From positions 1,736,001 to 1,800,000 of the forward strand of contig CP040678.1 in the NCBI GenBank assembly GCA_005954745.1: a stretch of 64,000 nt of DNA, written 5' to 3'. The translations under genes and the position numbers were made by a program. The DNA is from Halostella pelagica (lineage in GTDB: Archaea; Halobacteriota; Halobacteria; Halobacteriales; Natronoarchaeaceae). Below are positions 1-64,000 of the stretch, piece by piece. The notes beneath the pieces are model-generated. The model ran no database searches, was not told the origin of the DNA, and worked only from the letters and a program-made list of their open reading frames with translations. Position 1 is the first letter of the stretch. Each line of letters begins with the position of its first letter.

Positions 1-102
1 CGAGTGGACGAAACACAAATCCGAGACATAGAGCGCCTGACGTGCCACTGTCTACCACGACGCCGAGGAACTTATGCGGAGTCGCTGCGTAGTTTCGGTA
101 TC

Positions 103-1080
103 ATGATGGTCGGCCACGCGCTGCTCGCGTTCGCCTTGGTTTCCGGGACACTCTCCCTGGCCGGGCGCTCCCGCGAGCGAGCGCTCTCAGTCGGCCTCAT
201 CGCCGCCGGATTCGCCGTCGTCCCTGACGCGGACATGGTGTACGCCCTGGCCGGCCTCCTCGACGCGAACTACGATAGCGTCTTCTCGGTCACAGAGGCC
301 TTCTGGGAGACGAGCACGGTCGTCCATCGCTCAGTGACTCACTCGCTGGTCGTCGCGGTGCCAGCGGCGGTCGCGTTCGGGCTCTGGACGGCGGAGTCAC
401 GTGTCGTGCGCGCCAGTGCCGCCGCGCTGGCCGTTGCGCTCGTCACCGCCGCACACCTGATCACGGGTCCGCTCGCGGCGCTCGTGATGGTCGCGTTTCT
501 CGTCAGCGGATTCGTCGTCTCGTCGCTGGCGGATTCACAGGGGAAAGCTGGGCCGGTGACGGTCTTCGGGGCCGCAGTAGTCGGGATCTGGTCGCACCCC
601 TGGGGAGACATGTTCACCGGGGAGGCGCCGCACCTGTTCTACCCTCTTACCGATAGCGCCGCGGTCGAGCGCGTCGCACTCTCACCGGATCCGACGTTGC
701 ACCTGCTTGGCGCGTTCGGCCTGGAGATCGCGACGCTGTGGCTGGCCGCGCTGGTGTACTGTTATATTTCTAATATCTCTATCTCCGAGAACGTAAATCG
801 ACGGGCCGCGCTGGGCGTCGTTTACGGCGTCGCCGTGCTGGCGATAGATCCGCCGACGCTCTCGGTGTCGTACCAGTTCGTATTCAGTATCGTCGCCGTC
901 GGTATCCTCGCTGCGGTCCCGTTCAGTCGGGCGCGGCTTCGAACGCGATTCCCCGGCGATCTGAGCCTCCCGGACCGGATGACGACGCCGGAGGGGGTAC
1001 TGAGGGCACTGTTGACCGGTCTCGCCGGCCTCACTGCGGCATTGCTCGCGTACACCGCTGCGTACGTACTTTTCGTCTGA
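103..1080 (+). CDS. YdjM-type membrane metal-dependent hydrolase
   Basis: About 325 residues, predicted multi-pass membrane protein of the LexA-regulated YdjM (PF04307) family, putative metal-dependent hydrolases with unknown substrate. The family signature is visible: an N-terminal MVGHALLAFAL segment, an AVVPDADMVYAL aspartate motif near residue 40, VVHRSVTHSL near residue 70 and SHPWGDMFTGEAPHLFYPL further on. The rest is alternating hydrophobic helices. Two adjacent in-frame ATGs (103 and 106) precede the conserved start; an upstream GTG at 4 would add an unlikely Arg-rich tail. It stands alone before the membrane-protein pair at 1.2-2.5 kb. The family call is good; the reaction is unknown. 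Confidence 0.75.
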   Translation: MMVGHALLAFALVSGTLSLAGRSRERALSVGLIAAGFAVVPDADMVYALAGLLDANYDSVFSVTEAFWETSTVVHRSVTHSLVVAVPAAVAFGLWTAESRVVRASAAALAVALVTAAHLITGPLAALVMVAFLVSGFVVSSLADSQGKAGPVTVFGAAVVGIWSHPWGDMFTGEAPHLFYPLTDSAAVERVALSPDPTLHLLGAFGLEIATLWLAALVYCYISNISISENVNRRAALGVVYGVAVLAIDPPTLSVSYQFVFSIVAVGILAAVPFSRARLRTRFPGDLSLPDRMTTPEGVLRALLTGLAGLTAALLAYTAAYVLFV

Positions 1081-1241
1081 GCGCCGTCTGTGCGCGTGCC
1101 GTTTCCGAACGACCGATACGCCTCGGTTTTTTAAACAGATATTCCGAACCGGTTTCAGCGATAGTCTTGGTTCCCGCCATGACTGGATAATTACAATACC
1201 GCAACACCAACCTTTTACCCGTGACGGGTCCACGCAATGCT

Positions 1242-1859
1242 ATGGCAGACGCGGACATCGACATGCTGTTTCGCGACCGGCGAATCAACGCCGGTATCGC
1301 GTGGCTCCTCGTCGGGTTTCTGGGAGTGATAGCGGTCGTGGAACTAGTCGACGGCGAGTTCCTCTGGGCGGGGTTCGCGGCGACCGTCTGCGTGCTCTCG
1401 TTGCTCCCCATCGTCGCGTACAGGTCGGCTGAAGTGATGCTTCCCTGGGAGGTCGTCGCCGTCGCCGCGCTCCCGGTTCTCGGCCGCACGGTCGCGACAG
1501 TGCCGGTGACCGGGAACCTCGCAACGTACCTATCAGTCGCCGCTGTTGCACTCATCATCGCGGTCCAGTTGCAAGTGTTCACGTCGGTCGAGATGACGTA
1601 CGGGTTCGCAATCCTCTTCGTCGTCGTGACGACGATGGCCGCGGCCGGGACGTGGGCGGTCGTCCGGTGGGCCGCGGATATCCAACTCGGAACCGGATTT
1701 CTCGTCGGCTACGAAGACCCCGAATACGCGCTGATGATCGAGTTCGTCTACTCGTTCGTGGTAGGTATCGTCGCCGGCGTCGTGTTCGAACTGTACTTCC
1801 GCCGGAGAGTTGACACGCACGAACGGCTTCCTGAAGAGGTCGCGGAGGGGGTACAATGA
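1242..1859 (+). CDS. Multi-pass membrane protein of unknown function
   Basis: About 205 residues with roughly five to six hydrophobic stretches (for example GIAWLLVGFLGVIAVVELV near the N-terminus and FVYSFVVGIVAGVVFELYF near the C-terminus). I do not recognise a family. The ATG chosen here is preceded by a short GTG extension (1221) without conserved character. Its stop codon overlaps the ATG of the next gene in an ATGA arrangement, so the two membrane proteins are almost certainly co-translated and probably act together. No catalytic motif is visible. Confidence 0.75.
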   Translation: MADADIDMLFRDRRINAGIAWLLVGFLGVIAVVELVDGEFLWAGFAATVCVLSLLPIVAYRSAEVMLPWEVVAVAALPVLGRTVATVPVTGNLATYLSVAAVALIIAVQLQVFTSVEMTYGFAILFVVVTTMAAAGTWAVVRWAADIQLGTGFLVGYEDPEYALMIEFVYSFVVGIVAGVVFELYFRRRVDTHERLPEEVAEGVQ

Positions 1860-2521
1860 AACTACGCGACAGAGTCGGGATCTCGGAGAACCGGCAGGCA
1901 CAGATCACGTACGTCATGGAGATCGGTCTGGTCGTCCTCTTTTTCCTCGGGATGGAGCGCGGCAGCGTCGGCGTCATGGTCAACTGCGCGGTGGGTCTGG
2001 TCGTCATCCAGTTACCGCCCCTGCTCGAACGGGACTACGACGTTCCGATGGACCCCGCGCTGACGCTCTGGATCACGAGCGCCGCGTTCCTGCACGCGCT
2101 CGGGACGGTCGGCATTCCCGGTACGGGCGCAACGTTCTACCGATCGCTAGGGTGGTGGGACCACATGACCCACGCACTCTCCTCATCGCTGGTTGCGGGA
2201 GTCGGTTACGCAACCGTTCGTGCGGTCGAGGAACACAGCGACGACATCTATCTCCCCGACCGGTTCATCTTCGTGTTCATCCTGATGTTCGTGATGGCAT
2301 TCGGCGTGTTCTGGGAGGTCGTCGAGTTCGTCATCGCGGAAGTCGCGGATATCACCGGCGGCCCGCGCGTACTCACTCAGTACAGTCTCGAAGACACGAT
2401 GAAGGACCTCCTATTCAATCTGATCGGCGGCGTCATCGTCGCTATCTGGGGAACTGCCTACCTCACCGACATCGTCGGCGCTATCGAGGACCGTCTCGAC
2501 GCCCGTTCGGGGGCCGAGTGA
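1856..2521 (+). CDS. DUF2238/YjdF-like membrane protein
   Basis: 221 residues, starting in an ATGA overlap with the preceding membrane gene. It has several transmembrane stretches and the features expected of the YjdF/DUF2238 family: a WWDHMTHALSSSLVAG segment in the middle, a VFWEVVEFVI segment, and a C-terminal DTMKDLLFNLIGG segment. Conserved Asp, His and Glu residues lie near the membrane, but no biochemical function is established for this family that I can name. The coupling to the upstream gene suggests a two-component membrane complex. Family assignment is by motif recall only. Confidence 0.65.
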   Translation: MKLRDRVGISENRQAQITYVMEIGLVVLFFLGMERGSVGVMVNCAVGLVVIQLPPLLERDYDVPMDPALTLWITSAAFLHALGTVGIPGTGATFYRSLGWWDHMTHALSSSLVAGVGYATVRAVEEHSDDIYLPDRFIFVFILMFVMAFGVFWEVVEFVIAEVADITGGPRVLTQYSLEDTMKDLLFNLIGGVIVAIWGTAYLTDIVGAIEDRLDARSGAE

Positions 2522-2584
2522 GCGTCGAATTCATTTCGGCCATCAAGGAAACAATCAAATAGCGCCCGGCTTTTTGTTTCGGTC

Positions 2585-4366
2585 ATGAACGGATGCGGGT
2601 CGAGCATTGGACGGCGCGAGTTGCTGGCTGGTCTCGGTACCGCGGCGGCCGCTGGTTCCGCCGGTTGCATCACGGACCTCTGGGCTAGCTCGGCTCGCGA
2701 TGCTCCACAGCAGATCTCGCTGAACGTCAAGACTCTCCCCACCGACGCCGACACTCCCTCGATCATAATCGCCCGACAGTTCGCCGAGCGCCTGCAGGAG
2801 GTCGGGATCAATGCGACCATCGAACCGAAGTCCGAAGTGGAACTGCTCCGGGACGTACTCCTCAATCGCGAGTTCGATATCTTTGTCACTCGGCACCCGG
2901 GGATAGAGAACCCGGACGAACTCTACTCGACGTTGCACTCCCTCTTCGTGGAAGAACAGGGGTGGCAGAATCCCTTCGGTCTCACGAACGTAACCCTTGA
3001 CAAGCAGTTACAGCGACAACGCACCTCGTCGGGGCGGACACGGGACGCATCCATCAAAAACGCCCTCCGAACTACCGTCTCGGTCCAGCCGTTTTCCGTA
3101 CTCACGTGTCCGGAGCATCTGACGGCAGTCGATATCGAACTCGCGACGACTTGGAACGTCACGAGTCTAAAGACGATGCTCGACTATCTCCGGATACGTC
3201 CCAAAGAGACCGCGTCTAACGACCTCGACACGCTTCGCGTCGCCCTTCTGAACTCCGAGGTGACCAAGAACCGGAATCCGATCGCCGTGGAGTATCACGA
3301 CCGGAACAACGTTCTGGGGCTGATCTACGACCAGATCGGTCGTAGGATCGACGGCGATGTCGAACCGTGGCTCGCTCACTCCTGGATGTGGCTGGACAAC
3401 CGCGACACGCCCACCGCCATCGTCAGACTCCGCGAGGACCTCACGTGGCACGACGGCGAAGCGCTCACTGCCGACGATGTCGCGTTTACCTTCGAGTTCC
3501 TCTCGGACACTTCGATGGGCGGTTCGAACGGCACGGTCCCAGCGCCGAAGTTCCGGTCCCAGTCAAGTCTCGTCGCCAACGCCGAGGCTCTCTCCGACAC
3601 CCGCTGTCGGATCGAGTTCGAACCGAGCAGCCGCGAGGTAGCCGCTACCGCGTTTACCGTCCCGGTGTTGCCCCGCCACGTGTGGTCGGAAGAAACAGAA
3701 CTGATTCAGGAGTACCTGACGCAGGCGATGGTCGACGAGAACCGCCAACCCGTCGGCAGCGGTATGTTTGCGTTCGACAGCGCCACGGCGGGTGAACAAC
3801 TCACCCTCCAGTCGTTCGACGACCACTTCCTCAGTCAGGAGCGAGAACAGGACCTCGAACCACCGGTCGAGCAGTTTGCCGGCGGACCGGCCTACGACAC
3901 GCTCGAATACATTGTCACGCCGTCAGGTGCGGCGGCGATCGAACTCATCGAAAACGACGAGATGGACATCGTCGGATCGACGCTCGATCCCGAAGACGCG
4001 CCACGTGCCAACAAGTCTGACTCGGTCCGCTTACTCACCGACAGTTCGAGCGAGTTTTACATTGCAGGGTTTAACGCCCGCAGGTCCCCCCTCACCAATC
4101 CGCATTTTAGACGGTGTCTCGCCCGACTGTTCGACCGCGAGCAGATCGCCGAAGACGTCTTCGACGGGTACGCCACCCCGGCTAATACGCCGCTCCACGG
4201 CACCGAATACGTCCCTTCGGATCTCGAATGGAACGGCGAGAGCGCGGTCGGCGCTTTCCCAAGTGAGAACGGAGACATGGACGTAGAGGCCGCAAAGCAA
4301 CTGTTTCTCGACAAAGGATATCGGTACAGCGACGACGGCGAACTCCTCAGTCAGGGACAGTCCTAA
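2585..4366 (+). CDS. Tat lipoprotein, SBP_5-type solute-binding protein, apparently circularly permuted
   Basis: 593 residues. The N-terminus carries a twin-arginine signal (GRRELLAGLG) and a lipobox ending at Cys28, so it is predicted to be exported by Tat and lipid-anchored. It belongs to the peptide/nickel-binding (SBP_bac_5) family, but the order of parts is unusual. Residues about 44-205 read like the C-terminal third of a normal family member (AERLQEVGINATIE, FDIFVTRHPGIENPD, QNPFGLTN). Residues 217 onward read like the normal N-terminal part (LRVALLNSE, VEPWLAHSW, LTWHDGEALTADDVAFTF at about 286-303). The protein ends with the normal DVEAAKQLFLDKGY junction. No permease or ATPase gene is adjacent, so it may serve a distant transporter or act as a receptor. 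Confidence 0.85.
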   Translation: MNGCGSSIGRRELLAGLGTAAAAGSAGCITDLWASSARDAPQQISLNVKTLPTDADTPSIIIARQFAERLQEVGINATIEPKSEVELLRDVLLNREFDIFVTRHPGIENPDELYSTLHSLFVEEQGWQNPFGLTNVTLDKQLQRQRTSSGRTRDASIKNALRTTVSVQPFSVLTCPEHLTAVDIELATTWNVTSLKTMLDYLRIRPKETASNDLDTLRVALLNSEVTKNRNPIAVEYHDRNNVLGLIYDQIGRRIDGDVEPWLAHSWMWLDNRDTPTAIVRLREDLTWHDGEALTADDVAFTFEFLSDTSMGGSNGTVPAPKFRSQSSLVANAEALSDTRCRIEFEPSSREVAATAFTVPVLPRHVWSEETELIQEYLTQAMVDENRQPVGSGMFAFDSATAGEQLTLQSFDDHFLSQEREQDLEPPVEQFAGGPAYDTLEYIVTPSGAAAIELIENDEMDIVGSTLDPEDAPRANKSDSVRLLTDSSSEFYIAGFNARRSPLTNPHFRRCLARLFDREQIAEDVFDGYATPANTPLHGTEYVPSDLEWNGESAVGAFPSENGDMDVEAAKQLFLDKGYRYSDDGELLSQGQS

Positions 4367-4432
4367 TATGTCACGGGCCTTCGTTAAGCGCGGAACCGCC
4401 GTTGTTAAATCGTTGAAGACGAACGTACAGGT

Positions 4433-5278
4433 ATGGCACTAGCCGATGTAGTTTTGCGACTGACCGTCATGGTCGCTCTCCTGCTTAGTGTCGCCTCAGT
4501 CGCCCTCGTCGGTCCGCGGCGCATTTACCGTGCCCTCCGGGATTACCGCTGGCGTCTCGCCGACATCGGGCCATATCTGACGATACTGGTTCTCATCCTC
4601 GCTATCCGGAAATTAACTATGGACTATACGTCGGGGCTCTCCTGGTTGCTCGACCTGAACATCACGGCGTCTATCTACAGCCTCGAAGGCACGCTGGTCG
4701 CCGACGTCCAGTCGATACGATCGCCGATGCTAACTGATTACTTCGTGTTCATCTACCTCTACGGCTACGTCTTCCTGTTAGTGTTCCCGTTTATCGCTTA
4801 CTTCGTGCGAAGCGACATGACCTCGATGAAAGAACTCATCGTGGCCTACGCGTTCAACTACGGCGTCGGTCTGATCTGCTACGTCCTCTTTATCGCATTC
4901 GGTCCTCGGAACCTGATTCCGGACATCGTCGACTCGCTCCTCTACGTCACGTATCCGCAGTCACAACTGCTCACCGGCGAGGTGAACCACAACACCAACG
5001 TCTTCCCCTCGCTTCACGCCTCGCTAGCGACGACGGTGTTCCTGTTGGCGTGGCGCACCCGCGACCAGTACAGGGCGTGGGTCCCCATCTCGTTCGTTCT
5101 CGCCGTCAGCGTCTCGATAGCGACGATGTATCTCGGCATCCACTGGGGAACGGACGTCGTCGCCGGCACCATCCTCGCCGTAATAAGCATCTCCGTGGCC
5201 GAGTACGTCGTCTCGCGGGACATGCTCGCCGGCTGGGGGCCGTTCGACGAGGAGTGGAACCTGTTCGACCGAGCGTAA
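4433..5278 (+). CDS. PAP2-family membrane phosphatase/phosphotransferase
   Basis: 281 residues, multi-pass membrane protein of the PAP2 superfamily. The catalytic signatures are visible: [11 protein letters not shown] (the PSGH-like motif) and [14 protein letters not shown] (His nucleophile with HxxxD). The long N-terminal half with several helices resembles the inositol-phosphorylceramide synthase/Aur1-like subgroup (PAP2_3) rather than a simple lipid phosphatase. Likely substrates are phospholipid or isoprenoid phosphates at the outer face of the membrane; the exact one cannot be told. It is followed closely by the dodecin gene with its own putative promoter. Confidence 0.85.
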
Positions 5279-5324
5279 TCGGTCATACCTTTATCATTCC
5301 GCCGGATCTACTGGTGGACGCATT

Positions 5325-5525
5325 ATGGTCTTCAAGAAGATCACGCTCATCGGTACGAGCCCGGAGAGTTTCGACGCCGCGGCGGACGACGCCATCGACC
5401 GCGCTGAGACGACGCTCGAAAACATCCAGTGGATCGAAGTAGACCAACTCGGCGTCGAACTCGCCACCGCGGAAGACCGCGAGTATCAGGCCGAGGTGAC
5501 AGTCGCGTTCGAACTCGAAGCGTAG
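5325..5525 (+). CDS. Dodecin, flavin-binding protein
   Basis: 66 residues, the usual dodecin length. The sequence [20 protein letters not shown], followed by [15 protein letters not shown] with the flavin-stacking Trp, matches haloarchaeal dodecin. Known members form hollow dodecamers that bind riboflavin or lumichrome pairs and protect or store flavins in the cytosol. ATG is preceded by GGTGG, and a CTTTATC stretch lies about 35 bases upstream. It is a stand-alone gene. Confidence 0.95.
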
Positions 5526-5570
5526 GCTTCGACCACGTAATTCTTCCGCAACAGCCAGCTATATCCACCC

Positions 5571-5663
5571 ATGTCGTTCGACGGTAACGGCGAAGACAGC
5601 GGAGCGACTGCTCGATACCTGCCTGACGCGGGCGAACAGCGTACACTGCGGCGGTGGGCCTGA
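5571..5663 (+). CDS. Possible 30-codon ORF overlapping the MFS transporter start
   Basis: A 30-residue reading frame (MSFDGNGEDSGATARYLPDA and ten more residues) ends in TGATG, so its stop overlaps the ATG of the MFS gene by one base. The arrangement would allow translational coupling. There is no similarity I recognise, and at this length chance is a serious alternative. Confidence 0.25.
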   Translation: MSFDGNGEDSGATARYLPDAGEQRTLRRWA

Positions 5664-6904
5664 TGAGCGACGGGTCACGTCCGGTCGTCTTCACCGTGAT
5701 AGCCTGCACGTTTTTCGTCGGGTTCGGCGGGGGCGTCGTGTTTCCGATACTCCCGAATCTGGAAGCGATTCTCGGTATCTCGCCGTTTCTCGTCGGCCTG
5801 ATCCTGAGCGCGAATCGGTTCACCCGTCTGTTCGCGAACGCACCGTCCGGCGCGCTCGTCGACCGCATCGGAACCCGGACGCCGTTTATCGCCGGCCTGT
5901 TCGTCGAGGGGGTCGCCACGTTAGGGTACAACGTCGCCATCGCGTCGGCCGCCCCCGCAGCCTGGTTTCTCATCGCGCGAGTCGCGTGGGGCGTCGGAAG
6001 CGCACTCGTGTTCGCGACGGCGTACACCATCACAGCAGACGTGAGCCAGGCAGAGTCCCGCGGGACTAGCATGGGCCTCGTCCGCGCGGGGATCACGTTC
6101 GGCTTTCCCGCCGGCCTCGTCCTCGGCGGCATCGTCAGCGACGAGTACAGCATCGCCGCGGCGTTCGCTATCGCGGCAGCGGTCGCACTGGTCGCAAGCG
6201 TTCTCGCGTATTTCACGGTCCCCGAGACGCACGTCGAGGAGAACCAGGCGGGCGTAAACCCCTGGAACGTCGATCGGAGCGTTCCCGCACTGACGGCCGG
6301 ACTGGTCAACTTCGGCCTGTACTTCTCCTACGTCGGCGTCCTGTTCGCGACGCTCGTCCTCTTTCTGGACGCCCGGAGCGTGAGTATTCTGGGCTATTCG
6401 TCGCAGGGGACATCCGGGTTTCTGATGGGGATCACTGTCCTCGCTGGGTCAGTGTTCATGCTCGTCGGCGGGAAACTCAGTGACGTACTCGGCGCTCGCG
6501 TCCCGATCCTGATCGCGTTTCTCGTCACGGCCTGTGGCGGGTTCGCCCTGCTCGCGGACGCGCAGTCGGCGTCGACGCTGACGGTCGCCTGCTGCCTCAT
6601 CGGCGCGGGACAGGGCGGCGTCGGCGGGCCGCTGCTGGCGCTCCTCGCCGACCTGACGCCACCCGACCGGATGGGCCGAGCGACGGGAACGAACAACGTG
6701 CTTGGCGACGTCGGCGGCGGCCTCGGCCCGATGGTCTCTCTGCCCGCCGTCAAAGCCGTCGGTTTTGCCCCGGTGTACGCCGCCTGTGCGATCATCCCGG
6801 CGGTAGCGGGGCTAGTGCTACTCGTCGGTGTCTACTCACACACAGGATCGCTGAATCCGCAGGTGAAAGCTGAGTCAGCGGACGAAGTCGGCGGGGCCGA
6901 CTAA
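5663..6904 (+). CDS. Major facilitator superfamily transporter
   Basis: 413 residues with about twelve predicted membrane helices, the normal MFS length. The loop 2-3 signature region (RFTRLFANAPSGALVDRIGTR) is clear, with GGKLSDVLGAR as its second-half counterpart. The C-terminal LLADLTPPDRMGRATGTNN resembles drug/metabolite efflux members of the DHA1 type. Substrate unknown. An in-frame GTG at 5654 would add three residues; the ATG is preferred. The last four bases overlap the convergent Fe-S carrier gene. Confidence 0.9.
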   Translation: MSDGSRPVVFTVIACTFFVGFGGGVVFPILPNLEAILGISPFLVGLILSANRFTRLFANAPSGALVDRIGTRTPFIAGLFVEGVATLGYNVAIASAAPAAWFLIARVAWGVGSALVFATAYTITADVSQAESRGTSMGLVRAGITFGFPAGLVLGGIVSDEYSIAAAFAIAAAVALVASVLAYFTVPETHVEENQAGVNPWNVDRSVPALTAGLVNFGLYFSYVGVLFATLVLFLDARSVSILGYSSQGTSGFLMGITVLAGSVFMLVGGKLSDVLGARVPILIAFLVTACGGFALLADAQSASTLTVACCLIGAGQGGVGGPLLALLADLTPPDRMGRATGTNNVLGDVGGGLGPMVSLPAVKAVGFAPVYAACAIIPAVAGLVLLVGVYSHTGSLNPQVKAESADEVGGAD

Positions 6905-7269
6905 GTTCGGAACGACTCGCCGCAGCCGCACTCGCTGACGACGTTCGGGTTTTCGACGTTGAACCCCTCGCCCTGAAGACCCGTCTCGTAATCGAGAACG
7001 CTCCCCTCGATGTAGTTGAGACTGGCCGGGTCGACGAACACCTGAAGGCCGTGGTGTTCGTAGATGGTGTCTTCCTCGTCTGCCTCGTCGTCGAAGCGCA
7101 TCCCGTAGGAGAGACCGGCACAGCCACCTTGCTGGACGAACAGGCGGAGACCCGCCTCGGTGACGTCCAGGTCCTCGCCCTCTAGCAGGTCCAGAGCCCG
7201 TTCCGCGGCCTGTTCCGTGACGGTGATTTCGGGTCGGGTTTCCCCGTTCCCGGCGGCGTCCGTACTCAT
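6901..7269 (-). CDS. A-type Fe-S cluster carrier (IscA/ErpA/HesB family)
   Basis: 122 residues. The three conserved cysteines that hold an Fe-S cluster are present: GGCAGLSYGM and the C-terminal ECGCGESF. The protein therefore probably delivers [2Fe-2S] or [4Fe-4S] clusters to apo-proteins in the cytosol. An acidic 12-residue N-terminal tail precedes the domain. The gene is monocistronic and converges with the MFS gene, overlapping it by four bases. Potential clients in this window are LeuC, Elp3 and the flavoprotein at 34 kb. Confidence 0.93.
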   Translation of the reverse strand: MSTDAAGNGETRPEITVTEQAAERALDLLEGEDLDVTEAGLRLFVQQGGCAGLSYGMRFDDEADEEDTIYEHHGLQVFVDPASLNYIEGSVLDYETGLQGEGFNVENPNVVSECGCGESFRT

Positions 7270-7336
7270 AGTTCACACGACGTAGCCGAACGTGTTAACC
7301 CTGACGCTGATACTGTCGGACGTAACTGTTTCAGAT

Positions 7337-7362
7337 ATTTCGCGGGAACGTCCCCGCGAAAT
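7337..7362. repeat. Perfect hairpin between hisD and the Fe-S carrier gene
   Basis: Inverted repeat with ten-base perfect arms ATTTCGCGGG and CCCGCGAAAT around a six-base loop. It lies 3' of hisD and 5' of the Fe-S carrier on the minus strand. A smaller hairpin (ACTGAC/GTCAGT, 7368-7387) follows immediately. It may mark the end of the hisD transcript or be a regulatory or repeat element. Confidence 0.5.
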
Positions 7363-7518
7363 TCGTCACTGACTTCCGTCCGTCAGTATGAAGCCACTGC
7401 GGCAGGCCGGGTTCCGGGCGTCGCCTATCGTTCCGTCCAGCGGGTCGGCATAGTTCGACTCGCCACACCTCGTCAGATCGCCGTCGTGGAGCGCAGCGAA
7501 ACGACGAGGTTCGTCTCG

Positions 7519-8793
7519 CTATCGCTCGTCGAACCGCCTCCGGACGCTCTCGGCGTGCGCTTCGAGCCCCTCGGCCTCCGCAAGCGTCGTGATGGTGTCG
7601 CGCAGGTCGCCGAGCGAATCCTCGGAGAGGCGCTGGACCGTCGTCGAGCGCAGGAACGTGTCCACTGAGAGGCCGCCGTTTCGCTTCGCGCCGCCGTTCG
7701 TCGGGAGAACGTGGTTCGTACCGCTGGCGTAGTCGCCGGCCGCGACGGGCGTGTGTGGGCCGAGAAACACGCTGCCCGCGCTGTCGATGCGCTCCAGGAT
7801 CGTCTCGTCGTCGTCGGCCTGGATCGAAAGGTGTTCCGCGGCGTACGCCTCGGCGAAGAGGATCACTTCGCTCATCGAGCGGGCGTGGAATATTCCGCTG
7901 GCGTCGTTTTCCAGCGCCGCACGGATCGTCTCTTCGCGCTCCCGGCCGGCCGCCTGCGCTTCGACCGCGTCGGCGACTGCCTCGGCGGTCGACTCGTCGT
8001 CAGTCACCGCGACGACGGAGGCGTTCTCGTCGTGTTCGGCCTGTGCGACAAGGTCGGCGGCGACGTACTCCGGGGTCGCGGTGTCGTCAGCGACGACGAG
8101 GATCTCGCTCGGCCCGGCGAGGAAGTCGATGTCGACGTCGCCCTGTACCTCGGCCTTGGCGGCCGTGACCCAGCGGTTGCCCGGGCCGACTATCTTCTGG
8201 ACGCTGTGGACCGATTCGGTGCCGTAGGCGAGCGCCGAGATGGCCTGGGCCCCGCCGACGCTGTAGACGGTGTCAGCGCCGGCGGCGTGGATCGCGGCCA
8301 GCGTCACGGGGTTCATCTCCTCGGCAGGCGGCGTGGCGACGGCGACGTTCTCGACACCGGCCACCTTCGCGGGGACGATACCCATGATGGCGCTGGAGGG
8401 GTACGCCGCGGTGCCGCCTGGCGCGTACACGCCGACGTGTTCCAGCGGGCGGAACCGACGGCCGAGTTCCCGACCGTCGAACTCCTCGCGCCAGTCCTCG
8501 GGCATCTGCGCCTCGTGGAACTCGCGGACGTTATCCGCCGCGCGCTCGATGGTGTCTCGCATGTCGTCGTCTATCTCCTCGTAGGCGCGTTCCGCCTCGT
8601 CCGTGACGACGAGGTTTGCGACCTCGACGTCGTCGAACTCCCGGCAGAACTTCCGGACGGCGACATCTCCCTCGGTGCGGACGCGGTCGACGATATCTCT
8701 GACATCGCCGCGGACGGTTTCGACGCCGGCGTCGCGGTCGAACAACGCGGCGCGGTCGTCCGGAGCGAGGTCGGGTAGTGACCTGACGTTCAT
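7519..8793 (-). CDS. hisD: Histidinol dehydrogenase
   Basis: 424 residues, normal for HisD. It catalyses the last two steps of histidine synthesis, NAD-dependent oxidation of L-histidinol to L-histidine. Conserved segments are VGVYAPGGTAAYPSSAIMGI, GGAQAISALAYGTE, KIVGPGNRWVTAAK, DFLAGPSEILVVAD and AQAEHDENA, the last of which holds a zinc ligand. The start at ATG 8793 (MNVRSLPDL) is preferred; a longer start would add 13 Arg-rich residues. No other his gene is nearby, consistent with scattered his genes in haloarchaea. Confidence 0.96.
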   Translation of the reverse strand: MNVRSLPDLAPDDRAALFDRDAGVETVRGDVRDIVDRVRTEGDVAVRKFCREFDDVEVANLVVTDEAERAYEEIDDDMRDTIERAADNVREFHEAQMPEDWREEFDGRELGRRFRPLEHVGVYAPGGTAAYPSSAIMGIVPAKVAGVENVAVATPPAEEMNPVTLAAIHAAGADTVYSVGGAQAISALAYGTESVHSVQKIVGPGNRWVTAAKAEVQGDVDIDFLAGPSEILVVADDTATPEYVAADLVAQAEHDENASVVAVTDDESTAEAVADAVEAQAAGREREETIRAALENDASGIFHARSMSEVILFAEAYAAEHLSIQADDDETILERIDSAGSVFLGPHTPVAAGDYASGTNHVLPTNGGAKRNGGLSVDTFLRSTTVQRLSEDSLGDLRDTITTLAEAEGLEAHAESVRRRFDER

Positions 8794-9037
8794 ACCTCTG
8801 CGTTGGCGGGAGCGCGAAAAACGGTTTCCCATCTGTGCCCCGAGCGAGGCGTCGTGTCTCCCCGCTCCCGAGCGGCCGATCCACCGCCTCGGAGAACTCG
8901 AATTCAGGCCTCGCGGACGAGGCGGTCAACGATCCGGGTGAGAGCGAGGACGAGAACGACCGGAGAGACTGGACGCCACACTATGCCGTCTTGATCCGCT
9001 CATATCGGTCTATTCTCGTTGTTTGATCCGTCAGAGC

Positions 9038-9853
9038 TTACCCACTGTTCTCACGCTCTATACCTCCGAATTGCTTTCTGCCCGCAATCACCTCTGTTTC
9101 CGCGCGTTGTACGAACGGTTCCCGCTCCGAGTCGGTCAGGCGAGCGCGGAGGTCGCGTTCGAACGCTTCCTGCTCGTCGCCGAAGGTTTCGGGCGAACAG
9201 TACGACAGCGAGAAGACGTAGCCGACGACGCTATCGACATCCCACTCGCGTTCGGTTTCGAACGTCGCAACCTCGACATCGTGGAAGCCGAACGCGTCGA
9301 ACTTTTCGTCCCACGGGTCGTCGTAATCGACCGGCCCGGTTCTGGGAGGTAGGTCGTCGATATACTCGTCAGCGATCTCGTACACCTCGTCCTGCCACCG
9401 TTTCTCCCCTCGGGTGAACCACTCGGCGTCGTTGAGTATCGCGACGCCGCCGCTGGGTTCGGTCATCGAACGAAGCCGTTCCAGCGTCCGCTCCTGGTCC
9501 ATCCAGTGGAACGACCGACCCATCGTCGTCAGCCGGACCGGACCCAGGTCCTCGTCCAGATCCGAGTCCGAGCCGACGACCCACTCGATGTTGTCTCGAC
9601 CGGCCTCGGCGGCTCTCGTTCGAGCCTCTCGGATCATCGCTTGGTTCGGATCCATTCCCACTACTTCGCCGACGAACGCCGCGATCGGGACGGTGATTTG
9701 ACCGGCACCGCATCCGAGGTCGAGCACGCGAGACGACTCGTCTAAGTCGAATTTCTCTTGCAGATATTCGATAGCCCCGCCGCCGTATCCGGGCCGGTAT
9801 CTGGCGTAGTACACCTCCGTGCTCGTGAACGGATCGACGTCTGTTGGCGCCAT
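9038..9853 (-). CDS. Class I SAM-dependent methyltransferase
   Basis: 271 residues, Methyltransf_11/25 type. The SAM-binding motif I is RVLDLGCGAGQITVPIA, followed by the acidic motif II VVGMDPNQAMI and a GRSFHWMD post-motif typical of the yeast Tmt1/UbiE-like small-molecule methyltransferases. The C-terminal part resembles S-adenosylmethionine-dependent trans-aconitate-type enzymes, but the substrate is unknown. An in-frame GTG four codons upstream exists; the ATG is chosen. No operon partner. Confidence 0.85.
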   Translation of the reverse strand: MAPTDVDPFTSTEVYYARYRPGYGGGAIEYLQEKFDLDESSRVLDLGCGAGQITVPIAAFVGEVVGMDPNQAMIREARTRAAEAGRDNIEWVVGSDSDLDEDLGPVRLTTMGRSFHWMDQERTLERLRSMTEPSGGVAILNDAEWFTRGEKRWQDEVYEIADEYIDDLPPRTGPVDYDDPWDEKFDAFGFHDVEVATFETEREWDVDSVVGYVFSLSYCSPETFGDEQEAFERDLRARLTDSEREPFVQRAETEVIAGRKQFGGIERENSG

Positions 9854-9865
9854 CGGTCGGCTCAC

Positions 9866-10756
9866 TGAACGACTGATCGTTCTCCGGTCATAAGTGTTCC
9901 GTGAGCGTGGATCGGACTGAAACGATGACAGGGGGACAAAGCGTCATCTCCGACGGTCAGTCCATGGGTCCAAATGGCGAAGAATAATACGCGATAATTA
10001 TATTATTTCTGTTATAGATTGGTTTTTGATATTTACCGTTTTACGCATTTGGAATGGATCCGTTCGTGATCCACGGAACGGGGTTCGGCCACTGAAACCG
10101 TCCCAGAATCGCTTGCGGATCCGGTATATTAGAAACCGCATCGACACCCCGGGTTTTATCGGTTCGTCCCCCTACCGCTACTGAGACGGGGAGGACACGG
10201 CGACAGCCAAGCTTCTGTAACTGAGGGTTTATATACTCTAATTTGATAAACACACATCATTTCATATTTCGTAGTATTATTTGTTGTCATATACCTGTGA
10301 GTTCGTAGCGCGACCGCGTGTTCAGTAGTATCGGACTGTCGGGAGAGTAGACTCAGACGGGTGTACGCGTTGTCGTCCTAAGATCGAAGAATTAGATGTA
10401 CGAGCATCAGTGAACGGAACTCGACAGCAGACAAGGACACGGGAACTCGACGACGATGGCCCCGGCGGGCGAGGTGGACCCAGAATCTTTCGGGGAGTGA
10501 GTTCGCGTGGAAACGGTTAGTGGGCCACCAACGGACGGCAGAAAGCCTATCGGGGAGTTCCGCCGGCGGATGCCGGGAACGAGCGGTCGAAGCGGACGCC
10601 CACCGAGTTCTGTTCGATCAACTCGTTCGAGCCCAATGAGCGAGCAGTACGTGAATTAATTGATGGTTTGGGAGCGTTCCTTCATCGCGTCACCAGTACT
10701 TCGGGTCGTTCGCGATCGGTACGTTTCTTAACTTCACGGCGACAACATCCACAAAA
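9866..10756. other. 890-base AT-rich intergenic region
   Basis: No gene with recognisable features was found. The part around 9985-10040 is very AT-rich. A possible promoter for the ABC exporter (ACGTTTCTTA, 10721-10730) lies about 30 bases before its ATG. The stretch 10380-10700 has higher GC with short open frames on the plus strand, all broken by stops, and could be a decayed gene. Confidence 0.5.
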
Positions 10757-12667
10757 ATGGCGCCAGGGATAGTAGGGTCGGACGAGAGGCAGGGTGGTAG
10801 GGGAAGAGAGGAGGCCGGACATCCCATACGTCAGCTTCTTCTCGAATACGGATGGGGCTACAAAAAGCAGTTCATCGTCGGACTCTTCTCGGGCGTAGCT
10901 GCTCGCGCCATGGGGATCGTTCCACCGTTTATACTCGCGACGGCGATCGACACTATCCTGCTCGAGCAACGCCCGCAGGCGATTCCGCTCGTCTCGACCG
11001 GATGGGTGCCCGACCAACCGCTGCAGCAGTTGGTTTTCGCCGTACTCGTCGTTGCGGTCGCCTTCCTTACGGAGTCTCTGTTGCACGTACTCTGCGGTTG
11101 GGAGTTAAAATCGTTTGCGCAGAACGTTCAACACGACCTTCGAACGGACCTGTATGAGGGAGTACAGCGGGCAGATATGGGATTTTTCACCGACGAGAAC
11201 ACCGGCGAACTGATGTCAGTTCTCAACAACGATATCAACAACGTCGAGAGCTTCCTAACCGACGCGCTGAGTGACACGATCCGAACAGCGGCGCTTATCG
11301 TCGGCGTCGTCTCCGTTCTCCTCTACACGAACTGGCAACTGGCACTCATCACGCTCCTTGTCGTCCCGCTCATCGCAGGATTTTCGTACAAATTCAGCGA
11401 GGCGATCGGGTCGCGGTACGAGCGGGTTCGCGCCAGCGTCGGCCAACTCAACGCTCGACTCGAAGACACTCTCAACGGCATTGAAGTCATTAAAACCCAC
11501 ACCGCTGAAGAGTACGAGTCCACCCGGTTTGCCGAGGCGTCACAGGATTACTACGACGCAAGGTGGGACGTGATCCGGACAGAAGTGACGATGCATCCGG
11601 GCATCAGGCTCCCTGCCGGGATCGGCTTCACACTCACCTTCCTCGTAGGGGGTGTGTGGATGCTCACCGGTCCTCCGGGGCCACTTGCGGGGACCGTAAC
11701 CGCGGGAGAGCTAGTTCTCTTTTTCTTTTACACGAGACAGCTCATCTGGCCACTCTCGACGGTCGGCCAGATCATCAACCTGTATCAGCAGGCCCGAGCG
11801 TCCAGCGAGCGGATCTTCGGGCTTCTCACGACGCCGAATCAGGTCTCGGAAAGAGACGACGCTGAAGAGTTGACGGTGACTGACGGTCGTGTCTCGTACG
11901 ACGATGTCACCTTCGGGTACGAAGACACTGCAGTGCTTGAGAGCGTGGATTTCACTGCCGAGGGGGGTCAGTACATCGGTCTCGTCGGACCAACCGGGTC
12001 GGGAAAGACGACGCTGCTAAAACTGCTCCCTCGACTGTACGATCCGGACGGCGGAACAGTCAGCGTTGACGGGACCGACATATCTTCGGTAACGCTCGAG
12101 AGCCTTCGAAGTACCATCGGGTACGTCGGCCAAGAGACGTTCCTGTTTTCCGGCACTATCAAACAGAACATAGCGTATGGGACACCCGACGCGTCCGAAT
12201 CGGAGGTTATCGAAGCCGCAAAGGCCGCGGAAGCCCATTCGTTCGTTCGAAAACTGCCCGACGGATACGAAACCCAGATCGGTGAACAGGGGGTGAAGCT
12301 GTCAGGTGGGCAGCGTCAGAGGGTCGCGATCGCTCGTACGCTGTTTAAAGATCCGGAGATACTCCTCCTCGATGAAGCGACGTCGGACGTCGACACGGAA
12401 ACGGAACTCCTGATCCAGCGGAGTATCAACCGCTTGGCCGAGAACCGCACGACGTTCGCGATCGCTCATCGGCTTTCGACTATCCGGGACGCGGATCGGA
12501 TCCTGGTCTTGGAAGACGGGCAGATCGTAGAGCGAGGGACTCACGAGGAACTGCTTGCTCGCGACGGCCTCTACGCGAACCTGTGGGAGATTCAGGCGGG
12601 CAACGTGGGCGCTCTTCCGGAGGATTTCACCGAACGAGTACTCAAGCGCCGGTCGGAATCCAGTTGA
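10757..12667 (+). CDS. ABC exporter, fused membrane and ATPase domains (MsbA/MDR type)
   Basis: 636 residues. An exporter-type membrane domain of about six helices (residues 30-345) is followed by a nucleotide-binding domain. Walker A is GPTGSGKTT at about 411-419, the Q-loop region is YVGQETFLFSGT, the signature is LSGGQRQRVAIA and Walker B with D-loop is ILLLDEATSDVDTETE. It probably works as a homodimer exporting a lipid or small hydrophobic molecule. Downstream, 68 bases away, are a PhyH dioxygenase and a methyltransferase, which suggests it may export their product, although those genes have their own promoter. Confidence 0.95.
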   Translation: MAPGIVGSDERQGGRGREEAGHPIRQLLLEYGWGYKKQFIVGLFSGVAARAMGIVPPFILATAIDTILLEQRPQAIPLVSTGWVPDQPLQQLVFAVLVVAVAFLTESLLHVLCGWELKSFAQNVQHDLRTDLYEGVQRADMGFFTDENTGELMSVLNNDINNVESFLTDALSDTIRTAALIVGVVSVLLYTNWQLALITLLVVPLIAGFSYKFSEAIGSRYERVRASVGQLNARLEDTLNGIEVIKTHTAEEYESTRFAEASQDYYDARWDVIRTEVTMHPGIRLPAGIGFTLTFLVGGVWMLTGPPGPLAGTVTAGELVLFFFYTRQLIWPLSTVGQIINLYQQARASSERIFGLLTTPNQVSERDDAEELTVTDGRVSYDDVTFGYEDTAVLESVDFTAEGGQYIGLVGPTGSGKTTLLKLLPRLYDPDGGTVSVDGTDISSVTLESLRSTIGYVGQETFLFSGTIKQNIAYGTPDASESEVIEAAKAAEAHSFVRKLPDGYETQIGEQGVKLSGGQRQRVAIARTLFKDPEILLLDEATSDVDTETELLIQRSINRLAENRTTFAIAHRLSTIRDADRILVLEDGQIVERGTHEELLARDGLYANLWEIQAGNVGALPEDFTERVLKRRSESS

Positions 12668-12704
12668 GTTCGGATCGAGAGTATTCAGCCCCCCGTAGAT
12701 AATA

Positions 12705-12714
12705 TTTATATAAA
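12705..12714 (+). promoter_or_regulatory. TATA box of the PhyH gene
   Basis: TTTATATAAA, centred about 27 bases before the ATG at 12736. This spacing fits an archaeal promoter driving a leaderless transcript, so the dioxygenase-methyltransferase pair can be expressed separately from the ABC exporter. Confidence 0.6.
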
Positions 12715-12735
12715 TCCTTGTTTAATACATTTTTT

Positions 12736-13482
12736 ATGGATCAAGACGATAAAGCTCAGCGGACAGTCAAGAAATTAAGCGAAGACGGGTACTGCATTCT
12801 GAACGATGTTTTTGATACGGACGTAGTTGAGGCCAAACGCGGACTGATAAACGAGATCATTAGCCAGCAAGAAGACGGACTCGTCGACCCGTTCAGTTTA
12901 CGAGACGAGTACTTACTCCCGCAACGAGATGCAGGCATCGTTCCAGATGTCTACAAGAAGTATCCCGGGTTCAGAGAACTGGCCGAGGACGAACGAATTA
13001 TCGAAATCGTCGAACGACTACTCGGTGAGAACATCTGTACGAACAGTAACTACATCATATACAAACCATCAGGAACGGACAACGAAGTCAGCGTTCACCG
13101 AGAGGTGGATCCCCAGTACACCGGTTCGCCGAGATATATCGCCTGGATCCCGTTGTGCGATGCCACAGAGGAAAACGGCTGTCTGAAAGCGATCGAGGGG
13201 TCACATACGCCGGAAGAAGTCGCAACTTGGAGAGAAACGAGTACCGACCGGGGCGTCGAACGCTACGACCCTGAGGCGATGAGCTACATCGAAATGAACG
13301 CTGGAGACGTTCTACTGTTTCACCACCATCTCATACACGGTAGCGACGATGTGACAACCGCCCAGCCGCGATACGCGTATCGCGTAATGTATCAACGGCC
13401 GGTTCCGGCGGAGTTGCCCGACGTTGGGTGCCCGGTTATGATACGGAGAGGGAACGTTCGAGGGGTCTCCAAAGATGGGTGA
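12736..13482 (+). CDS. PhyH-family Fe(II)/2-oxoglutarate oxygenase
   Basis: 248 residues, phytanoyl-CoA dioxygenase-like. The double-stranded beta-helix iron site can be traced: His121-x-Glu123 (SVHREVD) in place of the usual HxD, a second His in HHHLIHGSDD at about residue 202, and the 2-oxoglutarate-binding Arg in RYAYRVMYQ. The PRYIAWIPLCDATEENGCL segment is typical. Such enzymes hydroxylate lipids, amino acids or natural products. The upstream ATG at 12718 lies too near the TATA box. Codon use is more AT-rich than that of neighbours, suggesting transfer. Its end overlaps the methyltransferase gene by eight bases. Confidence 0.85.
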   Translation: MDQDDKAQRTVKKLSEDGYCILNDVFDTDVVEAKRGLINEIISQQEDGLVDPFSLRDEYLLPQRDAGIVPDVYKKYPGFRELAEDERIIEIVERLLGENICTNSNYIIYKPSGTDNEVSVHREVDPQYTGSPRYIAWIPLCDATEENGCLKAIEGSHTPEEVATWRETSTDRGVERYDPEAMSYIEMNAGDVLLFHHHLIHGSDDVTTAQPRYAYRVMYQRPVPAELPDVGCPVMIRRGNVRGVSKDG

Positions 13483-14284
13483 CTCTGCGACCTTCGCCGT
13501 GGATAATTACTTCCTCCACGAGGGCCACGACCATACCCCGAACCGCGATCCGTACAAGATCCATCGAGCGTTAACCGCGGCATCGCGAAGCGAGGTCATT
13601 GATTCCCTCTGCCGGAAGTTGTCCCTCTCGAAACTGAACGACCGGCAGGAAACGGAATCGTCGTTGGAAGACGTACTCGACACGGGGTATACCTTTCGAG
13701 GCTACGGTCGGTACTTCACGATTCAACCGATGCAGGTCCGGGAGGAACTACGGGAACTCGCCGTCCTTCTCGACGAACACGCCCCCGAAAGCATCGTAGA
13801 GATCGGTACTGCAACGGGCGGAACGTTCTACGTCTTGTGTCGATACCTTCAAACGACAGATCTGATCGTGAGTGTCGATGTCCCGGGCGGGGTTCCTGGC
13901 GACGGAATGGGCGGTGGGTACTCGACGGGGAGAGCGGAGTTCATGCGTTCGTTCGCGACCGACAAACGGCTGGAGTTCGTTCGACAGAACTCCCACAGTT
14001 ACGATACGGTACGACAGATCGAAAACGTCCTCGGAGACCGGGATATCGATTTCCTATTCATCGACGGGGATCACACGTACGGGGGCGTGAAAGCCGATTT
14101 CGACCTGTACAAACGGGTCCTCGCGGACGACGCTATCGTCGCGGTACACGATATCAAGGGGCCGGAAACCCCGTACTGCGAGGTGAGCCGATTCTGGGAC
14201 GAAATCAAGGAGAGATACAGGACGAGAGAAATCGTCGGACGACAGGAGCAAACGTGGGCCGGAATCGGGATCATTTACCTCTGA
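13475..14284 (+). CDS. CmcI/Methyltransf_24-like SAM methyltransferase
   Basis: 269 residues. The Rossmann SAM-binding motif is SIVEIGTATGGTFYVLCRY near residue 110, followed by VSVDVPGG and the diagnostic DFLFIDGDHTYGGVKADFDL, which marks the CmcI/Methyltransf_24 group that methylates sugars and natural products. The N-terminal 100 residues are a variable region. It overlaps the PhyH gene by eight bases, so the two are translationally coupled and likely act on one substrate. AT-rich codons are again frequent. Confidence 0.8.
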   Translation: MGDSATFAVDNYFLHEGHDHTPNRDPYKIHRALTAASRSEVIDSLCRKLSLSKLNDRQETESSLEDVLDTGYTFRGYGRYFTIQPMQVREELRELAVLLDEHAPESIVEIGTATGGTFYVLCRYLQTTDLIVSVDVPGGVPGDGMGGGYSTGRAEFMRSFATDKRLEFVRQNSHSYDTVRQIENVLGDRDIDFLFIDGDHTYGGVKADFDLYKRVLADDAIVAVHDIKGPETPYCEVSRFWDEIKERYRTREIVGRQEQTWAGIGIIYL

Positions 14285-14423
14285 TCTGTTTCTTGGAGTA
14301 GCTAACTGCGAGTCCGGTTCTGTCCGCCCGGCGTCGGCCTCAAGTTATTTGTTTCATTATATTCAAGGTTATTTTACCACAGGAAATACGGCTAAACTGT
14401 GGGTAAGAACGCGAGCTACATTA

Positions 14424-15191
14424 ATGACCACCGAAACAGTCCTTCTCATCGGCCCCAGCACGAACACCGCATCGGGCGTTCTCGACAGCCACGCAAAACG
14501 GCTCGGTCAGCGGAGTTTCGCTGACGAAGTGGACACCGCAACGTTCGAAACAGACCCAGTGCGCGAGCTACGAGGCCAATTCACGGATATCACGACGGAG
14601 CGAGTGTACGCGGTTCCAGTGATAACTGCCCACACCAGTACCACAATGGAGAGGCTTCCGACAGCCCTCTCGTACATCTCTGGAGACGTTCGATACTGTG
14701 AACCGGTGGGCCGAAGTCCCGCAGTCACCGAGATCATTGTTCGCCGAACGTCAGGGCTGGTCTCGGCTGATGAGGAAGCCTCTATGATACTTGTCAGTTC
14801 GGGGTGTAGTTCGAAACCGTATCACCGTCAGGCGGCCGAGTACCACGCGGCCCGGATCCGGGATCAGTCCAGCTATACTGACGTGGTAACGTGCCATCTC
14901 GTTCAGGATCCGGCTATCGAATGTGTCCATTATGAGGTCTCCAACGGTCGTGTAGTCGCCGTTCCGCTGTTTTTCACACGGAACGAGAACACGTCTAAAC
15001 TGTCGCGTAAGCTCGGATTCGAACGCGGAAACGTCGACTGGATCGACCCGTTCAGTAGCCATCCGCGTATAACAGACGCGATTAGAGCAGAAGTCGAGAA
15101 GCAACGGGCTCTCGACGACGGACCGCCATCAACTGCCCGTGAAGATGAGATGCTCCAGAACGGCTCCGTCGAAAGCCACTCAGTCAGATAG
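14424..15191 (+). CDS. CbiX/SirB-like protein with altered metal site
   Basis: About 255 residues with two similar halves, as in the long sirohydrochlorin/cobalt chelatases (CbiX). The RVYAVPVITAHTSTTMERLP and GDVRYCEPVGRSPAVTEI segments match that fold. However the usual GHGS metal-binding histidine motif reads LLIGPSTNTAS in the first half and LVSSGCSSKPYHRQ in the second, so the normal catalytic His is absent at both places. It may be a non-catalytic relative or bind metal differently. The ATG at 14424 is preferred over 14349, whose first 25 residues do not match the family. No cobalamin or siroheme gene is adjacent. Confidence 0.65.
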   Translation: MTTETVLLIGPSTNTASGVLDSHAKRLGQRSFADEVDTATFETDPVRELRGQFTDITTERVYAVPVITAHTSTTMERLPTALSYISGDVRYCEPVGRSPAVTEIIVRRTSGLVSADEEASMILVSSGCSSKPYHRQAAEYHAARIRDQSSYTDVVTCHLVQDPAIECVHYEVSNGRVVAVPLFFTRNENTSKLSRKLGFERGNVDWIDPFSSHPRITDAIRAEVEKQRALDDGPPSTAREDEMLQNGSVESHSVR

Positions 15192-15272
15192 TCACCTCGC
15201 TACGAGGACAGCCCTCTACAGGTACAGTACCAAAGGGGCTAATACGCCAACCCACAACTGCTACAGCATCCG

Positions 15273-15872
15273 ATGGACGCGCACGACAGAACCCGAAATC
15301 GTGCCGCTGCGGAGGGGAACAGTCCCGGAGCGCCCCAAGATGAGGACGCACTACTCGCCCGGGCATCGTCATACGCCTCGACGGTCGACATCGCCGTCGA
15401 CCTCGACGCAGTCTCGTGGGAGATATCCGACCGGGCGAAACGGCGGGCAGGGGTCTGTCTGTACAACGGCGACGGATCCGTAACGATACGGCTGACCTGG
15501 GACGCGTACCAGTCGTACGGGTGGACGGAGTTCACCGACGTGATCCGTCACGAACTGGTCCACGCGTGGGAGTTCCAGCAGTACGGTGAGTCGGATCACG
15601 GTGAACGCTTCCGCAGGAAAGCCGACGAAGTGGGTGCCTCCAGACACTGTCGGACCTTCGCCGAACCGCGGGTGCGACTCCGCTGTACGGACGACGACTG
15701 CGGTTGGACTGCAGACCGACACCGGGCCTCGACGGTCGTCACGGACCCGGCCGACAGACGGTGCGGAACGTGCGGAGCGCGATATCTCGTCGAACACGTC
15801 GAAACCGGTGAACGATGGGAAACGAAAAACGAGTACGAGAACGCTCGCGAACGGATCGGCGGCGAGTGGTGA
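15273..15872 (+). CDS. SprT-like zinc metalloprotease
   Basis: 199 residues. The HExxH zincin motif is HELVHAWEFQQYG, followed by the third ligand region DHGERFRRKADEV. A C-terminal zinc ribbon follows (CTDDDCGW and CGTCGARY). This architecture matches the SprT/Spartan group, whose eukaryotic members digest DNA-protein crosslinks; the archaeal role is not established. The N-terminal 30 residues are low-complexity and acidic. Single gene. Confidence 0.88.
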   Translation: MDAHDRTRNRAAAEGNSPGAPQDEDALLARASSYASTVDIAVDLDAVSWEISDRAKRRAGVCLYNGDGSVTIRLTWDAYQSYGWTEFTDVIRHELVHAWEFQQYGESDHGERFRRKADEVGASRHCRTFAEPRVRLRCTDDDCGWTADRHRASTVVTDPADRRCGTCGARYLVEHVETGERWETKNEYENARERIGGEW

Positions 15873-15970
15873 CCGCCACACGGCGAGGCCGACGAACTGG
15901 CTGGCTCAGAATAGGACACAGCCATCCGCGACGGGCAGTCGTCACCGCCACCGTTTCCGAGTGGGAGGAG

Positions 15971-16273
15971 TCACCCCTCCATTCGGAGGGCGTAGAGTAT
16001 GCATATCAACCCTGAAAGCTGGGCCGCTTGCGAGACGGCACCCGCGGCGAGTTCGCTCACGTCGAAAACGACGTACACCCCGGCCGATATCGCCTGGACG
16101 CCGATAATAAGCGTGAAACCGACGGCGATGAACAGCATCGGTCTGCTCCGATTGCGCCGATACCCCTGGAAAGCGATGTAGACGATAGTGAAACCGAGCA
16201 AGATGACCAGTATCTGGCTGGCCATGACGAGCGTCCGCGCGGTGAGTTCGATATCGGAGAGTTGTCCGATCAT
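15971..16273 (-). CDS. Small membrane protein paired with a wHTH regulator (DUF7521-like)
   Basis: 100 residues with three hydrophobic segments (ILVILLGFTIVYIAF, PMLFIAVGFTLIIGVQAISA, AQLSGLICILYAL). It resembles the haloarchaeal DUF7521 type that is regularly encoded next to an ArsR-like regulator, as here, two bases downstream of it. It may sense a membrane or envelope signal for the regulator, but no function is established. Family recall is moderate. Confidence 0.7.
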   Translation of the reverse strand: MIGQLSDIELTARTLVMASQILVILLGFTIVYIAFQGYRRNRSRPMLFIAVGFTLIIGVQAISAGVYVVFDVSELAAGAVSQAAQLSGLICILYALRMEG

Positions 16274-16275
16274 GG

Positions 16276-16617
16276 TTACATGTCCTCGATGAGACGCGTG
16301 AAGCGGTCAGCCATCGATTCGCGACGACGGACCTGTACTTCGAACCCGTCATCAGTGAGATCAACAGTCAACCGGTCGAGGTTCGTCCGGTACTCCTTGT
16401 AATGGTGACCGCCTTCGGCCGGTTTCGTTCGTTCGACGACGAGATCGTGCTCGCGGAGGGGCTCTAACCGTCGATAGATGGTCGCCTCGGACACGCCACA
16501 CCGCTCGGACAGGTCGCTTGCTGACATAGGTTCGTTCCGGGCGCGAAGAAGGATGCAACGGGCACAGTCGTCCTCGAGGACGGTCGCGACCGCGGTTACA
16601 TCCGGAGCTTCGCTCAC
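16276..16617 (-). CDS. Winged helix-turn-helix transcription regulator, ArsR-like
   Basis: 113 residues. A winged-helix domain covers most of the protein: ARCILLRARNEPMSASDLSERC, then the recognition helix CGVSEATIYRRLEPLREHDLV and a wing TKPAEGGHHYKEYRT. It lacks metal-binding cysteines of classical ArsR. It forms a two-gene operon with the small membrane protein and is divergent from the Fe-ADH-fold gene, whose start lies 200 bases away. Confidence 0.85.
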   Translation of the reverse strand: MSEAPDVTAVATVLEDDCARCILLRARNEPMSASDLSERCGVSEATIYRRLEPLREHDLVVERTKPAEGGHHYKEYRTNLDRLTVDLTDDGFEVQVRRRESMADRFTRLIEDM

Positions 16618-16818
16618 GGACGAGATATGATGGGGAGCCGACTTAAAGTTACAGATGAAATCAGAACCCCTAGCGCGACAGCGGCCGGTAACACATCCGC
16701 ACGCGACGGGATGACGTTTTGTCGGGTGTCGCCGGCACTCGCGTCGGCAGGAACGGTCGCTTCGGCTGACGCCGTCCCATCCCGTACCGTTACGTGTTCG
16801 TGGGTTCGTTGCTCCGCT

Positions 16819-18045
16819 ATGGACGAGACGGAGAACGGTTCGAAACGCGCCGAACGGTTTGCCTACGATTCGGGCGTGATCCGGTTCGGGCGAGGGTGCG
16901 TTGCCCGCCTCGACGACGAACTCGACGCGCAGGGACTCGACCGGGCGCTCGTGGTCTGTGGCGAGACTGTCGGAGCGACGCCGGCGGTGATCGACCCCGT
17001 GAAATCCGGGCTCGGCGACCGGTTGGCCGGCGTCTTCGCCGAGACGACGCCGGCCAAGCGCCTGGGGACCGCAGTCGAGGGCGTCGAAGCGATGCGTGCG
17101 GCGGACGCGGATATCGTCGTGAGCCTCGGCGGGGGGAGTAGCCTCGACACGGCGAAAGTCATCGCCGTCCTCGCGGCGTCGGACCGTTCGGCCGCGGCGG
17201 TCGGCGAGGAGTTCGCGGAGCGGGGAACGGTTTCAGTTCCGGACGACATTCCGCCTATCGTGGCCGTTCCGACGACGCTTGCCGGCGCGGAACTCTCGCA
17301 GGTCGCCGGTGTCACGGCGTCGCCGGAGAACAGTTTCGTCGAGACACACGTAAGCGGCGGCGTCAGCGACCCCCAGTTGATGCCGACCGCCGTGTTTTCC
17401 GACCCGGAACTGTTCGAAACCACCCCTCGCGATATCCTCGCCGGGTCCGCGATGAACGGCTTCGACAAGGGCATCGAGACACTGTACTCGCAGCGGGCGA
17501 CCCCCGTCACCGACGCGACAGCGGCCCGGGGTCTGTCGCTACTGCGCTCAGGGCTACCGTCCCTTGGGGGGACCTCCGACGAGAGCGACTCACTGGACCG
17601 GATCGTCGAGGGAGTGCTCCTCGTCCAGTACGGCATCTCGCGCCCCGACGGGACGACTCTCTCGCTGATCCACGCGTTCGGTCACGGTCTAACGGCGCAC
17701 TCCGACGTGCAACAGGGGAAGGCTCACGCTATCGTCGCTCCCCACGCGCTCCGGTATCTGTTCGGAGAGGTCGACGGTCGCCGCGACCTGCTTGCCGAAG
17801 CACTCGGCGTCCCGCACGACGGGAAGTCCACAGAGGAGGTGGCGGCGGACGTCGTCGACGCCGTCACAGCGGTCCGGAACTCGCTCGGCTTGCCGTCGCG
17901 GCTTCGGACTATCGATGACCTCGACCGCGACGCGTTCCCTGACGTTGCCGAGGTCGTCCTGAGCGACAGTTTCACGGCGAACGCCCCGGCGGATCTCCAC
18001 CTGACGCAGGCCGACATCGAGTCCGTACTTCGCGAGGCGTGGTGA
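16819..18045 (+). CDS. Fe-ADH-fold dehydrogenase lacking most iron ligands
   Basis: 408 residues, iron-containing alcohol dehydrogenase superfamily, with the NAD(P)-binding loop VSLGGGSSLDTAKVIA. Aligned by eye with FucO, the iron ligands Asp196, His200, His263 and His277 correspond to Asn and Lys (in MNGFDKGIE), a retained His (in LIHAFGHGL) and Gln (in DVQQGKAHA). Three of four are lost. Asn in the first place recalls the metal-free maleylacetate reductases. The substrate is therefore uncertain. ATG at 16819 is chosen because the 64 residues before it lack the family's character. It is followed 53 bases later by an AI-2E-type transporter. Confidence 0.85.
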   Translation: MDETENGSKRAERFAYDSGVIRFGRGCVARLDDELDAQGLDRALVVCGETVGATPAVIDPVKSGLGDRLAGVFAETTPAKRLGTAVEGVEAMRAADADIVVSLGGGSSLDTAKVIAVLAASDRSAAAVGEEFAERGTVSVPDDIPPIVAVPTTLAGAELSQVAGVTASPENSFVETHVSGGVSDPQLMPTAVFSDPELFETTPRDILAGSAMNGFDKGIETLYSQRATPVTDATAARGLSLLRSGLPSLGGTSDESDSLDRIVEGVLLVQYGISRPDGTTLSLIHAFGHGLTAHSDVQQGKAHAIVAPHALRYLFGEVDGRRDLLAEALGVPHDGKSTEEVAADVVDAVTAVRNSLGLPSRLRTIDDLDRDAFPDVAEVVLSDSFTANAPADLHLTQADIESVLREAW

Positions 18046-18098
18046 GACAGTAGCCGGCCCCGATCCGTTTCACGCTGGATGTCGTATTTCGGTATAGA

Positions 18099-19286
18099 AT
18101 GCTAGACGGCGACGTTCCGAACGAACGTGCTCGAACCGGATGGTGGGCGTTCGTCGCCTTGCTCGCCGTGGTGGCGGCGTTCATCGCTTACAACTTCGTA
18201 GGGATGATCGCGCTCGGCGCGTTTGGATATTACGCCACTCGCCCGATCAACAGACAGTTAGAACGGTTCATCGACTCGGACGGGGTCGCGGCGTGGGTGA
18301 CGGTCCTTCTGATCGTCGTCCCGGTTTTTCTGCTGGTGTTTTACACCGGCTTCAGAGCGTTTCAGGAAGTTCAACAGTCTCTCAACGGATCGGCTACCGT
18401 CCCGGTTTTCGGAGAGTACCTGCAGTTACTGACGGAGTCGCAGCGACAGACGCTGTTCGCCGTCGTCCAGAACCCGGGTCAGTCGATCCAAAATCCCGAG
18501 CAGGTACTCCGGACGATACTCCAAACGGGCCAGCGAGTGTTCTCGGCCGTGTTCGGAACGCTCGTGCTACTGGCGCTCTCCCTGACGTTAACGTACTTCC
18601 TCCTGGAAAACGACGACGGACTCACCGAGGGATTCCTCGAGTTAGCGGGTGGTCGCGACACTACGGCCTACGCGTACGCCGCGGCCGTCGACCAGGACCT
18701 AGAGTCCGTCTTCTTCGGTAACCTCCTGTTCGTCGTCGCCATGACGATCATCGCGGGGGTCACCTACTGGGGGACGAACGTCCTCGCGCCGCAAGGCCTA
18801 CACGTCCCCATGATATTCGTCCTCGCCGTCCTGACCGGTATCACTAGTCTGATCCCGATTGTCGTCGGGAAGGTCGTGTACCTCCCGGTGGTCGCCTATC
18901 TCGCGGTCCGGGCGACGGGAACGGACGAGACGCATTTGGTGTTCGTCGGCGGGACCCTTCTCGTCTACTTTCTCCTCCTCGACATCCTCCCGCAGACGTT
19001 TCTCCAGCCGTACATCACGGGCAGACAGCTCGACATGGTAGTGATGATGTTTGCCTACCTGCTCGGCCCGATCCTGTTCGGCTGGTACGGGTTTTTCCTC
19101 CTCCCGATCGTCTTCGTGCTGATGCTAGAGGCTGTCAGAATCGTCCTCCCGGAACTCGTCCATGGAGAGCGGATCACTCCGTCGACATCTATGGGAGACT
19201 CGGTCGGAACTGACCCCCAGTCCGCGGCCGAGGATATCGACAGCAGCGAGGCGGAGCCGGATGACGACGGAACGTCAGACGACTAA
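18099..19286 (+). CDS. AI-2E family (PerM) transporter
   Basis: 395 residues. About eight membrane helices in the pattern of the AI-2E/PerM family: an N-terminal AIDE-like pair, a long amphipathic region (residues about 85-150), and a C-terminal block with TGITSLIPIVVGKVVYLPV and the family-like DILPQTFLQPYITGRQLDMV. Members move small molecules or ions; in archaea the cargo is unknown and quorum-signal export is not implied. The last 45 residues are acidic and probably cytosolic. Confidence 0.9.
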   Translation: MLDGDVPNERARTGWWAFVALLAVVAAFIAYNFVGMIALGAFGYYATRPINRQLERFIDSDGVAAWVTVLLIVVPVFLLVFYTGFRAFQEVQQSLNGSATVPVFGEYLQLLTESQRQTLFAVVQNPGQSIQNPEQVLRTILQTGQRVFSAVFGTLVLLALSLTLTYFLLENDDGLTEGFLELAGGRDTTAYAYAAAVDQDLESVFFGNLLFVVAMTIIAGVTYWGTNVLAPQGLHVPMIFVLAVLTGITSLIPIVVGKVVYLPVVAYLAVRATGTDETHLVFVGGTLLVYFLLLDILPQTFLQPYITGRQLDMVVMMFAYLLGPILFGWYGFFLLPIVFVLMLEAVRIVLPELVHGERITPSTSMGDSVGTDPQSAAEDIDSSEAEPDDDGTSDD

Positions 19287-19417
19287 GTCGTGGTTGTCCG
19301 TGGATCTACCGCAAACAACGGGTAGCGACGACATCTCAGGGAGCTATACGTCAGTACCTCCCAGACCCAAGTGTTTAGGAGGATAGCTATTCAGTGTCCG
19401 TAGCTTCGCATCTGAAT

Positions 19418-19639
19418 ATGAAAGGTGTGATCACGATCATAAGGAACACGCTGAGGACGGAAGCACCCGCAGACACCGAGTCAGCGGACGAAGAGCCGAA
19501 CATCAGTGATGCTCCTTCACAGACTGAGGACGCCTCGAACGCCGACCTGTACGAGTGTCCCTCCTGTGGCTCCGTCCTCATCGAACCCGCGAGCGACAAA
19601 TGCTCGCAGTGTCCCTCCGAGACCTTAGTCGAAGTGTAA
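19418..19639 (+). CDS. CPxCG zinc-finger micro-protein
   Basis: 73 residues. A C-terminal CPSCG motif and a second CSQC pair (separated by 13 residues) form a likely zinc finger of the CPxCG type common among small haloarchaeal proteins. The N-terminal VITIIRNTLRTE helix is followed by an acidic Ser/Glu linker. A GTG eight codons upstream is possible. Function unknown; relatives affect stress and growth phenotypes in Haloferax. Confidence 0.75.
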   Translation: MKGVITIIRNTLRTEAPADTESADEEPNISDAPSQTEDASNADLYECPSCGSVLIEPASDKCSQCPSETLVEV

Positions 19640-19796
19640 CAAGCCCCATACCGGTGTTTTCCGGGTATCGGCGGTCAAGCGACCTGTTCTCCCAGGGAGC
19701 GGGAACCGCTGAATCCGGGACTGAGGATAAATACGGAGTGCCGTGAACCGCCCGGATCCCTACTTTTGAAGCGGTTCGAGAACGTTCGTTCCGACG

Positions 19797-20567
19797 ATGT
19801 ATCTGGGCGCGGAAGCATGGCCGGACCTGGGCTCGTACTTCGACGACGAATCACTCGCCATAGTTCCGCTCGGTTCGACAGAGCAACACGGCCCCCATCT
19901 GCCCGAAGCGACGGACCATCTCATCGCCGAGGCGTTCGCCAGGGAAGCCGCGGAGCGGACCGGCTTTCTCTGCACACCGACAGTCAACATCGGCGTCAGT
20001 TCCCACCACCGACAGTTTCACGGGACGATGTGGGTCAGTCCGCCGGCCTTTCGCGAGTACGTTGAGTCGCTCACCCGGAATCTAACGTATCACGGCGTCG
20101 ACCGCGTCGTCTACGTGAACGCGCACGGAGGAAACATTCCGCACCTGCGCGAAGTCGGACGGCGACTGCGCGAGGACCACGACGCGTACGCTATCGAGTG
20201 GATGTGGAACGAGAGCATCCCGGATCTGGTCGACGAACTGTTCGAACAGAGCGGTCCCCACGGCGGGCCGAAGGAGACAGCGATGATACAGCACTTAGCC
20301 CCCGAACTGGTCCACGACGACCGACTCGCCGATGCGCGAGACGGGGGCATCCCGAGCGTCGCCGACGCAGGGACGGTACGCCACGGGGCGCGGACGTTTT
20401 ACGACGCCGCGGACAACACGGAAAACGGCGTCCTCGGAGATCAAACTGACGCCACCGCAGCAAAGGGCGAGCGCATGTTCGAGGCGGCCACCGAGCAACT
20501 CGTCGCGCTCTGCGAGTGGCTCTCTCGTCAGGAGTTCGACGACCTCCTCCCGCGCGAGCACGTGTGA
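19797..20567 (+). CDS. Creatininase-family amidohydrolase
   Basis: 256 residues. Metal-binding motifs of the creatininase/MftE family are present: PLGSTEQHGPHLPEATD (Glu and His ligands), the VNAHGGN motif, GVSSHHRQFHGT, and SGPHGGPKETAM carrying a Glu/His pair. The family includes creatinine amidohydrolase, the FAPy deformylase ArfB of archaeal riboflavin/F420 synthesis and MftE. Which reaction applies cannot be told; no mycofactocin peptide gene is seen. An F420-linked pair lies 5-7 kb away, so an ArfB-like role is possible. Confidence 0.85.
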   Translation: MYLGAEAWPDLGSYFDDESLAIVPLGSTEQHGPHLPEATDHLIAEAFAREAAERTGFLCTPTVNIGVSSHHRQFHGTMWVSPPAFREYVESLTRNLTYHGVDRVVYVNAHGGNIPHLREVGRRLREDHDAYAIEWMWNESIPDLVDELFEQSGPHGGPKETAMIQHLAPELVHDDRLADARDGGIPSVADAGTVRHGARTFYDAADNTENGVLGDQTDATAAKGERMFEAATEQLVALCEWLSRQEFDDLLPREHV

Positions 20568-21014
20568 AAACGCGGCCACACGCAACTATCAAATTTTGTA
20601 TACCAGTATAGTCATTATACATAAAATAGAATTCATATATTCGAATATTATGGTTTCACCGATGAATGGAGAGATCCGACTCCTGATTGGAGTCGTGACG
20701 ACAGTTCTATGAATATCCAACGGAACGTAGTCGCGAAGTCGCAGATTTTGGGCCGTACACAAGGATATCTATCCGGTAATATCGGATATCACTGTAGGAC
20801 TACCACAGTGCCCACCAATCTGGCTTTATCGTCCTGTTTCGAGGCACGTTAATGAGATAACACACCCGATAATAACAGTTCCGTATTATATCTTCCATAT
20901 AGTCAAATATAAAGAACCACATTTGGGGGTGAATGAAAATTATCTATCATTTCCGACCTCGGAGATGATTACACGTATAGGTTCGTAAAGCAGTTACCGG
21001 ATGGGGACAGCGGT
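20568..21014. other. AT-rich region between convergent genes
   Basis: No gene is recognised. It contains the 12-base palindrome ATATTCGAATAT at 20637-20648, a CGACTCC/GGAGTCG hairpin at 20677-20695 and a CACTGT/ACAGTG inverted repeat at 20790-20810. One of these could end the convergent transcripts. Confidence 0.5.
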
Positions 21015-22961
21015 TTACGACCCGACCTCGGCGACGCGGTGGTGGTCTATCTCCAGTGCATCCGCGTCCTCCGTGAGTAGCGCGACCACGAGGAAGTCGA
21101 CGTACGTCTCGACGTACTCGACGAGCGCCGCGATGCGGTCGGAGTCGATCGGTTCGAGAGCGTCCACGAGCATGAACGGGACGTTCTCGTACACGTCGTG
21201 AACGAGGTATCCGGCCAGTGCGAACACGAGACCGGTGACCTCACGTTCGCTCTCACTCAGGTGGTTGACGGTGTCCTCGTACGCGACGCCGCTGTCACTG
21301 CTGCGGACGACGTGGAGTTCGAAGGCGTTCTGCTGGACCGTTCGACGGCCCTCCCTGATCTCTTTCTCGACGATCTCGATCCATATCCGTTCGATGTTCT
21401 CGTAATCGAGGATAGTCAGCACTTCGTCCATATGCTCGTTGAACTGTTCGACTGCGTCCGCCTCGATCCGGTCGATCTTCGTCCTGAGGTCGACCAGTTC
21501 CTCTTTGATCTCCTCTCGCTGGTCCTCGAGGACGGATTTGCGCTCGAACTCGGACTCGATCTCGTCTATCTCGGCGGCCACTTCGTCGCGCTGGTTCTCC
21601 AGTTTCCCGAGTTCGTACTCCAGTTCGTTCGCGGTTCGGTGGAGGTCAAGCACCTCCTCGTAGGTTTCCGATTCGAGTTCCTCGACCTCGGTTTCGAGGC
21701 GTTCGACGTCGTCCATCAACGACTCCTTACGGCCGGTCAGGCGTTCGATATCCTTCTCGGTCTGCTCGATTTCGGTGTCCGTCCGTGCCAGGCGTTCCTG
21801 TACCCGGTCGAACTGCCGCTGCCGTTTTTCGAACTCGCTCTGTCGCTGCTTGTACTCTTCGAGTTCGGATTCGAGGTCGCCTTTTGTGTCGTGTTTCTGT
21901 CGCCGGAGGTCTCTGAGGTTTTCGAGCGTGTTCTCGATCCGTTCTATCTCCACTTGCGATCCGCACGTCCAGCAGACTGTCTCTTGCTCACCCTCCAGCA
22001 ACTGATCGGTGAGTGCGCCCTTGTCGCCGCCGCCGTCCGGAACGGTTTCGATAGCAGGGTGTTTCCCCTCGTTGGCCTCGTCGATCATCTTCTCGTTGAA
22101 GCGGATCGTGTTCTGGAGTTCACTGATCTCGGCGTTGACTGACTGCTTCCGCCGTCGGAGGTCCTCGACGTGGTCCTCTATGTTCTCTAGCTTCTCGTCG
22201 GGTACCGCTTCGATAGACTCCTCCCGCTCTTCCAGTTCGCGACGTTCCTCTTTCAACGAGGTCAGGCTTTCGCGTTTCGTTTCGATGTCGTATCGGACGT
22301 CCTCCAGTTCGGACCGGATGTCACTGAGCTCCGAGAGCTTTTCGTCGAGTTCGTCTTTCTCTTCGCGTTGGTCCTCGACCGACGCGTCGACCTCTTCGAG
22401 GTCGTTTTCGGCCGCCTGGAGTTCCTCGCGTTTCGCTTCGATGTCGTCCTCTATCGACTGTTTTCGTTGTTCCAGGTCGGGGAGTTTCCGTTTCAGCGAT
22501 TCGACCTCGTCGAGTTCGTCGTCTAGTCGAACCTTCTCTTCTTGCAGGCGCTCGATATCGTTCTGGATCGCCGCCGTATCTACGGGACGCATGATGATTT
22601 CCCGCAGATCCGCGTCCGTCTCGACGGCCCGGCGCGCCTCGTTCGACTTCAGCAGGAACGCAAAGAGGTCCGCGAGGTCGGGGTCGTCGAGATACTGGTC
22701 ACCCTCTGCGACGACATCCGATCCGGCGCGGGTGAAAGACCGTTCGTACGTTTCGCCCTGAAGTTCGAGTTCTACGCGCCCTTCGTCAGCGTCGCCCTTG
22801 AGCGATACTTCGTTGCTGCCGAGTCCGGCCATGATCGCCCGGAGGAATGATGTTTTATTCGATGCGTTAGGCCCCGCGAGAACCGTCACGCCAGGTGGTA
22901 GCTCCGCTTTCGCGGACTCGATGCCACCGATGTTTTCGATAACGATATTAGCCGTTCCCAT
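21015..22961 (-). CDS. Archaea-specific SMC-related protein (Sph type)
   Basis: 648 residues, Rad50/SMC-like. An N-terminal ATPase half is followed by about 400 residues of coiled coil interrupted by a CWTCGS hook-like CxxC motif near the middle, then a C-terminal half with HLSESEREVTGLVFALAGY as signature and MLVDALEPIDSDRIAAL as Walker B/D-loop. Walker A reads GPNASNKTS, without the usual GK dipeptide, and the usual DE after Walker B is DA. It resembles the haloarchaeal Sph proteins (Sph1 of Halobacterium is cell-cycle regulated), proposed to act in chromosome organisation. A TATA-like CTAATAAA (22986-22993) lies about 28 bases upstream of the ATG. Confidence 0.85.
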   Translation of the reverse strand: MGTANIVIENIGGIESAKAELPPGVTVLAGPNASNKTSFLRAIMAGLGSNEVSLKGDADEGRVELELQGETYERSFTRAGSDVVAEGDQYLDDPDLADLFAFLLKSNEARRAVETDADLREIIMRPVDTAAIQNDIERLQEEKVRLDDELDEVESLKRKLPDLEQRKQSIEDDIEAKREELQAAENDLEEVDASVEDQREEKDELDEKLSELSDIRSELEDVRYDIETKRESLTSLKEERRELEEREESIEAVPDEKLENIEDHVEDLRRRKQSVNAEISELQNTIRFNEKMIDEANEGKHPAIETVPDGGGDKGALTDQLLEGEQETVCWTCGSQVEIERIENTLENLRDLRRQKHDTKGDLESELEEYKQRQSEFEKRQRQFDRVQERLARTDTEIEQTEKDIERLTGRKESLMDDVERLETEVEELESETYEEVLDLHRTANELEYELGKLENQRDEVAAEIDEIESEFERKSVLEDQREEIKEELVDLRTKIDRIEADAVEQFNEHMDEVLTILDYENIERIWIEIVEKEIREGRRTVQQNAFELHVVRSSDSGVAYEDTVNHLSESEREVTGLVFALAGYLVHDVYENVPFMLVDALEPIDSDRIAALVEYVETYVDFLVVALLTEDADALEIDHHRVAEVGS

Positions 22962-23194
22962 ACCTCGTTTAACGCATCTACGACACTAATAAATTCTGAT
23001 TCGCCCTGCCCAGTTCGATAAACGGGTCGCTCGCACCGGTTATCCTGCGCTTTAGCCGCTATCGAACGGGTTCCTGTCTGGGTCGAAGGCGACGTACTTG
23101 GTGGATATCAGTCGCGTCTGCTCTCCGACGCGGAGACGGTGTCTATCGAAGCACTGCTAACGCACTTTTTGGTGACAGGCAGCGGGGCCCGAGC

Positions 23195-23200
23195 TTTATA
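23195..23200 (+). promoter_or_regulatory. TATA element of the xylose-dehydrogenase-like gene
   Basis: TTTATA, about 27 bases before the ATG at 23225, consistent with a leaderless transcript. Confidence 0.5.
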
Positions 23201-23224
23201 CTGAACGAGACGGTACTTACGGCG

Positions 23225-24295
23225 ATGAAATCCTGGATCGACGGATACGACGCGCGGGACTGGCAGACCGCGACTGAGGGAGAGATCCGATACGCGCTGA
23301 TCGGTCTCGGATGGTGGACGATAGATGTTGCACTCCCGGCGATAGAGTCATCGGACCTCGGAGCGGCCACCGTACTGGTAAGTAGTTCGACTGACAAAGC
23401 GGAACGCCTTGCGGACGAAAACGACGTCTCCCGAGGCATTAGTTACGACGAGTTCCACGAAGGTGAGGCGAGCGAGGAGTACGACGCGGTTTACGTCGGG
23501 ACGCCGAACGCGTACCACCTAGAGTACGTCGAGACGGCCGCGGACCTCGGCAAAGCGGTCCTCTGCGAAAAACCCATGGAGGCGTCAGTCGAGCGCGCCG
23601 AACGGATGGTGGAGACCTGCGAATCGGCGGACGTGTCGCTCATGATCGCTTACCGGATGCAGACGGACCCGGCGGTTCGACGTGCCCGCGAGTTGATAGA
23701 GGACGGGTTCCTCGGCGATCCCGTCTCCATCTACGGCCACAACAGCCAGCCGCTCTTGGAGATGATCCCCGACCCCGACCAGTGGCGGCTCGACCCAGAC
23801 GTTAGCGGCTACGGTACTTCAGTGATGGATCTCGGGATCTACTCGATCAACACTGCGCGATACCTCCTGCGGCGGGAAGCAGTCGCCGTGGAATCCCGCA
23901 TGGCGTCGCGTCACGAGGCGTTCTCCGAGGTGCCCGACGAGCGGTCATCGACGATGATCGCCTTCGAGGACGACGTTCAGATGGTCTCCACGTCGAGTCA
24001 GAACGCCCACTCCGACACGCAACTGACGATCACCGGGACCGAGGGACAGGTCGAACTGCGTCCCGCGTTCCACGGCGATGCGACGTTGCACCTCTCCCGA
24101 GGGGACGTATCAGTCACGGTAGATCACGACGGGTTCGACGCCGAGCAGGAGATGGAGGCGGAGTTCGATTACTTCGCGGACCGCCTGCTTGGCGACGGCG
24201 ATATCTACCCCGACGGACGGCACGGGTTAGCGGATATGCACATAATCGAAGCAATCCACGACTCTGCCGACAGCGGGGAGACTATCGAGCCGTGA
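23225..24295 (+). CDS. Gfo/Idh/MocA oxidoreductase, D-xylose 1-dehydrogenase-like
   Basis: 356 residues. N-terminal NAD(P) Rossmann fold (YALIGLGWWTIDVALPAIE), the catalytic Lys motif CEKPMEASVERAERM, and a C-terminal Gfo domain with the RMQTDPAVRRARELIEDGFL and EMIPDPDQWRLDPDVSGYG segments. These match the haloarchaeal Gfo6/XacA D-xylose dehydrogenases closely as I recall them. Known members oxidise D-xylose (or L-arabinose) to the lactone with NADP. No xylonate dehydratase or sugar transporter is adjacent, and haloarchaea often carry several paralogues, so the true sugar is uncertain. Confidence 0.85.
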   Translation: MKSWIDGYDARDWQTATEGEIRYALIGLGWWTIDVALPAIESSDLGAATVLVSSSTDKAERLADENDVSRGISYDEFHEGEASEEYDAVYVGTPNAYHLEYVETAADLGKAVLCEKPMEASVERAERMVETCESADVSLMIAYRMQTDPAVRRARELIEDGFLGDPVSIYGHNSQPLLEMIPDPDQWRLDPDVSGYGTSVMDLGIYSINTARYLLRREAVAVESRMASRHEAFSEVPDERSSTMIAFEDDVQMVSTSSQNAHSDTQLTITGTEGQVELRPAFHGDATLHLSRGDVSVTVDHDGFDAEQEMEAEFDYFADRLLGDGDIYPDGRHGLADMHIIEAIHDSADSGETIEP

Positions 24296-24471
24296 CCTCA
24301 GTCCGGTAAACCCTGCGCCTATTAATTCTCGGATAGTGATAAGTGTGCGCTTTAGACAGGCAGGTAACCATCAATGCTTGCTCCTACTCGCTCCGATCTG
24401 TACGGTGTGGTCCTCTACGAGCGGCCGTCGCAACTACTCACAGCAGGGAACCGCGAAACGCTACGATCGGT

Positions 24472-24813
24472 TCAGGCCTGGAGTTCGTCCTCCAGATCGC
24501 CTTGTTCGTCGAGTTCCGCGAGAATGTCACTTCCGCCGATGAACTCGCCGTCGACGTACGTCTGTGGGATCGTCTCCCATCCGCTGTGGTCTTCGAGTGC
24601 CGCGCGGTACTCGTCGAGCGCATCGAGCGTGTTTACCGTCTCCACGTCGTCCCGATACTGGTTGATCAGGCCGAGCGCGCGACGGGAGAAGCCACACTGG
24701 GGCATGAGTTCCGTCCCTTTCATGAACAGTACAACGTCGTTCTCTTCGATGGCGGCGTCGACGCGTTCGCTGACTTCTTCGGCCGAAAGATCGGCTTCTG
24801 GTTCGAATCCCAT
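24472..24813 (-). CDS. Monothiol glutaredoxin, CGFS type
   Basis: 113 residues. The CGFS active site sits in LMPQCGFSRRALGLI, followed by the cis-Pro segment TIPQTYVDGEFIGGSDIL. CGFS glutaredoxins bind a [2Fe-2S] cluster with glutathione or another thiol and pass it on, usually with a BolA partner. The BolA gene lies 45 bases upstream on the same strand, forming a probable operon. Haloarchaea use gamma-glutamylcysteine rather than glutathione, which may be the cofactor thiol here. The ATG (MGFEPEAD) is preferred to a GTG two codons upstream. Confidence 0.93.
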   Translation of the reverse strand: MGFEPEADLSAEEVSERVDAAIEENDVVLFMKGTELMPQCGFSRRALGLINQYRDDVETVNTLDALDEYRAALEDHSGWETIPQTYVDGEFIGGSDILAELDEQGDLEDELQA

Positions 24814-24858
24814 GCGCACTAGTGATGCGTACTCGAATAAATGGCTACCGGCAGAGGA

Positions 24859-25110
24859 TCACTCCGGAGCGTCCGCGGGCGTGTACGTCTTCAGTTCCAG
24901 GGCGTGGATGTCCGTCGTCATGTGGTCATCGAGCGCGTCGTACACCATTTCGTGCTGGTCGACGAGCGACTGATCCTCGAAAGCCGGGGAGACGACGACG
25001 GCCGCCAGATGGTCGTCGTCCTCCGGTCCGCGCGGTTGAGTTACGTCCGCGTCCGCGTCAGGAACGTTCGATTCGATTATCCGTTCAATATCGTCGAGTT
25101 CCAGGTCCAT
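24859..25110 (-). CDS. BolA family protein
   Basis: 83 residues, normal BolA length. The fold's conserved features are LDDIERIIESNVPDADADV, HLAAVVVSPAFEDQSLVDQH with the conserved His, and the C-terminal DIHALELKTYTP. The family works with monothiol glutaredoxins in Fe-S cluster transfer, and the downstream neighbour is exactly such a protein. ATG 25110 gives the standard BolA start; a longer frame would add 33 non-conserved residues. Confidence 0.92.
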   Translation of the reverse strand: MDLELDDIERIIESNVPDADADVTQPRGPEDDDHLAAVVVSPAFEDQSLVDQHEMVYDALDDHMTTDIHALELKTYTPADAPE

Positions 25111-25335
25111 GACGGAGCAGACGGGTCGGAGAGAAAAAACGTTGCCTATCGGGCCCGAGTCCCGCAAGCGTACTGCGGACGAGATCGAAAGGGCACGACG
25201 AGAAATCACCGACGAGGGCAGAGGCGGCGAAATATAAGGTAGACAGATATAATTCGGGATCTGATTGGTATGTCGAGACCGCCCGCGAGAGACACCGCGA
25301 CCGTGGGTGAAACGACAACGAAAAGAACCGCGGGG

Positions 25336-26340
25336 TCAGTCGAAGTGCGGAGCGACTTCGGTACCGAGGCGTTCGATGCACTCCGTCATGGTCTCAGTTC
25401 CTATCCCGGGGTGGTACGTCCGGAAGATGAAGTGAACGTCGTCGCCGAGAGCGTCGCGGTACGTTTCGAGTTCGTCGATCACCTGCTCGGGGGTGCCGAA
25501 GATAGCCTGGTCTTTCAGTTCCTGTTTCCGCTCGTCGGATAGCTCGTCGACCGTCTCGCCGGAGAATATCTCCGCGTACCGACGCTGGATGAAGAAGTAA
25601 CCGTCGCGCATCTGTTCCCAGGCATCTTCCTTCGAGTCGCCGATGAACCCGTGTTGAAGCACGTAGACGGTGAAGTCGTCGTCGAGACCCTCTTCCTCGC
25701 GAACGCGTTCGAGGTCCTCTTTCCGCTTGCGGACCCCCTCGACCGAGAGTGAGGACGGTGCACACCAGCCGTCGGCGGTTCTCGCCGCTCGTCGGACTGC
25801 GGGTTTTGCGGCACCGCCCAGCATGATCGGGGCCTCCCGCTCCGGTTTCGGCGTGACAGTCACGTCCGGATCGATGTCGTGGAACTCCGATTCGTACTCC
25901 AGCGGACCCTCCGACCACGCGTTCCGAACGACTTCGACGGTGTCAGCGAGGCGTTCCGCTCGTTCCTCGATCGGAACGCCGAACGCCTCGAACTCGTCCG
26001 GGTTCGACCCGATAGCGAGGCCGAGCGTCGACCTCCCTTCCGAGAGCAGGTCAACCGTCGCAGCGTCCTCTGCGAGGCGGACGGAGTCATAAAGCGGCGC
26101 GAGTCCGATACAGGTCCCGATCTCGATGTCAGTCGTCTCGGCGGCGAGCGCCCCGAGCGACGGCATGGTTCCGGAGAGATAGCCGTCCTCCATGAAGTGG
26201 TGTTCCGAGACCCAGGCGCTCGCGAGCCCGGCGTCTTCTATCTCTCGGGCGAGCGTCAACATTTCCTGATAGATCGTACCCATCGACCGGTCGTCGTCAG
26301 GCCGCTGCTGACAGGTGAACAACCCAGTGCCGATTTCCAT
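25336..26340 (-). CDS. LLM-class (luciferase-like) flavin/F420 oxidoreductase
   Basis: 334 residues, TIM-barrel luciferase-like monooxygenase. Typical segments are ASAWVSEHHFMEDGYLSGTMP near residue 50, IGTCIGLAPLYDSVRLAED, LSEGRSTLGLAIGSNPDEFEAFG and IMLGGAAKPAVRRAARTADG. Such enzymes use FMNH2 or F420H2. F420 use is plausible because the divergent neighbour encodes an F420:NADPH oxidoreductase. A CTATTATTA promoter element lies about 25 bases upstream of the ATG (26362-26370). Substrate unknown. Confidence 0.88.
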   Translation of the reverse strand: MEIGTGLFTCQQRPDDDRSMGTIYQEMLTLAREIEDAGLASAWVSEHHFMEDGYLSGTMPSLGALAAETTDIEIGTCIGLAPLYDSVRLAEDAATVDLLSEGRSTLGLAIGSNPDEFEAFGVPIEERAERLADTVEVVRNAWSEGPLEYESEFHDIDPDVTVTPKPEREAPIMLGGAAKPAVRRAARTADGWCAPSSLSVEGVRKRKEDLERVREEEGLDDDFTVYVLQHGFIGDSKEDAWEQMRDGYFFIQRRYAEIFSGETVDELSDERKQELKDQAIFGTPEQVIDELETYRDALGDDVHFIFRTYHPGIGTETMTECIERLGTEVAPHFD

Positions 26341-26869
26341 ACGTAATAGTGCAGATCGACCGTAATAATAGTTCTGAAGGCACACTTCGTGTAGAGACGG
26401 CGAAACTCGACCCGCTCCGTCCGCCCCAGATCCGAAAGAGCGACATCGCGAAATCGAACGCAGTATTACAGAGATAATCCTGTAAACGAACCCGTACTCC
26501 GCGTGAAAATACGCCGTCTATCGCCCCGTACCGCAGGTCTTCGGCTGTATCAAACGCAGTAGCCGACGACAGCCTGATTCGAAAATATCGAATAGAACGA
26601 TGATTCGATCGCCTAATGTCGAGTCCGTAACGCAGAGTGAGAAGGCGTCCTGACCGGATAATCGGGGTCGGCAGCCCTGAGAGATGCGTCGGCACAATGC
26701 CTTCCCTGGGACGATACATACAGATCACTACAATTTTTGTCCGAGCTATTCGAAGGATGTGCGAGTTAACATATACCAACTGTTTGGGGCGTCGGCGTTC
26801 CCGCTCGAACAGGATCGGAACCTGCCGGAATAGGAAGGATATTCACGTCGGCGGCCGAACGCGTACCGT
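26341..26869. other. Intergenic region between LLM oxidoreductase and NpdG
   Basis: About 530 bases between divergent genes. Apart from the likely promoters at each end I see no gene, RNA or repeat. Open frames here have no family features. Confidence 0.5.
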
Positions 26870-27535
26870 ATGCGAATCGCGTTACTCGGAGGGACTGGTG
26901 ATATCGGTAAAGGACTAGCGCTTCGGTTGGCGCGCGACACGGCCCACGAGGTCGTCATCGGATCGCGGAAAGCGGAGAAAGCCGCCGCGGCGTCGGAGGA
27001 GTACGTCGAGCGACTCGGCGACAACCTGACTGCCGACCTCGCGAGCGCGGCGAACGCGGAAGCCGCTTCCGGCGCGGACGTGGTCGTCGTCTGCGTCCCG
27101 CCGTATCACGTCTCGGACACCGTCGAAGCCGTCGCAGACGAACTGACCGGAGACACCGTCCTCGTCACGCCTGCAGTCGGCATCGACCGGGACGACGACG
27201 GCTTTCACTACGACCCGCCGTCCCACGGAAGCGTCGCCGAGTTGGTCGCCGACGCCGCGCCCGACGAGGTACCGGTAGTCGGTGCGTTTCAGAACCTCGC
27301 GGCCGGCGCGTTGACCGATCTCGACCACGAACTCGGGTTCGACGTCATCGTCACCGGCGACGACGACGACGCGAAGGCCACAGTCCTGACGCTGGCCGAG
27401 GAGATCGACGGCCTGCGAGCGCTTGACGGTGGTTCGTTGCGAAACAGCGCCGAGGTCGAATCGATGACCCCGCTACTGATCAACCTCGCGATGGAGAACG
27501 ACGGAATGCACGACCTGGGCGTCTCGTTTCACTGA
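26870..27535 (+). CDS. npdG: NADPH:coenzyme F420 oxidoreductase
   Basis: 221 residues. The N-terminal dinucleotide motif is ALLGGTGDIGKGLALRLA, followed by GSRKAEKA, which selects NADPH, and the family-specific VVVVCVPPYHVSDTV and VPVVGAFQNLAAG segments. NpdG moves hydride between NADPH and F420 in the cytosol. It is close to a luciferase-like oxidoreductase that may use F420H2, and is followed by an aldehyde dehydrogenase. The length is normal for the family. Confidence 0.92.
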   Translation: MRIALLGGTGDIGKGLALRLARDTAHEVVIGSRKAEKAAAASEEYVERLGDNLTADLASAANAEAASGADVVVVCVPPYHVSDTVEAVADELTGDTVLVTPAVGIDRDDDGFHYDPPSHGSVAELVADAAPDEVPVVGAFQNLAAGALTDLDHELGFDVIVTGDDDDAKATVLTLAEEIDGLRALDGGSLRNSAEVESMTPLLINLAMENDGMHDLGVSFH

Positions 27536-27664
27536 TCCCAGACGGGGAGAGGGTATCGCCGCGTTAGCCGGCGTCGCCGACGGGGTCGTGATCTCTCACA
27601 CGGTCCGACCCCCACTTGTTCGGAGCGCAAACATTATTGCCGGGATCCGAGAAGTAACCGTAGG

Positions 27665-29026
27665 ATGGATTCGATCAACCCCGCTACCGGTGAGCATCTC
27701 GAAACGTACGAAGAAGATGGTCCCGACGCGGTCGAAGCGAAACTCGGGACCGCGGTGAAGACGTTCGAAGACTGGCGCGAGCGCCCCATGCGAGAGCGGG
27801 AGGAACTGCTCGCGGCGGCCGCCGACGTCCTTCGCGAGAACGAGGACAAGTACGCGAAACTGATGACCCGCGAGATGGGCAAGCCCATCTCGCAGGCACG
27901 CGGCGAGGTGCAAAAGTGCGCGTGGGTCTGTGATCACTACGCCCAACACGCGAGCGCCTACCTCGAAGCCGACCATCACCCGAGCCCGCCCGGGTCGAAC
28001 GTCAGGACCGTTCACGACCCACTCGGACCGGTGCTTGCGGTGATGCCGTGGAACTACCCCTTCTGGCAGGTCATCCGGTTCGCTGCGCCGTATCTGACCG
28101 CCGGCAACGTCGGGCTTCTCAAGCACGCGTCGAACGTTCCCGGCTGTGCGCAGGCGCTCGAAGAGGTCTTCCTCGAAGCGGGCTACCCCGAGGGCGTCTT
28201 CCAGACGCTCATGATCGGGTCTGGTGCAGTAGACGACGTGCTCGAAGACGACCGCGTTCGCGCGGCCACGTTGACCGGCAGCGGTCCGGCGGGCCGGGCC
28301 GTCGCCGCGACCGCCGGCGAGTCGCTGAAAAAGACCGTGCTGGAACTCGGCGGAAACGACCCCTTCATCGTTCTCGACGACGCCGACATCGACGAGGCGG
28401 TGGAGGCGGGCGTCCTCGCCCGCAACAAGAACGGCGGACAGTCCTGCATCGCCGCGAAGCGGTTCATCGTGCACGAAGCCGTCTACGACGAGTACGTCGA
28501 CCGGCTGATAGCGGCGTTCGAGAGCCAGACCGTCGGCGACCCGATGAACGAAGCGACCGACGTCGGCCCGCAAGCCGACCCAGACCTGATGGCCGAACTT
28601 CACGACCAGGTCGCGGCGAGCGTCGACGCCGGCGCGACGCTCCGGACCGGCGGCGAACCCCTCGACCGAGACGGCGCGTACTACCCGCCGACCGTCCTCA
28701 CGGAGATCCCCGACGGCTGTCCCGTCGATACGGAGGAGACGTTCGGACCGGTCGCCGCCGTGTACGAGGTTTCCGACGAGGAGGAGGCCGTCACGCTCGC
28801 GAACGACAGCCCCTTCGGACTCGGCGCGAGCCTCTGGACGGCGGACCGCGACCGCGGCCAGCGCCTCGCCCGCGATATCGAGGCCGGGTGCGTGTACATC
28901 AACCAGCTAACGAAGTCCGACCCGCGCGTGCCGTTCGGCGGTATCGGAGACTCGGGCTACGGCCGCGAACTCTCGGAGGCCGGTATCAAGGAGTTCGTCA
29001 ACCGGAAGACGGTCTGGGTCGAGTAG
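27665..29026 (+). CDS. NAD(P)-dependent aldehyde dehydrogenase, succinate-semialdehyde type
   Basis: 453 residues. The catalytic Cys lies in NKNGGQSCIAAKRFIV, the general base Glu in LELGGNDPFIVLD, and the substrate/cofactor motif PWNYPFWQVIRFAAPYLTAGN is typical of the GabD/YneI (Sad) subgroup, as is the short N-terminus (MDSINPATGEHLETYEEDGP). It oxidises an aldehyde to the acid, probably succinate semialdehyde or a similar short-chain aldehyde. A CATTATT element about 29 bases upstream fits a promoter. It may supply aldehyde oxidation for the neighbouring catabolic block. Confidence 0.92.
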   Translation: MDSINPATGEHLETYEEDGPDAVEAKLGTAVKTFEDWRERPMREREELLAAAADVLRENEDKYAKLMTREMGKPISQARGEVQKCAWVCDHYAQHASAYLEADHHPSPPGSNVRTVHDPLGPVLAVMPWNYPFWQVIRFAAPYLTAGNVGLLKHASNVPGCAQALEEVFLEAGYPEGVFQTLMIGSGAVDDVLEDDRVRAATLTGSGPAGRAVAATAGESLKKTVLELGGNDPFIVLDDADIDEAVEAGVLARNKNGGQSCIAAKRFIVHEAVYDEYVDRLIAAFESQTVGDPMNEATDVGPQADPDLMAELHDQVAASVDAGATLRTGGEPLDRDGAYYPPTVLTEIPDGCPVDTEETFGPVAAVYEVSDEEEAVTLANDSPFGLGASLWTADRDRGQRLARDIEAGCVYINQLTKSDPRVPFGGIGDSGYGRELSEAGIKEFVNRKTVWVE

Positions 29027-29171
29027 GCTGTCAGCCGGGCGGGTGCGCACGGTAACAAGCCGCTGCGGCCGGTCTGCTTCGGCGGCGCACCCACTGACGG
29101 TTCGACTGCCACAGAAGAGATAGACGACGAAACGGAAACGTCACCGAAACCGCAAAGCACCGGCCGCGTCG

Positions 29172-29759
29172 TCACTGCGTCTGCGAGTACTGGTCGACCC
29201 ACTCCTGGAGACTGATCCCCATCGCAGCCTGCGTGATAGCGTTGGAAGACGCGGAGTTCGCGCTCTTGACGAGCTCCGCCTCCAGCGTTCGCGTCGGCAC
29301 CTCGCCGATGAAATGCGGGATGGCGCGCTGGACCGACAGCGGACAGCCGACTTCGTGAGCCAGCGCGTACCCGGATATGGAATGCGGGATCTCCTCGGTC
29401 GCGTACTCCGGGTCCGTCCCATCGAGGACCTCCTCGTCGACATGGTCGACGTACTCGTAGCATTTGCCGACGTCGTGAAGCAAGCACGCGGCCCGTACCA
29501 CGTCCATGTCCGGGTCTGCGCCGTGGAAGTCCCGCTGCTGTTTCGCGGCGTCGACGGCGATGCGCGTGACGCCACGGACGTGTTCGACGTTCGTTACCTC
29601 GTGGATGTTCCAGGCGTACGGAATGTCGAAGATATCCTGCCATCCGCCGCGTTCGAGACCGAGACGCCACGCTTCGACGACCTTGTCCCGGAGCACCTCG
29701 TCGTCGATGCCGTCTAGTTCCGGAAACGCCTCGCGGATCTGCGCCTCGTGATCCGTCAT
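29172..29759 (-). CDS. HD-domain protein
   Basis: 195 residues. HD-domain ligands are visible: EHVRGVTRIAVD (first His), AACLLHDVGKCYEY (HD) and the distal Asp/His in IPHSISGYALAHEVG. The C-terminus is helical. Members hydrolyse nucleotides or other phospho-compounds, although some act on non-phosphorylated substrates such as the HD-fold oxygenases. It is one base downstream of the tandem EthD gene and so surely in the same transcript, which suggests a catabolic rather than signalling role. Confidence 0.85.
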   Translation of the reverse strand: MTDHEAQIREAFPELDGIDDEVLRDKVVEAWRLGLERGGWQDIFDIPYAWNIHEVTNVEHVRGVTRIAVDAAKQQRDFHGADPDMDVVRAACLLHDVGKCYEYVDHVDEEVLDGTDPEYATEEIPHSISGYALAHEVGCPLSVQRAIPHFIGEVPTRTLEAELVKSANSASSNAITQAAMGISLQEWVDQYSQTQ

Positions 29760-29760
29760 T

Positions 29761-30477
29761 TTACGACTCGTCTTTCTGGACTGTTTCTTGCCCGATAAAC
29801 CGGGGGCGCTTCTCCAGAGCGAGGAAGTTGTCCACGTCTTCCCGTGCTTCCTTTGCCTTGCCGCGGTCGGGGTCGTAATCGCGCGACCCCTCGCTCCCTA
29901 ACGCGTCGTAAAGCGCGTCCTTGTCCTCGAAGTACAGTTCGGCGATGCCGTCGAACTCGGCGTTCTCCGGGTCGGTCGGCAACACGGTCGCGTACCGAAC
30001 GACGCCCTCTATCTCGCGGGCGATCGGCGTGTGGTTGTTCTGCCAGTAGTCGACGAACTCCTCGTGGCTCATTCCGTCCTGGCGCACGAGGAACGCGGAG
30101 TGTTTGTAGAGGTCGGTCGTATCGCCGTCAGTTTCGTCTTTCTGGATGATCTCCTCGCCGATGACTCGGGGTCGTTCCTGCACGTCGAGGAAGTTGTCCA
30201 CGTCATCGCGGGCCTCGGCCGCCACCTCCTTCGTCGGGTCGTAATCCCGGCTTCCGGGACTCCCGAGCGCCTCGTGAAGGTCGTCGAGGTCATCGAAGTA
30301 CAGTTCCGCGAGGCCGTCGAACTCGGCGTTTTCCGGATCCGTCGGGAGAACTGTTTGATACCGCGTGACGCCCTCGATGTCGCGGGCGATCGGCGTGTGA
30401 TTGTTCTGCCAGTAGTCGACGAACTCGTCGTGGCTCATCCCGTCCTTGCGGACGAGCAGGGCTACGTGCTTGTACAT
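29761..30477 (-). CDS. Tandem-duplicated EthD-domain protein
   Basis: 238 residues made of two nearly identical EthD (dimeric alpha-beta barrel) domains, residues about 1-115 and 123-238. Both contain DGMSH-EFVDYWQNNHTPIAR, TVLPTDPENAEFDG and PGSRDYDP/EGSRDYDP-like elements. EthD-fold proteins normally dimerise; here one chain could form the barrel. Members act in degradation of aromatic, ether or polyketide-like compounds, often as lactonases or isomerases. A promoter element ATTATAAA lies 30 bases upstream and the HD gene follows after one base. Confidence 0.88.
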   Translation of the reverse strand: MYKHVALLVRKDGMSHDEFVDYWQNNHTPIARDIEGVTRYQTVLPTDPENAEFDGLAELYFDDLDDLHEALGSPGSRDYDPTKEVAAEARDDVDNFLDVQERPRVIGEEIIQKDETDGDTTDLYKHSAFLVRQDGMSHEEFVDYWQNNHTPIAREIEGVVRYATVLPTDPENAEFDGIAELYFEDKDALYDALGSEGSRDYDPDRGKAKEAREDVDNFLALEKRPRFIGQETVQKDES

Positions 30478-30505
30478 GCGTTCACGATCCTAATCGCTAC
30501 GCCGT

Positions 30506-30513
30506 ATTATAAA
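30506..30513 (-). promoter_or_regulatory. TATA element of the EthD-HD operon
   Basis: TTTATAAT on the minus strand, about 32 bases before the EthD ATG at 30477. A TTCGAAT sequence sits at 30532-30538, just upstream of it. Confidence 0.45.
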
Positions 30514-30709
30514 TCATGTGCCTTCCATCCCTTCGAATCCGTCGACAGACACCGAACAGCGCTTGTCGTCGCGAGTTCGCTAATGGGTGGATCGCTGGAG
30601 GGGTTCGCGGGACAGCCACGCGAGCTATCTGAACCAGTTACAGCAGAGATAGCTGCGAAACAGTTATGCTCGAAACAGCTACGCCAGAGAGCGTAACAGA
30701 CCGCGCAGT

Positions 30710-31984
30710 TCAGCAGTCGATCTGTGTGATCTCCTCGACGGGCCACTGGCTGAGGATCTCGACGCCGTTCTCGCGGACGACGACCATTTCCTCGACGCGG
30801 ACGCCCTGATTGTCCGCGGGCTGCATCGTCTCGACGGCCATCGTCATCCCTTCTTCGATCTCGATGGGATGGTCCGGCGAGAGACCGCGCCAGATGAGCG
30901 GCTGTTCGTAGAGCTGCAGGCCGAGCCCGTGGGCCCAGTGGTTGGTCGTCATCTGCCAGAACTCGTCGGCGTCGTACCAGTCCATGTGCTCGCCCTCCTC
31001 GTCGGGGAACCCTTTGCAGATCTCGTCGGTCGTCGCGCCGGGTTCGATGCGTTCGAGCACGTCGTAGAGGTCGTCACGCGCCTTCTCGTAGGCGTCTTTC
31101 TGCGCCTGCGACGGTTCGCCCATGGAGAACGTCCGGTAGTAACAGGAGCGGTAGCCGAGGTAGCCGATGTTGTAGAAGTCGGCGTAGACGATGTCGCCCG
31201 GGCGGATCATCCGGTCGGTCGTGTTCGCCTGGTGTTTCGGCCAGGTGTTGGGTCCCGAGGTGACGTAGCCGCCCTGTGCCATCGCGCCGTGTCGCCAGAT
31301 CTCTCGGACGGCGTCGCCCCAGACTTCGGACTCGCGCTTGCCCGGCTTGGCGTTGTCGACGATCTGCTGGAACCCGGCCTCGCAGATGGCCGCGACCATC
31401 CGGAGACACTCGATCTCGTCCTCGGTCTTCACTTTCCGGGCGTCGTGCATCACGTCGACGCACTCCTTGGTCCGGACGTCGACGCCGTCGTTCTCGAACG
31501 CGGAGATGAGCCCCTGATTACCCACGTCGAGGCCCATCGGAGCCTTGTCGACGCCGTACTCTTCCATTGCCTCGTAGACGAGGTCGGCCATCTTCTGTTT
31601 GAGCCAGGTCCGCGCCGAGTCGCGCCCGGATGCTCGCGGGACGTTACCGAGACCGGGGCAGGCGTACCGGATGTCGTTCAGCCACGGGCAGTTGAACCGC
31701 TGATTCGACGCGTGGTCTGCGGTGTCCCAGTGGACGACATCTCCGTCCTCGGTGAGGAGCGTGTAGTGGTCCGCCCCGGACCCGCCGGTCATCGCCAGAC
31801 CCGTGACGTACCGGATGTTCGGGTCCGAGACGAGGAGCATCGACCCCATCTCGGAGTCCTGTAGCCGCGAGAGCGCCTTCTCGTATCGCTCCTCGCGGAG
31901 ACGCTTGACGTCTATCCGTTCCTCCCAGTCGACCGCCTGCGTGCCGCGGGTGCCTTCCATGAAGTCCCGCTCGTACAACGACAT
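30710..31984 (-). CDS. M24 pita-bread-fold enzyme (peptidase/creatinase/DddP-like)
   Basis: 424 residues. N-terminal creatinase-like domain (residues 20-190: MLLVSDPNIRYVTGLAMTG) and a C-terminal M24 domain. Metal-site residues can be followed: first Asp in GDIVYADFYNIGYLG, His in NHWAHGLGLQLYEQP, Glu in GMTMAVETMQPA and the last Glu in VRVEEMVVV. The second Asp is replaced by Cys (GYRSCYYRTF). The family covers Xaa-Pro peptidases, creatinase and the DMSP lyase DddP; the changed site argues against a simple peptidase. It lies downstream of an SSS symporter in a likely catabolic operon. The substrate is unknown. Confidence 0.82.
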   Translation of the reverse strand: MSLYERDFMEGTRGTQAVDWEERIDVKRLREERYEKALSRLQDSEMGSMLLVSDPNIRYVTGLAMTGGSGADHYTLLTEDGDVVHWDTADHASNQRFNCPWLNDIRYACPGLGNVPRASGRDSARTWLKQKMADLVYEAMEEYGVDKAPMGLDVGNQGLISAFENDGVDVRTKECVDVMHDARKVKTEDEIECLRMVAAICEAGFQQIVDNAKPGKRESEVWGDAVREIWRHGAMAQGGYVTSGPNTWPKHQANTTDRMIRPGDIVYADFYNIGYLGYRSCYYRTFSMGEPSQAQKDAYEKARDDLYDVLERIEPGATTDEICKGFPDEEGEHMDWYDADEFWQMTTNHWAHGLGLQLYEQPLIWRGLSPDHPIEIEEGMTMAVETMQPADNQGVRVEEMVVVRENGVEILSQWPVEEITQIDC

Positions 31985-32097
31985 GAGTGATACATCTCCG
32001 TTGCTCTACTAAGAACCATCGGTCTGGACAATTCCGCGGGACGATCCATCGATTCCGGGCGTCGAACGCGACAGTCAAAAACGGAGCCGAGAGCGCG

Positions 32098-33714
32098 TCA
32101 GTCGTCGTCAGACGCACGTTCGTCCGGCATCCGCCGCGACGAGACGCTGCCGCCGCGGGTCCGTCCGAGGTCCATGATCTCCTGGATGTCCGGATCGAGG
32201 TCCTCGTAGGTGTTCGTCGACGTCACGAGCGACACGGCGACAAACACGACGTATCCGATGACCATCGCAAGCTGACCGCCGAGGATGCCCATCGGGAGGC
32301 TCAGGCTGAGATACTCCACGCCGTAGGCCAGAACGAGCGTGAGGCCGAGACCGGTAAGGCTTCCCCAGAGAGCGCCTTCGGCGGTCGCGCCCTTCCAGTT
32401 GTAGGCGATCGCGACACAGGGGAAGATGACGGCGGCGAAGATAGCCCAGCCGGCTGCACCGAGCACGAAGATGAGCCCGGGGAACGTCGCCGCGAGGAGC
32501 CCGGCGGCGGCGAGGATGGCGATCGTCGTGACCCGACCGTACAGGACCTCCTGACCGTCGGTGAGGTCCCGGTCGAGGTGTTCGACAAAGTAGTCGTGGA
32601 CGACGGCCGCCGAACTCATGTTGAGGAACCCGTTGCTCGTCGACATGATGGCGGCGATGACCGATGTAAGGACGAACGCGACGACGATGTCCGGCGCGAA
32701 CTCGACGAGCGCGAGCGGCAGCGCCGCGTCGGGGTTCCCGGGATCAGGGATCTCCCCGCTGAGGATCCCTGCTCGGACGAACGGCGCGGCAACCCAGTAC
32801 AGCGCGGTCAGCATGTAACTGAAGGCCGTGATCAGCGCGCCCCACTTGAGAAGCGAGACGTCCTTGATCATGTAGAACTTCGTCGTCGCGTGGGGCTGTC
32901 CGGCCACGGTCAACTGGATGACGATGACGGACAGCAAGAGTCCAATCCCGGCGATACCGTCCATCCCCAGGAGCGTGAAGTTGAAGAACTCGGGCTGTTG
33001 CGTCGAGATGGTGCTCACCATCGCGTCGGTCCCGCCCGGATAGTTCGTAATGATGAAATAGGCGGTCAGGATCGCCCCCATCACCATCATGGCCCCCTGG
33101 ATCGCGTCGGACCAGATCGCCGCGAGCATACCGCCTACGACCGTGTAGAAACCGACGATGACGAGGCCGATCAGCAACGCTTCGAAGAAGTTGACCGGGA
33201 GGATGAGCGCCCCGATAATCCCTAACGCCGCGTACTGGGCCGCGAGGTAGCCCATACTACCGAGGATCACCGACGCGATACCGAGGAGACGCACCCGTTC
33301 GTCCTCGAACCGGTAGTACATCGCGTCCGGGGCGGTCATCGCGTTGCGGAGTTCGCCGAGCATCCGCATCTTCCGCCCGAGCAACCAGTACGAGAGGACG
33401 AACCCGAACGGCGTCCCTGCGGCGACGAGCATCAGGTACTCGGGTCCGAGCAGCGAACCGGTTCCGGTCACGCCGATCATCCCCCACCCGCTCTGGATCG
33501 ACGCGAACATCGACAGCGCGATGACGATGAGGCCACCGCGGCGACCGGCCGCGAAGTACTCCTCCTGGTTCGTCTGGTACCGGGAGGCAACGATGCCGAT
33601 CCCGATCATCAGGAGCGAGAAGATGACGAGAAACAACACGGCGGTCTGGGAGTAGTATTCGACTCCTATCTCGCCGCCCCAGGTCTGAAGCGGCGCGAGC
33701 GACGAGGCCGTCAT
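32098..33714 (-). CDS. Sodium:solute symporter (SSS family)
   Basis: 538 residues with about thirteen membrane helices, LeuT fold. The SSS pattern is clear: YFAAGRRGGLIVIALSMFAS in the second helix region, the FYTVVGGMLAAIWSDAIQGAMM signature in the middle and SVIAAIMSTSNGFLNMSSAAVVHDYF toward the C-terminus with the usual Ser/Thr sodium ligands. It imports an organic solute with Na+. Its start overlaps the stop of a 61-residue membrane peptide (ATGA), so the two are coupled. Cargo is probably the substrate of the adjacent M24 or flavin enzyme. Confidence 0.93.
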   Translation of the reverse strand: MTASSLAPLQTWGGEIGVEYYSQTAVLFLVIFSLLMIGIGIVASRYQTNQEEYFAAGRRGGLIVIALSMFASIQSGWGMIGVTGTGSLLGPEYLMLVAAGTPFGFVLSYWLLGRKMRMLGELRNAMTAPDAMYYRFEDERVRLLGIASVILGSMGYLAAQYAALGIIGALILPVNFFEALLIGLVIVGFYTVVGGMLAAIWSDAIQGAMMVMGAILTAYFIITNYPGGTDAMVSTISTQQPEFFNFTLLGMDGIAGIGLLLSVIVIQLTVAGQPHATTKFYMIKDVSLLKWGALITAFSYMLTALYWVAAPFVRAGILSGEIPDPGNPDAALPLALVEFAPDIVVAFVLTSVIAAIMSTSNGFLNMSSAAVVHDYFVEHLDRDLTDGQEVLYGRVTTIAILAAAGLLAATFPGLIFVLGAAGWAIFAAVIFPCVAIAYNWKGATAEGALWGSLTGLGLTLVLAYGVEYLSLSLPMGILGGQLAMVIGYVVFVAVSLVTSTNTYEDLDPDIQEIMDLGRTRGGSVSSRRMPDERASDDD

Positions 33715-33896
33715 CCGCTCACCTCCGTGACCTGCTCGTCGTCCTCCGGGCCCTCCGTTCGGTCTGCCGTCTCAGTCCTGTCGACGTCTTCGAACGTGAG
33801 CGCGAAGTAGAGCGCGAAGGCGATCACCGACCCCGCGAGCAGCAGATAGATCTCCAGAACGGGAGTCGGAAATCCGAGCAGGTACAGCATCTTCAT
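33711..33896 (-). CDS. 61-residue single-span membrane peptide coupled to SSS symporter
   Basis: 61 residues: one transmembrane helix (LEIYLLLAGSVIAFALYFAL) followed by an acidic cytosolic tail rich in Glu/Asp/Thr. The stop overlaps the symporter ATG. Other SSS transporters have small partners such as DUF3311 or DUF4212 proteins, but those have two helices; this one has a single helix and I do not recognise it. Likely a regulatory or stabilising subunit. Confidence 0.75.
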   Translation of the reverse strand: MKMLYLLGFPTPVLEIYLLLAGSVIAFALYFALTFEDVDRTETADRTEGPEDDEQVTEVSG

Positions 33897-34072
33897 TGAC
33901 CTCCGAGCGAGCGCCGCGATTGTTTGTTACGCCGTGCCGGATAATGACGACAGTCAACGTATACCATACAGTTCGAGAGACATAATGTATATTAATAAAA
34001 CTTCCTCCGTTCTCAGGCCAGAGTATACGTCCATATGGAAAATTGTCCAGGTTTTCCAACCCAATAGTGGTG

Positions 34073-36133
34073 TTAGTTCAACATTTCTCGAACAGCGCGT
34101 TCGCCCTCGTGGATCGCTTCCATGATCGTTCGCGGCGCGGCCGCGTCGCCGATGATCTCGACGCGGCGGTCGTCGAGTGCACGCCAGAGGTCGTCGTTCG
34201 CACGGTGAAAGCCCGCGAGGACGACGCTGTCGACCCCGTCGATCCGCACCGACTGCCCCTGTTCCTCTAACAGGACATCGGGCCACTCGATCTCGCTCAC
34301 CGTTGCGAACGTGTGGAGGTTGACCGGGTTGTCCAGCGAGAACAGATCCGCATGGAGTTTCGACTTGGTCGGCCCGGTCAGATCGCTCGCCGGTTCCGCG
34401 CCCGGCATGACGAAGTGGACGTCGCACCCGTCTTCGGCGAGCGTCTTCGCCGTCCCGATACCTTTCCAGTGGTGTTCGCCGTCGTCGACGACGACGACGC
34501 GGTCGCCGGGGTCGCTCGCAGCGCCGTCCCCTTCGCCGAGAACGTCGGGGCTGTGGAGGATCCTCGCGTCGTCCCACCCCGTAACGTCCGCTCGTCTAGT
34601 CCCGAAACTCCGGTAGCCGCGGGGGAAATCAGGCGGACTGGATCCCGTCGCGACGACGACTGCGTGAGGGTCCTGCCCCTCTATTAGCTCCGCTGTCACT
34701 TCGGTGCCGGTTTCGACCGTCACGTCCTCTCGCTCCAGCGCCGTCTCCAGCCACATGATCGGTTTCTCGAACTCCTCGCGGTTGGATATCTCCTTCGCCG
34801 ACCGGACCTGCCCGCCGAGTTCGTCGTCGCGCTCGTACAGCGTCACCCGGTGTCCCATCCGCGCGGCGGCCTCCGCGGCTTTCATCCCGCCCGGACCGCC
34901 GCCGACGACGAGGACGGACTTCGGGTCATCGGTGTGTGAGAGCGTCTCCATTCCGAGTTCGTCCTCGAACCCCGTCGCCGGGTTGAGGACGCATCGACAC
35001 TCCGCACCGTCGTAGATGCGTTCGATGCATCCCTGGTTGCATCCCATACACTCGATGAGTTCGTCGAGTCGGCCCTCCTTCGCTTTGTTCGCGATAGCGG
35101 GGTCGGCGATGTGACCGCGGGTCATCGAGACGAGATCCACGCTCCCCTCCGCGAGGAGACGGTCCGCGTCTCGCGGGTCAGTGACTCGCCCGACCGTCGC
35201 GACAGTGACATCCGGATAATCGGACTGGACGGTCTCGGCGATCTGGTTCGCCAGCGGCGCGTACAACTCCTGTTCGTGTTGCATATCGGGGATGATGTAA
35301 TCCTGTCTGAGATACGTCCCCGCTTTCACGACCAGATAGTCGACCTGTCCGGTGGCCGCGAGTCGGCGAGCGACTTCGGTGTACTCGTCGACGTCCATCC
35401 CGCCAGGTGCGAAATCCTTCGCGTTGATCTGCAGTCCAACGACGAAGTCGTCACCGACGCGCTCCCGCGTCGCATCGAGCGTCTCGCGGACGACCCGAAG
35501 TCGGTTTTCGAGACTCCCGCCGTACTCGTCGTCGCGGTCGTTGGAGTACGGAGAGATGAACTGCGAGAGGAAGTAGCCGCCGTAGCCGGAGTGGATCTCC
35601 ACGCCGTCGAAGCCACCCTGCTGAATCACCTCGGACGTACGTGCGTACGCGTCGACGATCTCACTGATCTCGTCGGAGGTCAGTTCGTGGGGCATCTCCC
35701 CGTTTACAGGGCCGGGGATGTCGCTCGCCGAGAGCACCGGTTGCTCGGACTGGAGACTCGTTATCTGTCTGCCGTAGTGGAGGTTCTGGCAGATGATCTT
35801 CGCACCCTCGTCGTGAACCGCGTCCGTCAGTTCCCGTAGCTGCGGGGCCATCGTCTCGCCGTCCCACCCGCAGATCGCGCTCCCGCTCATCGACGACGGA
35901 TGGTTGGCGAGATAGGCCATCACGATGAGACCGATACCGCCTTTCGCGCGTTCGACGTAGTAATCGATCAGTTTGTCAGTTATCTCCGTGCCGCTGGCGT
36001 AGTTCGTCGTGTGTCCGGTCATCATCAACCGGTTCCGGAGATCGACGCTCCCGATAGACGTGGGTTCGAAGAGTTCCTCGAACTCGTGTTCGTTGGGGGT
36101 ATCGTCGGCTAATACCGCCTGATCACTGTCCAT
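34073..36133 (-). CDS. TMADH/2,4-dienoyl-CoA-reductase-like FMN/Fe-S/FAD oxidoreductase
   Basis: 686 residues. An old-yellow-enzyme TIM barrel (residues 20-345: LFEPTSIGSVDLRNRLMMTG), a 4Fe-4S site (CMGCNQGCI then CRCVLNP, about 350-375) and an FAD/NAD-binding half starting at VLVVGGGPGGMKAAEAAARMG. This is the layout of trimethylamine/dimethylamine dehydrogenase, N-methylproline demethylase-like enzymes and 2,4-dienoyl-CoA reductase. The active-site loop IHSGYGGYFLSQF differs from the usual IHGAHGYLL by loss of a His and one extra residue. ATG 36133 with a CTATTAAAG promoter about 29 bases upstream is preferred. Divergent from the IclR gene, its likely regulator. Confidence 0.88.
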   Translation of the reverse strand: MDSDQAVLADDTPNEHEFEELFEPTSIGSVDLRNRLMMTGHTTNYASGTEITDKLIDYYVERAKGGIGLIVMAYLANHPSSMSGSAICGWDGETMAPQLRELTDAVHDEGAKIICQNLHYGRQITSLQSEQPVLSASDIPGPVNGEMPHELTSDEISEIVDAYARTSEVIQQGGFDGVEIHSGYGGYFLSQFISPYSNDRDDEYGGSLENRLRVVRETLDATRERVGDDFVVGLQINAKDFAPGGMDVDEYTEVARRLAATGQVDYLVVKAGTYLRQDYIIPDMQHEQELYAPLANQIAETVQSDYPDVTVATVGRVTDPRDADRLLAEGSVDLVSMTRGHIADPAIANKAKEGRLDELIECMGCNQGCIERIYDGAECRCVLNPATGFEDELGMETLSHTDDPKSVLVVGGGPGGMKAAEAAARMGHRVTLYERDDELGGQVRSAKEISNREEFEKPIMWLETALEREDVTVETGTEVTAELIEGQDPHAVVVATGSSPPDFPRGYRSFGTRRADVTGWDDARILHSPDVLGEGDGAASDPGDRVVVVDDGEHHWKGIGTAKTLAEDGCDVHFVMPGAEPASDLTGPTKSKLHADLFSLDNPVNLHTFATVSEIEWPDVLLEEQGQSVRIDGVDSVVLAGFHRANDDLWRALDDRRVEIIGDAAAPRTIMEAIHEGERAVREMLN

Positions 36134-36157
36134 AATCGTTCGAGAGTCCACGACGAT

Positions 36158-36166
36158 CTTTAATAG
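36158..36166 (-). promoter_or_regulatory. TATA box of the flavoprotein gene
   Basis: CTATTAAAG on the minus strand, centred about 29 bases before the ATG at 36133, with an AAAC-containing BRE-like stretch just upstream. The spacing suggests a leaderless mRNA. Confidence 0.5.
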
Positions 36167-36236
36167 TAGTTTGGGACACGGCAACAGTCAGCAATGATCG
36201 GAGTCGGACAGAGAGACAAGGACACGGCACCAGTAC

Positions 36237-36244
36237 ATTCGAAT
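36237..36244. promoter_or_regulatory. ATTCGAAT palindrome, candidate regulator site
   Basis: Perfect eight-base palindrome in the divergent region between the flavoprotein and the IclR gene. A 7/8 copy (ATTCGAA) is at 36392-36398. See also the copies at 36431, 37859 and 39758. Confidence 0.35.
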
Positions 36245-36430
36245 AATACGGACGAACAAAGGCGGATGAGAGAACGGAAACGAAACAGATCAGACTACGA
36301 AAGGCGTCCGGAAGGAAAGTATACCGCTCGGTACCGCCGATACGGCACCTGTCGGAGCGAACGAAGCAGAGTGTACAGACGCGGAAGTCACATTCGAACA
36401 CCCGAGACCGACCGGATCAAAGTTCAAGTA

Positions 36431-36438
36431 ATTCGAAT
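36431..36438. promoter_or_regulatory. ATTCGAAT palindrome just before the IclR start
   Basis: Second perfect copy, ending six bases before the IclR ATG at 36445. A regulator bound here would block its own transcription, so autoregulation by the IclR protein is possible. Confidence 0.4.
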
Positions 36439-36444
36439 AGACTT

Positions 36445-37254
36445 ATGCAAGAGGAAAACGATCGGTTACCTATGACGACAGATTCGGGGACCGGTCAACG
36501 CCGCCCGGTCAAGACGGTCGAAACCGCTGTCGGGATCCTGGAACTCATCAAGGTACGGGACGGGGCGACGCTACCCGAACTGACGGACGAACTCGACATG
36601 GCGAAAAGCACCGTCCACCGTCACCTCAAAACGCTGGAGAACCTGGATTTCGTAGTGAAAGGGGACGACGGATATCGTATCGGCCTCCGGACGCTTGATT
36701 TCGGAATCTACGCTCGGGACCAACAGTCGGTGTTTCACGAAGGGAAAGACAGAGTCGAGGAGTTAGCCGACGAGACAGGCGAGAAAGTGTGGCTGATAAC
36801 CCACGAACGCGGTCGGAGCGTCCACCTGTTCAGCGCGACTGGGGCGCGCTCGGTGCGGACGCCCGCGCGCGAAGGTAATCAGGGGTATCTCCACCAACTC
36901 GCCGCAGGCAAGGCAATTCTGGCGTCCTTTTCGAAAGAGCGCGTGCGTTCGATCGCCGACGAGTACGGGCTCCCCGCTGAAACGGAAGCGACGATCACTG
37001 ATAGGGACAAACTGTTCGACGAACTTGCGAGCATACGGGAGCGAGGGGTCGCGTTCAACCGCGGCGAGTCGATACCGAAACTCAACGCCGTCGGCGCACC
37101 GATAACCGATAGCAACGGGGAAGCGATCGCCGCGATCAGCGTTTCCGGACCCTCGAACCGTGTCAAGGGAACGTATCTCACCGAGGAACTCCCCGAACGG
37201 CTCCTCGGCGTGACCAACGAGATCGAGATCAACCTCAGCTACGCCGAATCGTAA
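36445..37254 (+). CDS. IclR-family transcription regulator
   Basis: 269 residues. N-terminal winged HTH (KTVETAVGILELI, LPELTDELDMAKSTVHRHLKTL, residues about 25-90) and the IclR effector domain (GYLHQLAAGKAILASFSKERV, GVAFNRGESIPKLNAVGAPI, AIAAISVSGPSNRV). It probably controls the divergent flavoprotein gene and the catabolic block behind it. A second possible start, ATG 36472 (MTTDSGTG), would drop nine residues. In haloarchaea IclR proteins often regulate aromatic or sugar degradation. Confidence 0.93.
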   Translation: MQEENDRLPMTTDSGTGQRRPVKTVETAVGILELIKVRDGATLPELTDELDMAKSTVHRHLKTLENLDFVVKGDDGYRIGLRTLDFGIYARDQQSVFHEGKDRVEELADETGEKVWLITHERGRSVHLFSATGARSVRTPAREGNQGYLHQLAAGKAILASFSKERVRSIADEYGLPAETEATITDRDKLFDELASIRERGVAFNRGESIPKLNAVGAPITDSNGEAIAAISVSGPSNRVKGTYLTEELPERLLGVTNEIEINLSYAES

Positions 37255-37317
37255 CGGTCAGGGACAGTTCGGCCATCACCTCTCTCGCCGGATTCTCCGC
37301 GGCGTCTCGACGGCGAT

Positions 37318-37734
37318 TCAGGCTTCCAGAACTTCGACCATGTTACCCTCCGGATCGCGGAGGAACAGTATCCGGGTGCCGCTTTCCGTCGTCTGCGGTT
37401 CGCTCACCGTGTCGATGTGGTCCGGTAACTCGTCGTAGAACGCGTCCAGGTCCGAAACGGAGAGTCCCAGATGCTTCGCGCCGGCCTGGGTGACGTTCTC
37501 GGCGGTAGCGTTCTCGTCTGTCGGGCCGTACTCGACTAGTTCGACCCGAGTCTCGCCGGCATCGAGATGCACGAAATCCCCTGAAGCACCATCGACGCCG
37601 ACGCCGGTCGCGAACGCTTCGCCCGACACGGAAAACCGGTCGATTTCGTCCAGTCCGACGGCGTCGCGGTAGAATTCGACAGCGCGGTCGAGGTCGGACA
37701 CCGTAATGCCGTAATGGTTTGCGCTGAGTGCCAT
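37318..37734 (-). CDS. VOC-family protein (glyoxalase/dioxygenase fold)
   Basis: 138 residues, two beta-alpha-beta-beta-beta modules: HYGITVSDLDRAVEFYRDAVG and AKHLGLSVSDLDAFYDELP, ending FLRDPEGNMVEVLEA. Metal ligands His (HYGI), Glu (VELVEYG), His (KHLG) and Glu (MVEVLE) are in place, so it is probably an active lyase, isomerase or dioxygenase. ATG 37734 is preferred over an upstream extension. It converges with the IclR gene, and an ATTCGAAT copy lies 125 bases upstream. Confidence 0.88.
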   Translation of the reverse strand: MALSANHYGITVSDLDRAVEFYRDAVGLDEIDRFSVSGEAFATGVGVDGASGDFVHLDAGETRVELVEYGPTDENATAENVTQAGAKHLGLSVSDLDAFYDELPDHIDTVSEPQTTESGTRILFLRDPEGNMVEVLEA

Positions 37735-38213
37735 CGTATCTGGTGTTGAGGTCGTCACGGGCAAATACTCTTCGAACAGGCCGCCTTTCGCTCGCAGCCG
37801 GTTTTACAGAGGTAGAACTGTAACCTTTTCTCGGGATCAGACCGTTCGGGTACTTTATATTCGAATTACTCGGACGGCAGTAGCCGCCGCTATGCCGACG
37901 AACTGGCCGGGGTAGCCTCGAATACAGCCAGAATCGGTCTCTCCCGTGATATGTACCGAACACGTCCGGCTAAGGTTCTCCCCGCGTGTTCCAGGCCAGA
38001 ACGATTGCGGTACGATTAGATCAGTAAAACGGATAGAAAGTTCTATGTTATTCGAGCCTTCCGAATATATCCACGAACCCACGCGTACTGTTCCGCAATG
38101 GCCCTATAGCGCGGCGACGGCGAGCAGCGATCCTTCGTCGACTGTGTCACAACTTGTGATTTCGTCCCACACCGTCGAAAACCCCTTTTACGAGCGTGGT
38201 AACGTATGGCCTG
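37735..38213. other. Divergent intergenic region with ATTCGAAT element
   Basis: About 480 bases with no recognised gene. It holds ATTCGAAT at 37859-37866 directly next to a TATAAAG stretch, and a split version ATTCG-7-CGAAT at 38050-38066. These may serve the VOC gene, the S66 gene or both. Confidence 0.4.
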
Positions 38214-39278
38214 ATGAAATTCGACACTCCACCCGCGCTGTCGCCCGGAGATTCGGTGGCCGTTATCGCGCCCTCTAGCGGCGGCGCGCGGAACGCGCCG
38301 CACGTCTTCGAACTCGCGCTGGAACGACTCCGGTCAACGTTCGACCTCAACCCGGTCGTCTACCCAACGGCTCGTCAGAGCGACGAGTTTCTGGCTGCCA
38401 ATCCGCGGGCCCGCGCAGCGGATGTCCACGCCGCGTTCCGGGACCCCGACATCCGGGCTGTCTTCGCAACTATCGGCGGCTGGGACCAGTTGCGGATACT
38501 GCGACATCTGGACGCGGCGGTCCTCCGCGAAAACCCGACCCGCTTCTTCGGGATGAGCGACAACACTAACCTCTCGCTCGCGCTGTGGAACGCCGGTATC
38601 GTCTCCTACAACGGGGCGCAACTGATGAACGAACTCGCCGTCCCCGGCGAACTCCCCGACTACACCGAGCGATACTGCCGACGGGCGTTCTTCGAGGACT
38701 CCCTCGGAAGCCTAGAGCCCTCCGCCGAGTGGACTGACGAACCGAGCACCTGGTGGACGAACCCCGACGAACTGGAGACGCCGCCCACGTACGAGTCGAA
38801 CCCTGGATGGCGGTGGGCGGGCGGCGCGGAACCGGCCGAAGGACGGATCTGGGGTGGCTCTCGCGCGATCATCGAGTGGCAGCTCGCGACCGATCGGTAT
38901 CTCCCCGACCCAGCGGACCTCGACGGTGCCGTTCTCGCGTTCGAGATGGCCGAGACGATCCCAAGTCCGTCCGAAATCGCCGCCACGCTGATGTGTCTGG
39001 GCGAACGCGGCCTCCTCGGACGGTTCTCGGCCGTTCTCGTCGGTCGGCCGCCGGGCCGAAGCTACCTCGAAGAACCGCCGCGCGAGGAACGCGAGTCCTA
39101 CCGACGGCGGGTGTACGACGCCATCGTCGACGAGGTCGGGCGATACAACCCCGACGCACCGGTCGTTCTGGGGCTCGATTGGGGCCATACGAATCCCGTC
39201 GTCCCTCTCCCGGTTGGCGGTCAGGTAAGCGTTGACCCGCAGGCCGAGGCCGTGACGTTCCCGGAACGGGACGGCTGA
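38214..39278 (+). CDS. S66-family serine peptidase (LD-carboxypeptidase/MccF-like)
   Basis: 354 residues. S66 features are visible: GDSVAVIAPSSGG at the N-terminus, IGGWDQLRILRHLD, the nucleophile Ser in FFGMSDNTNLSLAL, Glu in LAFEMAETIPSP and His in LDWGHTNPVVPLPVGG. Bacterial members cut LD peptide bonds in peptidoglycan, or, as MccF, inactivate microcin C-like aminoacyl nucleotides. Archaea lack that peptidoglycan, so an MccF-like or other amide-bond hydrolase role is more likely. ATG 38214 gives the family start (MKFDTPPALSPGD). Confidence 0.88.
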   Translation: MKFDTPPALSPGDSVAVIAPSSGGARNAPHVFELALERLRSTFDLNPVVYPTARQSDEFLAANPRARAADVHAAFRDPDIRAVFATIGGWDQLRILRHLDAAVLRENPTRFFGMSDNTNLSLALWNAGIVSYNGAQLMNELAVPGELPDYTERYCRRAFFEDSLGSLEPSAEWTDEPSTWWTNPDELETPPTYESNPGWRWAGGAEPAEGRIWGGSRAIIEWQLATDRYLPDPADLDGAVLAFEMAETIPSPSEIAATLMCLGERGLLGRFSAVLVGRPPGRSYLEEPPREERESYRRRVYDAIVDEVGRYNPDAPVVLGLDWGHTNPVVPLPVGGQVSVDPQAEAVTFPERDG

Positions 39279-39949
39279 ACCCAGCGGAATTTCCGGCCGC
39301 GAGCGCGCGGTGTCGAGACACGACACGAACCGCGTGACGTTCGGCAGTAATATCGTTTGTCCGCCATATTAGTCTAATTCCAATAATATATTTTGTTTTG
39401 AGAATAGTGGGTTTTGAACGTCCGTGTATTGCTCTCGCCGCTCCCTCGCGACGGCATAGGTCCCAGCGGCAGCGATGTTCGGAACGACCGTAGCCACGTC
39501 GTCTCCGTGGATGATATCAGATATTCTTCGGCATCAGTTGTGCCGGAGAGCTTCGCACATAAAGACGCTTTTGAAACCACTATGGGTGCTTTATCTTCTT
39601 TTCCGTCCACAACAACGGTCGCTCTATCGGTAGAATATTCCGTGCTTTTCGGCGATGAATCGCCGTGGATGCTCTACTAGTACAGGCGGTGACTGCCGCG
39701 CTAGCCAGGTCCCTCTCGGGTTCGTTTCGAGACGCTGTGTGTAGAGAAGACACGAGAATTCGAATCAGTATATACTGGTATTTCTACGTAATAGTAATAA
39801 ATATTACTATTGAGTAAGCAGTCGGTCATTGGGTCGAAACTCGTCTCGCAGGCGTCGGTCGCTCCGTCGGAATAGAGGTGTCGATCAACTCGGTCGGTCG
39901 CAAACGAAATACCCGTAGTTTCAGTACGGTCGAGGATCGATCTGACGGT
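39279..39949. other. 670-base intergenic region with palindromes
   Basis: No gene could be supported. Two overlapping frames in 39374-39680 have no family features. The region 39340-39420 is AT-rich. From 39758 there is a cluster of symmetrical elements described separately, about 140-190 bases before the EthD gene. Confidence 0.5.
39758..39811. promoter_or_regulatory. Cluster of palindromes upstream of the EthD gene
   Basis: Three symmetrical elements in a row: ATTCGAAT (39758-39765), the perfect palindrome CAGTATATACTG (39766-39777), and a 22-base palindrome with arms AATAGTAATA and TATTACTATT separated by AA (39790-39811). They look like operator sites, but a transcript end is also possible. 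Confidence 0.4.
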
Positions 39950-40279
39950 ATGGCAGCCAAAATGGTCATTCTGGCACAACGCGAGGACGGTACGTCACAC
40001 GAGGAGTGCATCGAGTACATGGAAACCGAACACGCGCCGCTCGTCGAGGAGATGGACGGCGTCCAGACGTACACGTACTCTATTCCTTTCGACCCCGACC
40101 GTAGCGGCGTCGACTACGTCGCTCAGCTTCACTTCGAAAGTCCGGCGGCCATTGACGAAGCGTTCGGCTCCGACGCCGGCAGCCGCGTTCAGGACGATGC
40201 CGCTTCGTTCCTCGACATGGACGCGACCGAAATGGTCGCCGTCGGCGAGGAAACGACGTATCTCGACCGGTCCGAGTGA
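39950..40279 (+). CDS. EthD-domain protein
   Basis: 109 residues, one EthD/dimeric alpha-beta barrel domain (MVILAQREDGTSHEECIEYM, EHAPLVEEMDGVQTYTYSIP, AAIDEAFGSDAGSRVQDDAA). It is related to each half of the tandem EthD protein at 29.8 kb but clearly diverged. ATG 39950 starts the domain; an upstream start would add 24 Arg/Ser-rich residues. Probably acts as a dimer. Catabolic context suggests a role with the IclR-linked genes. Confidence 0.85.
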   Translation: MAAKMVILAQREDGTSHEECIEYMETEHAPLVEEMDGVQTYTYSIPFDPDRSGVDYVAQLHFESPAAIDEAFGSDAGSRVQDDAASFLDMDATEMVAVGEETTYLDRSE

Positions 40280-40389
40280 ACTTCCCGTAAGCGCTCATCG
40301 ACAGCGGCGGGCAACGGTGGCGCTTCTGAGGCCGACACCCCAACGGACGGCGACGAGTGAGAGCGACAGGTGTCCGTCTCCGACCGGCG

Positions 40390-42495
40390 TCAGTCCTCCG
40401 AGATTCGACTGCCGCCAGGAGGGAGGAAATGCTGGATCCGGTCGGGACTGGCCACCTTGCGGACGAACGACGTGTCCTCGAAGCGTTCGCGGAACTCGCG
40501 GTACAGCTTCTTGCCCACGTCGGCCTGCGCGTACTGGCCGGGTTCCACCTCGACCCACGTCTCGGCCTGGTCGCGGATGGTCGACGGCGGCCCGCCGATA
40601 ACCCGCGTCGAGGGCTCGCAGGTGATGCCGACCGCGACGCCGACCGCAACGTCACGGAAGTACGTGCGGTCGCCGCGGATGGCGAATCCGCCCTTCTCCA
40701 GGAACTCGCCGCTCTCCGGCGTCTTGCTCACTTGGTCCGGGGTGACCATGTACGCGTCCCCGGCGAAGCGCCCGTCTTTCCACACCGAGGAGTACGAAAC
40801 CGCGAACTGGGCCGCCTCGTCTTTGCTCTGCTGGGGGATATCGACGTTTTTCCCGGACTCGCTCGGCCCCGTCGCCTTGATCACCGTGACGGGGCCGCCG
40901 TGGGCCTGCGCGTGGAAGAACAGGTCGCCGGGTTCGAGGTACTTCTTGACGAGTTCCTCGTTCTGGTCGGCGTCGCGGCCGCCGATGACGAGGAAATCGT
41001 CGCTCGTGTAGAACCAGCGGAACCGCTCGTACCACTGTTCTGAGCGCCGGACCGGGATCGAGGGCCGCGAAAGCCAGTCGATGTCTTCCGTCTCTTCCTC
41101 GTCCTCGGTCCCCTCGTTGCCCTCGTCGTCGCTTTGCTCCCACTGCTTTTTGCGTTCGCGGACTTCCGCTAACGCCTCGCGGGTGTCCTCGATCGCGGCC
41201 TGCGCGCCCTCTTTTTTCTCCTCGATGCGTTTCGCCTCGGTGTAGAGGCGGTCGGCGTTGTGTTCGACGCCCTCGCTGGCGTCGAGTTCCACGTCGGTCC
41301 CGTCTAGGCGAACGGTCACCGTTCCCTCGTCGCCGTTTACGTCGACGACTGCCTCGGCGGCCTCGATGCCCCGGTCCGCACCGTCTTCGAAGGTGTCCGC
41401 GATCTCTTCCCACGAAGTGTCGCGCTCGCGGGCGTCCTGTACCGTCGAAAGCACGTCGTCCACGAGACCGTAGCGTTCGTAGAGGAGTTCGGCCCGTTGC
41501 CGTTCCTCCTGTGCCTGTTGCTCGAACCCTTGGATCGCGTTCTGTTGCTGTTCGATAATACGCTCGTTTTTCTCTATCTCGGACTCGAAGTCGGGCGAGT
41601 CGTCGACCGCGGGTTGGTCGTCGTCGTCCGATCGGTCGAGTACGTAGAAGTACTCGTCGACGGCCGCGTTGAACGTGTCGGCCGAACGGCTGTCGAGGCC
41701 TTCGTACTCGCTGAGCGGGAACGGCGTCACGTCGACGTCCTGTCCATCTTCCTCGTAGATCCGGGGGTCGAGTTCGGCGTTTTCGAGTTGTTCGCGGAGG
41801 CGCTCCGCGGCGTCGAACAGCGCCTCGTACTGCTCCTCCGTCGCGTCGGCGATGTCCGTCCCCTTCTCGACGCCTGCGCGGGAGCAGAGCTCCTCCGCGT
41901 ACAGGCCGCCGAGGTTCAACTGCGTCGCGAGCGTCCGCACGATGTCCGAATCCGACTGGTCCATCGACGCGGCGAACTGTTCGAAGTCCATCCGCAAGGG
42001 GTTCCCCTGTGAGTCGGGGAACTCGTACTGCGAACCCGGCGCGACGGTCCGGGACTTGAGACGGACGGTGTCGAGCGAATCCACGACTTCGTCATTCGCG
42101 TCGAGAACGGCGACGTTGCCGGGGCCGAACAGTTCGGCGATTATCGTCGTGTTCTCGTCCCCGCGCTCGAAGTGAAACTCCAGAATCCGGTCGAACTCGA
42201 ACTGCTCGACGCCCGCGAAATCAGCGCCGGACAACCGGTTTCGCAGCATCATCGCAAAGTTCGGCGGCCGCCCCGGCGCGTCCGGTACGTTGTCCGGATC
42301 CGCGACGTGTGCGCGCTTGACGTCTCCGACCTCCACCAGCAGCTCCACCCGCCCGCGGTCGAAATCCCGCATCTTGAGGCGCAAGAAATCGTCGCCGTAG
42401 AGGTAGGCCTTGTCGACTTTCGCCCCCTCGTAGCTCCCCAGTTCGCCGACGAGGGCCGCGAGGTCGACGCTCGTCAGTTCCCGCTTTTGCTCCAT
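40390..42495 (-). CDS. Ribosome quality-control protein, Rqc2/NEMF homologue (archaeal RqcH)
   Basis: 701 residues, near the usual length. NFACT-N domain at the start (LTSVDLAALVGELGSYEGAK, the PPNFAMMLRNRLSG motif and the FDRIL motif with the conserved Asp-Arg), a central HhH and long coiled coil (residues about 290-450), and the NFACT-R/DUF814 domain (RRSEQWYERFRWFYTSDDFL, DLFFHAQAHGGPV). It binds split 60S/50S-type subunits carrying peptidyl-tRNA and tags stalled chains. No partner gene is adjacent. Confidence 0.93.
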   Translation of the reverse strand: MEQKRELTSVDLAALVGELGSYEGAKVDKAYLYGDDFLRLKMRDFDRGRVELLVEVGDVKRAHVADPDNVPDAPGRPPNFAMMLRNRLSGADFAGVEQFEFDRILEFHFERGDENTTIIAELFGPGNVAVLDANDEVVDSLDTVRLKSRTVAPGSQYEFPDSQGNPLRMDFEQFAASMDQSDSDIVRTLATQLNLGGLYAEELCSRAGVEKGTDIADATEEQYEALFDAAERLREQLENAELDPRIYEEDGQDVDVTPFPLSEYEGLDSRSADTFNAAVDEYFYVLDRSDDDDQPAVDDSPDFESEIEKNERIIEQQQNAIQGFEQQAQEERQRAELLYERYGLVDDVLSTVQDARERDTSWEEIADTFEDGADRGIEAAEAVVDVNGDEGTVTVRLDGTDVELDASEGVEHNADRLYTEAKRIEEKKEGAQAAIEDTREALAEVRERKKQWEQSDDEGNEGTEDEEETEDIDWLSRPSIPVRRSEQWYERFRWFYTSDDFLVIGGRDADQNEELVKKYLEPGDLFFHAQAHGGPVTVIKATGPSESGKNVDIPQQSKDEAAQFAVSYSSVWKDGRFAGDAYMVTPDQVSKTPESGEFLEKGGFAIRGDRTYFRDVAVGVAVGITCEPSTRVIGGPPSTIRDQAETWVEVEPGQYAQADVGKKLYREFRERFEDTSFVRKVASPDRIQHFLPPGGSRISED

Positions 42496-42616
42496 GTCCG
42501 TTCTTCTCGTGGCCGCGGGAAAAGGCTGACCGATCGGCTCTCCCGGTATCGCCTCGGATCACTGTCAGACCGGCCGCCACGCGGGTTTTTTATCGGGGCG
42601 ATGCGTTGCCGTTCCC

Positions 42617-43438
42617 ATGTCGTCGCTCGGCGAAGTCGTCACGGTCGCCCTTCTGGCGGGAAGCGCCACCGGCATCGGCGCGCTTCCGATCCTCGTCACT
42701 TCCCGCATCAGTCACAAAATGTACGACTCGGCGCTCGGGTTCGCCGCCGGGATCATGTTCGGTGCGGCGGTGTTTACCCTCGTCGTCCCGGGACTGGAAC
42801 TCGGGTCGATGACGGAGGTACTTGTCGGCCTCGCCGGCGGTGGACTGTTCCTCCTCGGCGCGAATCGACTCGTCCCGCACATCCACCTCCTGTTCGGGCG
42901 GGAACGCGGCGAAGGCAAGGGACAAGACGCGACCCCGATAGATGCCGAAGCGGTCGTCGACGTGCCGAAGGAACCGGACATCGACGACAAGATGCGGAAG
43001 GCGATGCTGGTCGGCAGCGCGATCACGATCCACAACATCCCAGAGGGCCTCGCCGTCGGCATCGCCTTCGCCAGCGGACAGGAAGGGATCGGGTTCGCTA
43101 TCGCCGCCGCCATCGCCGTCCAGAACGTGCCCGACGGGTTCGCGATGGCTGTCCCCGCGAGTCAGGCGGGCGTCTCGAAGGCCAAGACCGTGCTGTTTAC
43201 CACGCTGTCCGGCGGCGTGCCGGAACCGGTCGCCGCCGTCATCGGGTTTTTGCTCGTCGAGTTCGTCGTCGATGCGTTCCCACTTGCCGCAGGCGTCGCA
43301 GCGGGTGCGATGATGGCCGTCATCTTCCGCGAGATGATCCCCGAAAGCCACGCACACGGGTACGCAGACGCTGCGACGCTGACGTTCATCGCGGGGTTCG
43401 CCGTGATGACGTTTATCGATACGACGTTTACGGTATGA
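42617..43438 (+). CDS. ZIP-family metal transporter
   Basis: 273 residues, eight helices. The ZIP metal-site motif HNIPEGLAVGIAFASG and the second one QNVPDGFAMAV are clear, and a His-containing cytosolic loop (residues about 90-130) precedes them. C-terminal FREMIPESHAHGYAD holds another likely metal-binding His/Glu group. It moves zinc or iron into the cytosol. The start ATG follows a short leader with a TTTTTTATC stretch about 28 bases upstream. Closest to the ZupT/GufA-like subgroup. Confidence 0.92.
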   Translation: MSSLGEVVTVALLAGSATGIGALPILVTSRISHKMYDSALGFAAGIMFGAAVFTLVVPGLELGSMTEVLVGLAGGGLFLLGANRLVPHIHLLFGRERGEGKGQDATPIDAEAVVDVPKEPDIDDKMRKAMLVGSAITIHNIPEGLAVGIAFASGQEGIGFAIAAAIAVQNVPDGFAMAVPASQAGVSKAKTVLFTTLSGGVPEPVAAVIGFLLVEFVVDAFPLAAGVAAGAMMAVIFREMIPESHAHGYADAATLTFIAGFAVMTFIDTTFTV

Positions 43439-43580
43439 ACGGCCCGCACGGACGCGATTTTTCCAGTTCAAATTAATTAGACATAATCCTTATCCGTATT
43501 CGCAACACCGTTCTGTACGTGTGGCTGCAAGAACCGGTCACCGATCGGATGGCACCCCGGAACGGTGAGGACGACGGCAG

Positions 43581-43913
43581 ATGAGAGACTCGGATAGGGA
43601 CACTCCCGACTCCGACGGAGACACCTACGTCGTCTATCACGATTGGGACGAAGACGATTCGCTCAGTTCGACAGTGGTCACTGCCGTCGCCGCCATCAGA
43701 AACGTCGAACCGACCGCTATAGATCCGTTGAACGAGGCGGTCGACCCTGACGCGTTAAACACCATCTTCGAGAACAGACACGGCGGGGCTGAGCGCTCGG
43801 GGGCGACCCTAACGCTCCGCTTGAACGAGTGTTCCGTGACAATACACGGCGACGGCCGCGTCGTCGTCGAAGCGCCGGGCGAGGCGGCCAGCGGGGGTAA
43901 CAACGTACGGTGA
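43581..43913 (+). CDS. HalOD1 output-domain protein
   Basis: 110 residues. Residues about 25-100 match the halobacterial output domain 1: STVVTAVAAIRNVEPTAIDPL, then EAVDPDALNTIFENR and the terminal strand pair LRLNECSVTIHGDGRVVVE. Usually found alone or attached to signal-transduction modules; no partner gene is adjacent here. Acidic N-terminal tail of about 18 residues. Function unknown. Confidence 0.85.
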   Translation: MRDSDRDTPDSDGDTYVVYHDWDEDDSLSSTVVTAVAAIRNVEPTAIDPLNEAVDPDALNTIFENRHGGAERSGATLTLRLNECSVTIHGDGRVVVEAPGEAASGGNNVR

Positions 43914-43979
43914 AAGACGGTCCCACCGCTGCTTCTCGGCCTAGTCCGCGTGCCCGACCGCTCGGGTCGCTCTCGGACG

Positions 43980-45632
43980 TTACAGTCGTTTGCTAACGTA
44001 CGGCCCGTCCTGATAGTAGCCCAACTTCTCGCGGTAGTACTCCCGCGCGCCGATACCGCTGATAACGCTTACCTTCTCGTAGCCGGCGTCGGCCGCGATG
44101 GCCTCGGCCCGTCGGAGGAGTTTCCGGCCGTACCCCTTGTGCTGCCAGTCGTAGCTCTCGTTTCCGACCTCCACCATCGGTCCGTACACGTGGAGTTCAC
44201 GGACGAGCGCGGCGTCGTGCAGTTCTTCGCGCTGGGTGTTCCCGGGGAACCGTAGACGACAGAAACCGATCAACAGGTCGTTGTCGGGGTCCTCGTAGCT
44301 GATGAAGTGTTCCGTCCCGCCCCCGGCCTCGTACGTCGTCACGTCGAGTTCGACGTCCTCCGGGGCTTCGTCGTTCATGCCGACCTCGCGACAGCGGATG
44401 CAGTCGCAGGTCCAGCCTTGTTCGTCCATCTTCTTCCGGGCGAGTTGCCGGAGGTTGGACTTCCAGACGCCGGCGTCGATGAAGTCCGCGGGAATGTCCC
44501 GCTGGACCCGCTGGAGGCGCGTGTACTTGGGGATCATCGACTTGATCTCGGCGACCAGTTCCGCCGCCTGTTCGTTGCCGAGGGGGTCGTACTCGTCGTT
44601 GTGCCACATGTCGTACGTCTGGGTTCCGCGGACGACCAGAGTCGGGTAGATCTTCAGGTAGTCAGGCTTCCACTTCTCGTCCTCGAACAGTCGCCGGAAG
44701 TCCTCCAGACACATCTCCTCGGTCATGCCTGGCTGACCCGGCATCATGTGGAATCCGACCTTGAACGCGGCGTCGCGCAAGCGGCGGTTGGCGTCGATAG
44801 AGGCCTGTGCGCCGTGGCCCCGGTGCATCTCGCGGTTGATCCGCTCGAAGGTGGTCTGGACACCGACCTCGACTTTCGTCCCGCCCAGGCGGAGCATCCG
44901 GTCTATCTGCTCCTGGTCGCACCAGTCGGGCTTCGTCTCGAACGTCGTCCCGATGTTGCGGACGTCGGCCGTCTCGTTGCGGGCGATCACGTCCTCGACG
45001 TACTCGAAGTCGTACTCCTCGGGTTCCTGAGCGAAGCTTTCGCCCTGGGCGGGTTCGGGCTGTTTGTCCACGTCGTACTCGTTCATGGCCTGTAGCGCCC
45101 GCTTGACGAACCACTCCTGGTAGTCGTGGCTCCGGGCGGTCATCGTCCCGCCCATCAGGATTAGCTCCACTTTGTCGACAGGATGGCCGATCTCCCGTAA
45201 CTGCTCCAGGCGGAGGCGGACCTGTCCGTACGGGTCGTAATCGTTCTGTACGCCGCGAGCGGCGGCGGGTTCGTTGCCGGTGTAGCTCTGCGAACTGGAG
45301 AACTCCGAGTCGGGACCGCCTGGACAGTAGAGGCATTTCCCGTGCGGGCAGTTGTGCGGGCTCGTCATGATGGCGACGGGTGAAACGCCTGACGCCGTCC
45401 GGACCGGCTTGCGCTGTAGAACCGATTCGAGTTCCTCGCGGCGCTCCTGGGGAGCGAAATCGAGGATCTCGGAGTTCTTCGGCACCTTCGGCGAAGAGTG
45501 CTCCGAGCAGACCTCCAGTTTCGCCTTCTCGACGTCGTCGCGTTCCAGGTCGCCTTCGAGGATGCGGTCGACCAACTCCTCGCAGACACGCTCGAACGCG
45601 TCCGACTCGGTGGCGTCCGACTCGATACTCAT
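43980..45632 (-). CDS. elp3: tRNA U34 carboxymethyltransferase Elp3 (radical SAM/GNAT)
   Basis: 550 residues. The radical SAM cluster site lies in SPHNCPHGKCLYCPGGPDSE, followed by the Elp3-specific RVQRDIPADFIDAGV and CDCIRCREVGM segments, and a C-terminal acetyltransferase domain (HKGYGRKLLRRAEAIAADAG). Archaeal Elp3 makes the cm5U-type modification at the wobble uridine of tRNAs alone, without the other Elongator subunits. Full length. A monocistronic housekeeping gene. Confidence 0.96.
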   Translation of the reverse strand: MSIESDATESDAFERVCEELVDRILEGDLERDDVEKAKLEVCSEHSSPKVPKNSEILDFAPQERREELESVLQRKPVRTASGVSPVAIMTSPHNCPHGKCLYCPGGPDSEFSSSQSYTGNEPAAARGVQNDYDPYGQVRLRLEQLREIGHPVDKVELILMGGTMTARSHDYQEWFVKRALQAMNEYDVDKQPEPAQGESFAQEPEEYDFEYVEDVIARNETADVRNIGTTFETKPDWCDQEQIDRMLRLGGTKVEVGVQTTFERINREMHRGHGAQASIDANRRLRDAAFKVGFHMMPGQPGMTEEMCLEDFRRLFEDEKWKPDYLKIYPTLVVRGTQTYDMWHNDEYDPLGNEQAAELVAEIKSMIPKYTRLQRVQRDIPADFIDAGVWKSNLRQLARKKMDEQGWTCDCIRCREVGMNDEAPEDVELDVTTYEAGGGTEHFISYEDPDNDLLIGFCRLRFPGNTQREELHDAALVRELHVYGPMVEVGNESYDWQHKGYGRKLLRRAEAIAADAGYEKVSVISGIGAREYYREKLGYYQDGPYVSKRL

Positions 45633-45869
45633 TGTGGATAAATGGCTCCGTCGAGCGGTTAAGCGTGTCGCTCGGGGGAGACGGGCGTATCATGTCATCA
45701 CCGTTTTGTGATTTCACTGCGTATCCCGGATCATGAACGTCGTCCCCCCACGAGACGATGACGCTCCGTTCTGCGTCGTAGCCACAAGAGAACCGACCTC
45801 CCGAACCCCGGCGGAAGGTACGCGGGTCGGCTCGACACCACTGCGGACTCGTTCCCGGAGCGGACGCGG

Positions 45870-47210
45870 ATGGTAGACGTCCTGTTCTCGGCAGCGCGTC
45901 TCTTGGGCGCGTTGTTTCTGGTGCTTCTGAACGGGTTCTTCGTCGCCGCAGAGTTCGCCTACGTTCGGGTCCGGTCGACGGCCGTCGATATGCTCGTCGA
46001 AGAGGGGAGAGCGGGCGCGGACACGTTGCAGGACGCCCTCGAGAACCTCGACGATTACCTCGCGGTCACCCAACTCGGGATCACGATCGCTTCCCTCGGC
46101 CTCGGTTGGATCGGGGAACCGGCCGTAGCGGCGCTCATCGAACCAGTCCTCGCTCCCGTCCTGCCGTCGTCAGCCGTTCACCTCGTCTCGTTCGCGGTCG
46201 GGTTCGGCTTCATCACGTTCCTGCACGTCGTCTTCGGTGAACTCGCGCCGAAGACTATCGCGATCGCTAAAGCCGAGCGGATCGCCTTGCTCGTCTCGCC
46301 GCCGATGAAGTTCTTCTACTACCTGTTCGTCCCCGGTATCGTGGTCTTCAACGGTACGGCGAACTTCTTCACCCGCCTGGTCGGCGTCTCGCCAGCGTCC
46401 GAGACGAACGAGACGCTTCAGGAAGAGGAGATACTGACGGTGCTGACTCGCTCCGGACGGGAAGGCCACATCGACAGAGAGGAGGTCGAGATGATCGAGC
46501 ATGTCTTCGAACTCGACGACACCTCCGTCCGCGAGGTCATGGTCCCGCGGCCGGACGTGGTGACCGTCTCCGCCGACCTCCCCCTGTCCGACCTACGCAC
46601 CCTGATAACCGAGGCGGGACACACCAGATACCCGGTCATCGAGGCGGACGGGGAACAGATAACCGGATTCGTCGACGTCAAGGACGTTCTGCGGGCGATC
46701 GACTCCGTCGACGGGGACGCCGTCACGGCCGGCGACCTCGCGCGCGATATCCCCGTCGTTCCGGAGACCGGGCGAGTCAACGACCTCTTGACCGAGTTCC
46801 AGACCGAACAGACCCAGATTGCCGCCGTGATCGACGAGTGGGGGTCGTTCGAAGGGATCGCGACGGTCGAAGACGTCGTGGAGGTGATCGTCGGCGACAT
46901 CAGGGACGAGTTCGACGCAAACGAGCGCGAACCGACGATCGACCGTCGCGGCGAGGGGACGTACGCCATCGACGGCGGCGTGACGATCGCCGAGGTCAAC
47001 GAGACACTGGACACCGAGTTCGAGGCCGACGAGGTCGGAACGATCGGCGGACTGGTACTGGACCGACTTGGCCGCGCTCCGGAGATCGGCGACCGGATCA
47101 CGATGAACGGCTACGACCTGAAGGTCAATGGGTTAGACGGGGTTCGGATCTCGGAGGTCGTCGTTCGAGAGAAAGAGCCCGACAGCGAGGCGACGAGCGA
47201 GTCGGAGTAG
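45870..47210 (+). CDS. CNNM/CorC-type membrane protein (DUF21, CBS pair, CorC_HlyC)
   Basis: 446 residues. DUF21 membrane domain (residues 1-190, LLGALFLVLLNGFFVAAEFAYV, GELAPKTIAIAKAERIALLV), a CBS pair (VPRPDVVTVSADLPLSDL, VKDVLRAIDSVDG, about 210-340) and a C-terminal CorC_HlyC domain (YAIDGGVTIAEVNETLDTEF). Related proteins export Mg2+ or stabilise other transporters. The hemolysin label used for some relatives is not supported. Start ATG gives a normal membrane N-terminus. Confidence 0.92.
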   Translation: MVDVLFSAARLLGALFLVLLNGFFVAAEFAYVRVRSTAVDMLVEEGRAGADTLQDALENLDDYLAVTQLGITIASLGLGWIGEPAVAALIEPVLAPVLPSSAVHLVSFAVGFGFITFLHVVFGELAPKTIAIAKAERIALLVSPPMKFFYYLFVPGIVVFNGTANFFTRLVGVSPASETNETLQEEEILTVLTRSGREGHIDREEVEMIEHVFELDDTSVREVMVPRPDVVTVSADLPLSDLRTLITEAGHTRYPVIEADGEQITGFVDVKDVLRAIDSVDGDAVTAGDLARDIPVVPETGRVNDLLTEFQTEQTQIAAVIDEWGSFEGIATVEDVVEVIVGDIRDEFDANEREPTIDRRGEGTYAIDGGVTIAEVNETLDTEFEADEVGTIGGLVLDRLGRAPEIGDRITMNGYDLKVNGLDGVRISEVVVREKEPDSEATSESE

Positions 47211-47257
47211 CCGGCGTCGCCGCTGTTCGGAGAGAACGACGGAAAACGCGGTGACGT

Positions 47258-49309
47258 CTATTCGCCCAGTTCTTCGGCGACGGCGGTGACGACGCCGTCG
47301 AGGACTTCGTCGCGCTCGCCGGTCAGGAATTCGAGATGGCCGTCGCGGCCGCCCACGACGGAGATACCGGCATCGTCGGCGTACTCGCTCGCCGTCTCGG
47401 CGACGGCGCGAACGTCGACTGCCTGGGTACTGCGGAGGTGGATCTCGTCGTCACCTGCACCCAGAGTGACGAACGGTTCGTCGGCGTCGTCTCGGCGACG
47501 ACGGTGGAGTTCGTCCAGTAGCAGCGTCGTCGGCGGGAAGTCGAAGCGGTGGGTGAAGTCGTCGGTGTCGAGGACGGCGAAGGTGACGCCGTTCTCGCCG
47601 CGGACCGAGAGGTTCCGGTCGGCCGTTTCGACTTCGGTGTCTAACTTCTCTCGGAACTGCTCGCTCACGTGGGCGGCGAGGCTCTCCGCGTCGCCGGGAG
47701 CCTCGGCCTGCCCGAACAGGAGGTCGGCGACGAGTTCGCGCTTGTCGTCGTAGGACTGGTAGTACGCCTCCAGTGCGATGGCCTCGCGCCGCTCTCGGAG
47801 GGCCGTCTCGTCGTAGCCGGCCTCGTCGGCGAGGGCGGCGTACTGTTCGGGTGCGTCGCCCCAGTAGCTCACCGCCGGCAGGTGTCGAAGGTCGTCGCGG
47901 ATGTCGTCGCGGACGTGCGCGGCGACGTTCGCGGCGAGCGCCGTAGTGGTGAGGTTGTCGTCGGTGTCACCGTCGGCCAGACCGGGGTTGACGATGGTGT
48001 CGACGTCGTCGACGATATCGTCGTCGGGATGGCTGGCGTCGACGACGACGCGGTGAGCGCCGTACACGTCGAGGAGGCGGTAGCCGTCGCTGGATTCCAG
48101 GGTGCTACCGGCGTCCACGAGGACGACGAGCGGGAGCTTTTCGCCGTGTCGCTCCTGCGCTTCGAGCATCTGGGTAGCGTCGTTCGTCGCGGCGTCCATG
48201 TCGTACACTTCGCCGTCGAGCGGACGGCGTTCGACGTAGTGGTACTCGGCGTCAGCCTTGACGTGTTCATCGCGGACGAGCGGCAGGACCGCACGCTCGA
48301 TCGCGGCACCGGCGGCGTAGCCGTCAGCCGTCGCACTGTGGCGGACGATGACGGGTCGCGCTTCGAAGACGGCGCGCCGGACCGCCTCGGCGGCGTCGCC
48401 GATCGCGGTTTCGACGGTATCGGCGGGGTCGTCGTCGGCGAGCAGGTCGATCTCGCCCGGGCGGGCGCGGTCAGTCATCGCGGCCGTCAACCGCTCGTCG
48501 ACGGCGGCGGCCTCCTCGTCGTCGAGGACGACCAGCGATTCGGTTTCGACCTGCAGTTCGTCGCGTCGGAGTTCGACCTCGCCGTCGAGGCGGACGTAAT
48601 CGTCGGTTTCGACGTCGGGGTAGGCCCGGACGCCGGCCTCCTTGAACGCGGCACATTCGACCGTGCTGGTCTCGTCGCGGAGTTCGAACACCGTGGGACC
48701 GGAGGTCTGCCGAACGCCGGCGACCTCTCCCTCGATCCGGACGCTGTCACCGACCCGCTCCGAGAGGGACTCGATCGTGACCCGCGACGGGTCCGACTCG
48801 GGTTCCTCGTCGGTCGCTTCGGTCTCGGCCTCGTCTTCGACCGAGTCGGTCGTCGCTACCGCACTGGCGCTCGCTGCGGCCGCACCGCCTCCTGAGGGCT
48901 CTGCGGCCGCGTCTTCATTTCCCGTCGGACTCGCCTCCGGCGCATCGGCGTGGGGGTCGTCGACGAGCGTTCCGCGGAACTCGTCTTCGCCCTGTCGGAT
49001 CGACCACCCAAGGTCGACGTTGCCGTTGTCTCGAACGTCCGTCACCTGGACGTAGACGGTGTCGCCCGAGTCCCAGTCGAGACTCTCCAGGCGCTTGTCG
49101 AGTTCGCTCTTGTGGAGGAGGCCGGTGACGCTGTCACCGACGTCGACGAACACGCCGAATTCGGCGAAGCCGTCGACGGTGCCGCGGTAGTAGCGGCCGG
49201 GGGTCAGTTCGTCTGCACTGTCGCCTCTGAATTCGAAGAGGACGTCTTCTTCATGGCTACTGCAGATCCGCCCGTCGGCGGGCGTACCGCAGATGATACA
49301 GGTACCCAT
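47258..49309 (-). CDS. RecJ-like DHH-family protein with zinc finger, S1 and OB domains
   Basis: 683 residues. An N-terminal CIICG/CSSH zinc finger, S1 RNA-binding domain (residues about 35-110), acidic Ala-rich linker, OB-fold (about 180-255, RVTIESLSERVGDSVRIEGE), then DHH and DHHA1 regions. DHH motifs are unusual: motif I reads HSATADGYAAGAA, motif II LVDAGST and the DHH motif itself VVDASHPDD. Related to archaeal RecJ/GAN exonucleases but catalysis may be changed. It begins with ATG close to the divergent-looking region 49310-49360. Confidence 0.82.
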   Translation of the reverse strand: MGTCIICGTPADGRICSSHEEDVLFEFRGDSADELTPGRYYRGTVDGFAEFGVFVDVGDSVTGLLHKSELDKRLESLDWDSGDTVYVQVTDVRDNGNVDLGWSIRQGEDEFRGTLVDDPHADAPEASPTGNEDAAAEPSGGGAAAASASAVATTDSVEDEAETEATDEEPESDPSRVTIESLSERVGDSVRIEGEVAGVRQTSGPTVFELRDETSTVECAAFKEAGVRAYPDVETDDYVRLDGEVELRRDELQVETESLVVLDDEEAAAVDERLTAAMTDRARPGEIDLLADDDPADTVETAIGDAAEAVRRAVFEARPVIVRHSATADGYAAGAAIERAVLPLVRDEHVKADAEYHYVERRPLDGEVYDMDAATNDATQMLEAQERHGEKLPLVVLVDAGSTLESSDGYRLLDVYGAHRVVVDASHPDDDIVDDVDTIVNPGLADGDTDDNLTTTALAANVAAHVRDDIRDDLRHLPAVSYWGDAPEQYAALADEAGYDETALRERREAIALEAYYQSYDDKRELVADLLFGQAEAPGDAESLAAHVSEQFREKLDTEVETADRNLSVRGENGVTFAVLDTDDFTHRFDFPPTTLLLDELHRRRRDDADEPFVTLGAGDDEIHLRSTQAVDVRAVAETASEYADDAGISVVGGRDGHLEFLTGERDEVLDGVVTAVAEELGE

Positions 49310-49359
49310 TTGACAGAGATAAATATCCCTGGCCTAAAACGGTTGTCGAAACGAACTCG

Positions 49360-49596
49360 CTACTCGAAAACCGGGCTATCGTCCTCCAGCGCCTCCACGT
49401 CGTCGACTATCGATCGTACGTCCTCCGGAAACAGCGCCACTTGCATCTCGTTTCCGTCCTCGTCCTCGAAGACCAGTTTGACGCGCTTGTCCCCGAACTC
49501 CCTTGCCTCCGCGTCGGTCACGTCGAACAGTTTCGCCGAGGCGGACTTGTTCGACGGACCGACGTTCTTGATAGCGCCGTCTTTCAGTTCGACCAT
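49360..49596 (-). CDS. Conserved haloarchaeal small protein
   Basis: 78 residues: MVELKDGAIKNVGPSNKSAS then a beta-rich acidic region ending ALEDDSPVFE. It looks like a compact conserved haloarchaeal protein, but I know no function. The frame runs on upstream (possible ATG 49644, 16 residues more), yet the MVELKDG start best fits a real N-terminus. 50 bases upstream of the RecJ-like gene's stop side on the same strand, possibly co-transcribed with it. Confidence 0.7.
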   Translation of the reverse strand: MVELKDGAIKNVGPSNKSASAKLFDVTDAEAREFGDKRVKLVFEDEDGNEMQVALFPEDVRSIVDDVEALEDDSPVFE

Positions 49597-49883
49597 GAAA
49601 TCGTCCAGTTGGAGCGTTAGCACGAGAGACCGTTGGGGAGACATCGCTAAAACGGTATGCACGAAAACCGCCGGAAGCAGAATCAGTTCGCCGTCGTCGT
49701 TCACACGTGCCGGCGGGTAATACGTATCGGCAGGTAGATCCTTGTTCACACGTGTTGAGTGGCAGACTCCGGTCGTGCGCGCCCGTCTACCGCAAACAAC
49801 CACTGTCTCCGGTTTCTCCGTCCGCGTTTCGGGGTTCGCTCCGCCCACGTTTAAGTGCAGTTCGGACGTATGTCCGGACGACT

Positions 49884-50618
49884 ATGGAACTGACCTGGCA
49901 CGGCCACGCCACGTGGCACGTCGAAGTCGGTGAAACGTCGCTTTTGATCGACCCGTTCTTCGACAACCCGCACACGTCGCTTGACCCGTCGGACGTCGAG
50001 CAACCCGACTACGTCCTGCTGACGCACGGCCACGCGGACCACGTCGGCGACGCGGGTCACTTCTCCGACGCGACGCTGGTCGCGGTACCGGAACTCGCCG
50101 CGTTCGCCGAGGACGAGTTCGGCTTCGAGGACGCCGTCGGCGGGATGGGGATGAACCTCGGCGGCACCGTGGAGTGCGGCGACGCGTACGTGACGATGCA
50201 CCGCGCCGACCACACGAACGGCATCAACACTGGCTACGAGTACTCCGCCGGTCCGCCCGTCGGCTACGTCATCAGCGACACGAAACCCACGCAGGTTTCG
50301 GACGAGGAGAGCGAGACGTTCTACCACGCGGGCGACACCGGCCTGATGACCGAGATGCGCGACGTTATCGGCCCGCACCTCGAACCGGACGCAGCCGCCG
50401 TCCCGGCCGGCGACCACTTCACGATGGGACCGATGCAGGCCGCCATCGCCGTCGACTGGCTGGACGTCGACCACGCGTTCCCCATGCATTACGACACGTT
50501 CCCGCCGATCGAGATAGATACCGACGACTTCGTCAACGAGGTCAAAGGAACCGGTAGCGACGCCGAGGCCCACGTGCTGGACGGCGACGAGACGTTCGAC
50601 CTGAGCGAAGGGTACTGA
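49884..50618 (+). CDS. UlaG-like metal-dependent hydrolase (UPF0173, metallo-beta-lactamase fold)
   Basis: 244 residues. The metallo-beta-lactamase motif is [13 protein letters not shown], with N-terminal [12 protein letters not shown] and later ligands in [21 protein letters not shown] and [10 protein letters not shown]. This matches the UPF0173/UlaG-like hydrolases, whose substrates are mostly unknown. ATG 49884 starts exactly at the conserved [10 protein letters not shown]; longer starts are not supported. Single gene. Confidence 0.92.
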
Positions 50619-50879
50619 TACCGACGGCTGTACCCGACTGCGGATCTCCGCCAGATTGGTCGGCGGCGTCTACGCCCGCGTCCTGCTTAACGCCGTTGTA
50701 CACGGCGACATGCGGCCGTTCTTCCCCGTCGAAGCGAATCCGCTCCTCGGCGTTCCCTCGGTCGGTCCCCTCTACGCAAGGTGTGTCGCCGCCGGGGGGT
50801 CTCGGTGCCATCCTGTGGGTCCGTCGTATTTTCCGAGTGAGCAACGCTTACGACACCGGCCGTTGATGTTGCAGTTGCA

Positions 50880-51263
50880 ATGGCAAAAGAAGTCCACAGC
50901 GTCTCCGAAGAGGGGTACAGCACGACGAATCAGATCCGCGATTTCGAGACGACCGTGGACGCAACCGGCGAGGAAGCACCGGACACGCTGGAGGCCCTGC
51001 TCGCGGCGTACGCCTCCTGTTACGTTCCCGCTCTCCGCGTCGGAGCCGAGCAACGCGACGCCGGCGACCTGGGTCGCATCGAAATCGACGCGACAGGCGA
51101 CCTCAACGACGACGACAAACTCGAATCAGTATCGTTCGACGTCACGACTGACGCCGACGTGGACGACGACAAGAAGGAAGCGATCATCGAGCGAGCGGAC
51201 GAACTGTGCAAGGTCGGCGACGCCGTCAAAGGCGACCTCAAGGCGGAAGTTTCGATCCGCTGA
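50880..51263 (+). CDS. OsmC/Ohr-family protein
   Basis: 127 residues, OsmC fold. The first redox Cys sits in AAYASCYVPALRVGAEQ, and a second Cys occurs in RADELCKVGDAVKG, at the place expected for the catalytic pair. Such proteins reduce organic hydroperoxides with a thiol donor. Acidic surface, no signal peptide. Single gene. Confidence 0.88.
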   Translation: MAKEVHSVSEEGYSTTNQIRDFETTVDATGEEAPDTLEALLAAYASCYVPALRVGAEQRDAGDLGRIEIDATGDLNDDDKLESVSFDVTTDADVDDDKKEAIIERADELCKVGDAVKGDLKAEVSIR

Positions 51264-51354
51264 AGTCGGTTCGCCGGTTTCCTGGCGGTTTCCGACCGCA
51301 TAACGGCGTACAGCGGGGGAAACCCTGATACCGCTTTGTTACTAATCGACTGGT

Positions 51355-51825
51355 ATGACAGACAGCGAGTGGACCGACCGTATCGTCGGCGACCGAATGG
51401 CGGTCGATCAGGAGTTCTCTCGGCACGTTCAGAACTCCCGGTTCTCGAACCAGGAGTGGGGGATGATCATGACCGCCGTCGAACTGGACATAGAGAACCC
51501 CGGCGACCCGGAAGCGGCGCGCATCGTCGCCGTTACCGACAACATCGATCAGGTGATGCCGGCGATCGAAGAGGCCCGTTCGAAGATGGGCGGGATGGGC
51601 GCAGGCGGCGGTGGCGGTCCCAGCGGCGGCGCTCGCTCGGGATCATCAGAGGGGTTTCTCTCCGGAATCAAGGACGCGCTCGGTCTGGGCGGCGGCGAGA
51701 GCGGCGGAGACGGTGAACGCGCCGAAGCCGCCGCAACGTTGGCACAGGAGTACGCCGACGAGTTACAGGCACACCTCGAACAGAAGGGGAAGTGGGAGGA
51801 GGTCCGGACGGCTGCGCAGGGGTAG
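51355..51825 (+). CDS. Conserved haloarchaeal protein (DUF5799-like)
   Basis: 156 residues. A folded N-terminal part (MTDSEWTDRIVGDRMAVDQE, NSRFSNQEWGMIMTAVELDI) is followed by a Gly/Ser-rich linker (residues about 80-125) and a C-terminal helix (AATLAQEYADELQAHLEQKG). It recalls the haloarchaeal DUF5799 family; function unknown. Single gene with its own start. Confidence 0.75.
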   Translation: MTDSEWTDRIVGDRMAVDQEFSRHVQNSRFSNQEWGMIMTAVELDIENPGDPEAARIVAVTDNIDQVMPAIEEARSKMGGMGAGGGGGPSGGARSGSSEGFLSGIKDALGLGGGESGGDGERAEAAATLAQEYADELQAHLEQKGKWEEVRTAAQG

Positions 51826-51902
51826 AGTAGCCATCGAAACGGTTTACCCATCGATCGCCTGCATACGGGTGATCGAGGGTGAAACGACTGTTAATCGCCG
51901 CT

Positions 51903-52049
51903 CTAGCCGTCGCCCGACCGAAACAGCGTCAGCTCCTCGGCCTGGTAGATGTTGATGAGTTCGTTGACGAGTTCGTCGTAGGATTCGTCGTCGACGCGAA
52001 GCGCGTCTAACCGCTCGACGGTTTCCTCGTCAAGATCGACCTTTGGCAT
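51903..52049 (-). CDS. 48-residue conserved protein (DUF7557-like)
   Basis: 48 residues beginning MPKVDLDEETVERLDALRVD and continuing DESYDELVNELINIYQAEEL. The ribbon-helix-helix-like pattern (strand, then two helices) is typical of small haloarchaeal DUF7557 proteins resembling antitoxin-type RHH domains. No toxin gene is next to it. The frame is short but the sequence is clearly protein-like. Confidence 0.75.
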   Translation of the reverse strand: MPKVDLDEETVERLDALRVDDESYDELVNELINIYQAEELTLFRSGDG

Positions 52050-52179
52050 GGCAGAACCAACGCACGCAAACGGCTTAAACATGAGCCGTCAGTACGTCAG
52101 GTGACGGGCCGTCAGTGCGTCAGGTAACGGCGTCTCCGGACGTGCGTCCGCTCGCGTCGACACGGACGGATTGACGGCG

Positions 52180-52371
52180 TTAGTCCTCGTCGCGGAGTTC
52201 TTCCAGTTCCTGTCTGGTCTTCTCGCGCCCTTTCCTGAACTCGCCGATGGCTTCGCCGCTTGACCGTGCGAGTTTCGGGATCTTCTTTGCGCCGAACAGC
52301 AGGCCGACGAGCAGCAGTACTGCGACGAGTTCGAGGCCGCCGGGCGCGAACAGCGGTGTTGCTACTGGCAT
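52180..52371 (-). CDS. tatA: Sec-independent protein translocase TatA
   Basis: 63 residues: a single N-terminal helix (GGLELVAVLLLVGLLFGAKKIPKLARSSGEA) with the FGxKKIP hinge and an amphipathic charged tail (GEFRKGREKTRQELEELRDE). This is the pore subunit of the twin-arginine translocase, heavily used by haloarchaea, for example for the Tat lipoprotein at 2.6 kb. ATG 52371 is chosen over one four codons upstream. No tatC is nearby. Confidence 0.92.
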   Translation of the reverse strand: MPVATPLFAPGGLELVAVLLLVGLLFGAKKIPKLARSSGEAIGEFRKGREKTRQELEELRDED

Positions 52372-52509
52372 CGTGTAGTACACCTGTTCGAGTGTTAGGT
52401 GCGAGAATAGTAATACTTTCTCGTCGTTCCGACTCCGCGGGAACGACCGCCTGCCGAAACGGCCACCGTTACCAGCGGTCTCGATGTCGTCAGCGCCGGA
52501 GAGCTACGC

Positions 52510-53490
52510 TCAGAGGCGGTCGATCACTGCCTCTGTGACGTCCGACGTAGTCGCGTCGCCGCCGAGGTCCGGGGTTCGCGGCCCCTCGTCGAGAACGCCC
52601 TCGACGGCGGCGCGCACGCGGTCGGCCTCGTCACCGTATCCGAGGTGGTCGAGCAGCATCGCGGCCGAAAGGATCATCGCCGAAGGGTTAGCGATGCCCT
52701 TCCCCGCGATGTCCGGCGCGGAGCCGTGGACCGGTTCGAACAGCGCGTTCTCCGAACCGACGTTGGCGCTCGGCAAGAGACCGAGTCCGCCGACGAGCCC
52801 CGCCGCGAGGTCCGACAGCATGTCGCCGGCGAGGTTCGGACAGATGACGACCCCGTACTCCTCGGGATGCATGACGAGATGCATCGCCAGCGCGTCCATC
52901 AGCGCGGTGTCGTACGCCGCGTCGCGCCCTTCGGCGACGGCCTCGGCCGTTTCGAGGAACAACCCGTCCGTCTCGCGCATCACGTTCGCCTTGTGGGCGA
53001 CGGTGACATCATCGTAGCCGTTGGCCGCGGCGTAGTCGAAGCCGAACTCGGCGATGTCGCGGGACGCGTCCTCGGTGACGACGCGAGTGAGCGTCGTCAC
53101 GCCGTCGGCGATCTCGCTCTCGATACCGGAGTAGACACCCTCCGTGTTCTCGCGGATGAACACGATATCGGTATCTGGCTGGACGGCGTCGAGTCCGGGG
53201 TACGAGACGGCCGGGCGGACGTTCGCGAAAGAGCCGACCACGTCGCGGAGCGGGAGGATGACGTCCGCCGCCGTCTCGCCCGCCGCGCCGAACAGCGTTG
53301 CGTCGCTGTTCGCGGCGATATCTCGGGTGTCCTGCGGCAGCGCCTCTCCGGTCTCTGCTTTCACGGCGTCGCCGGCATCGCCTTCGACGAACTCGAAGTC
53401 GGGGGACAGCGCCTCTAGTACGTCGACTGCGGCGGGCGTCACTTCCTGTCCGATACCGTCGCCGGGGATGACGGCGATCTGGTGAGTCAT
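52510..53490 (-). CDS. leuB: 3-isopropylmalate dehydrogenase
   Basis: 326 residues, beta-decarboxylating dehydrogenase family. N-terminal [20 protein letters not shown], the [12 protein letters not shown] segment, [15 protein letters not shown] and the C-terminal [20 protein letters not shown] are all present. It oxidises and decarboxylates 3-isopropylmalate in leucine synthesis; the homologous isocitrate dehydrogenase is less likely given the length and leu context. ATG 53490 is preferred over a frame starting 43 residues earlier. It is separated from leuD by three plus-strand genes. Confidence 0.9.
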
Positions 53491-53952
53491 AGCTACCGAA
53501 ACGTAGCGGTGGTTGGAAAGGGATTCGGTACCGGTAGGACTTCTCCAGAGTTCGTCCGCTGATTCGCGGGGCCGCCGGGCGTGCCGAACGGTGTAGCCGC
53601 TGAACACCTCAACAACCACCCCAAGCTATTTATCCCCGGGGAACGAATTATTAAGTAGAGACGCCCCGCGGAATTAAATCGGTAGCTTCTTGTATCGGTT
53701 CCCAGTATATTCTGTTCCGACGTTTGACCCCAGTAACGGCGCACTCTGAACCGTATCGTGAGGATGCGACCGAAACCGACCCGTCACCGCCATCGGTCAG
53801 CCCGTTCCGTCCCGTTGGCCGACCATCCACGCGCCGCTTTCGGGGAGAGACGCCGGAAAACACCCATCCGAGAGATCGAATCCCGATCGAAACTGCACCG
53901 ACACCCGACCGAAACCGCACTGGCACCCAACCATCGCGACACAGATCCATAC
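53491..53952. other. Intergenic region between leuB and the Nudix-like gene
   Basis: About 460 bases with no supported gene. It contains the leuB promoter side and an AATTATTAAG stretch around 53646-53655. A long frame into the Nudix-like gene is Pro/Arg/Thr-rich and not protein-like. Confidence 0.5.
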
Positions 53953-54486
53953 ATGCAAGACCGAACGACAGCAGACGACGCACTCGAATCAGTGACCGAC
54001 CCCACCGCGTTCAGCGACCGCGAAGCTATCGACGAAGTCACTGACAGCTTCCCCCACCCGGAGCAGGACCACTGCGAGGCCGACTACGCGGGACGAGCCA
54101 TCGTCGGCGTGACGAACGAGGAGGGGGAGACTCTGATCATCGTCGACCGCGATGCGGGCGCTGCGGTCCTGCCGAGCCCGAAGGTCGAGACCGACGGCGA
54201 CTACGTCGCCGCCGCGAAGGAAGAGGTCGCCGACGTGGCGGGTATCGACGTCGAGATAACCGGGGTCGAACGCGTTCGACACGCCGAACACGTCGTCGAG
54301 GGCGAGGACGACCCCTTCGACGAGACCACCCATCTCGTCTTCTCGGCGACCCCCGCCGACGAGTACACCGAGGCGTCCGTCGACGGCGACGAATCCTGGA
54401 CGGTCGAGTGGCACGACACCGTCCCTGCCGACCTGCTGGACGACGACGCACCCCCGAGCGACGACGTGCGACTGTTCGTCGACTGA
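53953..54486 (+). CDS. Nudix-fold protein with degenerate Nudix box
   Basis: 177 residues. The layout suits a Nudix hydrolase: GRAIVGVTNEEGETLIIVDR, then a Nudix-box region GDYVAAAKEEVADVAGIDVE and a later TTHLVFSATPADEYT strand. The box does not match GxxxxxExxxxxxxREUxEExGU: the catalytic REUxEE reads KEEVADV. It may bind rather than cleave nucleotides. ATG 53953 is preferred; the frame upstream is Pro/Arg-rich. Followed by a BAAT-type hydrolase gene. Confidence 0.65.
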   Translation: MQDRTTADDALESVTDPTAFSDREAIDEVTDSFPHPEQDHCEADYAGRAIVGVTNEEGETLIIVDRDAGAAVLPSPKVETDGDYVAAAKEEVADVAGIDVEITGVERVRHAEHVVEGEDDPFDETTHLVFSATPADEYTEASVDGDESWTVEWHDTVPADLLDDDAPPSDDVRLFVD

Positions 54487-54565
54487 CCGACCCCTTCGCA
54501 GACACACACCGCGACCAGCGACACGCGGCACCGAACGCGACCGAACCCAACAGACAGCAACAGCT

Positions 54566-55909
54566 ATGTCCGACCGATCTGCACGACACGATCCGAGTGT
54601 GACTGGCGACTCAAGTGCGACCGGCGACTCAAGTGTGACTGGCGACTCAAATCCGTCTCACGACTCAAGCACGTCCGACAGTTCACGCACGACCGGCGGT
54701 TCGAGCACGACTACCGGCTTCGCAATACGAGCGCCAGCGACCAGCCCGAACGACGAACCGATCACCGTCAGGATAACGGGTGCGACCCCGAACGCGACGG
54801 TCGAGTTCGAGGCGTCACTGGTCGACAACGACGGCGTCGAGTGGCGCTCCCGGGCGACGTTTACCGCGGACGCGGAGGGCGTCGTCGACCTGACCGAACG
54901 CTCGCCCGACGGCGGAACCTACGACGGCGTCGATCCGATGGGCTGGCTGTGGTCCATGACGACCGACGCCGACGCGCTGATGCCCGAACTGAACACCGAT
55001 CCCGCGGTCACGGTCGACCTGCGAGCGGCGAGCGGCGATCGTCACGCCAAGCGAACCATCACCCGGCAACTGTACGACGACGGGGTCACGTCGCGGCCCG
55101 TCAAACGGGACGGCCTCGTCGGCACGCTCTACGAACCGGCGGGTGACGGCCCGCATTCGGGCGTGCTCTCGCTACACGGATCCGGCGGCAAGACACCGGT
55201 CCGAACCGTACAGCTACTCGCCTCGCACGGGTACGCTACGTTGGCGGTCCAGTACTTCGGCGAGGACGATGCGATCCCCGATGACCACCGAAGTATCCCG
55301 CTGGCGTACTTCGACGAGGCGGCGGACTGGCTCCGCGAGCAACCAGTGGTGAAAGACGCCCGACTCGGCGTCGTCGGCGGGTCCCGCGGCGGCGAGCTCG
55401 CACTCCTGCTGGGTGCGCGCCGCGACTGGGTCGGGGCGGTCGTCTCCTACGCCGGAAGCGGCGTCGCGTGGGACACGCCGAGCGGCGAACCCGGCTGGGT
55501 CGACGGCGGCGAGGCCGTCCCGCACCTCGAAGGCAAGGACATCCCGCGGGAGACGATCCGGGCGGGACTGGAAGACGAACCAGTCGACGCCGCGTCTATC
55601 GCGGTCGAGGAGACGCAGGGGCCGGTTCTGCTACTCTCGGGCGGCGACGACCGGCTCTGGGACGCGAGACGATTGTCGAATATCGCGCTGGAGCGTCTGA
55701 AAGAGGCTGATTTCCCGCACGAGTACGCTCATCGAACCTACGACGACGCGGGCCACCTCATCTCGGTACCGTACGTTCCGACGACGGGCTTCGAGAAGGG
55801 CGGTGGCACGCCGCGTGGGACCGCACACGCGGCAGCGGACTCGTGGCCGACGGTGCTTGACTATCTCGAACGGGGACTCGACGCCACGGAGGTGGCGAAC
55901 GACCGATGA
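54566..55909 (+). CDS. BAAT/acyl-CoA thioesterase-like alpha/beta hydrolase
   Basis: 447 residues. After a low-complexity N-terminus made of 18-base DNA repeats (residues 12-45), an immunoglobulin-like acyl-CoA thioesterase domain (about 55-185) precedes an alpha/beta hydrolase BAAT C-terminal domain with nucleophile Ser in GVVGGSRGGELALLLG, acid Asp in LSGGDDRLWDARR and His in YDDAGHLISVPY. Related proteins hydrolyse or transfer acyl-CoA. A RidA gene overlaps its stop by four bases. Substrate unknown. Confidence 0.85.
   Translation: MSDRSARHDPSVTGDSSATGDSSVTGDSNPSHDSSTSDSSRTTGGSSTTTGFAIRAPATSPNDEPITVRITGATPNATVEFEASLVDNDGVEWRSRATFTADAEGVVDLTERSPDGGTYDGVDPMGWLWSMTTDADALMPELNTDPAVTVDLRAASGDRHAKRTITRQLYDDGVTSRPVKRDGLVGTLYEPAGDGPHSGVLSLHGSGGKTPVRTVQLLASHGYATLAVQYFGEDDAIPDDHRSIPLAYFDEAADWLREQPVVKDARLGVVGGSRGGELALLLGARRDWVGAVVSYAGSGVAWDTPSGEPGWVDGGEAVPHLEGKDIPRETIRAGLEDEPVDAASIAVEETQGPVLLLSGGDDRLWDARRLSNIALERLKEADFPHEYAHRTYDDAGHLISVPYVPTTGFEKGGGTPRGTAHAAADSWPTVLDYLERGLDATEVANDR
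54599..54670 (+). repeat. Four 18-base tandem repeats in the BAAT gene
   Basis: Units at 54599, 54617, 54635 and 54653, consensus GTGACTGGCGACTCAAGT; the fourth is diverged. They encode a Ser/Thr/Asp-rich VTGDSS-like linker before the folded domains. Slippage could change the copy number without breaking the frame. Confidence 0.8.
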
Positions 55910-56352
55910 AGAAGACGGTCATCGCACCCGGTCAGGGTACGATAGAGTCCGACGAACTGGACGAACCACAGACCTCCCTGGCGGTCGCGACCCATCTCGA
56001 GGACTGCATTCACGTCGAGTGTAACGGGCTCGTCTATCCGGAGGGCGACGTTCGCGAGCAGACTCGCGAACTGTTCGGCCTCGTCGAGAAGATGCTCGAC
56101 GACCTCGACGGCACCCCGAACGACCTCGTCAAGCTACGCTGGTACGTCGAGACGGGGGTGTACTCTCCGTCGACGCGGGGGACCGTTCAAGAGGTGCAGT
56201 CCGAGTTCGTCGACCGGCCCCACTATCCGGCGGGGTGTGTGGTCGAGACACCAGCAATACCTGTTTCGGGAGCGGTTCTCGAACTCGACGCGACGGCGAC
56301 GATCCCCGACGACGGGTGGACCGTCGAGACGATAGCCGGGGAGAAAGAGTGA
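55906..56352 (+). CDS. RidA/YjgF/UK114-family protein
   Basis: 148 residues, starting in an ATGA overlap with the BAAT gene. Family features are SLAVATHLEDCIHVECNGLVYPEGDVREQTRELF, written here as separate parts: the HVECNGLVYPEGDV strand-turn and the LVKLRWYVE strand, then a conserved GCVVETPAIP. RidA proteins remove reactive enamines/imines, such as 2-aminoacrylate, that arise from threonine/serine dehydratase. Here it could protect the adjacent branched-chain pathway. The key Arg of classical RidA is not obvious, so this may be a sub-family with another substrate. Confidence 0.8.
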   Translation: MKKTVIAPGQGTIESDELDEPQTSLAVATHLEDCIHVECNGLVYPEGDVREQTRELFGLVEKMLDDLDGTPNDLVKLRWYVETGVYSPSTRGTVQEVQSEFVDRPHYPAGCVVETPAIPVSGAVLELDATATIPDDGWTVETIAGEKE

Positions 56353-56373
56353 ACGGTCGCAGGCGCAGCTAAC

Positions 56374-57000
56374 TCAGACGCGCTTGCCGTCCTCGACGTA
56401 CGGCAGTCGTTCGGCGGTGTCGCGGATCGCCTCCTCGTTCGATTTCATCAGCGCAGTCGTGTCCCAGACGCCGTCAACCAGCGCCTTCCGCTGGGCGTCG
56501 TCGACGGTGACGTCGACGGACGTCTCTCCGTACGTCACCGTCTCGGCCTCGATGTCGACTTCGATGTCGCCGTCGGGATTCTCGTCAACCCAGTCCTGCA
56601 GCGCCTCGATAGTCTCGCTATCGGCCGTAACTGTCGGGATGCCGAGGGCAAGGCAGTTTCCAGCGAATATCTCCGCGAACGACTCGCCGATGATCGCGTC
56701 GATGCCCCAGCGCATCAGCGCCTGCGGAGCGTGCTCGCGGGACGACCCGCAGCCGAAGTTGGCGTTGACGACCATGACGTTCGCGTCCTGGTAGCGCTCC
56801 TCGTTGAACGGGTGGTCCTTCTGGTTGTCGTCCTCGTCGAATCGCAGGTCGAAAAACGAGAACTGGCCCAGACCGTCGAACGTGACCACCTTCATGAACC
56901 GCGCCGGGATGATCTGGTCGGTGTCGATGTCGTTGCCGCGGATCGGGACGCCGGACCCGGAGACGTAGTTGACCTCGGGGATTTCGATGTCGTCGCTCAT
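56374..57000 (-). CDS. leuD: 3-isopropylmalate dehydratase, small subunit
   Basis: 208 residues, swivel-domain subunit. The family motifs are IRGNDIDTDQIIPARFM near the start and NFGCGSSREHAPQALMRWG in the middle. With LeuC it isomerises 2-isopropylmalate to 3-isopropylmalate. ATG 57000 is chosen over a start three codons earlier. The leuC stop lies 79 bases upstream on the same strand. Confidence 0.94.
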   Translation of the reverse strand: MSDDIEIPEVNYVSGSGVPIRGNDIDTDQIIPARFMKVVTFDGLGQFSFFDLRFDEDDNQKDHPFNEERYQDANVMVVNANFGCGSSREHAPQALMRWGIDAIIGESFAEIFAGNCLALGIPTVTADSETIEALQDWVDENPDGDIEVDIEAETVTYGETSVDVTVDDAQRKALVDGVWDTTALMKSNEEAIRDTAERLPYVEDGKRV

Positions 57001-57079
57001 GCGGACCACCTCGTGCGGTCCGCTTGCGTAGAGAAGTCGCAGCCCGCGTAACGCAGTGAGCCGGACCGTCTTCGCGTGC

Positions 57080-58498
57080 TCATGCGGAGGTCACCTCCTT
57101 CAGGTCGCGGACGTCAGTGACTTCGCCGTTGACCGCCGCCGCGACGACCATCCGGGGGTTCATCAGGACGGTCCGACCGTCCTTGCTTCCCTGTCGGCCG
57201 ACGAAGTTGCGGTTCGACGAGGAAGCGCAGGCTTCGTCGCCCTCTAGCTGGTCCTCGTTCATGCCGAGACACATCGAACAACCGGCGTTGCGCCAGTCGA
57301 ATCCGGCCTCCTCGAAGGTCTCTTTCAGCCCCTCCTCCTCGGCGGCCCGCTGGACGCGCTGGCTGCCGGGGACGACCATCGCGCGGACGTCGTCGTGGAC
57401 CTCTCGGCCCTCGACGATGCGCGCTGCGCGGCGCAGGTCGGGCAGGCGAGCGTTAGTGCAGGAGCCGAGGAAGGCGACGTCGATGTCGTACCCTTCCATC
57501 GTGTCCCCGGGTTCGACGCGCATGTGTTCCTGGGCGCGCCGGGCGGTGTCTCGTTTCTCCTCGGGCAGGGATTCGGGTTCCGGGATCGGTTCGGTGACGC
57601 CGACGCCCTGGCCGGGCGTGGTGCCCCAGGTGACGACGGGTTCGAGTTCGGAGCCGTCGATGGTGACGACGTCGTCGTACTCGGCGTCCTCGTCCGAGCG
57701 GATGGACTCCCAGTACTCCGTTCGCTCCTCGAACGCCTCGCCCTCGGGGATCTCGTCGCGGCCTTCGAGCCACTCGTAGGTGGTCTCGTCGGGGTTTACG
57801 TACCCCGCGCGAGCGCCGCCCTCGATCGACATGTTGCAGATGGACATTCGGCCTTCCATGTCGAGGTTCTCGATGGCCTCGCCGGCGTACTCGTACACGT
57901 AGCCGACGCCGCCCTCGGTGCCGAGGCGTCGGATGATCTCGAGTATGACGTCTTTCGCCTCGACGCCGTCCGGTAGTTCTCCCGTCACCTCGATCTTCCG
58001 GACCTTCTGTTTCTCCATCGCGATGGTGCCCGTCGCGAGCACGTCCCGGATCTGACTCGTGCCGATACCGAACGCCAGCGCGCCGAACGCGCCGTGTGTC
58101 GACGTGTGGCTGTCGCCGCAGACGATAGTCGTTCCGGGCTGGGTGAGGCCCTGTTCCGGGCCGATGACGTGGACGATTCCCTGGTCGCCCGTCGTCGGGT
58201 CGGAGAAGTCGATGCCCGCATCGCGGACGTTCTCCTCCAGTTCGGCCATCATCTCCTCGGCGGAGTCGTCACCGTAAGGTCGTGACTGGTCCGATGTCGG
58301 GACGATGTGGTCGACCGTCGCGTGTGTCAGTTCGGGGTAGGCGACCTCGAGTTCGCGCTCGCGGAGCATGCCGAACGCCTGCGGGCTCGTCACCTCGTGA
58401 ATGAGGTGGAGGCCGACGAACAGCTGGTCCTGACCCGTCGGGAGTTCGGTCACCTTGTGGTTCTCCCAGACCTTGTCGTACAGCGTGCCCTGACTCAC
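57080..58498 (-). CDS. leuC: 3-isopropylmalate dehydratase, large subunit
   Basis: 472 residues, aconitase superfamily. The [4Fe-4S] cysteines are in [16 protein letters not shown] and [14 protein letters not shown]. Other conserved parts are [20 protein letters not shown] and [20 protein letters not shown]. It forms the LeuCD isomerase, used in leucine and, as citramalate isomerase, in isoleucine synthesis. The start is GTG: 58498 ([10 protein letters not shown]) or 58507, the first fitting haloarchaeal homologues better. Confidence 0.93.
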
Positions 58499-58553
58499 GC
58501 GAACCACCCGGCTACAGCGAGCGTGTGGTCGGCCGAGGCTGGACTATCGGAAC

Positions 58554-58823
58554 TCATTCTTCGGTCACGTGCTCCGTTACAGCCTCGTCCTCGTCGGAGT
58601 CGGTGTGTTCCCGGCCCCGTTCGAAGACGCGGTTCGCACCCTCGCCTTCCGGGTCGTCGTGGCTCACGTCGCGCATCTGGTTTTTAGACTGTTCTTCCGT
58701 TTCTTCCGGCTCCGCCTCCGCTTCTCCTCCGTCCGCCGCGACTGTGGGGCCGCGTCGGAACAGTTTGCCGGCCGTACGGTCGTCGTACGGATGCGTGTGG
58801 TCGACGTCGTTCATTTTAGTCAT
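58554..58823 (-). CDS. Small conserved acidic protein within the ilv-leu operon
   Basis: 89 residues: [20 protein letters not shown] followed by a very acidic, probably disordered tail with a [21 protein letters not shown] segment. It sits between ilvC and leuC as a small conserved gene seems to in other haloarchaea. The start overlaps the ilvC end in ATGA fashion (58823), or is the ATG at 58814 one base after the ilvC stop. Function unknown; possible co-factor of the branched-chain enzymes. Confidence 0.75.
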
Positions 58824-59868
58824 CTGCTCTCACCTGTTCTTTATCGGTTTCCTCGGCTTCGTCTTGGGCTTCGGCCCACGCGAACAGGTCGCGCAGGCGC
58901 TCGCCGACGTTCTCGACATCGTGGTTCTTCTCGGCCTGCCGAAGCTGGGTGTAGCTCGGGCGGCCGGCCTGGTTCTCCGCGATCCACTCCCGGGCGAACT
59001 CGCCGGTCTGGATCTCTTCGAGCGTCGCCTCCATCTTCTCGCGGGCGTGGTCGTCGACGATCTCGTCACCCTTGACGAGGCCACCGTACTCGGCGGTGTC
59101 GGAGACGGAGTCCCACATCTCGCCGAGCCCGCCCTCGTACATCAGGTCGACGATGAGTTTCAGCTCGTTCATGCACTCGAAGTAGGCCATCTCGGGACTG
59201 TACCCCGCGTCGACGAGCGTTTCGTAGCCGTGCTTGACGAGGCTGGTGACGCCGCCACAGAGGACGGCCTGCTCGCCGAACAGGTCAGTCTCGACCTCCT
59301 CCTGGAACGTTGTCTCGATGACGCCCGCACGGGTACAGCCGATCCCCTCGGCGTACGCCAGCGCCTCCTCCTTGGCCTCGCCGGAGACGTCCTGATACAC
59401 CGCGATCAGTCCGGGCGTCCCCTGATTCTGCTCGTAGTTCCGGCGAACGAGGTGGCCCGGCGACTTCGGCGCGACCATCGTCACGTCGACGTGCTCCGGG
59501 GGCTGGATCTGATTGTAGTGGATGTTGAACCCGTGGGCGAACTGCAGGGTGTCGCCCTCGTCCAGTTCGTCCTCGATGGCCTCGAAGACGGCGGGCTGGA
59601 CGGTGTCGGGCACGAGGACGGAGACGATGTCCGCCGCCGCCGCCGCGTCGTCCGGCGTCGCGACCGTCAGTCCCTCGTCCTCGGCGGCCGCACGCGAGGA
59701 TGAGTTCTCTCGCAGGCCGACGACCACGTCCACACCGCTCTCGTGTAGGTTGAGCGCGTGGGCGTGGCCCTGGCTACCGTAACCCAGGACCGCTACGGTC
59801 TTGTCGTCGATCGCCGCACTGTTCGCATCCTCGTCGTAGTATACCGTGGTGGTGAATTCCTCTGTCAT
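58816..59868 (-). CDS. ilvC: Ketol-acid reductoisomerase
   Basis: 350 residues, class I. NADPH fold motif [19 protein letters not shown], then [32 protein letters not shown] and the knotted C-terminal domain with [18 protein letters not shown] and [11 protein letters not shown]-like ([17 protein letters not shown]) metal-site segments. It converts acetolactate or acetohydroxybutyrate to the dihydroxy acids with Mg2+ and NADPH. 28 bases after the ilvN stop; part of the same operon. Confidence 0.96.
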
Positions 59869-59896
59869 TGGTGTCGGTGGGGGGTGAACGCGTTCG

Positions 59897-60487
59897 TCAT
59901 CTCGTTTCCTCCGCGCCCCGTTCGAGCGCGGCCGTGCCGGTGCGGACGACTTCCAGTATCTCGAACCGGTGGAAGGTGTCGACAGCGGCCTCTATCTTCT
60001 GTCTGCTTCCCGTTATCTCGACGGTGACCGTCTCCTGGCTGACGTCGACGGCCTCGCCGCCGTACATCTCGGCGACGGACTGGACCTGATCGGGCTTCTC
60101 GCCCGACACCTTGATCAACGCGAGTTCGCGCTGGGTGGCGTCGGTTTCCAGTTCCGTCACCGAGACGACGGGGATGAGCTTCTCCAGTTGCTTTTTCGCC
60201 TGTTCGATGCCCGGTTCGGGCTCCTCGATGACGAGGGTGATCCGGGCGCGGTTTTCCTCCTCTGTGGGCCCGACCGTGAGGCTCTCGATGTTGAACTGCC
60301 GCCGGGAGAACAGCCCCGAGACGGCGGCCAGCACGCCTGGCTCGTGTTTGACCGTCGCCGACAGCACGGCGCGCTGGGCCTCCGGTTCTGCCTCGACCGC
60401 GGGGTCGATGCGAGCGCCCTGAGAGTTGCGGCGGCCGTCGGGATGTGGCCGCGCACCCGGATCGGGTCCGGGGAGCCCTCCGGTCAT
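59897..60487 (-). CDS. ilvN: Acetolactate synthase, small (regulatory) subunit
   Basis: 196 residues. An ACT domain ([29 protein letters not shown], residues about 40-115) and the ALS_ss C-terminal domain ([30 protein letters not shown]). It stimulates IlvB and gives feedback control by valine. An unusual 38-residue Gly/Pro/Asp-rich N-terminal extension comes first. GGAGG lies eight bases before the ATG. Its start overlaps the stop of a 20-codon frame that bridges to ilvB. Confidence 0.92.
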
Positions 60488-60546
60488 TGTCTGCCCTCCG
60501 TTCGAGCGGTTTCGACAGTCGTCAGCGTTGGTTCGGCGTTCGTCAT
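60484..60546 (-). CDS. 20-codon ORF bridging ilvB and ilvN
   Basis: A 20-residue frame [20 protein letters not shown] begins at an ATGA overlap with the ilvB stop and ends at an ATGA overlap with the ilvN start. The ORF could carry ribosomes from ilvB to ilvN. Six of 20 residues are Thr. Real translation is not shown. Confidence 0.45.
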   Translation of the reverse strand: MTNAEPTLTTVETARTEGRQ

Positions 60547-62339
60547 AGCTGGTCCAGATGGTCCGTTTGCAGTGCGAACTTCCCGTTTTTCCCGCCGCTG
60601 GGAACCATCGGGAAGACGTTCTCCTCAGGGTCGATGTGGAAGTCGATGACGGCGGGCCCGTCGTACTCGACCGCGGCTTCCACCGCGTCCTCGACGCCGT
60701 CGTAGTCCGCGACGGTGAACCCGCGCGCGCCGAACGCCTCCGCGAGTTTCGCGAAGTCCGGACACCACGAGTACTCCGAGGCCATCCGTCGGCCTTCGAA
60801 GAAGCCGTCCTGCCACTGTCGGACCATCCCGACGTACTCGTTGTTCAGGACGGCCACGGTGATATCCAGGTTCTCGCGGACCGCGACAGACAGTTCCTGT
60901 ACCGTCATCAGGAAAGAGCCGTCGCCTTCGAAGCAGACGACCGACTGGTCGTCGTCGGCCGCGAGGCGGGCGCCGATGGCGGCCGGCAGGCCGTACCCCA
61001 TCGTGCCCAGACCGTGCGAAGAGACCCACGTCCGGGGCTCAGTGTAGGTCCAGAACTGGAACGCCCACATCTGGTGCTGGCCGACGCCGGTCGTGACGAC
61101 GGTGTCGTCTTCGGTCGCCTCGTCCAGCACTTCGACGACGAACTGCGGCTTCAGCGGCTCGTCGTCGGGTGTGGCGTAATCCATCGGGTACTCTTCCTTC
61201 CATGTCCCGACCTGCTCGCGCCACTCGGCGTAGCGGTCGGCGGGGTCGGGGCGGTTATCTAACTCGTCGTCTAGCTGGTCCATCACACGCCCGGCGTCGC
61301 CGATCAGCGGGTAGTCCGCGTTGATGTTCTTCGATATCTCGGCCGGGTCGATGTCGACGTGGATGACCTCGGCCTCCGGCGCGAACGAGTCGACGCCGCC
61401 CGTCAGGCGGTCGTCGAACCGCGTGCCGACGCCGAGCAACACGTCGCAGTGAGTGACCGCCATGTTGGCGTACCCGGTGCCGTGCATGCCGGCGACCTCC
61501 AGCGAGAGCTCTTCGTCCTCGGGGAACGCCCCGATTCCAGGCATCGTCGTGATGACGGGGATCTCGTACTCCCGTGCGAACGCCCGCAGTTCGTCGGTCG
61601 CCTCGCCTTTTATCACGCCGCCGCCGGCCAAGATAACGGGTTTCTCGGCGGCCGCGAGCGCGTCAGTGGCTGCCTCGACGATGTCCTCGTCGGCTTCCTC
61701 CGGCGGGTTGTACGTGTCCGGCGTCGTCGTCTCGCCGGAGTTCGTTTCGGTCTCTTCTTGCGTGATGTTCTTCGGCAGGTCGACCAGCGTCGGCCCCTGT
61801 CGACCTTCGTCCGCGACGGCGAACGCCTCGCCGACTACGTCGCCGATGGTTTCCGCGTCGTCGGCGAAGTAGTTCGTCTTCGTGATCGGGTCGGTGACGC
61901 CGGTCGTGTCAGTCTCCTGGAAGGCGTCGTTACCGACGAAATCCGTCGGCACCTGACCGGTCAGCGCGATCAGGGGGTCTGAGTCCATGCTCGCGTCGGC
62001 GATGCCGGTCACCAGGTTCGTCGCGCCGGGACCGGACGTCGCCAGGCAGACGCCCGGGTCGCCGGAGACGATGCCGAACGCGTCAGCGGCGTGGGCCGCG
62101 CCCTGCTCGTGGGCCATCGTGACGTGGTTCAGGTCGGAGTAGTACAGGGCGTCGTAGACGGGCATGATCGCGCCCCCTTGGACGCCGAAGAGGTGTTCGA
62201 CGCCCGCGCTTTCGAGGGTCGCGACGACCGACCCCGCGCCGGTCGATACGGCCTGTTTCGCTGCCGCTTCAGCGTCCTCGGCGTCGCTCGCTTGCGCCTC
62301 CGCCTTCGTCTGAGTGGTCGGTGGAACTTGCTCGGTCAT
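60543..62339 (-). CDS. ilvB: Acetolactate synthase, large (catalytic) subunit
   Basis: 598 residues, ThDP-dependent. The activating Glu is in MAHEQGAAHAADAF, followed by VCLATSGPGATNLVTGIADA, an FAD-type central domain, and the ThDP motif CFEGDGSFLMTVQELSVAVREN...NEYVGM in the C-terminal third. It condenses two pyruvates, or pyruvate with 2-oxobutyrate. An acidic Ala-rich leader of about 35 residues precedes the fold. The start overlaps a 41-codon upstream frame and has a strong GGAGGAGG Shine-Dalgarno site. Confidence 0.96.
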   Translation of the reverse strand: MTEQVPPTTQTKAEAQASDAEDAEAAAKQAVSTGAGSVVATLESAGVEHLFGVQGGAIMPVYDALYYSDLNHVTMAHEQGAAHAADAFGIVSGDPGVCLATSGPGATNLVTGIADASMDSDPLIALTGQVPTDFVGNDAFQETDTTGVTDPITKTNYFADDAETIGDVVGEAFAVADEGRQGPTLVDLPKNITQEETETNSGETTTPDTYNPPEEADEDIVEAATDALAAAEKPVILAGGGVIKGEATDELRAFAREYEIPVITTMPGIGAFPEDEELSLEVAGMHGTGYANMAVTHCDVLLGVGTRFDDRLTGGVDSFAPEAEVIHVDIDPAEISKNINADYPLIGDAGRVMDQLDDELDNRPDPADRYAEWREQVGTWKEEYPMDYATPDDEPLKPQFVVEVLDEATEDDTVVTTGVGQHQMWAFQFWTYTEPRTWVSSHGLGTMGYGLPAAIGARLAADDDQSVVCFEGDGSFLMTVQELSVAVRENLDITVAVLNNEYVGMVRQWQDGFFEGRRMASEYSWCPDFAKLAEAFGARGFTVADYDGVEDAVEAAVEYDGPAVIDFHIDPEENVFPMVPSGGKNGKFALQTDHLDQL

Positions 62340-62461
62340 CTGGTCCCTCCTCCGAACGGTGTCGGTCGGTACGATCCGGACTCCGCGGTTGCTGGTTGGC
62401 GGTTTGCGAGGGATGTGGTCGTCGGGCGATACTGTGTGACTGCTGTAGGTGTACTGGACAT
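62336..62461 (-). CDS. 41-codon upstream ORF in the ilvB leader
   Basis: Frame beginning MSSTPTAVTQYRPTTTSLAN and ending FGGGTR, whose TGA overlaps the ilvB ATG (ATGA). The ilvB Shine-Dalgarno sequence lies inside its last codons. Nine of 41 residues are Thr; Leu, Ile and Val codons are few. It is a candidate coupling or leader peptide, not proven. Confidence 0.45.
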   Translation of the reverse strand: MSSTPTAVTQYRPTTTSLANRQPATAESGSYRPTPFGGGTR

Positions 62462-62883
62462 GGTTGGGGCAGGTGCTGGGTCGAAGGTCGATACGAACGC
62501 CGGTCGAGAATGGAGTAGTGTAGGGGCTAGTGTGCCCCTACAATAATCTCGCCGAGAAGAGCTACCAGGACAGCCCCGCCGCTCCGCGACTGCACGGGAG
62601 CGGAAGTCAGTGACTGTCTCATTGATAGTGAGGTAGTGAGTTCCGGCAGTATAACTCTTGTGCGAGTCGCAATGATTGCTCACATCGGGTGAACAGTAAC
62701 ACACTTCGCGCGAGCGACGAGTTCCCCGCGGTACGTGGTGAGTCCGGCGGTGTGAGTGGTGGCTCCCTCGGTTCGAACAGGTGACCCCGAAGGGGTGATC
62801 GGATGCGCCCGAGTCGCGGACTGTCCGCTGGCCGATATCGTCTACCTGCCGCTGGCGGACGGGGGCGAACCGGGCGGGCATCA
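62340..62883. other. Long leuA-ilvB intergenic/leader region
   Basis: 544 bases between leuA and ilvB on the minus strand. A TTATA promoter element is at 62650-62654 (minus strand), predicting a leader of roughly 290 bases, which holds the hairpin at 62520-62541 and the 41-codon ORF. Further upstream I see no gene. Confidence 0.55.
62520..62541 (-). promoter_or_regulatory. Perfect hairpin in the ilvB leader
   Basis: Arms GTAGGGGC and GCCCCTAC with a six-base loop; one further A-T pair extends the stem to nine. It lies about 180 bases before the ilvB ATG and about 60 bases before the upstream ORF. It could be an RNA regulatory element or an attenuator-like stop. Confidence 0.5.
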
Positions 62884-64000
62884 TCAGGCGTGGACCTCCT
62901 CCTGTTCGCGGTCGATGCCCTCCTCTCGGGCGAACTCTTTCAGGTCGGTCATGGTGACGCGCTGTTTCTCCGCGCCGTAGTCCTTGACGCGTCGAGTGAC
63001 GGCGCGTACCTCGTCGTCGCTCGGGTTGAAGCCCGCGTCCTGCAGGCGTTCTCGTACCGAGTGATTGCCGGTGTGCTTGCCCAGTACCAGTTCCCGCTGT
63101 GCACCGACCATCCCGGGCGTCATGACGCCCGGCTCGAAGGTGTCGGAGTTCTCGATGACGCCCGCGGCGTGGATGCCGCTTTCGTGGGCGAACGCGTTGT
63201 CGCCGACGACGGGCTTGTTGCCCGGTACGTCGACGCCCGACTTCTCCTCGACTAGCCGCGAGAGCGCGGTGATACCGGTCGTGTCGATGCCGGTGTCGAC
63301 CTGATAGACGCTCTCTATCGCCATCACGAACTCCTCGTAGGCTGCGTTGCCCGCGCGCTCCCCGATGGAGTTGACGCTGACCTGCGCCTGGTCGGCCCCG
63401 GCCTCGATGCCGGAGATGGCGTTCGCGGTCGCCATCCCGAAGTCGTCGTGCGTGTGCACGTCGACGCGGGCGGTCGTGTGCTCACAGACCATCTCGATCA
63501 GGTCGTGGAACCGCCGCGGCGTCGCGACACCGCAGGTGTCGGGGACGTTGATCCAGTCGGTTCCCGCCTCGGTGACGGCCTCGATTATCTCGACCAGGAA
63601 CGCCTCGTCCGTCCGCGTGGCGTCCATCGGCGAGTACATTACTTCGACGCCGGCGTCTCGCAGGCGGGAGACGGCGTCGACGGACCGTTCCATCACCTGC
63701 TCGCGGGTCGCGTGCATCGAATCCTCTATCTGCACGTCGCTGGTGGACGCGAACACGTGCACCATCTCGACGCCAGCGTCGAGGGCCGCTTCGATGTCCT
63801 TGTCGACGACGCGGGCCAGCCCGCAAACCGTCGTATCTGTGCTTTTAGCGATGTCGCTTACGGCCTCGAACTCGGCGTCGGAGTTGACGGGGAACCCGGC
63901 TTCGATGACGTGGGTTCCCATCCGGTCGAGTGCCGTGGCTATCTCGCGTTTGTCCTCGTAGGAGAATGACGTGCGCGGCGACTGCTCCCCGTCGCGGAGC
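62884..64000 (-). CDS. leuA: 2-isopropylmalate/(R)-citramalate synthase, N-terminus cut by window edge
   Basis: About 371 residues are visible; the gene continues beyond the window. The DRE-TIM catalytic features are LRDGEQSPRTSFSYEDKREI at the edge, HVIEAGFPVNSDAEF, HTHDDFGMATANAISGIEAG and NSIGERAGNAA. The protein ends soon after the KHTGNHSVRERLQDAG region, without the C-terminal LeuA regulatory domain that gives leucine feedback. The gene makes 2-isopropylmalate for leucine or citramalate for isoleucine; context allows either. Transcribed before ilvB. Confidence 0.9.
   Translation of the reverse strand, partial: LRDGEQSPRTSFSYEDKREIATALDRMGTHVIEAGFPVNSDAEFEAVSDIAKSTDTTVCGLARVVDKDIEAALDAGVEMVHVFASTSDVQIEDSMHATREQVMERSVDAVSRLRDAGVEVMYSPMDATRTDEAFLVEIIEAVTEAGTDWINVPDTCGVATPRRFHDLIEMVCEHTTARVDVHTHDDFGMATANAISGIEAGADQAQVSVNSIGERAGNAAYEEFVMAIESVYQVDTGIDTTGITALSRLVEEKSGVDVPGNKPVVGDNAFAHESGIHAAGVIENSDTFEPGVMTPGMVGAQRELVLGKHTGNHSVRERLQDAGFNPSDDEVRAVTRRVKDYGAEKQRVTMTDLKEFAREEGIDREQEEVHA

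Follow-up and report, generated by a model that had tools for sequence, protein, structure and literature searches.

We found that a gene of Halostella pelagica almost certainly encodes, to judge from its sequence and those of its relatives, a full-length solute-binding lipoprotein of the SBP_bac_5 family (cluster C, DppA/OppA-like) whose chain has been circularly permuted. The gene occupies positions 2585 to 4366 of the window, that is, of the whole 64,000-nucleotide stretch of DNA that was analyzed. By sequence, its new termini are opened just before the strand at about residue 341 of mature Escherichia coli DppA. Its partner, which an earlier sequence-only reading had not connected with it, is a PAP2-type membrane phosphatase (4433-5278) that is linked to it across the order. 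The two genes and their predicted parts are listed below.

2585..4366 (+): circularly permuted SBP_bac_5 Tat lipoprotein, 593 aa, ATG start, open reading frame (ORF) intact
2585..2668 (+): Tat signal with twin arginines at residues 10-11 (R10 R11) and lipobox SAGC ending at Cys28, read from the sequence
2669..2713 (+): tether between Cys28 and the first strand, fixed in length (15-16 residues in 25/25 aligned members)
2714..3199 (+): moved segment, residues 44-205, equivalent to the canonical SBP_5 C-terminal third (canonical HMM ~367-505)
3200..3232 (+): linker, residues 206-216, joining the ancestral C and N termini (9-82 residues in homologues)
3233..4363 (+): residues 217-593, ancestrally the N-terminal and middle parts of the chain (canonical HMM ~41-366), with the new C terminus ...AAKQLFLDKGYRYSDDGELLSQGQS
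4433..5278 (+): PAP2_3-type integral membrane phosphatase, 281 aa, 66 bp downstream of the solute-binding protein (SBP) gene; conserved partner

SBP_bac_5 was the sole Pfam family matched by the window protein (155.7 bits against a cut-off of 32.4). The match ran from residue 259 to 586 and corresponded to profile positions 2 to 285 of 368, with the end of the profile (about 80 positions) absent. By itself, the segment from residue 44 to 205 reached profile positions 292 to 355 with 15.9 bits, which is under the cut-off. When we rotated the protein so that residues 206-593 were followed by residues 44-205, there was a single Pfam stretch across profile positions 2 to 354, and the score rose from the native value to 169.1 bits. 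For a control rotation in which the moved segment was reversed, the score was 143.1 bits and the match ended at profile position 288. The rotated protein also aligned to residues 83 to 493 of Bacillus subtilis AppA (1xoc), uninterrupted across the joint. Among the PDB chains listed, none aligned in permuted order, the top-scoring stretch always being the canonical part. AlphaFold2, run from a two-sequence input, returned a model of the window SBP with a pLDDT of 31 and a pTM of 0.22.

We also constructed a hidden Markov model (HMM) out of 33 SBP_5 proteins of canonical order. Each of the five canonical proteins listed gave one colinear match. The window protein departed from the canonical N-to-C order of segments, giving two inverted matches: residues 50-158 corresponded to HMM positions 374-477, and residues 227-586 to positions 56-366. 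The same inverted two-part order was found in 30 of 32 clade members, the exceptions being one frameshifted protein (L003) and one weak match (L077). It was also found in all 14 proteins of a second permuted group (10/10 sister proteins and 4/4 further proteins, three from Alphaproteobacteria and one from a haloarchaeon). The permuted proteins shared a breakpoint, with the N-terminal piece starting at HMM position 367 and the C-terminal piece ending at 363 (medians). Matches of the moved region to the C-terminal part of the canonical HMM had iE values reaching 4e-14 among clade members and 8e-24 among sister-group proteins, and the coverage of the two pieces was complementary. In a sister-group protein, residues 202-522 aligned to DppA 1-340, which puts the cut site near DppA 340. 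All regions of the SBP_bac_5 profile were present in the window protein (2-285 and 292-355, inverted), as was every main canonical part (HMM ~41-505). An independent Pfam scan of genomes likewise recovered the inverted order inside single ORFs, for example in a 556-aa ORF of genome G024 with profile positions 270-365 before 3-261. Full-length homologues kept the order of the window protein at 37 to 68% identity, and order and termini were unchanged across 25 aligned clade members.

The inverted HMM matches and the constant breakpoint across relatives argue for a fixed circular permutation rather than a truncation or an added domain. The sequence-only reading had placed the C-terminal third ahead of the N-terminal part, which it began at residue 217, and both the canonical HMM and Pfam bear this out (residues ~44-205 before ~217-593). 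Its further claim, circular permutation instead of truncation, is upheld by the rotation gain with its control, the AppA alignment, the HMM matches in both groups, the ORFs of other genomes, and the homologues. It is extremely improbable that an unrelated domain stands in front of a truncated SBP_5 protein with no permutation at all. The moved segment of the window protein is weak when scored alone (15.9 bits), which speaks for such a domain, but the canonical C-terminal HMM region is matched there in 30/32 and 14/14 proteins with complementary coverage. The match is moreover lost in the reversed control, and the idea is thus already refuted at the sequence level. Truncation was ruled out because the two pieces complement each other along the HMM in dozens of homologues. 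Assembly error or frameshift was rejected too: the ORF is intact, and the same order recurs in independent genomes.

The window SBP carries a predicted export signal and a predicted membrane anchor, given by its Tat twin arginines and lipobox cysteine. Among 25 aligned homologues, Cys28 was invariant and the twin arginines were conserved in at least 90%. The distance from Cys28 to the first strand was 15 or 16 residues in every aligned clade member (25/25) and 11 to 36 residues in the sister group. So constant a tether suggests that the geometry above the membrane is fixed. The linker between the old termini varied from 9 to 82 residues across homologues; in one homologue (L074:6355-8379, +), it comprised about 80 residues of low-complexity D/G/S/T/N sequence. 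On the published topology of DppA, the new termini of the permuted SBP would fall in lobe II. We infer from that topology that the lipid anchor would have moved from lobe I, where canonical SBPs carry it, to the other lobe.

The sequence-only reading had proposed counting homologues with the same order in other haloarchaea. We surveyed 293 Halobacteriales genomes with tblastn, taking a hit at E <= 1e-36 as presence of the clade and counting from the resulting table. The clade was present in about 173 of them, with full-length, colinear homologues. Among 393 genomes of the phylum, the matches listed outside Halobacteriales covered the middle region only, with none over the N-terminal part, and viral contigs held no relative. 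A homologue is also carried by two plasmids of Haloferax gibbonsii. In trees of the rotated full sequences and of the middle segment alone, permuted and canonical proteins were split by one branch (SH-aLRT 99); these trees were unrooted and came from a quick search, with the canonical set sampled from one archaeal phylum. The permutation is old, and the split and the common breakpoint favor a single origin. In the rotated full-sequence tree, the alphaproteobacterial members fell among the sister group, which suggests transfer between domains. Outside Halobacteriales, genome G323 encodes a 779-aa SBP_bac_5 protein (L145:4296-6665, +) in which profile positions 150-353 come first and 28-133 later. 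This protein ends in a PGF-CTERM anchor; its apparent permutation differs from that of the window protein and may have arisen independently, with anchoring at the C terminus.

The second permuted group differs from the window clade in being linked to ABC permease and ATPase genes and in having no PAP2 gene. Its sister proteins (L060-L069) were about 24% identical to the window protein, with the same permutation and breakpoint. Both permease genes lay directly downstream in 10/10 loci, and at least one ATPase gene followed the permeases in 9/10; L063 had two ATPase genes upstream instead. Plasmid members (from Nitratireductor, Ketogulonicigenium, and Roseomonas, and from Natrononativus) had the same layout, with a pair of permease genes plus one or two for ATPases. 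Members of this group are annotated plainly as ABC transporter substrate-binding proteins. Because the sister group adjoins Dpp-type ABC transporter genes, the permuted form can evidently belong to an ABC importer, and permutation is no bar to transport. At L063 (7185-13111, -), in genome G006 of the same genus, two genes that by eye resemble Mg-chelatase-type AAA ATPases lie between the SBP and the upstream ATPase genes, a hint that the substrate could be a metal or a corrinoid. The three bacterial plasmid loci (L110-L112) place a permuted SBP_5 gene in ABC operons; two of them adjoin genes for hydantoinase/oxoprolinase and for peptidases, a hint that the substrate could be a cyclic peptide or resemble oxoproline.

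The window clade has lost the association with ABC genes and is fixed beside a PAP2_3 gene. In the window genome, no PF00528 permease gene was present within about 13.8 kb of the permuted SBP gene, and all five canonical SBP_5 genes were within about 5 kb of such genes. The window SBP has no adjacent Dpp/Opp permease and ATPase genes, and a search aimed at permease clusters of the sister-group type found none in 31/31 window-clade loci. The absence of an adjacent transporter, noted in the sequence-only reading, holds for the window clade and fails for permuted SBPs as a class, since the sister group sits beside ABC genes.

The partner gene scored 63.7 bits against PF14378 (cut-off 27) and was also over the cut-off for PF01569; it reached no specific equivalog in NCBIfam. 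Its motifs GPRN, PSLH, and HW..D were invariant among 24 PAP2 sequences, and on the strength of these catalytic motifs, the protein is probably active as an enzyme. It shares PSLH and HW..D with the PAP2_3 superfamily (PgpB-like), from which it differs by its genetic tie to an SBP. Of 31 fetched loci, 27 had the PAP2 gene next to the SBP gene in the same orientation, and four lacked it there (L042, L043, L049, and L076). Across 150 listed SBP genes, it was immediately downstream of at least 108, with a median gap of 26 bp. We counted co-occurrence by eye from two survey tables, with a strong PAP2 hit defined as E < 1e-45. All 171 genomes with a strong hit fell within the 173 SBP genomes, leaving two SBP genomes without PAP2 (G015, which is 76% complete, and G186). 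At two loci, the genes stood in tandem as SBP-PAP2-SBP-PAP2 (L057:7603-12949, +; G219:C3:852716-858015, +), the pair being duplicated as a unit. Linkage and co-occurrence show that the SBP and PAP2 are functionally related, not that they are in physical contact.

Neighbors other than PAP2 varied by lineage and gave no clue to the substrate; the arylsulfotransferase, PMT_2-like, GcvP, GSDH, and COX1 neighbors were not conserved. At L113 (4161-5579, -), L114 (3367-4818, -), L049, and L070, the permuted SBP has arylsulfotransferase-family genes upstream of it in divergent orientation, and PMT_2-like membrane proteins are encoded near them in these lineages. Upstream of the SBP gene in the window (4-2521, +) are genes for a YdjM-like membrane protein (PF04307), another membrane protein, and a weakly DUF2238-like one; some of these gene types recur beside the SBP-PAP2 pair in the same genus.

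What the pair does can be read in more than one way. The permuted SBP could feed a remote ABC importer, with PAP2 linked for another reason, for example because it dephosphorylates an extracellular substrate whose product the SBP then captures for import. We regard this as rather unlikely. It accords with the SBP_5 fold family, with the canonical SBP_5 genes that lie near permeases in the same genome, and with the ABC-linked sister group. It fits less well with the lack of a PF00528 gene within some 13.8 kb and with a PAP2 linkage that is order-wide while the sister-type permease is absent from 31 loci; a shared permease would not in itself lead one to expect an association with PAP2. Lipoprotein SBPs can also serve as sensors. 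The permuted SBP might accordingly be a ligand sensor or receptor that regulates, for instance, another membrane protein and takes no part in catalysis or import, a role that would suit the fixed tether and the lack of a nearby transporter. This reading is improbable: genes for transducers or kinases were not seen recurring beside the SBP, and the sole conserved neighbor is an enzyme whose catalytic motifs are intact.

We instead favor, tentatively, a module that dispenses with a transporter. By sequence, the ancestral termini were joined via a short variable linker and new termini opened near DppA ~341; the constant 15-16-residue tether would hold the SBP at a fixed height above the membrane. 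There, at the outer face, the SBP may capture a ligand that is phosphorylated or linked to a lipid, and present it to the adjacent PAP2, or regulate PAP2, instead of delivering it to an importer. We give this overall mechanism, in which SBP and phosphatase form a module on the outer side of the membrane with no transporter, somewhat less than an even chance; we infer its physical interaction, its ligand, and its absence of import. With a little more reserve, we propose that the re-anchored SBP and PAP2 might form a haloarchaeal two-gene module acting as a binding-protein-dependent surface phosphatase or phosphotransferase. We know of no description of an SBP used with a PAP2 phosphatase in place of an ABC importer.

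The window protein shares all main parts with SBPs of the DppA/OppA/AppA type (SBP_bac_5, cluster C) and is, by prediction, a Tat lipoprotein. It differs from them in being permuted, in lacking an adjacent ABC permease, in its moved anchor, and in its PAP2 neighbor. The nearest published parallel is TpMglB-2 (Tp0684) from Treponema pallidum, a lipoprotein SBP of another family that is likewise circularly permuted; the class "Type Ic / Cluster Bc" has been proposed for it (PMC4990184). Its authors raised tethering as a possible reason for the permutation (PMC4990184). Both proteins are membrane-tethered, circularly permuted lipoprotein SBPs. TpMglB-2, however, is a bacterial, sugar-binding protein of cluster B/type I, with another fold class and cut point and a proposed role in an ABC importer; the window protein, matching SBP_bac_5 alone in Pfam, has no homology to type I/cluster B sugar-binding proteins by that measure. 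In the open papers searched, which include few subscription journals, no permuted SBP_5 protein and no SBP-PAP2 pair was described; the sole permuted binding proteins to emerge were TpMglB-2 and others with engineered or half-domain permutations. A preprint on detecting circular permutations did not mention SBPs. The earlier statement that no description was known stands for SBP_5 proteins within those papers; another SBP class has been published as permuted.

With this clade, the permuted SBPs already published as a class gain a cluster C counterpart. Annotation pipelines label the permuted proteins as ordinary ABC substrate-binding proteins despite their different chain order, and the window clade, present in more than half of the sampled haloarchaeal genomes, is apparently without a dedicated transporter. 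The permuted clade is a natural experiment on shifting the membrane anchor of a binding protein. It points to an order-wide, uncharacterized SBP-phosphatase pair that is genetically testable in Haloferax.
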